Below are positions 1-24,923 of a stretch of DNA of 24,923 nt, piece after piece (within the stretch, counting starts at the first letter, position 1; the number at the start of each line of letters is the position of its first letter). The DNA is from a virus. The stretch spans positions 1 to 24,923 of IMG/VR virus record IMGVR_UViG_3300030688_000112; one strand, given 5' to 3'. The notes under the pieces are model-generated. The model made no database searches. It was not told the origin of the DNA and saw only the letters and a program-made list of their open reading frames with translations. Both the position numbers and the translations under genes were made by a program.

Positions 1-337
1 AGTTGCCATCCGTGCAGACGGCGACTGCCATCGCAGCGCCTCCGATGACCTTCTGGTGAACCTGCGCCAGGACGTCGCGTTGGTGTGGGAAGTGAAGGGA
101 CTTGCCATCTTCACGCACATACAGCGGCCACGTCTGGAACTCTTCAGCCCGCACCTTGAGGTTGTGCTGGTGTGACACGATCAGGTCAGTCTTCTCAGCA
201 AGATCAACGACGCCTTCCGACATGAGAATGTTCCGGTTCAGAGCGTGGCGTGTGAAGGTGTCACAGCCGTTGTGTCCGGAGATGACTTGAAGGATGGCAG
301 CGCCTTTTTCGTTCAGTGCGCGGGGCTCGGTGGACAT
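1..337 (-). CDS. Hypothetical protein, C-terminus outside window (DUF6876-like?)
   Basis: This leftward gene starts with ATG at 337-335, behind a clear Shine-Dalgarno (AGGAG, 7 bases from the ATG). It runs off the left edge, so only the first 112 codons are visible. The protein begins MSTEPRALNEKGAAILQ and contains TRHALNRNILMSEGVVDLAE, then a basic/aromatic stretch with PLYVREDGKSLHFPH. The pattern 'RH-L-N/K-..-L-T/S-[DE]GV..LAE' reminds me of the DUF6876 family of small phage/plasmid proteins, but the match is from memory and weak. No catalytic motif is visible. The gene has its own leftward promoter at 376-404 and is divergent from the 523-4428 operon, which makes it a likely early or accessory gene. 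Confidence 0.7.
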   Translation of the reverse strand, partial: MSTEPRALNEKGAAILQVISGHNGCDTFTRHALNRNILMSEGVVDLAEKTDLIVSHQHNLKVRAEEFQTWPLYVREDGKSLHFPHQRDVLAQVHQKVIGGAAMAVAVCTDGN

Positions 338-367
338 GTGGTCTCCTGAAAAGGGTTAGAGTGGTTG

Positions 368-382
368 GAAAGCCAAACTTAC
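368..382. promoter_or_regulatory. Operator-like palindrome (imperfect GTAAG-N5-CTTAC)
   Basis: The plus strand reads GAAAG-CCAAA-CTTAC, one mismatch from the perfect half-site pair seen at 19263 and 22168. It covers the -10 of the leftward promoter, a good place for a repressor to act. Its operator role is inferred from recurrence and position. Confidence 0.4.
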
Positions 383-404
383 TCTTATGTGTTCCTGTGT
401 GCAA
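376..404 (-). promoter_or_regulatory. Sigma70-like promoter for the leftward gene at 337
   Basis: On the minus strand, TTGCAC (404-399) is followed 17 bases later by TAAGTT (381-376). Upstream lies the box TACGCATCTTTT (419-408), which recurs at other promoters here. A second ACGCATC copy lies at about 445-432. The -10 region is overlapped by an imperfect GTAAG-N5-CTTAC palindrome (368-382). Confidence 0.5.
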
Positions 405-459
405 GAGAAAAGATGCGTAGCGCTCATAAAAATGGTGATGCGTTAGGTTATGTAGCTCG

Positions 460-501
460 ACGCATGTTTTGGTTGACATGTGAGTAAGAGGGGAGCATAT
501 T
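460..501 (+). promoter_or_regulatory. Promoter of the rightward 523-4428 operon
   Basis: ACGCATGTTTT (460-470) is followed two bases later by a consensus -35 TTGACA (473-478). A 17-base spacer leads to CATATT (496-501), which matches 4 of 6 of the -10 consensus. Transcription would start near 508, 15 bases ahead of the first ATG. This is one of the best sigma70-type promoters in the window. It is back-to-back with the promoter of the leftward gene at 337. Confidence 0.7.
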
Positions 502-522
502 AGGGACATCAGAGGAGATCAC

Positions 523-720
523 ATGCCTAACAAACCCTTCTACGTCCGCGTTCGCGGTGCGTCGACCGAGGCGCTCGTCTATGCCAGGGATCGGACTGCG
601 GCGATCGAACTGTTCTCCGCCAAGGTGCATGTGGGGCCAATCTACATCACCGGGGCGAAGGCAACGAAGGCGCTGATCGCCCGGGCTGGTGTGATGATGG
701 TGTTGAGGGCTGCGGAATGA
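523..720 (+). CDS. Small hypothetical phage protein (65 aa)
   Basis: This is the first gene of the rightward operon. The ATG at 523 has a good Shine-Dalgarno (AGGAG, 5 bases upstream) and lies 15 bases after the predicted transcription start. The protein starts MPNKPFYVRVRGASTEALVYA, is basic and about half hydrophobic, and has no signal peptide or cysteine motif. 'FYVRVRG..TEALV.A.DRTAAIE' looks like a short alpha/beta domain, and an RNA/DNA-binding or inhibitor-like small fold is possible, but I cannot assign a function. Its stop overlaps the ATG of the short broken reading frame at 717. As the first product after a strong promoter it is likely expressed early and strongly. Confidence 0.75.
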   Translation: MPNKPFYVRVRGASTEALVYARDRTAAIELFSAKVHVGPIYITGAKATKALIARAGVMMVLRAAE

Positions 721-830
721 CCAAAGGCCTTCAGTGCAAGGACATTCCTGAGCTTCCGATCCTTGGTCGATGATGCCGTGGAGATTATGAATTGACCGAC
801 GCCGGTCGTGCCATGTTGACGAAACAATAG
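717..830 (+). pseudogene. Short reading frame interrupted by an in-frame TGA
   Basis: An ATGA overlap with the previous stop starts a frame that reads MTKGLQCKDIPELPILGR. It meets TGA at 771-773, then continues in the same frame as CRGDYELTDAGRAMLTKQ to TAG at 828-830. The first half ('KDIP-LPIL') and the second ('YELTDAGRAML') both look like pieces of known small phage proteins, so a single-base change to TGA in a ~37-aa gene is plausible. It could also be a genuine 18-aa peptide plus chance downstream similarity. The start/stop coupling supports an ancestral gene here. Confidence 0.35.
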
Positions 831-844
831 GAAGGGACACAAGT

Positions 845-1699
845 ATGACCAAAAGGACACCATCTTTCTCCGCTTTCGCACCCAGTCACCTCGCTGCAAA
901 ACAGGTGTATTCCTCTGGTGAGTTGAACCTCATCGTCAGGATCAAGGAGGTCACTGACACTCAGGTCGAATTCGAGAGCAACCACCGAGGGAGTGTAACA
1001 CTACCGAAACACTTTTTCCTGGAATGGATCAACGGCATCCAGGACATCATACTGTTACCAGCGGAGGCCGTGCCACTCTACTCTGCTGCGACGCTCGCGT
1101 CTGGGCAAGTGTATGGGAACGATGCGTTGAAGGTATCCATCGTCAGGACGGCAGATGATTCCGTCTGGTTCGAGACAGGCATTCATCCCCAGCAGATGAT
1201 GACAAGGCCGAGCTTCGTCGCCTGGATGAAGAGTCAGGGTATGCGGTTTCTCCACTACCTGCCTCCGGTTCCGACAGAGATTCAGGCCTTGCGGAATGAG
1301 GTGGCTTCTTTGAAGGCACAGCTTGCCAATGCTGGGCCGCGATCGAAAGACCTGAAGGACCTGACCTTCAAAGAGTTGGTTGCGTTTGGCATCGAACTGG
1401 AAGTTGACTCGATCGTCGCGGGACGCACCTTGTCGCAGCGTGTCTGGGAACTGATGAACACGGCGACGACTTGGTGCGCTGACAGATCAGAGAAGGTCGG
1501 AGCGAATTATGTGCCGGTGCTGACATCGCCGATCGAAGGTCTTCTCTCGCGTCTCAGTCACAAGGCTGACGTCGCTGGGCAAATTCTGAAGATGAATCCA
1601 GACGGAGAGGGCGCAAAACACGCTTGGACTTCCTTGAGGGAGACGATTGACTCGCTGGATCGTCTGGTGGAAGAGCAGAAAGCAGGCGTTGGAAAATGA
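845..1699 (+). CDS. Hypothetical protein (284 aa) with central coiled coil
   Basis: The ATG at 845 follows AGGAAGGG at a spacing of about 8 bases. Residues 1-135 look like a folded alpha/beta domain (SGELNLIVRIKEV, VTLPKHFFLEW). Around residues 143-160 the heptad-like run IQALRNEVASLKAQLANA is a likely coiled coil. The C-terminal half is mostly helical and ends with a charged helix. No signal peptide, membrane segment, cysteine cluster or nuclease/ATPase motif is visible. It is the largest protein of the operon and I do not recognise its family. It is separated from the next gene by a new promoter at 1731-1759, so it may close the first sub-operon. Confidence 0.8.
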   Translation: MTKRTPSFSAFAPSHLAAKQVYSSGELNLIVRIKEVTDTQVEFESNHRGSVTLPKHFFLEWINGIQDIILLPAEAVPLYSAATLASGQVYGNDALKVSIVRTADDSVWFETGIHPQQMMTRPSFVAWMKSQGMRFLHYLPPVPTEIQALRNEVASLKAQLANAGPRSKDLKDLTFKELVAFGIELEVDSIVAGRTLSQRVWELMNTATTWCADRSEKVGANYVPVLTSPIEGLLSRLSHKADVAGQILKMNPDGEGAKHAWTSLRETIDSLDRLVEEQKAGVGK

Positions 1700-1714
1700 A
1701 TTAAAAGTTGCGTC

Positions 1715-1759
1715 ACGCATCTTTATTCCTTTGACATGAGGAGTTAATGAGGGCATACT
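1715..1759 (+). promoter_or_regulatory. Internal promoter of the rightward operon
   Basis: The box ACGCATCTTTA (1715-1725) lies just ahead of TTGACA (1731-1736). A 17-base spacer leads to CATACT (1754-1759). The layout is nearly the same as at 460-501, including the shared sequences TTGACATG and GGGCATA-/GGAGCATA around the -10. Start of transcription would be near 1766, before the ATG at 1785. Confidence 0.7.
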
Positions 1760-1784
1760 CTGCACATCAACCAGGGAGTTCCTT

Positions 1785-2000
1785 ATGTCTCAAGTGTATC
1801 GCGTCCATCAGGAGACCACTGGCGAATTTCACATCGTTCTTCCGAACGGTAATTTCGCCCGAACCACTGAGGGCGGCTTCTTCGCCACGACCGACCTGGA
1901 AAAGGCCAAGGAGGCGCTCGCTTACCTGACGCAGTCGGTTGAAGTTGGCAAGAAGCGGGTTGGGGCTCATTGGCTGAAGTCAACGTTCGGAGTGTTGTGA
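1785..2000 (+). CDS. Small hypothetical protein (71 aa)
   Basis: The ATG at 1785 is preceded by GGGAG. The protein starts MSQVYRVHQETTGEFHIVLPN and has two beta-like segments followed by a helix (DLEKAKEALAYL) and a basic tail (GKKRVGAHWLK). 'YRVHQETTGEFHIVLPNGNFARTTEGGFFATTDLEKAKEAL' resembles short phage proteins that describe a parameter-like beta hairpin, but I cannot name a function. It has no cysteines, signal or membrane segment. It is the first gene after the internal promoter, one base before the next gene, so the two are almost certainly cotranscribed. Confidence 0.75.
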   Translation: MSQVYRVHQETTGEFHIVLPNGNFARTTEGGFFATTDLEKAKEALAYLTQSVEVGKKRVGAHWLKSTFGVL

Positions 2001-2001
2001 G

Positions 2002-2196
2002 ATGGCCGCAGACGTCACCCTGACCAACCATGGCTCGCTGATCGGACTCAACCTGCTCACCGCCGAAGCGCGTGTGTGGGCAAGCGAGCATCTGCCGGAA
2101 GACGCCTCATGGTTCGGAGGGGCGGTTATGGTCGAGCCACGCTATGCTGATGCGATCGTGGATGGGATGATGTGTGATGGACTGGAGGTAGGTTGA
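2002..2196 (+). CDS. Conserved small phage protein (64 aa), WFGG family
   Basis: The ATG at 2002 lies one base after the previous stop. The protein reads VTLTNHGSLIGLNLLTAEARVWASEHLPEDASWFGGAVMVEPRYADAIVDGMMCDGLEVG. I recognise the pattern 'V-NHGSL..L-P-T-EAR-W--E-LPEDA-WFG-A-VVE-RY---IV-GM-DGLEV' as a small protein common in phages and prophages of proteobacteria. Its function is unknown to me. The stop overlaps the next ATG as TGATG, which indicates translational coupling. Confidence 0.8.
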   Translation: MAADVTLTNHGSLIGLNLLTAEARVWASEHLPEDASWFGGAVMVEPRYADAIVDGMMCDGLEVG

Positions 2197-2432
2197 TGTC
2201 TCGGTTCGGGTTTACCCAGGTGACGATCGGCGACCACGACCTAGCTGCGTTTCTGCGCAGGGTCGGTGCGATCGACGACTGGCGGAAGACGGGCACAGCG
2301 AACACATGGTTCGCGCCTGATGCTACAGCGGTTGCTCAGGTCCATTACAATGGGGTCGGCGGGATGGACACGAAGACGTTCATCCGGGATGACCTTGTTG
2401 CGACTGCGCATGGCGCGAAGGAGGTGGAGTGA
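2196..2432 (+). CDS. Small hypothetical protein (78 aa)
   Basis: The ATG at 2196 overlaps the previous stop and is preceded by GAGGTAGG. The protein is MSRFGFTQVTIGDHDLAAFLRRVG followed by aromatic and polar residues (TANTWFAPDATAVAQVHYNGVG) and ends with an acidic tail. It is soluble, with no recognisable motif. The region 'WFAPDATAVAQVHYNG..GMDTKTFIRDDL' looks like a compact beta-rich fold. Its stop overlaps the next start. I do not recognise a family, so the call rests on ribosome-binding site, coupling and coding periodicity. Confidence 0.7.
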   Translation: MSRFGFTQVTIGDHDLAAFLRRVGAIDDWRKTGTANTWFAPDATAVAQVHYNGVGGMDTKTFIRDDLVATAHGAKEVE

Positions 2433-2638
2433 TGTTGACTTCTTGGGGCCTGTATCACGATGGTGTCCGCATCGATCGATTTTTTGCTCCGCCTGATAAA
2501 AGTGAGAGCGCCATTCTCGAAGAGCTACGTTCGCAGACACGATACGAAGGGCATACTTACCTGCTGCGAGACGTCGAGCGTCTTGGGTGGGTCAAGCGGC
2601 TGATCCTGATCGTCGGTGCTGCTGTATGGAGAGTGTGA
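2432..2638 (+). CDS. Small hypothetical protein with hydrophobic C-terminus (68 aa)
   Basis: The ATG at 2432 overlaps the previous TGA and sits behind GGAGGTGGAGTG, a strong ribosome site. The N-terminal part (WGLYHDGVRIDRFF) is beta-like. The middle is charged, and the C-terminus VKRLILIVGAAVWRV is a hydrophobic run long enough for a marginal membrane anchor. No family is recognised. The stop overlaps the next ATG (TGATG). Confidence 0.7.
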   Translation: MLTSWGLYHDGVRIDRFFAPPDKSESAILEELRSQTRYEGHTYLLRDVERLGWVKRLILIVGAAVWRV

Positions 2639-3117
2639 TGACACAACGTCCGACAACGATACACGATGCCGAAGCTGCCGGCGAGCAGGCGTGGAAAGAT
2701 GGGAATCCTCTTCCCACGTTCGGGAGTCCGGCACTAACGACAGCGGCTTACCGTGGGTATAACAAAGGTCAGAAAGCTGAGAACGGGGTCGTCGAAGCGT
2801 CTGCGCCGTCCGCGCTGATGAACTACGACACTGTCTCGCTCGCTCGCTGGGCTGTTGCTGACGCGTTGACCGCCGCGATCTCGATAGCCGGTCGGGCGAG
2901 CGAGAAATTCGAAGGGACGAACGCCTACTTTCCGTTCGCCTCCCTGCGGGATGCTCTGTCTACATTGCGTGACAGCGGTGACGCGATGAAGGTTCTGTCT
3001 CGGTTGGAGCATAGCTTGAGAGATAGGAAGGACTTCTTGATGGCGTCCACAGACGCCGAGATCAACTCGCTTGTCTCCCAGGTTTCAGCGCTGAACGCTA
3101 CGAGAGGGAAGGGTTGA
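2638..3117 (+). CDS. Hypothetical protein (159 aa), helical
   Basis: The start is chosen at ATG 2638, which overlaps the previous TGA and follows GGAGAG. Upstream in-frame methionines would overlap the preceding gene. The protein is helical and charged. It has an N-terminal segment 'AAGEQAWKDGNPLPTFGSPALTTAAYRGYNKGQ' that looks like small phage proteins with a G/W-N-P-Y signature. A long amphipathic helix region follows (ADALTAAISIAGRASEKFEG; LRDALSTLRDSGDAMKVLSRLEHSL). It has no catalytic motif, membrane segment or cysteine. It is coupled to the next gene by a TGATG overlap. Confidence 0.75.
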   Translation: MTQRPTTIHDAEAAGEQAWKDGNPLPTFGSPALTTAAYRGYNKGQKAENGVVEASAPSALMNYDTVSLARWAVADALTAAISIAGRASEKFEGTNAYFPFASLRDALSTLRDSGDAMKVLSRLEHSLRDRKDFLMASTDAEINSLVSQVSALNATRGKG

Positions 3118-3380
3118 TGCCAAGGGAGTCTGACGCCGAGCGTGACGCACGGATGGTGCTCTGGTGTCAGGAGACGATCAAGCGAGACGTGGATGCGTTC
3201 ACCCAGGCGGCGCTGCGGTCTGGACGTGTGCCTACGGTCGAACTGATATCCCTGTTCCAGGCCCTGTATGGCGCGGGGCTGGGTAGTCAGGACGAGTGTG
3301 GTAATTGGACGCCGGCTCGGGTCGAGGACGTGATCGCGATGGTTGATGCGCTGAAGACGTTGCCCACGTTGGGAGTGTAA
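3117..3380 (+). CDS. Hypothetical protein (87 aa)
   Basis: The ATG at 3117 overlaps the previous stop, and GAGAGGGAAGGG upstream provides the ribosome site. The protein is MPRESDAERDARMVLWCQETIKRD and later VPTVELISLFQALYGAGLGSQ. It looks like an all-helical small protein with charged N-terminus and a helical bundle. The single cysteine pair (W-C, E-C-G) is not a zinc motif. No family is recognised, and coding status is supported by coupling. Confidence 0.72.
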   Translation: MPRESDAERDARMVLWCQETIKRDVDAFTQAALRSGRVPTVELISLFQALYGAGLGSQDECGNWTPARVEDVIAMVDALKTLPTLGV

Positions 3381-3383
3381 GGC

Positions 3384-3626
3384 GTGGTGAAAGAGCCATC
3401 CTGGCCTGACTGGAAAGATGCGGGGAAGGCTGTTTGGATCGTCTGCGGCGAGGACGAGAATGGCGTGTCTAAGGGTGACCGTGTGCTGGGTAAGTTGGTG
3501 ATCGAGGACGTCGGGTTCGACGGCGAAGAAGAATACCCGTATTGGGTAGTGAAGCTCGGAGACGGGCGCCGGCTTTCCTTTGTGATGGCGAGTGAATGGG
3601 GGTTGTTTGCTGATGGCAAAGAGTGA
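3384..3626 (+). CDS. Small acidic hypothetical protein (80 aa), GTG start
   Basis: A GTG at 3384 starts MVKEPSWPDWKDAGKAVWIV. The gene begins 4 bases after the previous stop, with GGGAGTGTAAGG as a plausible ribosome site. The protein is acidic and beta-rich ('GDRVLGKLVIEDVGFDGEEEYPYWVVKLGDGRRLSF'), with an SH3-like flavour, and five tryptophans in 80 residues. I do not recognise a family. Its end overlaps the next gene by 14 bases. Confidence 0.72.
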   Translation: MVKEPSWPDWKDAGKAVWIVCGEDENGVSKGDRVLGKLVIEDVGFDGEEEYPYWVVKLGDGRRLSFVMASEWGLFADGKE

Positions 3627-3843
3627 TGCGAACCAGCTACGTGCCTATTCCATCCGTGTGCTGGAAGCCTGCGGCGTCCCGCTCGGTGTGGACTACACAC
3701 AACTCCAGAGCCATGAGGTTGATGCACTTCACGCCGAGGCGAGTGTCGTCCAGTATCGGAAGCCACAGCATGCTGTTGGCGTGTCCAAGGCTCAGTGTTT
3801 TCATGATCTGTTGCAGAAGCGTGCAGCTAGGAGTTTGGTTTGA
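3613..3843 (+). CDS. Conserved small phage protein (76 aa), 'YRKPxxAxG' family
   Basis: The start at ATG 3613 (MAKSDANQLRAYSIRVLEACG) overlaps the preceding gene by 14 bases. The upstream alternative at 3592 would overlap more. The C-terminal part 'YRKPQHAVGVSKAQCFHDLLQKRAAR' matches a pattern I know from many small phage proteins ending in a K/R-rich helix (YRKP-NA-GS-ARYFH--LQRRA-R). Basic C-terminus and helical content suggest nucleic-acid contact, but no function has been established to my knowledge. Its stop overlaps the next ATG. Confidence 0.75.
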   Translation: MAKSDANQLRAYSIRVLEACGVPLGVDYTQLQSHEVDALHAEASVVQYRKPQHAVGVSKAQCFHDLLQKRAARSLV

Positions 3844-4079
3844 TGCATATCACGGGAACACTAACCAACGACACGCGCGTCAAATACCTGGAGAACCTCG
3901 GTCCATCGGCGTGTGTTGAGATCGTGATCCCTCGGGGATCGCGCGTCCACAAGGTGGATGGTCGGTGGGTCGTGACGTCGACCAAGCTGCTGATCGAACT
4001 GACGGGCAACACGCATGACCCTGTGTATCGGTATGCGTGGTTACCGGATGATGTGGAAGTGGAGGTTGTAAATGGTTGA
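3843..4079 (+). CDS. Small hypothetical protein (78 aa)
   Basis: The ATG at 3843 overlaps the previous TGA. The protein is MHITGTLTNDTRVKYLENLG and is almost wholly beta-strand in character (ACVEIVIPRGSRVHKVDGRWVV, LLIELTGN, VYRYAWLPDDVEVEVV). It has no cysteine cluster, signal or helix-turn-helix. It could be an OB-like or beta-barrel nucleic-acid binder, but that is only shape inference. The end overlaps the following gene by 8 bases. Confidence 0.7.
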   Translation: MHITGTLTNDTRVKYLENLGPSACVEIVIPRGSRVHKVDGRWVVTSTKLLIELTGNTHDPVYRYAWLPDDVEVEVVNG

Positions 4080-4428
4080 CAGAACCACCGGGATCACCGC
4101 GACCCGGCTTACCAGCGGATACTGGATGATCGTCGGTCGCGGCCCGTGCGAGTGGGCGCAACCGCCGTCCTGGCCCTGCGATGAGAAGACGCTGCGCGAT
4201 CGCGCATCGCAGCAGGCGTCCGAACTGTTCTTTCGGGAGGCAGAAGGGCATCAACGCATGAGAGTGTGCTCGGCCTGTGGCGAAGAGGACAATGACTTCG
4301 TCGGCGGGGTTTGTGTGACGTGTCATAATGAGCGCCAGATGGAGTTGCTGCGCCATAATGCTGCGTTCGATCGGTGGGAGAGTCTCAGTGATCGTGAGCG
4401 TGGGGATGAGATAAGGCGGGCGTGTTAG
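4072..4428 (+). CDS. Zinc-ribbon hypothetical protein (118 aa)
   Basis: This is the last gene of the operon, overlapping its neighbour by 8 bases behind GTGGAGG. Residues 88-104 contain CSACGEEDNDFVGGVCVTC, a CxxC-x12-CxxC zinc ribbon. A helical, charged tail follows (NERQMELLRHNAAFDRWESL), and a mixed N-terminal domain carries W and P residues. Zinc ribbons of this size are common in phage regulators and nucleic-acid binders, but the specific role is unknown. The stop TAG (4426-4428) overlaps the stop of the leftward gene 4425-4691 by 3 bases, with no terminator between the convergent operons. Confidence 0.78.
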   Translation: MVDRTTGITATRLTSGYWMIVGRGPCEWAQPPSWPCDEKTLRDRASQQASELFFREAEGHQRMRVCSACGEEDNDFVGGVCVTCHNERQMELLRHNAAFDRWESLSDRERGDEIRRAC

Positions 4429-4691
4429 CGCCCTGCCTTCTTTCCGCTCTTCATAGGATTGCGGCGCTCTGCTCGTGCTTGCTCCTCCAGCAGGAACTGA
4501 TAGCGATCCCGACCTATAGTTGTGAGTCTGTAGCTGTCCCCTGACCGGTAGACGATCAGGTTCTTTTCCATAAGCTTCTCCAGTGGTTTGAAGTCTTTAG
4601 GCCAGAACCAGTAAACCTTTTTGTCAAGCTCTGCTTTTCCAATGTCCATTAGGACTTCGGTCTGACGTGCCGAGTGCCGAGTCTTAGACAT
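4425..4691 (-). CDS. Winged-helix-like small protein (88 aa)
   Basis: Second gene of the leftward pair. Its ATG (4691-4689) overlaps the end of the HTH gene by 8 bases. The sequence 'FKPLEKLMEKNLIVYRSGDSYRLTTIGRDRYQFL' has the shape of a winged-helix recognition helix plus wing (LEK-..NLI-..-G-SYRLT--GR..). The C-terminus is very basic (RAERRNPMKSGKKAGR), consistent with DNA binding. I cannot name the family. Cotranscription with the upstream regulator suggests an accessory repressor, antirepressor or partner protein. It ends stop-to-stop against the rightward operon. Confidence 0.7.
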   Translation of the reverse strand: MSKTRHSARQTEVLMDIGKAELDKKVYWFWPKDFKPLEKLMEKNLIVYRSGDSYRLTTIGRDRYQFLLEEQARAERRNPMKSGKKAGR

Positions 4692-5148
4692 GGCGTGCGT
4701 CCCTCGCTGCGATCTCTTCTGACGTCAGGAGCATCTCGATGGTGCCTTCGTAGTCGTAGTCATCAGTGCGGGCATTGCCGAGAGCGTCGTCATCCCAATT
4801 ATCGTAATACCAGAACGGGATTCCTCGGGCTTTGGCTCGGACGATGAAGTCTGGGGTTCCGTCTGTCCAGAGGGCGGAGTATTCAGGTGGATCGGGGATG
4901 GGCATCGGCGGTGCTAGAGAATTGATGAGCGTAGCCTGGGCAAGCCGGCGTAACTCGTTCAGAACAGCCTTCCCAATGTCGGGGCGTCCGAGCAGATGCA
5001 GCAAGCGTTCGAGGGGTCCATTTACGGCACGTTCTCCTCGTCTAATTTTCGAGATGTGCCCTTGAGAGACACCTAGAACGAGCGAGGCGACGTTTTGGCT
5101 CTTTATGCCTATGGCATTGCAAGCGGCGATGAACTCTTCCGTGGTCAT
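4684..5148 (-). CDS. HTH (XRE/YdaS-type) regulator, candidate lysogeny-type repressor
   Basis: The start is ATG 5148-5146 (MTTEEFIAACNAIGIK), with GGAGAG upstream. An in-frame ATG further upstream, at 5187, would overlap the promoter region. Residues 15-50 form a helix-turn-helix: KSQNVASLVLGVSQGHISKIRRGERAVNGPLERLLHLL, of the type found in phage YdaS/XRE-like regulators. The C-terminal half is acidic (DDYDYEGTIEML), with no peptidase S24 Ser-Lys dyad visible, so it is not a classic self-cleaving CI. It is divergent from a large palindromic control region and sits near its own promoter at 5178-5206. Its targets could be the GTAAG-N5-CTTAC sites (inference). Confidence 0.75.
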   Translation of the reverse strand: MTTEEFIAACNAIGIKSQNVASLVLGVSQGHISKIRRGERAVNGPLERLLHLLGRPDIGKAVLNELRRLAQATLINSLAPPMPIPDPPEYSALWTDGTPDFIVRAKARGIPFWYYDNWDDDALGNARTDDYDYEGTIEMLLTSEEIAARDARHV

Positions 5149-5177
5149 TGTTGGTCTCTCCGTCGTGGTGGATAGCC

Positions 5178-5206
5178 AGAATGTCACGAGGTAGCGAATA
5201 TGTCAA
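5178..5206 (-). promoter_or_regulatory. Promoter of the leftward regulator pair
   Basis: On the minus strand TTGACA (5206-5201) is followed by 17 bases and CATTCT (5183-5178), 30 bases before the ATG at 5148. The same region carries a plus-strand extended -10, TGGCATAAT (5221-5229), which could drive a transcript in the opposite direction across the palindrome. The plus-strand element lacks a good -35. Confidence 0.45.
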
Positions 5207-5242
5207 TGGGTTAGTTAACGTGGCATAATCTGCTCCGGTTGT

Positions 5243-5569
5243 GTCCACTACGTCCATTTGGTGGGAAGACCCGTGGACGTAGGTTTTTCTTAGAGACTCC
5301 TGGCGCTCCGAGAGATTTTTAGTGTGCTGGGATTCTTCTTGTGAAAACGCTGGGAAAAGCGACATAGTATTCAAAGAAGTTGGAATACCCCATGAACTAC
5401 CCCTATAGGCCAGTCCACTGGGTATGCCATTGAATATGCCACCTTCCCTGAATACTATCCTCTTTTCTCTACCTCTTTTTCGATAAGGAATAAAAAATGA
5501 TGGAAATCTCTCGGAGCGCCAGGAGTCTCTAGCAAAAATCGCGTCCACTCGATATGGACGCAAGTGGAC
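5243..5569. repeat. ~330 bp imperfect palindrome with perfect 28-bp arms (control region, origin or MITE)
   Basis: The 28 bases at 5291-5318 are the exact reverse complement of 5504-5531. The same symmetry axis (near 5411) also pairs 5364-5373 with 5449-5458 (ATAGTATTCA / TGAATACTAT) and, less exactly, 5382-5401 with 5421-5440. Outside the arms, boxes of GTCCAC/GTGGAC (5243, 5251, 5273 and 5543, 5555, 5564) repeat in mirrored order with short indels. Over the ungapped 121-bp half, about 62% of positions are complementary. The whole lies in the gene-free space between the HTH regulator and the RuvC-like gene. Candidates are a replication origin, a repressor/partner-binding region, a structured RNA, or a MITE. 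The sequence alone does not decide. Confidence 0.85.
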
Positions 5570-5704
5570 GCTGTGGACAAACTCATGTTTAAAACATCAT
5601 TTACCATTTCTGTTCCATTCCTGAGACAGGAGGTGGTTTCACCCCCTGCGCCTGCCCTTCACCGAGGTGCGGAGGACGATCCCGATCGCCGGCTACCAGG
5701 AACG

Positions 5705-5738
5705 AAAAAGCCCACCTCCGGGGGTTCGGAGGTGGGCT
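5705..5738 (-). terminator. Strong rho-independent terminator hairpin
   Basis: AGCCCACCTCCG (5709-5720) pairs perfectly with 5727-5738 around a 6-base loop, giving a 12-bp stem. On the minus strand it is followed by a run of T (complement of 5705-5709), so it ends leftward transcription best. A weaker CTCTTATT follows on the plus strand. No leftward gene lies upstream of it (5740-5960), so it may insulate the promoter region or end an unknown RNA. Confidence 0.75.
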
Positions 5739-5899
5739 CTTATTCGACTTCGCCGGGGCAGTGCTGCCTAGGCCTCGGTCTAGCCTGCCGGCATGATCGC
5801 ACTGGATTTTCCGTCAATGCCGATCGGCCTTCTGAGTATCAGAGAACTGAGCGTAGCGAGTCAACATAAGATTCCGTGCGAACCATAACGTCAGTTTCG

Positions 5900-5929
5900 T
5901 TGACATTCGATAGTCTGGCTGAACATGGT
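5900..5929 (+). promoter_or_regulatory. Possible promoter of the RuvC-terminase operon
   Basis: TTGACA (5900-5905) is a consensus -35. At 18 bases lies CATGGT (5924-5929), a weak -10 with 2-3 matches. It lies 31 bases ahead of the ATG at 5960. Its position after a terminator and before a five-gene operon makes it the most likely start of that transcript, possibly needing a phage activator because of the poor -10. Confidence 0.4.
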
Positions 5930-5959
5930 CCCAACACCCGATGACTCTCCCGAGGTGGT

Positions 5960-6478
5960 ATGGAACCGAACGCTTGCATCGCCGGAATTGACCCAGGCTC
6001 TAAAGGAGCGATTGCTTTCCTGTATCCCAGGCAAGGCAAGCTTGCGGTCTATGCCCTGCCGGTCACCAAGGTGGTTGGTAGCAGTCGCACGTTCACCTAC
6101 GCGGATGGTGCAGGTCTCGCTGCCTTGTGCAGGCTACACGCACCCGTCAAGGCATTCCTGGAGCGCGTTCATTCATTGCCCGGCGACGGTGCGGTTGGCG
6201 CGTTCATCTTCGGTGATAACTTTGGAACCATCAAAGGCGTGCTCGGAACGTTAGGCATTGAAACATACCAGATCGAACCGTCTGTCTGGAAGAAGACGAT
6301 GAAAGCGCCGGCTGACAAGGCTCTGTCCAGAAAGCGTGCCAACGACCTGTTTCCGGAGTGCGTCAAGCTCTTCACCCGTGCTGACAAGGCCGAGGCTGCG
6401 ATGATCGCACTTTACGGCTCGCTTCGGACGAATTGGATATTCGAGCGCATCCAACCGTGGAAGGAGCGCAACCAATGA
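5960..6478 (+). CDS. RuvC-like Holliday junction resolvase (phage/Pox A22-type)
   Basis: The ATG at 5960 follows GAGGTGG. The protein (172 aa) has the RNase H-fold first strand CIAGIDPGSKGAIAF (residues 6-20), with the catalytic Asp in GIDPG. A central 'FGDNFGTIKGVLGTLGIETYQIEPSVWKK' (residues ~76-104) is typical of phage resolvases. Near the end, 'TRADKAEAAMIALYG' carries D and E that complete the acidic site. Length and motif order fit the RuvC-like family of phages that resolve branched DNA before packaging. It heads the operon with terminase, which agrees with that role. The stop overlaps the next ATG (ATGA). Confidence 0.88.
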   Translation: MEPNACIAGIDPGSKGAIAFLYPRQGKLAVYALPVTKVVGSSRTFTYADGAGLAALCRLHAPVKAFLERVHSLPGDGAVGAFIFGDNFGTIKGVLGTLGIETYQIEPSVWKKTMKAPADKALSRKRANDLFPECVKLFTRADKAEAAMIALYGSLRTNWIFERIQPWKERNQ

Positions 6479-7092
6479 TCGCTGCGCTCTATGTTGAGTC
6501 GAACGGAACTTACGCCAATCTTCCTGGAGTCGATCTGTGGGATCGAGAGCGTGACGCGAGACTCTATTACGGGCCACACTCAGTCGTCGCTCATCCCCCA
6601 TGTCAGCTTTGGGGTAAATTTTGCCACGTAAACTACGCTCGTTGGGGCGGAGAGCACAACCGGCCTGGAAACGACGGTGGATGCTTCGAAGCAGCGCTTG
6701 CATCCGTCCGTAAGTGGGGCGGAATATTGGAGCACCCCGCATTCAGTAGTGCATGGGCTAAATACAATCTTCCACGTCCAACTGTAGTTGGGGATTGGCT
6801 CCGTGCTGCCCCTAGCGAGTATGTTTGCGAGGTCTGGCAAGTAGCATACGGACACAAAGCCAGAAAGAGAACGTGGCTATTCTATTGCGGAACTATCGCA
6901 CCTCCTGCAATGCGGTGGGATCGACCTGATGCATCCCATCAAATTGGTGGTCACGATCAGCGTGGAAAAGAGCGCAATAAGCCAACAATCAGTGGCAAAG
7001 CAGCAAGCGCTACGCCTACTGAATTTCGCGACGCACTACTGGCGATTGCCAGAGAGGCGCTCATCCGGACGTCGGAGGCTTCGCATGCCTGA
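6475..7092 (+). CDS. Phage DNA-methyltransferase-like protein, PPC-containing family
   Basis: The start at ATG 6475 overlaps the resolvase stop and follows AAGGAG. An ORF start at 6433 would overlap the previous gene. The protein (205 aa) begins MIAALYVESNGTYANLPGVDLW, then has 'YYGPHSVVAHPPCQLWGKFCHVNY' (residues ~36-58), 'NDGGCFEAALASVRKWGGILEHPA' and 'AYGHKARKRTWLFYCG'. I recognise this order from a common phage family often annotated as hypothetical or cytosine-methyltransferase-like. The HPPC motif resembles the catalytic PC motif of C5 methyltransferases, and GGILEHP resembles its neighbouring motifs. A full target-recognition domain is absent, so enzyme activity is uncertain. The family sits next to resolvase and terminase genes in other phages (from memory). 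Confidence 0.75.
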   Translation: MIAALYVESNGTYANLPGVDLWDRERDARLYYGPHSVVAHPPCQLWGKFCHVNYARWGGEHNRPGNDGGCFEAALASVRKWGGILEHPAFSSAWAKYNLPRPTVVGDWLRAAPSEYVCEVWQVAYGHKARKRTWLFYCGTIAPPAMRWDRPDASHQIGGHDQRGKERNKPTISGKAASATPTEFRDALLAIAREALIRTSEASHA

Positions 7093-7582
7093 GCCCTACA
7101 CCATCGAAGAGGTCGATCCGGATACCGATCTAAGAGCGTGGCAAACAATCATCCGCATGCACACGGTGACGCTGCCGGACGATCTGGTGCGTCTACCTGA
7201 CGATGGATGGTGGTTCATTGCCTACCAGGGTCTGGTGCCTGTTGCATATGCCGGGTTGACTGAGTTTGGCACGCGGAGCAAAGCAACAGGTAAGGCTCGG
7301 TTCACAAAGAAAACGGGACTCCTGACTCGTTCCGGCGTGCTCAACTCTCATCGTGGTCATGGATTGCAACGAGACCTCATCGCGGCTCGCATTGCGAAGG
7401 CTCAGACTCTGAAGTTCACCGAGCTTCGGTCGACCACCTACGACAACCCACACTCATCGAACAACCTCATCGCCTCGGGCTTCCGCATGTTTCGTCCTGA
7501 AGCTGGAACGTCGTGGGGATGCGAGGGAACGAACTACTGGCGCTTGAACCTGAAGGAACACACCAATGCCCGCACTGAATAA
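7085..7582 (+). CDS. GNAT-family N-acetyltransferase
   Basis: The start is ATG 7085 behind GGAGG (MPEPYTIEEVD). Longer frames from 6929 lack a ribosome site. The 165-aa protein has the core GNAT pattern: strands 'GWWFIAYQGLVPVAYAGLTEF', then 'TRSGVLNSHRGHGLQRDLIAARIAKAQ' with the acetyl-CoA binding loop R-GHG-Q (residues ~91-95), and 'STTYDNPHSSNNLIASGFRMF', the common N-x2-S-N-N-L...-GF motif. The substrate is unknown. GNAT genes near terminase genes are frequent in phages, where they may modify proteins or antibiotics. It overlaps the previous gene by 8 bases and the next by 17. Confidence 0.85.
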   Translation: MPEPYTIEEVDPDTDLRAWQTIIRMHTVTLPDDLVRLPDDGWWFIAYQGLVPVAYAGLTEFGTRSKATGKARFTKKTGLLTRSGVLNSHRGHGLQRDLIAARIAKAQTLKFTELRSTTYDNPHSSNNLIASGFRMFRPEAGTSWGCEGTNYWRLNLKEHTNARTE

Positions 7583-8135
7583 CGCCCGATGGGAGATGTA
7601 TTGCACGGGCATTGCACAAGGCAAGAACCAGATGCAGTCTTACAAAGACGCCGGGTTCTCTTCTGAAGGCCAAGGCAACGCAACCACATTATCGAAGCGT
7701 CCTGAGATCAAAGCGCGTGTCGCTGAGTTGATAGAAGAGCGCACTCAGTTCCGTGCCAATTACACACAGAACGGCAATCTCGAACATTTAGGTGAGATCG
7801 AGAATATGCTTGAGACTGGCGAAGTTGATCGACGCTGGGTCATGAAACACCTGATGGACAACGTCCGCGATGCTCGGGAAGCCGGCCAGTTCTCGGCGTC
7901 AAACAAGGCGCTGGAGATGCTCGGCAAAGAGATCGGCATGTTCCAAGAGAAGGGCAAGAAAGCTGACGACGATGAAGGCAAGAAAGCACTTCCACCTCCG
8001 GTGTCTGTCGAAAATATCAATCTGTTGCTGGACTCCGTTGGTTACAAAGGTCCACCTATCGACCTGACTTCCATCGCACTTCCCGCACTAACTGGGGAGA
8101 AGACTCATGGCAATTCTAAGTCTGCACGATCGTGA
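7566..8135 (+). CDS. terS: Terminase small subunit
   Basis: The ATG at 7566 follows AAGGAAC. The 189-aa protein has an N-terminal DNA-binding region: 'NARWEMYCTGIAQGKNQMQSYKDAGFSSEGQGNATTLSKRPEIKARVAELI' (residues 6-57), the typical Terminase_2-like pattern with helix-turn-helix. A central helical region (ENMLETGEVDRRWVMKHLMDNVRDAREAGQFSASNKALEMLGKEIGMF) fits the oligomerisation segment. The tail is acidic and prolin-rich. It recognises packaging DNA and hands it to the large subunit. It overlaps the large-subunit gene by 29 bases. The family call is from pattern recognition. Confidence 0.85.
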   Translation: MPALNNARWEMYCTGIAQGKNQMQSYKDAGFSSEGQGNATTLSKRPEIKARVAELIEERTQFRANYTQNGNLEHLGEIENMLETGEVDRRWVMKHLMDNVRDAREAGQFSASNKALEMLGKEIGMFQEKGKKADDDEGKKALPPPVSVENINLLLDSVGYKGPPIDLTSIALPALTGEKTHGNSKSARS

Positions 8136-9867
8136 ACAATCCAGGCTTGCGGTATCACGCTTAGCGAGCCTACTGGAGACAGTCGAGAACGCGCTTGAAC
8201 GCGGAACCGAGATCAATCCAGAGGTAAAGTTTCTACTCGGTCAGGTCACTCAATCTGATTCGATCGATACGCAACACAACGCGATCAGTGAATGGCTAGA
8301 CAACACACGCCAGGACTATCGCGAAAAGCTGCGAGGCAGCGCTCAGAACAGCCTGTCCTGCTTCGCTGAGTTCATGAACATGGAAGAGCCTCCAGCCTTC
8401 CATCATGACTGGATGTGTGAGCGCCTGGAACTGGTTGCCACCCGCAAGATCATGCGGATGATTCTGAGCATGCCGCCTGGGCACGCAAAATCGACTTACT
8501 GCACCCACCTGTTTCCAGCATGGTATCTCGGAAAATATCCCAAGCACAAATACATCCAAGCAGGGCACACGCAAGACTTTGTCGATGAAGAGTTTGGTAA
8601 AAAGGTTCGAGGCATTATTGACAGCGAAGACTATCGCGAGGTGTTCCCAGAAATTAGACTTGATCCTGGCTCGAAAGCTGCCTCGCGGTTCGCTTTGGCG
8701 AAGTTCAAAGGCAAGTATCTCGGTCGCGGTGTAGGACAGGGCATCTCCGGTTTCCGTGCAAACATCGCTGCGGTAGACGATCCGTTCGCAAGCCGAGAAG
8801 ATGTTGAGAGTCCGACAACCAGAAAGAAAGTATTCGACTGGTTCATGGCGGATTTGACTACGCGACTTCTACCAAGGAGTCCGCTATTCGTGGTTGCAAC
8901 ACGATGGCATTCTGATGACCTGTGCGGGCGACTTGAAGCATTAAATGCAAAAGGACTTGGTATTCCTTGGGAAGTAGTTAACCTTGCTGCAATATCGGAA
9001 GGTATAAACGATCCATTAGGCCGGGGACCCGATTTACCATTGTGGCCCGGGTTCTACGACCTGGAGCATTTACTTAATCTCCGATCAACTCTACCTGCCC
9101 GTGACTGGAATAGCCTCTACCAGGGAAAGCCCATGGACGAGGCGGGCGGGTCGTTTCAGGTCGAATGGGTCCACCGATACACTGATTATCCCAAAAATGA
9201 TGTCAATGATCAGGGTGTGGTCTCTAAGATCAATATCCGCCGCATGGTTGTTTCTGTGGATTGTGCGAGCAAAATCGGAGAGCGGAACGACTACACGGTC
9301 ATTGGCGTCTGGATCGAAGACCTGAATCGGAAGCACTACCTCGTCGACGTCGTCCGGAAGCGTCTGGAGTTCAACGAGATGGTAACCACGATCGAGGACA
9401 CGGCGACCAAGTGGAACAGGCTCATCCCAGGCACTCAGGTCGCCGCCATCCTGGTCGAGGACAAAGGGTCGGGAACCCAATACATCCAGACCCGCAAGGC
9501 TCTGGCACCCGCTCCAGTCATCGCCATCGAGGTAGGCACAAGCAGCAAAGAATTCCGGTTTGACGGCGTCTGCCCGATGTTCGAAGGCGGTGAGGTGTTC
9601 TTGCCGTCCGCTACCGGCTGGCTTCCCGACTATGAACGGGAGCTTCTGGGCTTCCCCTACGCCAACCATGACGATCAGGTGGACATGACGTCGCAATACC
9701 TCGCCTGGGCGCGTGTGCGACGTGCTGGTGGCACCAGGAAGCTCGGCGGCAACGCTGTGTCTGCGCAATCCACTCCCCGAGGCGGACGACGCATGGGCGG
9801 CTCCCGTGGTGCTGGTAACTTTGCCGGCTCCAATCAGCATACGCCTAGCTCCAAGATCGCTGGCTGA
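8107..9867 (+). CDS. terL: Terminase large subunit (ATPase-nuclease)
   Basis: The ATG at 8107 has GGGGAGAAG upstream. The 586-aa protein carries an ATPase: Walker A PPGHAKST (residues 123-130), Walker B-like region IAAVDDPF (220-227) and coupling motif ATRWHSDDL (264-272). The RNase H-like nuclease follows: D385 in VSVDCAS, ED at 451-452 in ILVEDKGSG, and HDDQVD (521-526). All motifs are intact. It translocates phage DNA into the prohead and cuts it. It overlaps TerS by 29 bases. Unusually, the portal gene does not follow but lies 12.3 kb downstream. Confidence 0.95.
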   Translation: MAILSLHDREQSRLAVSRLASLLETVENALERGTEINPEVKFLLGQVTQSDSIDTQHNAISEWLDNTRQDYREKLRGSAQNSLSCFAEFMNMEEPPAFHHDWMCERLELVATRKIMRMILSMPPGHAKSTYCTHLFPAWYLGKYPKHKYIQAGHTQDFVDEEFGKKVRGIIDSEDYREVFPEIRLDPGSKAASRFALAKFKGKYLGRGVGQGISGFRANIAAVDDPFASREDVESPTTRKKVFDWFMADLTTRLLPRSPLFVVATRWHSDDLCGRLEALNAKGLGIPWEVVNLAAISEGINDPLGRGPDLPLWPGFYDLEHLLNLRSTLPARDWNSLYQGKPMDEAGGSFQVEWVHRYTDYPKNDVNDQGVVSKINIRRMVVSVDCASKIGERNDYTVIGVWIEDLNRKHYLVDVVRKRLEFNEMVTTIEDTATKWNRLIPGTQVAAILVEDKGSGTQYIQTRKALAPAPVIAIEVGTSSKEFRFDGVCPMFEGGEVFLPSATGWLPDYERELLGFPYANHDDQVDMTSQYLAWARVRRAGGTRKLGGNAVSAQSTPRGGRRMGGSRGAGNFAGSNQHTPSSKIAG

Positions 9868-10148
9868 CAGCTAAGCACGGATCATCCCGTCTGCAAGTCA
9901 TTGATTTCATTTAGGTAGTCTCGATTTATAGACGCGTGTAAAGCCCTTACAAGCGCATCGAAACCGGAATGAATGAGCAGAAAGCCTATATAAATCATAC
10001 TGTTGGGAAAGGTGTAACAAAACACACCTTTTGTTACCACGGGTGCGTAACGAAACCACCCCTCGGGGAGGTCCCAGCAGATCGGGAGGGTAACCCTCCA
10101 CGCCGAGGGTAGGACCCAGTCGATTCGCTTTTAGGATTGCCCTGGAAT
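9868..10148. other. Non-coding stretch after TerL
   Basis: No credible gene is present: open frames here lack ribosome sites. The stretch contains the alternative hairpins at 10008-10037 and two short GC-rich hairpins at 10063-10098 (CCTC-GGG-GAGG and GGAGGG-TAA-CCCTCC). It reads as the transcript end of the late operon plus possible structured leader or RNA. A packaging (cos/pac) site could lie here, but nothing identifies one. Confidence 0.5.
10008..10037 (+). terminator. Alternative hairpin pair after TerL (terminator/attenuator candidate)
   Basis: AAAGGTGT (10008-10015) pairs with ACACCTTT (10024-10031), and the T-rich TTGTT follows. The overlapping pair GTAACAAAA (10014-10022) and TTTTGTTAC (10029-10037) encloses loop CACACC. 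The two stems share bases, so only one can form at a time. It lies 140 bases after the terL stop and may end or attenuate the late transcript. Confidence 0.5.
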
Positions 10149-10178
10149 CAAAAACGCCCGGCTCTTTCGAACCGGGCG
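10149..10178 (-). terminator. Rho-independent terminator of the leftward HTH gene
   Basis: On the minus strand CGCCCGG and CCGGGCG form a GC-rich stem (10155-10178) with a T-run (10154-10149) after it. It lies about 34 bases beyond the stop of the HTH gene 10212-10601, a classic position and shape. Confidence 0.85.
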
Positions 10179-10211
10179 TGAGTTGAAACCGCTGCTATTA
10201 GGGCTGATAGC

Positions 10212-10601
10212 CTATGTTTCGTCACCTTTTTGCTCATCATCATCAAAAAACTCACTCGGAATGGGCAATCCGTTGTTTCTCAACGTCTGGAGCATGTTCA
10301 TGATCAGCGCGATGGTCTTCGGGATCGGAAAAATCCCCCGCAGGTAGCGCGTGATCGTGGTCTGAGCGATTCCTGTGCCTCGGCGGAGCGCCCGCTGCCA
10401 ACCTCGACCACCCAGAGCCGCTCGACCGATCGCTTCGAACTCCTCTGGTGTCAGAAAACCGATCTGAGGGCTGTCGATGATGGCTCTGCGTTCCTTTTTG
10501 ACTGGCGGCGGAGGCGTAGCGATCGTTTTAGGAGTGGGTTTGCTCCTATTTTTAGCCGCTGTGGTTGGTTTCTTTCCTCGTTTCGTTGGTTTGCGTGTCA
10601 T
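10212..10601 (-). CDS. HTH regulator with basic N-terminus (129 aa)
   Basis: The start is ATG 10601 (MTRKPTKRGKK) behind GGAG at 5 bases. A longer frame reaching 10643 has no ribosome site. Residues 1-40 are lysine/proline-rich and disordered. Residues 49-98 read 'LTPEEFEAIGRAALGGRGWQRALRRGTGIAQTTITRYLRGIFPIPKTIALIMNML', a HTH of the type seen in phage and prophage regulators: W-..-LR-.-GI-..TI-R-L-G-.-IP. A C-terminal acidic tail (DDDEQKGDE) follows. It is transcribed away from TerL and ends in a strong terminator. A ~590-base region with four ~30-base repeats lies upstream, plausibly its operator or target region (inference). Confidence 0.78.
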   Translation of the reverse strand: MTRKPTKRGKKPTTAAKNRSKPTPKTIATPPPPVKKERRAIIDSPQIGFLTPEEFEAIGRAALGGRGWQRALRRGTGIAQTTITRYLRGIFPIPKTIALIMNMLQTLRNNGLPIPSEFFDDDEQKGDET

Positions 10602-10744
10602 CTCGACTCCAAAAACTGCCACAGGCACTATTTTTAGGCGCAACGCCTGTTTAGAGACGCCGACACCAGCTTCGACGACGTCAGGATATCACGAGGCATT
10701 CCGCTCTGCTAGTTTTCATTATGCAACCATCCCGCGTTTTTGAT

Positions 10745-10883
10745 GGACATTTTCGGGGTCGATACATCATTTTTGCGGTGGAATCCTGGAGCCGGGTTGC
10801 CATTTTTGCTATTTCGATGAGGATTCCCCGGGTCGGAGTCTCATTTTTGCTCAGGAATCCTGGAGTCGGTTTCTCATTTTTGC
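10745..10883 (+). repeat. Four ~30-bp tandem repeats ending CATTTTTGC
   Basis: Units lie at 10745-10776 (divergent, 32 bases), 10780-10809, 10821-10850 and 10854-10883 (30 bases each). Consensus is GGAATCCYGGAGTCGG at the 5' side, 3-5 variable bases, then TCATTTTTGC. Spacers are 3, 11 and 3 bases, so units step by about 33-35, 41 and 33 bases, i.e. close to whole helix turns. This suggests same-face protein binding (iterons or operators). Confidence 0.75.
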
Positions 10884-11110
10884 TATACGCAGCCCTCCTG
10901 GGGTCACCCAGGTAGCGCGCACCCCCCGCTCCGCCCGCGCGGAGCATGATCCCCCTGCGGGTGCTTCTCCCGCCCCGTCCGCCGGGGCCACGCGTGGCTC
11001 TCGCTATGTGTCTGCCGTCCGATCCTACGCCATGGGCGCGGGTGGTGGCGGCTTTGGCTTGGCGCGATGTCTGGGTGGGTGGCTTCCTTTCGTCCTCTTC
11101 AATAAAAGCA

Positions 11111-11152
11111 TGGTAACTCATGCTTACGCTGGAGTCCAACGAAAACATGCGT
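11111..11152 (-). promoter_or_regulatory. Leftward promoter with overlapping operator-like palindrome
   Basis: On the minus strand the box ACGCATGTTTT (11152-11142) is followed by TTGGAC (11139-11134), a 17-base spacer and TTACCA (11116-11111). The near-perfect palindrome GTAAC-N5-CTTAC (11113-11127) overlaps the -10. A larger stem AAGCATG...CATGCTT surrounds it. It points to the HTH gene region at 10601. Confidence 0.4.
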
Positions 11153-11189
11153 AACGCATCATTTTCTTTGTTCCAAGAATTAGACGAAA

Positions 11190-11210
11190 CTAGACGCCAA
11201 CGGCGTCTAG
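11190..11210 (-). terminator. Hairpin terminator of the leftward small-gene block
   Basis: CTAGACGCC and GGCGTCTAG form a perfect 9-bp stem around a 3-base loop. On the minus strand it is followed by TTTCGTCT. It lies 16 bases beyond the last stop of the leftward block (11226), so it is the likely end of that transcript. Confidence 0.65.
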
Positions 11211-11225
11211 CCTATCCTGACGTTC

Positions 11226-11570
11226 CTAGCCTGCTAGAGCGCTCTTGATCTTTCCGCTGTAGTCTGTCGCCACCCATGCCGTGACACATGCTCGCAAGTC
11301 TGTCCTGTCCTCTTCCGACAGGTTCAAATGATCTGACAGGACGGACACGTTCCGGACAAGATCGGACACCGAACCGACGAAAGCCATATGGCGCGCATTG
11401 CCGTTGGAGTCGACGAAAGAACATTGCACGAAGGAATCGCTCGTAATGATTGCCTTGCCTTCGAAGCGCGGAGTCTGGCCATGGTTCGCACCAAATGCGC
11501 ATGAGAGAATCGCGCCGAATTGCGTCCCACGTGTCGCCGCAAGCGCGCGAGTCCTATAGGTAACGTTCAT
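11226..11570 (-). CDS. Hypothetical protein, last gene of switch-controlled block (114 aa)
   Basis: The start is ATG 11570-11568 (MNVTYRTRALAATRGTQFG), 8 bases after the AAGG end of repeat element copy 1. The longer open frame to 11687 would run through that element and is not credible. The protein shows a beta-rich N-terminal half ('ILSCAFGANHGQTPRFEGKAIITSDSFVQCSFVDSNGNARHMAFVGSVSDLV') and a helical C-terminus ('LSEEDRTDLRACVTAWVATDYSGKIKSALAG'). The latter resembles C-terminal helices of small phage proteins of similar length. No catalytic motif is seen and I do not recognise a family. Expression should depend on readthrough of, or SD release from, the element upstream. Confidence 0.75.
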   Translation of the reverse strand: MNVTYRTRALAATRGTQFGAILSCAFGANHGQTPRFEGKAIITSDSFVQCSFVDSNGNARHMAFVGSVSDLVRNVSVLSDHLNLSEEDRTDLRACVTAWVATDYSGKIKSALAG

Positions 11571-11578
11571 TGGATTAA

Positions 11579-11644
11579 CCTTGCTTCCTGCTAGGTTGGC
11601 ACGATGCCAGCCTATGAAGAAACAAGGCGGACGAGTCCGCCTTG
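11579..11644 (-). repeat. 66-nt RNA switch-like element, copy 1
   Basis: In leftward RNA, CAAGGCGGA-CTCG-TCCGCCTTG forms a 9-bp terminator-like hairpin followed by TTTCTT. A second stem TAGGCTGGCA / TGCCAACCTA (one C-A mismatch) follows, then the Shine-Dalgarno region AGGAAGCAAGG, 8 bases before the start at 11570. The 3' arm of hairpin 1 plus its T-run (CCTTGTTTCTT) is complementary to the SD region (with G-U pairs), so hairpin 1 and SD-sequestration exclude each other. Confidence 0.85.
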
Positions 11645-11650
11645 GATCGA

Positions 11651-11890
11651 TCACGTTGCGTTGTTTCGTTCGTTCCCATGCTCGCATGCCAGACAGATCA
11701 CAGTGACGATTGTGTCACCATCTTGGCTGACTTCTGCATCGTCCGCGAGCGGTGCGCCGCACGCGTCGCAAACGTCCGGCTTGTTCGATCCTTCCTCTTC
11801 TGTGGCAATGTCCGCCACAGCCTGAATTACCCTGACGAGTCCGTAAGACCTAATCAGCGACGCAAGAGCCTGATATTCAAAGTCAGTCAT
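11651..11890 (-). CDS. Zinc-ribbon small protein (79 aa)
   Basis: The start is ATG 11890-11888 (MTDFEYQALASLIRSYG), 6 bases after the AAGG of element copy 2. An in-frame TTG at 11896 is an unlikely alternative. Residues 43-73 contain CDACGAPLADDAEVSQDGDTIVTVICLAC: two CxxC pairs 23 residues apart, a zinc ribbon. The N-terminal half is an amphipathic helix pair. The protein probably binds nucleic acid or another protein through zinc, but I cannot name a target. It lies between element copies 2 and 1. Confidence 0.75.
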   Translation of the reverse strand: MTDFEYQALASLIRSYGLVRVIQAVADIATEEEGSNKPDVCDACGAPLADDAEVSQDGDTIVTVICLACEHGNERNNAT

Positions 11891-11896
11891 GTGCAA

Positions 11897-11962
11897 CCTT
11901 GCTTCCTGCTAGGCTGACACGATGCCAGCCTATGAAGAAACAAGGCGGACGAGTCCGCCTTG
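11897..11962 (-). repeat. 66-nt RNA switch-like element, copy 2
   Basis: This copy differs from copy 1 by two bases, one in each position of the second stem (G-U instead of a pair). The terminator-like hairpin, its T-rich tail and the SD-containing segment are unchanged. It lies between the genes 11969-12202 and 11651-11890. Confidence 0.85.
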
Positions 11963-11968
11963 GATAGC

Positions 11969-12202
11969 CTAAGCTATCATCGCCTTTAACTCAGTCTTGA
12001 CACGCCGCGCGACATCTCCGCGCCATGCGGCGGCATTGCTTAGGAAATACCGCACGATGACGCGCGCATTGTCCATCTCATAGCGATCCGACACGGAGTC
12101 CAGCGATTGCATGGCGGACAGATACGGGACTGCGCCAAAATAGACCTTTTTCCAATCGGCGCGAATCTCGCGGGCGATAGCGGCAATAGAGCGTGTGGAC
12201 AT
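11969..12202 (-). CDS. Conserved small phage protein (77 aa), 'RSIA-IAREIRADW' type
   Basis: The ATG (12202-12200) lies 8 bases after the AAGG of element copy 3. The protein is MSTRSIAAIAREIRADWKK followed by VYFGAVPYLSAMQSLDSVSD, a tyrosine/aromatic centre and a basic C-terminal helix (ARRVKTELKAMIA). I recognise 'RSIA-IA-EIR-DWK-..-FGAVPYLDAM-SL...VRYFLSNA--WRGD-ARRVK-ELK' as a small family of phages and actinobacterial/proteobacterial prophages, with function unknown to me. The invariant W and YF-NA-WRG core is intact. It stands between switch elements copies 3 and 2. Confidence 0.8.
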   Translation of the reverse strand: MSTRSIAAIAREIRADWKKVYFGAVPYLSAMQSLDSVSDRYEMDNARVIVRYFLSNAAAWRGDVARRVKTELKAMIA

Positions 12203-12210
12203 GAGATTGA

Positions 12211-12276
12211 CCTTGTTTCCTGCTAGGCTGGCACGATGCCAGCCTATGAAGAAACAAGGCGGACGAGTCCGCCTTG
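12211..12276 (-). repeat. 66-nt RNA switch-like element, copy 3
   Basis: In this copy the SD segment reads AGGAAACAAGG, so it pairs with CCTTGTTTCTT without the G-U at the sixth position. The second stem TAGGCTGGCA/TGCCAGCCTA is perfect. The terminator-like hairpin is identical to the other copies. It lies between genes 12281-12505 and 11969-12202. Confidence 0.88.
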
Positions 12277-12280
12277 AGTC

Positions 12281-12505
12281 CTACCGTTTCACCTTGCCTA
12301 AGCGTATCCGGCGGACAAGTTCGCGTTCCGCATCTTTCGCGCGCTTTTGTTCCGCCTTGTTTGTTGGAGTCATGGAAAAATCAGCGTTATCACGTTCATC
12401 CGCCCGAATGATCCAAATCAATTCGGATACTCGCAAACGCGGCAGCGCAACGTTATTGATACGATTAACCCAAGCGTTGAATTGTGCGTCGGTTTGCCTT
12501 GCCAT
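12281..12505 (-). CDS. Basic hypothetical protein (74 aa)
   Basis: The ATG (12505-12503) lies 9 bases after the AAGG of element copy 4. The protein is MARQTDAQFNAWVNRINNVALP and later RVSELIWIIRADERDNADFSM, ending in a strongly basic helix 'NKAEQKRAKDAERELVRRIRLGKVKR'. It is likely helical. A DNA/RNA contact is plausible from charge but not demonstrated. I do not recognise the family. It is flanked by copies 4 and 3. Confidence 0.7.
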   Translation of the reverse strand: MARQTDAQFNAWVNRINNVALPRLRVSELIWIIRADERDNADFSMTPTNKAEQKRAKDAERELVRRIRLGKVKR

Positions 12506-12514
12506 GATGCTTAA

Positions 12515-12580
12515 CCTTGTTTCCTGCTAGGCTGGCACGATGTCAGCCTATGAAGAAACAAGGCGGACGAGTCCGCCTTG
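12515..12580 (-). repeat. 66-nt RNA switch-like element, copy 4
   Basis: Like copy 3, with a single base change in the second stem that gives an A-C mismatch. The terminator-like hairpin and the SD-complementary segment are identical to the others. It separates genes 12587-12775 and 12281-12505. Confidence 0.88.
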
Positions 12581-12586
12581 CGTGTA

Positions 12587-12775
12587 TCACTCCGCCGGCT
12601 TTACCTTCGCCTTAGCGAAATACAGCGATCCACCAAAACGACCGACACGGAAAAAATGAAGCGCGCCGACTCGCTTGTAAGATGCTTTAGGGAAAGCAAT
12701 CGGCGCGATGTATCCGGCGGCAAAAAAGGAAAGTCCCGACAGAACAGCGATGTGGGGAAGGAAGGAATTCAACAT
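12587..12775 (-). CDS. Small protein with N-terminal hydrophobic segment (62 aa)
   Basis: The ATG (12775-12773) overlaps the TAA of the upstream gene (TAATG) and follows GGAG. The N-terminus MLNSFLPHIAVLSGLSFFAAG is a single hydrophobic segment (membrane or signal-anchor). The rest is basic with 'YKRVGALHFFRVGRFGGSLYFAKAK'. That pattern (RRGALRFLRIGRFGFSF) occurs in small phage proteins I have seen, with no known role. It is translationally coupled to the gene upstream and followed by element copy 4. Confidence 0.72.
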   Translation of the reverse strand: MLNSFLPHIAVLSGLSFFAAGYIAPIAFPKASYKRVGALHFFRVGRFGGSLYFAKAKVKPAE

Positions 12776-13122
12776 TATACGGACTCCAAATGGCGGATCG
12801 AGACGGAGGGGGAAACGAAGTCAGCAACGCCAGACGCGTGAACAATCATCACGCTATTTTGGCGTGTGGCGTGCCCATAGAACCGGGCGATGGACTCCAA
12901 TTTGGCGGAGTTGTCCGCCGAGTCTTCCATCGCAATGTCATACCTAACAGATGGTTCGATATAGACTTGACCGGTGGAGTCATCGCGCCATCCGCCGGAC
13001 ACTGCCAAGGCGGAAAATCCGCCGAACGAGTCGATTAGGCAAAGCTTCAAAGCATGATGGAAGTCGTTTAGCTCGACTCCATCATTGTCATGTGTGGGAA
13101 GGATTAAAGAGGCGATACGCAT
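12775..13122 (-). CDS. Conserved phage protein, 'SLILPT-DNDG' family (115 aa)
   Basis: The start is ATG 13122-13120 (MRIASLILPTHDNDGVELND), with AAGG upstream. A longer frame to 13185 would begin without a ribosome site. The sequence has 'HHALKLCLIDSFGGFSALAVSGGWRDDSTGQVYIEPSVRYDIAMEDSADNSAKLESIARFYG'. This order (LILPT-DN-G-..-H-ALK-.L---FGGFTA--G-GGW-..-G-.Y-EPV--Y-VAM) is a family common in phages, function unknown. It is the first gene of the leftward block. Downstream genes are separated by the switch elements, except for the next, which is coupled by TAATG. Confidence 0.8.
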   Translation of the reverse strand: MRIASLILPTHDNDGVELNDFHHALKLCLIDSFGGFSALAVSGGWRDDSTGQVYIEPSVRYDIAMEDSADNSAKLESIARFYGHATRQNSVMIVHASGVADFVSPSVSIRHLESV

Positions 13123-13178
13123 TTTAAGGCCTTTCTTGTGTCCGCCCGTTTGGCGTGAGTGCAATCTAGGCTTACCAT

Positions 13179-13189
13179 AAAACATGCGT
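13179..13189 (-). promoter_or_regulatory. ACGCATGTTTT box between the two small-gene blocks
   Basis: On the minus strand the box ACGCATGTTTT (13189-13179) is identical to the one at 460-470. It lies 57 bases upstream of the ATG at 13122, but no good -35/-10 follows at the usual distance. On the plus strand TTGACG (about 13207-13212) with a weak -10 is a possible promoter for the rightward block. Confidence 0.35.
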
Positions 13190-13278
13190 CAAGCTAATTT
13201 AATCGCTTGACGTTAGAAAAAATTACGCTGTATGGTCTGATCACGCCAAACCGGCGGAACCTGTTAAGGCAGAATGAC

Positions 13279-13596
13279 ATGTCAAAAATCGCTTATGATA
13301 ACAAATCCCACAAGCGAGTCCGCCGGATCGCGATCCGTGCGAAGGAAGCAATTCGCACCATGGCAATCCGCACCGCTCCCGAGCCCGTAGAACCGGCGGA
13401 GTCACTCCGCCGCACCGTCCGGCGCGCAATGTTTGCCGCTGGCATGGCACTATGCGCCACGCTCGCTATCGGCGCCCATAATGCTGAAGCACGTGGCGGA
13501 AACAACGGTCACTCTGGAAAGCATGCTGCCAAGGCGGAGTCCTACTCGGCCGGAAAATCCGCCGTTGCTTCGTTCCGCGAACATTTCCAGCATTAG
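13279..13596 (+). CDS. Small secreted or membrane-anchored basic protein (105 aa)
   Basis: The start is ATG 13279 with AAGG upstream (MSKIAYDNKSHKRVRR). Residues 1-50 are basic. Residues ~50-72 'MFAAGMALCATLAIGAHNAEA' look like a signal or transmembrane segment with an A-x-A cut site (AEA then RGGNNG). The C-terminal part is glycine/histidine/lysine-rich (GGNNGHSGKHAAKAES). It is likely exported or membrane-attached, possibly an envelope-acting moron. The extended basic N-terminus before the hydrophobic stretch is unusual for a signal peptide and raises the option of a cytoplasmic DNA-binding half. Function unknown. Confidence 0.6.
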   Translation: MSKIAYDNKSHKRVRRIAIRAKEAIRTMAIRTAPEPVEPAESLRRTVRRAMFAAGMALCATLAIGAHNAEARGGNNGHSGKHAAKAESYSAGKSAVASFREHFQH

Positions 13597-13604
13597 GAGT
13601 CAAA

Positions 13605-13793
13605 ATGAACGGACTCCAATTGCTACGCGGGATTGCGAGGCTCTTGCTTTGCAATCCTAGCCTAGCCTTCCGGAAAGTATATTTCCGACCGTCATGCGCG
13701 CTTGCTGACGGCGACTATGCGGATTGCACGTCGATTCAGGTTGAGCCGACGATTGACCCAGATGTGACTCCCTATTTCACAATCGAAGGATAA
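13605..13793 (+). CDS. Small hypothetical protein (62 aa)
   Basis: The ATG at 13605 follows TAGGAGTC, a good ribosome site, 8 bases after the previous stop. The protein is MNGLQLLRGIARLLLCNPSLAF, basic and hydrophobic at the N-terminus, with a cysteine pair in the middle (CALADGDYADC). It is acidic at the C-terminus. No family is recognised. The coding call rests on the ribosome site and on the same-strand cluster. Confidence 0.6.
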   Translation: MNGLQLLRGIARLLLCNPSLAFRKVYFRPSCALADGDYADCTSIQVEPTIDPDVTPYFTIEG

Positions 13794-13797
13794 GAAC

Positions 13798-14232
13798 ATG
13801 TCGACTCGTTGCTCTATCACTTGCAAAGATGACTCTGGCGAATTTTCGCTCTATCGTCATTCGGACGGATATCCTGGCACGGAACATGGAGTCCTTGAAA
13901 CGCTTAAAGCGGCATTGTCCTACGCATGGCGCTTGCCACGCTTCGAAGCAGAAGACTTCGCCGCCGCTATCGTTGCCGCGTTAAAAAAACCGGCGTCCGG
14001 ACCATATGCGCAAGGCGGAAATATCTACCTTTCCCATGGTCGGGATTCGCATGGTGACACGGAATATCATTACGAGATCACGCGCCAAGGGAACGGGGTA
14101 AAGGTCCAAAGCTGGACTCCAAACCCTCAGAAGGAGTCTGACTGGGGTAAGCCGCGCGTCTGGAAAAAAGGCGAGTTCGTGATCCTAACGTCCGCCATGC
14201 AATCGCCGATTCCGGAGTCGTCTAATGTCTAA
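13798..14232 (+). CDS. Conserved phage/bacterial protein, 'MSTRC' family (144 aa)
   Basis: The ATG at 13798 starts MSTRCSITCKDDSGEFSLYRHSDGYP. The order 'STRC-I-.KDS-GE--LYRHSDGYPEG...L' defines a widespread family of phage and bacterial proteins of unknown function that I recognise. The first ~45 residues and the G-I-YLSHGRD and EYHYEI blocks fit. A C-terminal basic part follows. There is no signal or membrane segment. It is four bases after the preceding stop and its end overlaps the next gene by 8 bases. Confidence 0.85.
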   Translation: MSTRCSITCKDDSGEFSLYRHSDGYPGTEHGVLETLKAALSYAWRLPRFEAEDFAAAIVAALKKPASGPYAQGGNIYLSHGRDSHGDTEYHYEITRQGNGVKVQSWTPNPQKESDWGKPRVWKKGEFVILTSAMQSPIPESSNV

Positions 14233-14890
14233 TCGCAGGGTCAACCCCGACTCCTATTTTCACCGCGATTGCATGGCGATCGTCAATGCCGCAATCGACA
14301 ATCCGGACATTGTCGCCAGAACGGCAACCTTTACGCTTTGCACAATCCGCCAATGGTTCGCGCTTGTCCCGCCGCAATTGACGGACATCGATCGGAACGG
14401 CGCCGAATCCACATTTCTATTCGGCTCGAAGCGTGGCGGATGGCTTTACGTGCAAGAACACAAACGCGAATTGCTCAAGAACGTTCAATCCTACCACGCT
14501 GGCAAGCTTGATCTAGAAGGCTTGATCCTGCGATTCCTCGCCATTCCAGGACTCGGAATCGTCAAGACAAGCTTTCTGGCACAAATGCTGGTAGGCGATG
14601 GTGCGTGCCTTGATATGCACAATCTCGAAGCGCTCGGGTTGCCGGATACCACATTCCGCCTGTCCAAAGGACTCAAGGTTGCAAACGTTGTCAAACGTAT
14701 CGCGACCTATAACGCAGTGTGGCGCGCACACGGCGACTCCGCGTATTGGTGGGACACATGGTGCGACACGCTTGCAGCACGGTCGGGCGCACGCATGGGA
14801 CGCACGCTCGGGTGGATTGCGGACAGGATCGGCAACGGCGCCGAAGTGTCCGCACTGCACCGTGTGGCAGTGCTAGGCGAGGAGTCTTAA
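14225..14890 (+). CDS. HhH (helix-hairpin-helix) DNA glycosylase-like protein
   Basis: The ATG at 14225 overlaps the previous gene by 8 bases. The 221-aa protein is basic. Residues ~98-128 read 'LILRFLAIPGLGIVKTSFLAQMLVGDGACLDMHN', a helix-hairpin-helix (PGLG-.K--F) followed by a G-CLD-HN signature. This is as in phage proteins of the HhH-GPD/EndoIII-like type. The conserved D of CLD and the HN pair could form the catalytic pocket, but the full glycosylase fold is not proven. It might remove or process modified bases. Genes downstream: a tiny membrane ORF. Confidence 0.72.
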   Translation: MSNRRVNPDSYFHRDCMAIVNAAIDNPDIVARTATFTLCTIRQWFALVPPQLTDIDRNGAESTFLFGSKRGGWLYVQEHKRELLKNVQSYHAGKLDLEGLILRFLAIPGLGIVKTSFLAQMLVGDGACLDMHNLEALGLPDTTFRLSKGLKVANVVKRIATYNAVWRAHGDSAYWWDTWCDTLAARSGARMGRTLGWIADRIGNGAEVSALHRVAVLGEES

Positions 14891-14964
14891 TGGGGAAAAT
14901 CATTGCGGCAATGATCGAACTAGCAGGACTCTTCCTGCTATGGCTGATATTCCGGAACGCGTGA
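14890..14964 (+). CDS. Tiny membrane protein (24 aa)
   Basis: The ATG overlaps the previous TAA (TAATG) and GGCGAGGAGT lies upstream. The peptide MGKIIAAMIELAGLFLLWLIF is one hydrophobic helix with a basic tail, a typical small single-pass membrane protein. It may be a holin-like or regulator-type peptide, but the evidence is only coupling and hydrophobicity. Confidence 0.6.
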   Translation: MGKIIAAMIELAGLFLLWLIFRNA

Positions 14965-14972
14965 CACTGGCA

Positions 14973-15000
14973 ACGCTAGACGGATCGATCCGTCTAGCGT
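14973..15000 (+). terminator. Palindromic terminator of the rightward small-gene block
   Basis: ACGCTAGACGGATC and its complement form a 28-base perfect palindrome, 8 bases after the last stop. GTGTCAATCTT follows, so it can stop transcription rightward. It has the CTAGACG core in common with the terminator at 11190-11210 at the other end of the island. Confidence 0.65.
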
Positions 15001-15030
15001 GTCAATCTTGAGACGATGAAAAGAAGCGTA

Positions 15031-15074
15031 ACGCATCTTTTTATGGCGACAAGGTGGACAGGCGAGCGTATAAC
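15031..15074 (+). promoter_or_regulatory. Promoter of the small gene at 15102
   Basis: The box ACGCATCTTTTT (15031-15042) is followed by GCGACA (15046-15051), a 17-base spacer and TATAAC (15069-15074), a 5-of-6 -10. Start of transcription near 15081 is 21 bases ahead of the ATG. The -35 is poor, so the box may help recruit polymerase. Confidence 0.5.
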
Positions 15075-15101
15075 TACCTGACTGAACCGGAGAAAACCCA
15101 A

Positions 15102-15266
15102 ATGATTTCATTCCGCGTAACGGCCCAATGCTTCTTTAGTGTCTCGCGCTTTGAGCGCGTGTTCCGAGCGGCAACAACGGCTGACGCATTCCGCGCCGCA
15201 ACGCGCGACATGAGCGAGTCCGGAATGGACGCGCGCTATTACGTGTCGAACGTGCGACCGGCCTAG
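15102..15266 (+). CDS. Small hypothetical protein (54 aa)
   Basis: The start is ATG 15102 with GGAG 9 bases upstream (MISFRVTAQCFFSVSRFERVF). An in-frame start at 15054 would lie upstream of the predicted transcript start. The protein is basic, with FF/SR motifs and 'ATTADAFRAATRDMSESGMDARYYVSNV'. No family is recognised. It is the last gene of the island and stands alone with its own promoter. Confidence 0.6.
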   Translation: MISFRVTAQCFFSVSRFERVFRAATTADAFRAATRDMSESGMDARYYVSNVRPA

Positions 15267-15444
15267 AAAGGCTAGGCGCTTCGCTATCCGAACTGTGGGC
15301 GGGGGGCAACGTCTAAGCAACCTGCCCTTGTCTCATCCCTGGAGATTCGTCTAGGGACCCGAGACGGGATACCGGGTGGCGCCGTCCTGTGCTACTCTCA
15401 CCTCGGATATGGCGCGGTGTATTTTTTATATTTCGATATTTTCT
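15267..15444. other. Gene-free spacer between island and HNH gene
   Basis: About 180 bases with no credible gene. It has a small stem GCCTAG-AAAGG-CTAGGC right after the gene at 15266 (weak terminator) and a CGTCT...GGGACCC...AGACG imperfect palindrome at 15348-15367. This is the first GGGACCC of the series that runs to 20.4 kb. Confidence 0.5.
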
Positions 15445-16644
15445 TCAGGGAACCACTCGGGTAGCCATACAATTATATAGCCACCGTATCTCGTGTATAT
15501 TTATTTTATTAGATTTTTTGTTATTATCTCTTTCGGGAACAATCCTGAGATTGCCCTGGACGTGCAGACCAGTTACAGGCCAACTATCCTCTCCGTCCGT
15601 CACGATACCTTTCAGAGGGATGATGTGGTCGACGTTGTTCTGCCAGCCGGTTATGTTGGAGAGAGCGCGAGACTCTAGATAAATCTCAGACATCTCGATA
15701 AGCGAAGCCCACGCAGGTATCTGCCTCTTGTCGTATCCTGGCTTCTTCCATTTCAACTTAACAGCGTCTCTCGCTGGAGACGGGGAGCCCCATTCGCTGT
15801 TGTATTCCCGATTTTTCGTTAGCACTCTATCAGCATATAAGGGATCGAGTTCTCTCCTTTCCTGGACTCTTCTTCTGCGTCTCTTCTCGTTTTCTTTATT
15901 CTTCTCTGGATTATTAAGTTTCCATCTCCGGTTGTGTGCCATTATTTTGGCTATTTGACTCTCGGATAATTCCGAGAAAGGTTTTTTCTTCTTATTCTTC
16001 TTTCTAGACTTTATGTTCCGACACTCCACACATGTGTTCTTGGTAACTGTCCTCTCTGATACGTGACCATACACGCAAGGAAGCCCGGTGAAATAGCGCA
16101 CCAACCCGCGCTCTCTCGCAGAGCCTGCACCGAATATATGCGGAAGTGGGTTGTCACATGTGAACCTTGAACTCTCCGCCACCCGGCTGCGGGGGAGCGC
16201 CGCATCAAACAATCCGTCCAGCGGATCATCGACAGGAACCATAGGAGGAACCACACGGAGTTTCTTCCCTAGCTTGACCTCGTGGTGCGTCAATCGCGTG
16301 CATTCACAGCACACGCCTCCATTCGTATATCGAGCCGCCATGTGCCCATAGATGCAGGGCGTCCCAGTGAAATAGCGCTTAGCGCCAAGTTCAATGGCGG
16401 TATCTTTAGTCGTCGGGAGGGTTGTCTTGTCCTCTACAGGACGGAACTTTGGGACGTAGTTATCACGCCGATATTCGCGCATCCTAACGAGTCTCCGCTC
16501 TCTCGCAGCAGGCGACTCCACCTTCGTAGGCTCGTAAGAACCTTGATAGCACTTTACGCACGCGTTTGTGGCGGCGTATCTACCTGCGTTGTGACCATTC
16601 GGGCATGCCTCTCCCGTGTAAATCCTGGCGCCGTCATCCGTCAC
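15445..16644 (-). CDS. HNH endonuclease with three N-terminal Cys/His modules
   Basis: The gene starts with GTG (16644) behind GGAAGG at 9 bases. The 399-aa protein has three copies of a treble-clef-like module: CPNGHNAGRYAATNACVKC, CIYGHMAARYTNGGVCCEC and CVYGHVSERTVTKNTCVEC (near residues 14, 95 and 190), each with a preceding YFTG-PC or IYTGEAC. A lysine-rich linker follows. The C-terminal HNH-like domain has 'VDHIIPLKGIV' and 'VTGLHVQGNLRIVPERDNNKKSN'. Such multi-Cys HNH proteins are typical phage homing or free-standing endonucleases. It lies alone, leftward, with lower GC than its neighbours, which hints at recent insertion. The target site and activity are unknown. Confidence 0.82.
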   Translation of the reverse strand: MTDDGARIYTGEACPNGHNAGRYAATNACVKCYQGSYEPTKVESPAARERRLVRMREYRRDNYVPKFRPVEDKTTLPTTKDTAIELGAKRYFTGTPCIYGHMAARYTNGGVCCECTRLTHHEVKLGKKLRVVPPMVPVDDPLDGLFDAALPRSRVAESSRFTCDNPLPHIFGAGSARERGLVRYFTGLPCVYGHVSERTVTKNTCVECRNIKSRKKNKKKKPFSELSESQIAKIMAHNRRWKLNNPEKNKENEKRRRRRVQERRELDPLYADRVLTKNREYNSEWGSPSPARDAVKLKWKKPGYDKRQIPAWASLIEMSEIYLESRALSNITGWQNNVDHIIPLKGIVTDGEDSWPVTGLHVQGNLRIVPERDNNKKSNKINIHEIRWLYNCMATRVVP

Positions 16645-16724
16645 TTTAGCTTACCTTCCAAGACACAGGACCCCACGGGGGACCCGAGGATTCACATCTT
16701 CAGTTTTTCATAGGTCGAAACACC

Positions 16725-16742
16725 AATACAAAATTTTGTATT
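16725..16742. repeat. 18-bp AT-rich perfect palindrome
   Basis: AATACAAAATTTTGTATT lies in the 113-base gap between the HNH gene and the leftward SLOG gene, 80 bases upstream of the HNH GTG. It is followed on the plus strand by TTTAAATT. It may be a protein-binding site or a weak terminator for the leftward operon. The flanking sequence has no other gene. Confidence 0.6.
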
Positions 16743-16757
16743 TTTAAATTATCGGCT

Positions 16758-17171
16758 TCACAAGGACCCACCCCACCCATACAGTTCGTATCTCAGATCA
16801 ATGCACGGGATACCGAATCTCTTCGTCTGGAGGATCATGTTCCTGGTCCCTCGATCTCCTGGGAACGCCACCACAACGTCGGGGGACCCACGGACGATCA
16901 TCTGCACATTGCGACGGGACCCAGCCGACATACCATGTCCGGTCCAATCAGCCTTCATGTCCACCAGTTCCACGTATCTGGAGATCGCCCACAGCTTCGC
17001 CATCCGATCAGCGCCGCGCGCCTCACCCTCGATCAGATGCGTGATCTTGTGGCGGCGATATAGCTCGTCGAGGACGGCAGTCACTCTCTGCCAGTTGCCG
17101 TAATCCCGTCCACCCGTGACGAGCACACGATCGCCTAGGGGACAGTCAGGTGGGAGCATCAGGGGACCCAT
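16758..17171 (-). CDS. SLOG-superfamily (DUF2493/YspA-like) protein
   Basis: The protein (137 aa from ATG 17171; an internal ATG at 17159 is also possible) has the SLOG/Rossmann order: 'DRVLVTGGRDYGNWQRVTAVLDELYRRHKITHLIEGEARGADRMAKLWAISRYVELVDMKADWTGHGMSAGSRRNVQMI' and 'VVVAFPGDRGTRNMILQTKRFGIP'. These match the DUF2493/YspA-type pattern (TGGRDY, L-EG-A-GADRMA, ADW-HG--AG--RN--M, AFPG-GT-NM). Such proteins bind nucleotides or nucleotide-derived ligands and occur in phages and toxin/defence loci. The exact ligand is unknown. It is the last gene of the leftward operon. Confidence 0.85.
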   Translation of the reverse strand: MGPLMLPPDCPLGDRVLVTGGRDYGNWQRVTAVLDELYRRHKITHLIEGEARGADRMAKLWAISRYVELVDMKADWTGHGMSAGSRRNVQMIVRGSPDVVVAFPGDRGTRNMILQTKRFGIPCIDLRYELYGWGGSL

Positions 17172-17331
17172 CCGGCGTGGTGTCTTTGAAGAACGCAGCT
17201 ACGTCTTTCCAGGGGCAGTATCTAGATGGAAGCTGGGTCCAGAACTTGATGTCCTCCGCTCCCCAGCCATCCATCAGCGGGACGTCGAGCCCGAAGCATA
17301 CGTCGTCACACTCCGGCATCAAGTTTCTCAT
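17146..17331 (-). CDS. Small hypothetical protein (61 aa)
   Basis: The ATG (17331-17329) overlaps the end of the nuclease-like gene and the frame ends within the start of the SLOG gene. The protein is MRNLMPECDDVCFGLDVPLMDG and 'WGAEDIKFWTQLPSRYCPWKDVAAFF'. It carries conserved-looking W/C residues but no clear zinc pattern, and no clear ribosome site. Its 26-base overlaps at both ends lower confidence. Same strand and continuous spacing support it. Confidence 0.5.
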   Translation of the reverse strand: MRNLMPECDDVCFGLDVPLMDGWGAEDIKFWTQLPSRYCPWKDVAAFFKDTTPDGSPDAPT

Positions 17332-17800
17332 AAACTGAATCGAAGTGACCTCGGATCACCATCCTCCGCAGCGCCGAATAAAGCATCTGTATCTCGGACT
17401 CCTTGGCGCCGATGAACGGTCGACCCGACCTCCATTGAGCATTGCCAGGGACCCCGTGGACGGGCTCTACCCGATTACCGTTGGCGTGCAGAAGGCCCCA
17501 ACCATCCGGTAGATCATCCACGGAAATGATTCCCGGCGGAGACAGATAGAACCGCCAGTCACCAACACCGAGAGAAGGATTGGCACGGAACACCTTCCTC
17601 TTGTCCACCAAGAAATCAGATCGAGAAGCCTTGCACTCGATGAGGATCGAGACACTATGGCGCCAGCCAATCGCGTCCGGCTGTTCTCCAGAAGTGGTTG
17701 GAGTTCGGAACGCGTCGCGAAACACGACCCCGCAATTCTGACGCCACAGCCACTTCTCAGCCAGAGTGACGAGCGACGCGTGGGTAGCATCAACCGGCAT
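17306..17800 (-). CDS. PD-(D/E)XK-type nuclease-like protein (164 aa)
   Basis: The ATG (17800) starts MPVDATHASLVTLAEKWLW. The central 'GEQPDAIGWRHSVSILIECKASRSDFLVDKRKVFR' (residues ~37-71) has the PD...(D/E)xK order, with E and K in IECKAS, followed by D-FL-D-K. The second part 'GDWRFYLSPPGIISVDDLPDGWGLLHAN' is also typical of a phage/bacterial family with this nuclease core (MmcB-like group in my memory). It probably cuts or repairs DNA. The start overlaps the preceding gene's end. Confidence 0.75.
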   Translation of the reverse strand: MPVDATHASLVTLAEKWLWRQNCGVVFRDAFRTPTTSGEQPDAIGWRHSVSILIECKASRSDFLVDKRKVFRANPSLGVGDWRFYLSPPGIISVDDLPDGWGLLHANGNRVEPVHGVPGNAQWRSGRPFIGAKESEIQMLYSALRRMVIRGHFDSVYEKLDAGV

Positions 17801-18158
17801 GCATCAACCCCCACAACGTCCAACCCACCACCACAGCCCCAGCGACGTTCATCGGCATCAACCCCCACATACGCTGTCGCACGGTCAAACCAACCCACAG
17901 CACGGTCGCCATAGCGTAGCACAGGGACCCATGGAGCGTCGTGCTGCCCAGCGCCTGCCCGGTCAGCGTCACGCCCGCTGTGGCAAGCTCCAGGACGCGT
18001 TGCGCACTGATCCACGGGACCCTTGGGCACACCGTCTCGGGCGCAGCACACGCCAAGGCATGGTCAGTCATCACGCTCAGGCGGTAGAACGGCTTGCCAC
18101 ATCGTCCGCAGGCGATGTTCAGGTTCGTTGAAATAAGGTCCCAGTCGACGGTCTTCAT
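17790..18158 (-). CDS. Zinc-finger/membrane protein (122 aa)
   Basis: The start is ATG 18158-18156 (MKTVDWDLISTNLNIACGRC). Residues ~17-38 contain CGRCGKPFYRLSVMTDHALACA, a CxxC...H-x3-C zinc module. The C-terminal half contains two likely membrane segments ('CYAMATVLWVGLTV', 'MNVAGAVVVGWTLWGLMHAG'). The combination suggests a membrane-anchored zinc protein. The stop overlaps the next gene's start by 11 bases. The upstream GTG gene (18155-18322) overlaps the ATG (ATGA). Confidence 0.7.
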   Translation of the reverse strand: MKTVDWDLISTNLNIACGRCGKPFYRLSVMTDHALACAAPETVCPRVPWISAQRVLELATAGVTLTGQALGSTTLHGSLCYAMATVLWVGLTVRQRMWGLMPMNVAGAVVVGWTLWGLMHAG

Positions 18159-18322
18159 GCCGGCACCTCCCAACCACACTCAGAGCACGTCAGCATAACC
18201 ACCACGCAACGAAGACACGGCGCTCGAAGGTGACACGAACAATCGACCGTCTCGGGAACCACCAGTTCACCGGGACACTCAGCTTCAGGGCAGTGATCGC
18301 CTTCAACGAAACGATGGCTCAC
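18155..18322 (-). CDS. Cysteine-rich zinc protein with GTG start (55 aa)
   Basis: A GTG (18322) overlaps the stop of the upstream gene (GTGA) and the stop TGA overlaps the next ATG. The 55-aa product has cysteines in CPEAECPGEL, DCSCHLRAPCLRC and LTCSECGWE. 'DCSCHLRAPCLRC...CSECGWE' matches small phage zinc proteins I have seen (multiple CxxC / C-C-H pairs). GGGGGAGG lies upstream, though very close to the GTG. Between two coupled genes, this small frame closes an otherwise 160-base gap, which supports it. Confidence 0.65.
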   Translation of the reverse strand: MSHRFVEGDHCPEAECPGELVVPETVDCSCHLRAPCLRCVVVMLTCSECGWEVPA

Positions 18323-18585
18323 GCCTCCCCCATCCCCAACGCCATCACCCGCGTCTTATTCACGTCTATCGTCAACGGGATCATTTCCGGACTGATCGTC
18401 CGAATCACAACCACACCCCCACCAATCAGCAGCGCCAGTTCTTCCGGCGTCGGGCGCCACACTGAGAGCGTCGCATGGGACAGCTTCCACGCTCCGAACG
18501 GGCGGAACACGCCATACTCTTCGTGGTCCCACCCTTCCGGAACACGGACTATATCAGTGGCTTGGGCGAAGATTTCTGGGGTCAT
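18319..18585 (-). CDS. Hypothetical protein, paralogue of the 18601-18825 gene (88 aa)
   Basis: The ATG (18585-18583) follows GGGAAGG. The protein is MTPEIFAQATDIVRVPEGWD, with the C-terminal part 'LSVWRPTPEELALLIGGGVVVIRTISPEMIPLTIDV'. This is similar to 'SRWEPTREELAVLMEGGSVELWVVGCQPPVNLVV' in the next upstream gene (W-.PT-EELA-L--GG-V...P-.-L-V). Both appear to be a small family with a beta-rich C-terminal domain. I do not know a function. The stop overlaps the next gene by 4 bases. Confidence 0.7.
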   Translation of the reverse strand: MTPEIFAQATDIVRVPEGWDHEEYGVFRPFGAWKLSHATLSVWRPTPEELALLIGGGVVVIRTISPEMIPLTIDVNKTRVMALGMGEA

Positions 18586-18600
18586 ATGGGGCCTTCCCTG

Positions 18601-18825
18601 TTACGCGTGAGGAGCCACGACGAGATTCACCGGAGGTTGACAACCAACGACCCAGAGTTCGACCGAGCCACCTTCCATGAGGACAGCAAGCTCCTCCCTG
18701 GTAGGTTCCCAGCGAGACACGCAGCAACCGTCAGTCACTCGGATGTGGAGCGGACGAACGGTGTCCTCCATCCCAGTCGGCGGAATCATCTTGTGTGTTG
18801 TGCCTTCGATACGGAGAGGAATCAT
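18601..18825 (-). CDS. Hypothetical protein, paralogue of the 18319-18585 gene (74 aa)
   Basis: The start is ATG 18825 (MIPLRIEGTTHKMIPPTGM) with GGAG 10 bases upstream, directly after the stop of the small membrane ORF. A longer frame to 18894 overlaps that ORF and is not credible. The conserved part is 'RWEPTREELAVLMEGGSVELWVVGCQPPVNLVV', shared with the next gene. Shorter N-terminal region than its paralogue. I know similar sequences in phages, function unknown. Confidence 0.72.
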   Translation of the reverse strand: MIPLRIEGTTHKMIPPTGMEDTVRPLHIRVTDGCCVSRWEPTREELAVLMEGGSVELWVVGCQPPVNLVVAPHA

Positions 18826-18826
18826 G

Positions 18827-18946
18827 CTAAGTATTCTCCATCTGTGGCGTATAGACAGGTCGATCGCGTTGGGGACCAGACAGGAAGCCGGCAACTATCG
18901 CGAGCACATAGACGAGCGCGAAGATGTCAGCTTCCTTCTCGCTCAT
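18827..18946 (-). CDS. Small single-pass membrane protein (39 aa)
   Basis: The ATG (18946) overlaps the upstream stop (ATGA), and the stop at 18827-18829 is followed by the next ATG after one base. The peptide is MSEKEADIFALVYVLAIVAG followed by FLSG and a short charged tail. One hydrophobic helix (residues 8-22) makes it a single-pass membrane miniprotein. The tight coupling on both sides is the main evidence. Confidence 0.65.
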   Translation of the reverse strand: MSEKEADIFALVYVLAIVAGFLSGPQRDRPVYTPQMENT

Positions 18947-19164
18947 TGCGTGTGCTTCATCAGCCGATCGACGTCAGCTACACGCTGGTTCAACTCAGCC
19001 TTGATTGCGACCTTCACAGTTAGTCCAGGAGTAAAGCCAACGTTACCAACCTGAACGACAATGCCGCCCGGGTTGGCGTCAATAGACTGGATGATCTGCG
19101 TAAGCACAAGGCGTTCACGGATCAGCAACTCAACAGCCTGACTGGTCTTGCCTTGATCGCTCAC
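18943..19164 (-). CDS. Small helical protein, first gene of leftward operon (73 aa)
   Basis: A GTG (19164) starts MSDQGKTSQAVELLIRERLV, with GGAGG 8 bases upstream. The protein is helical with charged surface ('IQSIDANPGGIVVQVGNVGFTPGLTVKVAIKAELNQRVADVDRLMKHTQ'). A GGIVVQVGN stretch suggests a beta turn in the middle. It has no recognised family. It follows the leftward promoter at 19189-19217 and is coupled by ATGA to the membrane ORF. Confidence 0.7.
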   Translation of the reverse strand: MSDQGKTSQAVELLIRERLVLTQIIQSIDANPGGIVVQVGNVGFTPGLTVKVAIKAELNQRVADVDRLMKHTQ

Positions 19165-19188
19165 ATGATATCCTCCTGCTTCGATCCC

Positions 19189-19233
19189 GTTGTGTCAGAT
19201 CGGCTTACGTCACGCAAGAGAAAAAAGATATGC
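19189..19233 (-). promoter_or_regulatory. Leftward promoter with imperfect operator palindrome
   Basis: On the minus strand, GCATATCTTTTTT (19233-19221) lies 3 bases ahead of TTGCGT (19217-19212). The -10, CACAAC (19194-19189), is poor. The palindrome GTAAG-CCGAT-CTGAC (19208-19194), one mismatch from the GTAAG-N5-CTTAC consensus, overlaps it. It is divergent from the promoter at 19251. Confidence 0.45.
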
Positions 19234-19250
19234 CCAGGAAACTTTATAGC

Positions 19251-19278
19251 TTGACGAACATGGTAAGCCAGACTTACG
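19251..19278 (+). promoter_or_regulatory. Rightward promoter with perfect operator palindrome
   Basis: TTGACG (19251-19256) is followed at 16-17 bases by the -10 region, which coincides with a perfect GTAAG-CCAGA-CTTAC palindrome (19263-19277). The first gene starts at 19306 behind GAGGAGACAGGG. The arrangement, with palindrome over the -10, is that of a repressor operator. Confidence 0.55.
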
Positions 19279-19305
19279 TTGTGATCTCACACGAGGAGAC
19301 AGGGC

Positions 19306-19461
19306 ATGCGCTGCACAGGACAAGAGACGATCGTCGAGGGTATTGGTGGCGGGACCGCCGAATTCCGTAAGGGAATCGAGAAGAGCGGGATCGACAGCAA
19401 GCCCGGCTCCGTCACCCGAGACAGCACCGAGACCATCATCGAACGCGAGACCGGCGCCTGA
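19306..19461 (+). CDS. Small polar protein (51 aa)
   Basis: The ATG at 19306 follows the strong ribosome site AGGAGACAGGG, 28 bases after the operator. The peptide reads MRCTGQETIVEGIGGGTAEF, then KGIEKSGIDSKPGSVTRDSTETIIERETGA. It is polar and probably disordered or beta-like. No family is recognised. It lies two bases before the next ATG, so cotranscription is certain if real. Confidence 0.6.
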   Translation: MRCTGQETIVEGIGGGTAEFRKGIEKSGIDSKPGSVTRDSTETIIERETGA

Positions 19462-19462
19462 G

Positions 19463-19840
19463 ATGATCATCTTCTGCCCTCCCACCGGCATCATGATCTC
19501 CGACACCTTCGGCTTCGCCGGCTCTCGCGAGCTTGCTAAGTTCGCCAAGACACTCCGGCTCGATCTCGACTGGGCGAGGAACCAAGGCGACGCAGCCGAC
19601 GAACACTATATGGTGCCGGCTTCGAAGCACCCGAACATGGCTGCACGCGGCGCGACTATCGCCACGCCGGAAGAGCTACGGTCGCATTTTGCCGCCAAGC
19701 GTGACCGACGCAAGTTCGTCGCCACGCCTACCAGTCGCCTATTTGACGTTCCAGACAACGATCAAGGCGCTGAAGTCAACGAGCGGTTCGTGCAGCGTCA
19801 GCGCGAACGCAGCCGGGATCGGGGGAGGGTCGGCGTGTGA
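19463..19840 (+). CDS. DUF4031-like protein (125 aa)
   Basis: The start is ATG 19463 (MIIFCPPTGIMISDTFGFAG), 1 base after the previous stop. A longer frame from 19343 is inside the previous gene. The protein has 'SRELAKFAKTLRLDLDWARNQGDAADEHYMVPASKHPNMAARGATIAT', which resembles the DUF4031 pattern (EL--FA--LGL---W---...HY-.P-SK-..A---GA). A basic tail follows (RFVQRQRERSRDRGRVGV). Function is not established. The stop overlaps the next gene's GTG (GTGA). Confidence 0.72.
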   Translation: MIIFCPPTGIMISDTFGFAGSRELAKFAKTLRLDLDWARNQGDAADEHYMVPASKHPNMAARGATIATPEELRSHFAAKRDRRKFVATPTSRLFDVPDNDQGAEVNERFVQRQRERSRDRGRVGV

Positions 19841-20079
19841 ACTGTAAGATCATACGCTTGCGTTACTGCTATCCGATCGTTTTCAGTTGGTCCTTCGCGC
19901 ATTGGGAGCGCAACGCGACGCAGCACGGCAAGATATCAAATCCGATTCTAGCCTCGGCACAGATTCTGACGATCACGCTGAACAATCCATCATCCATGAA
20001 ACGCCTCTGGCTCTATTTCCGAGGTGGTTACGCCTTCGTGGTGGACGTGACGATCGACCGGAGGGACCCACCGGTATGA
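19837..20079 (+). CDS. Hypothetical protein, GTG start (80 aa)
   Basis: A GTG (19837) overlaps the previous stop and the end overlaps the next ATG (ATGA), so the frame is closed on both sides. The protein is MNCKIIRLRYCYPIVFSWSF and 'AQILTITLNNPSSMKRLWLYFRGGYAFVVDVTIDRRDPPV'. It is basic and aromatic. No family is recognised. The coupling supports a gene. Confidence 0.6.
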   Translation: MNCKIIRLRYCYPIVFSWSFAHWERNATQHGKISNPILASAQILTITLNNPSSMKRLWLYFRGGYAFVVDVTIDRRDPPV

Positions 20080-20297
20080 TAGACATCACCATTCCCACTC
20101 TCGCCGATCGGCTGATGGAGCGTGGCCTGGAGCCAAAGCAGCCCAGGCGCCAGGAACTCAAGGCGATGTCTCGCACACTGCGCAACGCCTTCGCTGGATA
20201 CTATGGCGACAGCCCATCGGTCGACTTCGCCGGGCTGGCAAAGAGTTGGAAGCAAGCACGCAAGCTGTGGACTGAGATCGGTGGGGGGAACCTGTGA
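20076..20297 (+). CDS. Small hypothetical protein (73 aa)
   Basis: The start is ATG 20076 (MIDITIPTLADRLMERGLEP), overlapping the previous stop, with GGAGGGACCC upstream as a weak ribosome site. The protein is helical and basic, with 'FAGYYGDSPSVDFAGLAKSWKQARKLWTEIGGGNL'. No family is recognised. The longer frame to 19887 is out of register with the ribosome site. The stop overlaps the next GTG (GTGA). Confidence 0.62.
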   Translation: MIDITIPTLADRLMERGLEPKQPRRQELKAMSRTLRNAFAGYYGDSPSVDFAGLAKSWKQARKLWTEIGGGNL

Positions 20298-20500
20298 GGG
20301 ACATTCTCCCTGACGGGGCTCAGTCGTATTGGGATGGGGGCATCGTCCCCGTTTCAGCGGTGGGTGACAAACCGGAGGGACCCATCGTCTACGACGCGCC
20401 ATCCGGCGCCGGGTCAATCCTCCTGGCTCTTGGTGTGATGGCAATCCTCTTCGCTTTCATCTTCACAATCGGATACTTGGTAGGAGTGCATCATGCCTGA
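20294..20500 (+). CDS. Single-pass membrane protein (68 aa)
   Basis: The GTG (20294) overlaps the previous stop, with GGGGGGAA upstream. Residues ~39-62 'GSILLALGVMAILFAFIFTIGYLV' form a clear transmembrane helix, with a polar N-terminal domain (PDGAQSYWDGGIVPVSAVGDK). It is likely N-in or N-out single pass. No family is recognised. The stop overlaps the next gene by 8 bases. Confidence 0.7.
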   Translation: MRDILPDGAQSYWDGGIVPVSAVGDKPEGPIVYDAPSGAGSILLALGVMAILFAFIFTIGYLVGVHHA

Positions 20501-21020
20501 TCTAGGCCTTCGCTGCGAACACTGCATCTACAGCAAAGCGATCGAGCAGCACTGCCCTAGGCAGTGCCTAACCTGCGGGAAAGACGAACAGCGCAAGCCG
20601 GTAATCACATCGGTTGAGTCCATCCACGGATTGTTCCGAGCATCACGCCAGAACATCACCGCTGTGTGGGTCGCGCAGACCTTCGGGCAGGATTGCCTGA
20701 TGAACATCCAAGAGCGCGTCGCCCGCGTCCTGGAGGAAGCCCTCGAACTGGCACAGGCGCACGATCTCCCCCTCTATACCATCCATCGCCTTATCGACCG
20801 CGTCTGGTCGCGCCCAAAGGGTGATCCGGCGCAGGAGCTTGGTGGGCTCGGCGTGACACTACTCGGTTACGCCGAAGCTGCCGGTCTCGATGCCGACGAG
20901 CAGGAATCTATCGAACTGGCACGTGTGCTGAACGTCGATCCGGAGAAGTTTCGTATCAAGCACGACCAGAAGGGCAGGGAAGGTGTTTCTCCGTCTCTGG
21001 ATGCACGCGCAACCGCATGA
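20493..21020 (+). CDS. MazG-like nucleotide pyrophosphohydrolase (all-alpha NTP-PPase)
   Basis: The ATG at 20493 follows GGTAGGAG. The protein (175 aa) has an N-terminal zinc ribbon with 'CEHCIYSKAIEQHCPRQCLTC' (residues 8-28), then a helical domain 'QERVARVLEEALELAQAHDLPLYTIHRLIDRVWSRPKGDPAQELGGLGVTLLGYAEAAGLDADEQESIELARVLNVDPEKFRIKHDQ'. That is the E-x2-E...E-x2-D-like order of MazG-like all-alpha NTP pyrophosphohydrolases. These proteins hydrolyse nucleoside triphosphates to monophosphates and are common in phages. The zinc-ribbon fusion to the N-terminus is less usual. ATGA overlap with the next small ORF. Confidence 0.78.
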   Translation: MPDLGLRCEHCIYSKAIEQHCPRQCLTCGKDEQRKPVITSVESIHGLFRASRQNITAVWVAQTFGQDCLMNIQERVARVLEEALELAQAHDLPLYTIHRLIDRVWSRPKGDPAQELGGLGVTLLGYAEAAGLDADEQESIELARVLNVDPEKFRIKHDQKGREGVSPSLDARATA

Positions 21021-21127
21021 GCCCCTTCTTCAAGATCATCATCTTCGCACTGATCGCCGGCTGGGTGCTGACCAAGCTGGATGATCATCTCAACGCACAA
21101 AAGCAAAAGGACTCCAAATCGATATGA
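21017..21127 (+). CDS. Small single-pass membrane protein (36 aa)
   Basis: The ATG overlaps the MazG-like stop (ATGA) and the stop overlaps the next ATG (ATGA). The peptide MSPFFKIIIFALIAGWVLT is a hydrophobic helix followed by a charged tail (KLDDHLNAQKQKDSKSI). It resembles other mini-membrane proteins in this phage. The function is unknown. Confidence 0.65.
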   Translation: MSPFFKIIIFALIAGWVLTKLDDHLNAQKQKDSKSI

Positions 21128-21445
21128 CACCAACAATCGGACGCACCGTCATTTACACATTGACGGAGGACAACGCAGCGCAGATCAACCGTCGTCGGAC
21201 TACCGGCGTAAGCATCGCTGAACGCATCAAGGTTCTGGCGTGGGCCTGTCGGCGCCCAGGCGCATATCGGCAACAGCGCCAAAGCCGGCGATGTTTTTCC
21301 GATGGTGATCACTCGGACATGGGGAAGTGATCCGCACTCCGCCGTCAACGGCACAGTGTTCCTGGACGGAACCGACACGTTATGGGCGTCCTATGTTGTC
21401 GTGGGCGAAGGTCCAGGGACCTATGCATGGCCTGCTCGGTCATGA
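21124..21445 (+). pseudogene. Frameshifted conserved phage gene (N-part frame 1, C-part frame 2)
   Basis: The ATG (21124) overlaps the previous stop. Frame 1 reads MTPTIGRTVIYTLTEDNAAQ and INRRRTTGVSIAERIK up to about 21231. Frame 2 continues with 'WRGPVGAQAHIGNSAKAGDVFPMVITRTWGSDPHSAVNGTVFLDGTDTLWASYVVVGEGPGTYAWPARS' to TGA at 21443-21445. Together these match one family I know (HIGN...AGD-.PM.--RTWG-..-VNG-VFLDG-DTLW-.S---GEGP-T-AWP-R). The single-base change near 21230-21236 (+1) breaks it: frame 1 alone stops at 21330. The next gene's ATG overlaps the frame-2 stop, showing that the ancestral gene ended there. A sequencing error is the alternative. Confidence 0.7.
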
Positions 21446-21837
21446 GTCAGACCCACACCTATGCGTTGCTCCCCGTCCCACCCGCGTTTCACGCCTTCGT
21501 TAAGGCTGCGTTGCTGAAAGCTGGTTACGACCATGCGATCGATGGTGAAGTGATCGACATGCACGGCATAGCGCTCACCCCGGGTGATGTTCCCGAACAG
21601 AAATGCCTCATCGTCGTGGATAGCCGCCGAGACCGGAAAGCAGTCGAACGCGTCTTTCCAGGCTGGATGGTTACGACGCCATTCACTGCGCTCACTGGAC
21701 ACCGCTTCGATCGGATCGTCTACGCGGTGTCTCCGCCAGAGTATGCGTTGGAACGCACTCGACTCCATCAGTGGGTCAACGAGTGTCTGAGGCTCAGACT
21801 GAGGCCCGGTGCTGAGATCGAGGTGCTGTGTGACTAG
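21442..21837 (+). CDS. Hypothetical phage protein (131 aa)
   Basis: The ATG (21442) overlaps the frame-2 stop of the broken gene (ATGA). The protein begins MSQTHTYALLPVPPAFHAFV and contains 'KAALLKAGYDHAIDGEVIDMHGIALT', a pattern I know from small phage proteins (TYA-L-V-...-F-..-.KL--AGY-HA---...IDMHG-AL). The second half, 'EQKCLIVVDSRRDRKAVERVFPGWMVTTPFTALTGHRFDRIVYAVSPPEYALERTRLHQWVNECLRLRLRPGAE', is a distinct domain of unknown function. The function is not known. It overlaps the next small ORF. Confidence 0.75.
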   Translation: MSQTHTYALLPVPPAFHAFVKAALLKAGYDHAIDGEVIDMHGIALTPGDVPEQKCLIVVDSRRDRKAVERVFPGWMVTTPFTALTGHRFDRIVYAVSPPEYALERTRLHQWVNECLRLRLRPGAEIEVLCD

Positions 21838-21910
21838 CACCACCATCTTCCTCTCCATCGCCTTCATCGCCATCTTCCTGGTCAGACACTTTCTACCTCG
21901 GAATGACTGA
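21830..21910 (+). CDS. Tiny membrane protein (26 aa), GTG start
   Basis: The GTG (21830) overlaps the previous stop by 8 bases and the stop overlaps the next ATG. The peptide MTSTTIFLSIAFIAIFLVR and a short basic tail (HFLPRND) is a single transmembrane helix. No strong ribosome site is seen, so it would rely on coupling. The role is unknown. Confidence 0.5.
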   Translation: MTSTTIFLSIAFIAIFLVRHFLPRND

Positions 21911-22136
21911 GCGATCTCCGAACGGATGGACTGCGGTCGACCGTCAGCCCGAAGGACTGCCTACCCACGTCGTTCCAAACAACGACCTACGTCCGCACAT
22001 ACCCAACACGGACTGTTGGTGCAAGCCGACCGAGGACGACGATCCCAGCCCGGCAGGCATGCGAAAGCGTGTGGTCATCCATAATTCCATGGATCAGCGT
22101 GAAGCATACGAGCGAGGTGATATACGCTATCACTGA
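21903..22136 (+). CDS. Conserved small phage protein, 'DCWCKPT' family (77 aa)
   Basis: The ATG at 21903 overlaps the small membrane frame. The protein reads MTERSPNGWTAVDRQPEGLP, then 'HVVPNNDLRPHIPNTDCWCKPTEDDDP' and 'RKRVVIHNSMDQREAYERG'. I recognise the signature 'H-VP-NDLR-H-...DCWC-P..DD...VVHNSMD-RE-YE' from phages and prophages of proteobacteria, with no known function. The two cysteines and the HN pair are conserved-looking. It is the last gene of the operon before the portal promoter. Confidence 0.8.
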   Translation: MTERSPNGWTAVDRQPEGLPTHVVPNNDLRPHIPNTDCWCKPTEDDDPSPAGMRKRVVIHNSMDQREAYERGDIRYH

Positions 22137-22154
22137 GCCACTGTGTCGCTTTTG

Positions 22155-22183
22155 TTGACATAGTAGAGTAAGTCCTGCTTACC
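22155..22183 (+). promoter_or_regulatory. Portal promoter with perfect operator palindrome
   Basis: TTGACA (22155-22160) is a consensus -35, and a 17-base spacer leads to CTTACC (22178-22183). The perfect palindrome GTAAG-TCCTG-CTTAC (22168-22182) covers the spacer and -10. The -10 itself is poor, so activation may be needed. The ATG of the portal gene lies 27 bases downstream, behind AAAGGGG. Confidence 0.6.
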
Positions 22184-22209
22184 AGGAGCCTCCTTAAAGG
22201 GGTTCCCGG

Positions 22210-24174
22210 ATGAGCGTTCCTTATGACTATCCAGCGACCACTCCGGTCCACACGTCGTTTGTGCATCCTGAATATCAGTATTGGTATTTCTGGTGGCAGA
22301 TGATTCGTGACACGATGGTCGGCGAGATCGAAGTCAAGAGGAAGAATGAGCGCTACCTGAAGAAGATGTCGGACCAGACGAAGGAAGAATACGAAGCCTA
22401 TCTCGATCGGGCTGTCTTCTTCAACATGAGCCAGCGGACTTTGACAGGTCTGATGGGGACCTTGTTTCGTCGCAATCCGGTCATCTCCAATCTGCCTGAG
22501 CACCTGGACACGTCGAGCATCTCGAAGCAAGGCCAGACCCTCGGTCAGTTCGTCAAGGAAGCCGCCAAGGAATTGATCACGATGGGACGCTACGGCGTCC
22601 TGCTGGACATGGATGAGCACGGCGTGCGCCCGCCCTACATGGCGGGCTATGTCACAGAAAACATCGTCGACTGGACCATCGAAGAGATCGACGGACGATG
22701 GGTTGTGACCGAGGTCATCCTCCGCGAGCTACGTCTTGCGCGTCCAATCCTCAACCCGATCTCGCTGACGCCGGCTGGGCAGAAGCTCCCGAGGATCAAG
22801 AAGGCCGACCAGACGTTCTTCAGCCAAGACACAACGGTGACCCGGGCTGCACGTCGTTGGCTTGCGTCGTATCGCGTGCTGCGCCTGGAGCCGGAAGACT
22901 TCAGTGATCCGACCGGGAAACGCATCTACCGTCAGTATTACCATACCTCAGATCGTGGTGACGCGAGCCCAGAAGGCACGCCGGTTTACAAGTTCACGCC
23001 GACGTGGCGCGGTCAGCCTTTCGAGTTCATTCCGTTCATGTTCTTGGGTCCGTATGACTGCACCCCAGACATTGACAAGAGTCCGCTGCTGGACATCGTT
23101 CTGCTCAACCATTCGCACTACAAGAGCTATGCTCAGTTGGAGCACGGACGCTACTACACAGCGCTGCCAGTCTACTACTGCCAGACGGAAAGCGGCGATG
23201 AGCAGGCTGAGTATTCGGTCGGGCCGTCCGTCGTGTGGGAAGTAGGCAAGGGTGCCAAGCCCGGTATCATCGAGTTCAACGGCGCCGGCTTGAAGTCTCT
23301 GGAGACAGCCTGCAACTCGAAGGAAGATCAGATCGCTGCCCTTGGTGGTCGACTTGTTGGTGTCGAACGGGTCAGCGCTGGTGAGTCCAACAACCAGAGC
23401 AAAATGAAGGAAGCCAATGAGACGGCGCTTCTTCTCAACGTGAGCAACGTGATCGACGCTGTCTTCACCGCGATGCTTCGCTGGTGGGCTCAGTGGCAGG
23501 ATGTGCCAAAAGAGCAATCCGACAAAATCACGATGGAGACGAACAAGGACTTCCTTACGAGTGCCATAGGCGCCCGCGAGTTCCGTGCGATCCAGATGAT
23601 GTTTGAGGGTGGTGTGATCCCGATCGCCGTGCTCTTCGACTACCTGAAGCGCGCCGAGGTGGTTCCTGACTTCATGAGCCTGGAACAGTTCCAAGCGCTC
23701 CTCACCGACAAGAACAGCTTCCCGAACCAAGCCGACGTCCAGGCGCGGCAACGCGGCGCCCCAGGCGCTGCGGCTGAATGGGAAGCGGAGCACGTGCTGG
23801 TCGATCCACAGGTCGTCGCGGTGCGTGGCTTCGACTCACAGGCACCAATGGGACAGCAACCGCTACCAGGACAGACCCAAGGCGCTCCTGAGAGCGCCAG
23901 AGACAACATGCCGGGTGGTAAGGGCGTTCCACCTCCTATATCCCTCTCCACAGGTCCCTCCGTGCCGGGGAACAAGACCAAACCGAGGGTTGCGACGACC
24001 CAACCTCGCCAGCCTCGGCGCACCACGACCACGACATCGTCAGGTGCTCCGGTGAATGACGTTGGGACCGGGACGCCAGGACAAGATGATCCAGGCAATC
24101 ACCCGCGTGCTCAGGACACTGGGAGTGGCCTCGTTGCTGACCCGAGTCTGATGGGGAACGTGACGACCATATAA
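22210..24174 (+). CDS. Portal protein (DUF4055-type)
   Basis: The ATG at 22210 follows AAAGGGG. The 654-aa protein has an N-terminal domain 'HPEYQYWYFWWQMIRDTMVGEIEVKRKNERYLKKMSDQTKEEYEAYLDRAVFFNMSQRTLTGLMGTLFRRNPVIS' and a later 'QTLGQFVKEAAKELITMGRYGVLLDMD', which is the DUF4055/phage portal pattern. A helical wing/stem region with 'SKEDQIAALGGRLVGVERVSAGESNNQSKMKEANETALLLNV' follows. The C-terminus is Pro/Gln/Thr-rich and disordered. It forms the dodecameric channel at one vertex of the capsid. Upstream it has its own promoter rather than a terminase gene. Confidence 0.9.
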   Translation: MSVPYDYPATTPVHTSFVHPEYQYWYFWWQMIRDTMVGEIEVKRKNERYLKKMSDQTKEEYEAYLDRAVFFNMSQRTLTGLMGTLFRRNPVISNLPEHLDTSSISKQGQTLGQFVKEAAKELITMGRYGVLLDMDEHGVRPPYMAGYVTENIVDWTIEEIDGRWVVTEVILRELRLARPILNPISLTPAGQKLPRIKKADQTFFSQDTTVTRAARRWLASYRVLRLEPEDFSDPTGKRIYRQYYHTSDRGDASPEGTPVYKFTPTWRGQPFEFIPFMFLGPYDCTPDIDKSPLLDIVLLNHSHYKSYAQLEHGRYYTALPVYYCQTESGDEQAEYSVGPSVVWEVGKGAKPGIIEFNGAGLKSLETACNSKEDQIAALGGRLVGVERVSAGESNNQSKMKEANETALLLNVSNVIDAVFTAMLRWWAQWQDVPKEQSDKITMETNKDFLTSAIGAREFRAIQMMFEGGVIPIAVLFDYLKRAEVVPDFMSLEQFQALLTDKNSFPNQADVQARQRGAPGAAAEWEAEHVLVDPQVVAVRGFDSQAPMGQQPLPGQTQGAPESARDNMPGGKGVPPPISLSTGPSVPGNKTKPRVATTQPRQPRRTTTTTSSGAPVNDVGTGTPGQDDPGNHPRAQDTGSGLVADPSLMGNVTTI

Positions 24175-24181
24175 CGTGTCA

Positions 24182-24212
24182 AGAAAAAAGTGAGCCACCT
24201 CGTCTTTTTTCT
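24182..24212 (+). terminator. AT-rich hairpin terminator after portal
   Basis: AGAAAAAAG (24182-24190) pairs with CTTTTTTCT (24204-24212), with a GAG/CTC inner stem around loop CCAC. It lies 8 bases after the portal stop and its 3' arm is itself a T-run, so it can stop transcription in either direction. Confidence 0.55.
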
Positions 24213-24240
24213 GGACAGTTTAACTTACGGTCGATAGTGA
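24212..24240 (+). promoter_or_regulatory. Possible promoter of the scaffold gene
   Basis: TGGACA (24212-24217) is followed by a 17-base spacer and TAGTGA (24235-24240), a weak match. It lies just beyond the portal terminator, so a new promoter here is expected. Half sites AACTTAC appear at about 24223 and 24300, without a complete palindrome. Confidence 0.35.
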
Positions 24241-24320
24241 GAAAGTCGTCAAGACCAATCGAGGTTCGGTTGGCGGGAATCGCCGGAGGCGAAGTCCTAA
24301 CTTACAGCAGCGGGGTCCGC

Positions 24321-24923
24321 ATGCCAAACATCACATTCGCAAGTCTGGAAGAAGTTCCGGATGGTCTCAAAGAACACGCCAAGCAGACGGATGGTAAATT
24401 CGTCATCAACGTGGTTCCCGAGGCAAGACTGATCGAATTCCGGGAAAACAACATCCGGATCAGTCAGGAACGTGACGGTTTGGCGAGCATCTTCGGCAAG
24501 CTGAAACCGATCGTCGGAGACGACATCGACGGATTTATGACCCAGCACGGCGAGCTTTCTCGCATTGCGCAACAGGTCAAGGACGGAAAGCTTAAGGCGA
24601 GTGACGCGATTGCGACGGAAGTCGAAAATCGGGTTGCCCAGATGAAGACTGGTTACGAAAGCCAGTTGGTGCAGAAGTCGACCGAAGCTGCCACGTGGCA
24701 GACCAAGGCGGCGGATGCCGAAACGAAATTCAATCGCTCGATCATCGAGCGGGCCGTGACTGACGCAGTGGTTAGCGAAAAGAGCGGGGCCAATCCTGGT
24801 GCCCTCTCCGACATCATCACCAGGGCCAATCGGGTCTTTCAGGTGGGTGCTGACGGCAAGCTGATTGCGAAGGACGGCGAGGCGATCATCTATGGTGCTG
24901 ACGGGACCTCCCCGATGACACCA
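24321..24923 (+). CDS. Phage scaffold-like protein, 3' end outside window
   Basis: The ATG at 24321 starts MPNITFASLEEVPDGLKEHA, with no strong Shine-Dalgarno. It is open for 201 codons to the window end. The protein is acidic and helical, with a coiled-coil part 'AQMKTGYESQLVQKSTEAATWQTKAADAETKFNRSIIERAVTDAV' and a C-terminal tail 'DIITRANRVFQVGADGKLIAKDGEAIIYG'. The order (EVPD-LK...E-..-FREnNI-..-ER-.L......VFQVG-DGKL) is what I know from phage scaffold or minor structural proteins that follow portal genes. It probably guides capsid assembly. The true end and any protease domain are out of view. Confidence 0.75.
   Translation, partial: MPNITFASLEEVPDGLKEHAKQTDGKFVINVVPEARLIEFRENNIRISQERDGLASIFGKLKPIVGDDIDGFMTQHGELSRIAQQVKDGKLKASDAIATEVENRVAQMKTGYESQLVQKSTEAATWQTKAADAETKFNRSIIERAVTDAVVSEKSGANPGALSDIITRANRVFQVGADGKLIAKDGEAIIYGADGTSPMTP

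Follow-up and report, generated by a model that had tools for sequence, protein, structure and literature searches.

The window analysed here, a 24,923-nt stretch of viral DNA (positions 1–24,923 of IMG/VR record IMGVR_UViG_3300030688_000112), was confirmed to contain one imperfect palindrome at 5242–5579, built on a single axis near 5410.5–5411 and located between a leftward HTH gene (4684–5187) and the rightward RuvC-TerS-TerL operon (5960–9867). Palindromes of the same form, with sequence unrelated between lineages, recur upstream of the terminase large subunit gene (TerL) in relatives. We regard the chance as even that a large tailed phage uses the element as an iteron-type origin for bidirectional replication. 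Somewhat short of even stands the wider proposal of a novel origin class, in which oriented initiator boxes would be arranged in mirror symmetry over ~300 bp and the melting element would lie away from the axis. Phages of the Mwe-JY26, RXM and L041 types would have kept such an origin next to the RuvC-terminase operon; the recognition word would have been replaced wholesale between lineages while the arms stayed matched, amounting to rapid initiator-site co-evolution. The initial annotation had placed the palindrome between an HTH regulator and a RuvC-late operon; the position stands, whereas "late" is better read as the packaging operon (RuvC, TerS and TerL). The features are as follows.

4684..5187, minus strand: HTH protein matching the transcriptional regulators of phrog_638 (E 2.8e-4); by inference, a candidate for the regulator or initiator that would bind the boxes.
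5201..5213, plus strand: IHF-like site with one mismatch to the consensus, just outside the left end; the window has one such site.
5242..5579, unstranded: whole imperfect palindrome (minus-strand self-match, 129 bits, 341 columns, 65% identity).
5243..5278, unstranded: left outer box cluster, GTCCA at 5243 (+), 5252 (+) and 5274 (−).
5284..5318, unstranded: left main arm, perfect over 5291–5318.
5364..5402, unstranded: left inner arm, 39 nt, 74% complementary to 5420–5458.
5413..5417, plus strand: single GTCCA box at the axis.
5420..5458, unstranded: right inner arm, pairing with the left inner arm 5364–5402.
5451..5510, unstranded: weakest 60-bp duplex near the palindrome by nearest-neighbour energies, on the RuvC side; candidate melting element.
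5504..5538, unstranded: right main arm, perfect over 5504–5531.
5543..5578, unstranded: right outer box cluster, GTCCA at 5543 (+), 5555 (−), 5565 (−) and 5574 (−).
5960..6478, plus strand: RuvC-like Holliday junction resolvase, the first recognised gene of the packaging operon (phrog_1770, E 3.6e-25).
7566..8135, plus strand: terminase small subunit (phrog_11494, E 3.9e-16).
8107..9867, plus strand: terminase large subunit (phrog_38, E 5.7e-106).

The self-match of the palindrome scores 129 bits, compared with a maximum of 26.9 bits in 40 dinucleotide shuffles of the upstream 7 kb. Its 35-nt main arms (5284–5318 and 5504–5538) are 94% complementary, and the 28-bp arms described in the initial annotation (5291–5318 and 5504–5531) are indeed exact complements, as is the inner block ATAGTATTCA (5364–5373 and 5449–5458). 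The further block reported at 5382–5401 and 5421–5440 is present but imperfect, the 39-nt arms that enclose it being 74% complementary. A shared axis without indels had also been claimed: one axis near 5411 was found, but the mirrored GTCCAC/GTGGAC boxes, which do lie outside the arms as described, have a coordinate sum of 10821 and the inner blocks one of 10822, giving one 1-nt offset over 338 nt. The axis itself is unmatched (0 of the 7 positions nearest to it), and some of the 20-nt bins separating the kept blocks are near random.

The closest relative of the window TerL is that of Microcystis phage Mwe-JY26 (54% identity), followed by those of the large alphaproteobacterial phages Lacusarx, DSS3P8, RcXuper and RXM and, farther away, of Caulobacter phages such as J4; the window RuvC has distant relatives in the phiCbK group. 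The window represents part of a large phage whose relatives include Mwe-JY26 and Lacusarx and, at a greater distance, phiCbK. A search with RuvC alone yielded only a near-identical contig (L013/L003, IMGVR_UViG_3300028909_000099; TerL 100% identical) that begins inside RuvC, at about window position 6316, and therefore cannot show palindrome variation in that population. No relatives of the HTH protein were found among viral contigs, a PDB sequence search with it found nothing, and its model, predicted alone, was poor (pLDDT 43) and was not used. Bacterial genomes were uninformative, giving one partial terminase relative from 74 candidate stretches. The long terminal repeat of phiCbK (PMC3556154) and that of J4 begin at the 3′ end of terL, kilobases from the gap, and that of Lacusarx adjoins the terminase genes (PMC5648845). 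If the window is built like these phages, its terminal repeat probably occupies the 12 kb from TerL to the portal gene, and the palindrome lies upstream of the packaging genes, away from the repeat boundary so placed.

Some other features of the window were noted. At 11575–12590, an 80-nt unit occurs in four copies (88–100% identical) with a spacing of ~310 nt, three of them directly upstream of small minus-strand ORFs (starts at 11896, 12202 and 12505); one copy folds 5.7 s.d. below shuffles into two hairpins. Situated in what is probably the terminal repeat, this unit looks like a repeated structured leader or a cassette of terminator and promoter. At 10738–10885, a 74-nt unit is present twice, head to tail, with 74% identity between the copies. 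A 399-aa protein encoded on the minus strand at 15445–16644 matches phrog_1081 in three stretches and also has a match of the endonuclease VII type, and would consist of repeated domains plus a nuclease.

A check proposed in the initial annotation was a search for homologous palindromes in related phages. Loci were taken from terminase relatives and named phage regions, 23 being dropped as at least 90% identical in TerL; of the 46 non-redundant loci, 37 with at least 2.3 kb upstream of TerL were examined, and nine were dropped for too little upstream sequence. A palindrome was called where, in the 7 kb upstream or the available part of it, the span was at least 120 nt and the score beat all 40 shuffles of the same DNA. 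On this definition a long palindrome was called upstream of TerL in 15 of the 37 loci (the window, L004, L005, L009, L014, L015, L018, L020, L041, L045, L046, L056, L058, L064 and L115); the form is kept, and the sequence is unrelated between lineages. Twelve of the 15 stand clear of the shuffles, and L005, L009 and L018 exceed them by a smaller margin; the highest scores are those of L064 (213 bits) and L058 (140 bits). No long palindrome was found upstream of TerL in the other 22 loci. Among 12 records scanned whole or nearly so, of which G010, G013 and G015 are mutually close relatives, no long-span palindrome outranks the site in 11, and in G006 it comes second. The sequence differs from lineage to lineage, and the architecture is common: short repeated boxes that often change direction at the axis, arms that change together, a weak A+T-rich duplex and, with modest support, IHF-like sites.

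Two of the loci without an upstream call, L017 and L032, were observed to have a strong palindrome downstream of TerL instead. Strong palindromes of 130–170 nt lie ~1–1.3 kb downstream of TerL in L032 (12916–13086), L017 (10080–10226) and L020 (12871–13002), near where the phiCbK and Lacusarx repeats start, and are possibly packaging or repeat-duplication sites. In 16 loci, a conserved gene of phrog_11118 lies between the gap and RuvC (e.g. L056:7327–7905, L009:5478–6077 and L083:10261–10965). Its predicted structure (mean pLDDT 87.5) combines a helical domain with an SH3/KOW/Tudor-like barrel, the best structure match having a Z of 9.2 over 56 residues with an rmsd of 1.4.

Within 5242–5579, GTCCA/TGGAC occurs in eight copies, compared with 0.96 expected from the window count. 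The order is mirrored, two of three boxes pointing one way on the left and three of four the opposite way on the right, with one on the axis. The words differ among lineages (GTCCA in the window, GTCCAA in L004, GGTCC in L014, GTGAC and GTGCTATTCTT words in L064, ATGTAAC in L017), and their direction flips near the axis in L004 (four, then five), L064 (five, then five), L017 (three, then six) and, with one exception, L014 (seven, then seven). In L020 and L056 the boxes alternate in direction; L005 has four in one direction and a single opposed box. In L004, L014 and L017, boxes are directly repeated within one arm. When 22 gaps were tested, the top word beat the best same-locus control window only in L014, L017 and L056; in the other gaps, that of the window included (14.5 vs 20.4), it stays below the control, so that these are no proof by this test. 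Lineages without a called palindrome often contain mostly one-way arrays. One such word is CATCACG/CGTGATG, present seven to nine times in the gaps upstream of RuvC in L006, L023, L032 and L052, with almost every copy pointing the same way; in the Lacusarx group this may be the one-sided equivalent of the mirrored array. At 6228–7160 of L056, GGTGTA words occur 18 times; their direction alternates at intervals of about 45 nt along 0.9 kb, and several inverted repeats overlap there. This array is an expanded version of the element.

The two arms were also observed to change together. Co-changes were counted as columns in which both arms share one base in phage A and another in phage B; among the six related loci L041, L046, L047, L049, L058 and L115, the count exceeded the largest shifted-arm control in 15 of 15 pairs, which are non-independent and whose alignment is uncertain at such divergence. 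Between L046 and L047, five columns co-changed and 44 keep arm-specific differences; this count, although small, speaks for selection on particular words and disfavours wholesale copying from arm to arm. The initial annotation had taken the mixture of kept and decayed blocks to suggest selection on particular segments, and the relatives bear this out.

IHF-like sites were sought with the consensus WATCAANNNNTTR. Perfect matches occur in the mirrored arms of L004 and also in L014 and L056. Allowing up to one mismatch, the 15 palindrome regions, which include these three loci that suggested the motif, contain 34 sites compared with 12.6 in shuffles, none of 200 shuffles reaching 34. In the 12 held-out palindromes, among them L009 since its palindrome is called, there are 17 sites compared with 9.5 (7 of 300 shuffles reach 17), with no perfect match. 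The gaps of 12 lineages without a called palindrome contain 16 compared with 9.0 (6 of 150 shuffles reach 16). These counts give modest support for IHF-like sites as part of the element. DnaA sites are not enriched in the 15 regions.

Duplex stability was calculated from nearest-neighbour energies. In the window, 5451–5510 ranks third, two weaker duplexes lying near 15496 and 16721. In nine of 14 records (RXM, G010, G006, G002, G020, Lacusarx, DSS3P8, RcXuper and phiCbK, with G002 and G020 being partial contigs), no 60-bp duplex anywhere in the record is weaker than one found within 700 bp of the gap. Relative to the axis, the weak duplex is on the side of RuvC in 11 of 12 records, three of which are close relatives. 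Of 28 loci with sufficient sequence, 23 have the weakest stretch of the whole locus within the 4 kb preceding RuvC; part of this is expected because this region makes up at least a fifth of most loci and holds the main non-coding gap. The A+T content was above that of the own locus in all 12 palindromes examined.

The GC skew, another check that had been proposed, gave a divided answer. An extremum lies within ~1 kb of the gap in five of 14 records (Mwe-JY26, RXM, G006, G018 and Lacusarx), but it is a maximum in four of them and a minimum in one, and others show no match: no extremum was found near the gap in four near-complete genomes (DSS3P8, RcXuper, phiCbK and the L115 contig) or in the partial contigs of L064 and L045. 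Since a GC-skew maximum by the usual convention marks the terminus, skew alone cannot decide between origin and terminus. The strongest local skew shift of the record falls at the palindrome in RXM and G006 (5- and 10-kb arms), in the window (5-kb arms) and in G012 (10-kb arms); in Mwe-JY26 it lies ~1 kb away, and in G010, G015 and G018 the two coincide only with 15-kb arms. The annotated genes of Mwe-JY26 run in the same direction on both sides of the site, so gene direction does not explain the skew switch there.

How might such a site operate? In the proposed mechanism, mirrored arrays of short oriented boxes (of the GTCCA type in the window) would be occupied, to the left and right of the axis, by an initiator that the phage encodes; IHF or another architectural protein would bend the arms, and the complex would melt the weak duplex, mostly on the RuvC side. 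Replisomes would then load both ways, since the boxes point both ways. The anatomy is read as that of an origin because oriented mirrored boxes, a weak duplex, IHF-like sites, a non-coding syntenic position and a partial composition switch come together; we infer that the boxes are protein sites, which protein would occupy them, that IHF takes part and that this is where replication begins. The origin reading is held at an even chance because no initiator protein was identified, with the phrog_11118 gene that adjoins the gap in relatives being absent from the window, because the skew is equivocal, and because a transcription-control array explains much of the same evidence. Further points against it are the 22 of 37 loci with no long palindrome upstream of TerL, the two weaker duplexes elsewhere in the window, the lack of DnaA-site enrichment and the absence of a perfect IHF match from the 12 held-out palindromes.

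Such an array would exert symmetric transcription control, the boxes being operators or activator sites for the HTH neighbour or another phage regulator that switches the packaging operon on the right and the leftward genes on the left. This is a possibility to be taken seriously, if hardly a probable one. The HTH gene adjoins the element in the window and in L018, gene blocks diverge at the gap in many relatives, and in the L041 family, four loci (L041, L046, L047 and L049) have a TTGACA-like word beyond the left arm; boxes, concerted arms and A+T richness suit operators equally, and weak duplexes are also expected at promoters. However, the weakest duplex of a whole genome of 100–215 kb exceeds what a promoter needs, and a promoter scan gave a single promoter-like site near the element, at 5200–5229 and outside it (two in the region vs 1.0 expected). 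In Mwe-JY26, where the genes flanking the gap share one direction, a divergent promoter pair is not needed, and the skew switch would be left unexplained. Both the replication-origin and the regulator-binding-array options of the initial annotation survive and gain support from the conserved position and architecture in relatives, from the oriented boxes, from the weakest duplex in many relatives and from the skew switch in some. A terminus, recombination or packaging nucleoprotein site, where boxes and IHF would arrange the DNA so that RuvC and terminase can process concatemers, seems improbable. The RuvC and terminase genes adjoin the gap in the window and in relatives, the skew maxima would suit a terminus, and IHF-like sites are present; yet the precise skew match in some genomes is not typical of a terminus, and the mapped ends of phiCbK lie within terL and ~10 kb downstream, not at the gap (PMC3556154).

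The two other options raised in the initial annotation lost ground. It is quite unlikely that the element works as a long hairpin RNA or a cruciform, through its transcript or its extruded strand. Its RNA fold lies 12.3 s.d. below shuffles on one strand and 11.7 s.d. on the other, although this is expected for any palindrome, and the concerted arm changes preserve pairing. The window gave no Rfam match at the gathering threshold, however; the decayed bins between kept blocks and the unmatched axis fit poorly with a pairing function, which also has no need of boxes repeated directly within one arm, as in L004, L014 and L017. That a mobile element of the MITE or fold-back type has inserted itself here is barely credible: the long inverted repeats with boxes at the ends resemble one, but the palindrome is single-copy (the search of all 24,923 bases on both strands returned only its self-match), the 28-nt arm was found by exact search in no viral contig, and DNA similarity gave no match among phages or plasmids. 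An 18-nt core was found in three viral contigs, by rough estimate about the chance level. No direct repeat was seen by eye at the palindrome ends, and unrelated sequence of the same form occupies the same place in distant phages.

If the origin reading is correct, a large group of environmental phages would gain an origin open to testing, the predictable form could serve to locate origins in phage contigs from metagenomes, and the matched site variants would make up a natural series for following initiator specificity. If the element is instead a transcription switch, the packaging genes of these phages would be controlled from it. No account of the element was found in a limited literature search with little subscription coverage, which is not proof that it is unpublished, and the available portions of the Lacusarx (PMC5648845) and phiCbK (PMC3556154) accounts name no replication origin.

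The element shares parts with several known systems. CtrA-site gap regions of alphaproteobacterial phages are large non-coding gaps, often between divergent gene blocks, in an overlapping phage set that includes Lacusarx and the phiCbK group (PMC9437464). Although the gap is of the same type, the 15 element regions are not enriched in the CtrA consensus TTAA-N7-TTAA (0 perfect sites vs 1.5 expected; with one mismatch, 20 vs 23.6 in shuffles). Protelomerase targets such as N15 tos are likewise large palindromes with nested inverted repeats on one axis, whereas the axis of the element (0 of 7 positions) has no perfect palindrome; a protelomerase site is unsupported, and no protelomerase gene over the cut-off was found in any of 22 records, mostly fragments and including that of the window. 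In herpesvirus-type origins, a palindrome contains mirrored initiator boxes around a core on one axis; the element is much larger and imperfect and has its weak duplex off the axis, and the likeness is one of structural analogy only, with no kinship implied. Iteron-type origins of plasmids and phages (R6K, pSC101 and lambda ori) share with the element repeated oriented short boxes, an adjacent weak A+T-rich stretch and IHF-like sites. Their boxes are mostly direct repeats, whereas those of the element, for which no initiator gene was identified, are mirrored on one axis over ~300 bp. Overall, the parts are of known kinds, and what appears new, within the limited search, is their mirror-symmetric ~300-bp form with lineage-specific words at one kept place.

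Follow-up and report, generated by a model that had tools for sequence, protein, structure and literature searches.

Four repeated two-hairpin elements at successive gene boundaries of a phage operon, candidate RNA cassettes for gene-by-gene control

In the genome of an uncultured phage, we found four nearly identical 66-nt elements at successive boundaries of one leftward gene block, and each of them carries a terminator-like hairpin (h1) followed by a second hairpin (h2) that can cover the SD of the next gene. The explanation we favor, with a probability that we put a little short of even, is that the elements are cis-acting RNA cassettes within one polycistronic transcript, combining leaky termination with damped translation initiation at each boundary. 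In this way, the phage would probably be able to adjust the output of each gene on a common message.

Elements and genes of the leftward block

The window, meaning the whole stretch of DNA that was analysed, is a virus record of 24,923 bases, and its genes include those for a Holliday junction resolvase, the small and large terminase and the portal. The nearest relatives of its terminase were those of Microcystis phage Mwe-JY26 (54%) and of alphaproteobacterial phages such as Lacusarx, DSS3P8 and RXM. The leftward block consists of six genes (13122 to 11226), and the elements occupy its boundaries 2-3, 3-4, 4-5 and 5-6 in a single orientation. The original prediction of four near-identical 66-base elements at successive leftward boundaries was confirmed for every copy, to the exact base and on the minus strand (Table 1). 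Each element begins 4–6 nt past the upstream stop codon and ends at the SD AAGG of the next gene, which stands 6–9 nt ahead of the ATG (at 11570, 11890, 12202 or 12505).

Table 1 Features of the leftward block and its elements (positions in the window)
Feature	Position	Strand	Remarks
Promoter, sigma70-like, operon head	13163..13192	-	TTGACG-18-TAGATT; score 10.0, 0.5% of null windows as high
Gene 1, DUF3574-like	12775..13122	-	start shifted to 13122 after alignment to Mwe-JY26 and to Brevundimonas phage Bajun
Gene 2, 62-aa ORF	12587..12775	-	without upstream element
Element copy 4	12515..12580	-	transcribed first
h1 of copy 4	12559..12580	-	CAAGGCGGA CTCG TCCGCCTTG, tail TTTCTTC
h2 of copy 4	12515..12563	-	SD AAGG at 3' end
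Gene 3, 74-aa ORF	12281..12505	-	behind copy 4
Element copy 3	12211..12276	-	
h1 of copy 3	12255..12276	-	
h2 of copy 3	12211..12259	-	
Gene 4, 77-aa	11969..12202	-	behind copy 3; PHROG 13953
Element copy 2	11897..11962	-	
h1 of copy 2	11941..11962	-	
h2 of copy 2	11897..11945	-	
Gene 5, 79-aa ORF	11651..11890	-	behind copy 2
Element copy 1	11579..11644	-	orthologue of the gene behind it in relative L022 is preceded by the same two-hairpin plan
h1 of copy 1	11623..11644	-	
h2 of copy 1	11579..11627	-	
Gene 6, 114-aa	11226..11570	-	behind copy 1; orthologue in L022, 50% identical
Candidate block-end terminator, after last gene	11190..11210	-	hairpin CTAGACGCC GTT GGCGTCTAG, tail TTTCGTC

The copies were 95–98% alike; their edges were sharp, and CAAGG stood at either end. 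The 22-nt h1 was identical in all four, and 100 dinucleotide shuffles gave no match. There were no paralogues among the five genes that flank the elements, and because the flanking genes are mutually unrelated, the element must have been copied without the genes. The 66-mers varied at four sites only, all of them in h2: copies 1 and 2 have G-U for A-U in the lower stem, copy 2 has G-U for G-C in the upper stem, and copies 1 and 4 each have a single change that breaks an upper-stem pair. No compensatory changes were found among the four copies, two of which break h2. The expectation that copies 1 and 2 use G-U pairs and that the pairing survives therefore held in the lower stem but not in the upper stem, where copies 1 and 4 each have a broken pair.

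Another contig of this virus (IMGVR_UViG_3300028909_000099) was identical to the window across the elements, so it gives no extra evidence on them. The two records showed 46 differences, all within a 411-nt stretch (13257-13667) with about 11 kb around it identical, and by its sequence this stretch may be a local swap or a hypervariable small gene. The product of the 77-aa gene (11969-12202) shared 60–67% identity with Gordonia and Mycobacterium phage proteins, which possibly reflects cross-phylum gene transfer into an alphaproteobacterial-type phage. The window also encodes a homologue of a Mwe-JY26 protein annotated as "immunity repressor." Upstream of a leftward repressor-like gene stands a tandem pair of 74-nt repeats that contain CATTTTTGC iterons (10738-10885), and similar AAAAATG direct repeats precede the homologous gene in Mwe-JY26 (L015 21027-21126) and in L022 (10500-10660); the repeats are possibly binding sites for the protein that this gene encodes.

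Hairpins, predicted folding and promoters

As RNA, h1 reads CAAGGCGGA-CUCG-UCCGCCUUG and is followed by the tail UUUCUUC. Its 9 bp include six GC pairs in all four copies, which is the G+C-rich hairpin of an intrinsic terminator, and its tail scored 4.25, a moderate value inside the range of the group's other terminator-like hairpins (2.2–5.1). So the predicted 9-bp hairpin was found unchanged in the four copies, but the tail described as U-rich was moderate rather than strong. The second hairpin, h2, reads UGUUUCUU-CA-UAGGCUGGCA-UCG-UGCCAGCCUA-GC-AGGAAACA, with a 10-bp stem and a CA/GC internal loop. In the folding model, its lower stem can be extended to 12 bp, and this extension would pair CCUUG from h1 with CAAGG at the SD. 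Taken as a whole, h2 is a helix of about 17–22 pairs with one 2x2 internal loop. An Rfam search with the element gave no match.

In the computed folds, the proposed pair of a terminator-like hairpin and an SD-covering hairpin was recovered in all four copies, and the folds had z values of −4.6 to −7.2 relative to shuffled sequence. The minimum-energy structure of the 66-mer without flanks contained both hairpins, with h1 cut to 7 bp and the lower stem of h2 to 8 bp, and the competition between h1 and SD pairing spanned only about 5 nt (CCUUG). The two foldings are thus not strictly exclusive, and the mutual exclusion claimed in the original prediction had to be given up. Near-equal alternative states with opposite SD access did come out of the computation: with flanks included, full h1 and full SD pairing were within about 1.3 kcal/mol of each other in copies 2–4 (1.2–4.7 in copy 1), and holding the 5' arm of h1 open brought the predicted unpaired fraction of the SD down to 0.00. 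The arm might be kept open in this manner by a ribosome that sits on the stop codon of the preceding gene.

When the elements were folded with their flanks, the SD was unpaired on average 0.41, 0.30, 0.08 and 0.10 (copies 4, 3, 2 and 1). For comparison, we used 275 gene boundaries with gaps of 40–110 nt from the same loci, in which the median was 0.42. The four elements fell between the 8th and 46th percentiles of this set, which means that their SD accessibility is unexceptional. Partial SD pairing is common in these loci, and it is the regular two-hairpin architecture that distinguishes the elements.

No sigma70-like promoter was found in the four elements, whose scores (2.2–5.2) were matched by 20–71% of null windows, and none was found in the L022 element by the same scoring. 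The Mwe-JY26 boundaries scored 8.3, a value reached by 1.6% of random windows. The weights behind all these scores are E. coli-like, so an unusual promoter could escape, and some relatives' cassettes score low too. Since the elements scored like random windows and the operon head scored high, the elements are most likely promoterless and lie inside one transcript.

Boundary elements in related phages

About 120 related loci were gathered through terminase-based and other searches. In many of them, the repeated boundary cassette consisted of a terminator-like hairpin, a promoter (TTGAC..., often with CtrA-like/GAATC motifs), the SD and the ATG, and CtrA control of such phages has been described (PMC9437464). 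At its boundaries, the syntenic leftward block of Mwe-JY26 combined a terminator-like hairpin with the promoter TTGACT-17-TAGxTT, which has a 9-bp dyad, and with an SD. Near-identical terminator/promoter/SD cassettes, whose promoters are CtrA-like or contain GAATC, stood at many small genes of L015, L017, L018, L024-L028, L037-L045, L062 and L070, with intergenic copies up to 97% identical. Some other repeats were also seen in these loci. Mwe-JY26 carries an array of 29-nt tandem repeats (AGCCTGGAGAGCCTGGAGACCAGGGGCGC; L015 20383-20596) behind one gene and ahead of the promoter that follows. Repeated gene starts in L037 (8299-8371 and 8912-8984) and L039 (8589-8660) form a small hairpin that has the SD in its loop and the start codon in its stem (CATCGG...CCGATG), and a CATCGA...TCGATG version at L037 7365-7424 shows a pair change compensated between copies. 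The window had no CtrA sites of the TTAA-N7-TTAA type, and enrichment of GANTC was rejected (118 sites, 136 expected).

When viral and genome collections were scanned with exact and with gapped patterns, nothing came up beyond the same virus and chance palindromes. BLAST of the element matched no phage record even at E 1, and against plasmids it gave only 32-nt matches at chance level (E 0.5). The hairpin core GGCTGGCNTCGTGCCAGCC also occurs in L043-L046 and L062, where it belongs to a terminator-like hairpin, and this was judged to be chance. L103, which has a homologue of the 114-aa gene, showed tightly packed genes and no such element.

In L022, the orthologues of the first and last genes of the block are directly adjacent (51–53% identical in the best segments). 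We aligned this boundary with the window by hand, since MAFFT placed it wrongly. It runs in the order stop, 10 bases, h1, 2 bases, h2, SD and ATG. The h1 of L022 is TACGGCGCC-CTAG-GGCGCCGTA, with 9 bp and a tetraloop; four of its nine pairs are altered on both sides relative to the window, five are the same, and none is broken. These changes support pairing, but they would also be expected of a DNA dyad. The h2 of L022, GGGCTTGCA-CA-ATGGCAGG-GTTGG-CCTGCCAT-GC-TGCAAGCTC, has the identical CA/GC internal loop in stems that differ. An earlier loose structural scan (620 matches) was too noisy, so 126 loci (1.36 Mb) were scanned with a strict dyad search, which required an h2-like helix ahead of the SD and the ATG and an h1-like hairpin in front of that helix. 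It matched only window copies 2 and 3 and the L022 site, the single two-hairpin site in the whole L022 record (77.9 kb), and nothing in shuffled loci; copies 1 and 4 fell below the cut because of their h2 mismatch. The strict scan together with the pair changes in L022 therefore indicates that the two-hairpin plan is conserved at the orthologous boundary, as judged from this one relative.

In L022, h1 lacks the U-tail (2.35, compared with 4.25 in the window) and h2 does not take in the SD; termination and SD sequestration are therefore not conserved features. Complementarity between the SD and segment 2, the segment that h1 and h2 share, was expected to be kept in relatives, but L022, the sole relative with the same plan, lacks it. 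On present data, the switch features are therefore specific to the phage of the window.

Interpretation and comparison with known systems

In the explanation that we prefer, a single polycistronic transcript would start at the promoter at 13192-13163. Upon transcription, h1 would fold and serve as a leaky terminator, and it would also cap the 3' ends of messages that stop there. Leaky termination at h1 would leave less message for each successive gene, and in read-through transcripts h2 would lie directly over the next SD and damp or delay translation. Through the shared CCUUG segment, h1 and the SD would compete; a ribosome parked on the upstream stop would keep the SD closed, and its departure would leave it partly open. 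In phage-like simulations, stepwise lowering of expression along a genome by read-through terminators proved to be a workable design (PMC9135205). Termination, damping and switching are steps that we infer, and an on/off self-switch is so far an unproven prediction of folding. We consider it very unlikely that the elements form a repeated, translation-coupled double switch, free of ligand and protein, that times a gene-by-gene hand-over. In such a switch, a ribosome on the upstream stop would block h1, giving read-through with the downstream SD locked, and its departure would reverse both.

Termination would account for the conserved part of the element, a long helix with a fixed loop, no better than processing by an RNase III-like enzyme. 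Such an enzyme would cut h2 between the genes, freeing the SD from its partner strand and leaving h1 as a protective 3' end. The helix length, the 2x2 internal loop, whose place is the same in the two phages, and the position of h2 between stop and SD at each element boundary are all consistent with cleavage, which would also accommodate the variable stems, the absence of the U-tail in L022 and the absence of promoters. However, copies 1 and 4 carry the upper-stem mismatch and h1 would be superfluous, and we regard cleavage as rather unlikely to be the main role of the elements. A low probability is likewise given to a cassette acting at the DNA level, with a terminator and, on a promoter that would be weak or unusual, a dyad operator for a regulator of the phage or of its host. 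In favor of this reading, relatives use promoter dyads at the same place: the syntenic block of Mwe-JY26 combines a terminator-like hairpin, a promoter with a 9-bp dyad and an SD, other relatives too have repeated promoter cassettes at gene starts, and the window has the "immunity repressor" homologue. But a sigma70 promoter was found neither in the four elements nor in the L022 element, the dyad halves are spaced differently in the window and in L022, and the regulator's own upstream region has different, direct repeats.

The repeats could also be mainly a unit of recombination or dispersal with little regulatory role, serving as borders for swapping accessory genes or spreading as a selfish 66-mer. 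Unrelated genes with such similar, sharp-edged borders and CAAGG at both ends would fit this, as would the gene with close relatives in actinobacterial phages. The constant orientation, the fixed span between the end of one gene and the SD of the next, a hairpin plan that L022 retains with a different sequence and the lack of a further copy in the public collections searched all speak against it, and we think that it is quite unlikely.

Where relatives equip the small genes of this region with promoter cassettes, the phage seems to have a structured RNA spacer, which offers a natural comparison between promoter-based and RNA-based solutions. If the hairpins tune expression, the 66-nt unit would be a compact, regulator-free part that sets the output of each gene in one transcript. 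The elements share with the Mwe-JY26/Lacusarx-type cassettes the genome region, the repetition between unrelated small genes, and the order with a terminator-like hairpin first and the SD last, but those cassettes contain sigma70-like promoters (some CtrA-like/GAATC) where the window elements have a hairpin.

In the early region of phage T7, RNase III sites are repeated intergenic hairpins with an internal loop, lying between stop and SD in a polycistronic message. The window elements resemble them in being repeated intergenic hairpins with an internal loop, their processing being putative, and differ from them in the terminator-like h1, which the T7 sites are not known to have in such a form. 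As in attenuators and RBS-sequestering leaders, overlapping alternative stems connect a terminator-like hairpin with SD access, but the window elements have no sensor or ligand domain and no leader peptide, overlap by only about 5 nt, and are repeated within the operon. The SAS/ESAS of Cluster K mycobacteriophages is a conserved repeat, found at many gene starts with the SD inside it, and about half of the sites have a 17-bp imperfect inverted repeat just upstream; the repeat sequence varies by subcluster (PMC3203893). Its authors favored a DNA-binding site for ESAS because the changes in its arms do not support RNA pairing (PMC3203893). The elements described here are like SAS/ESAS in joining an SD-containing repeat at start codons with an inverted repeat, but no sequence relation was found (no phage record matches at E 1), and for SAS/ESAS no terminator hairpin after the upstream stop has been described.
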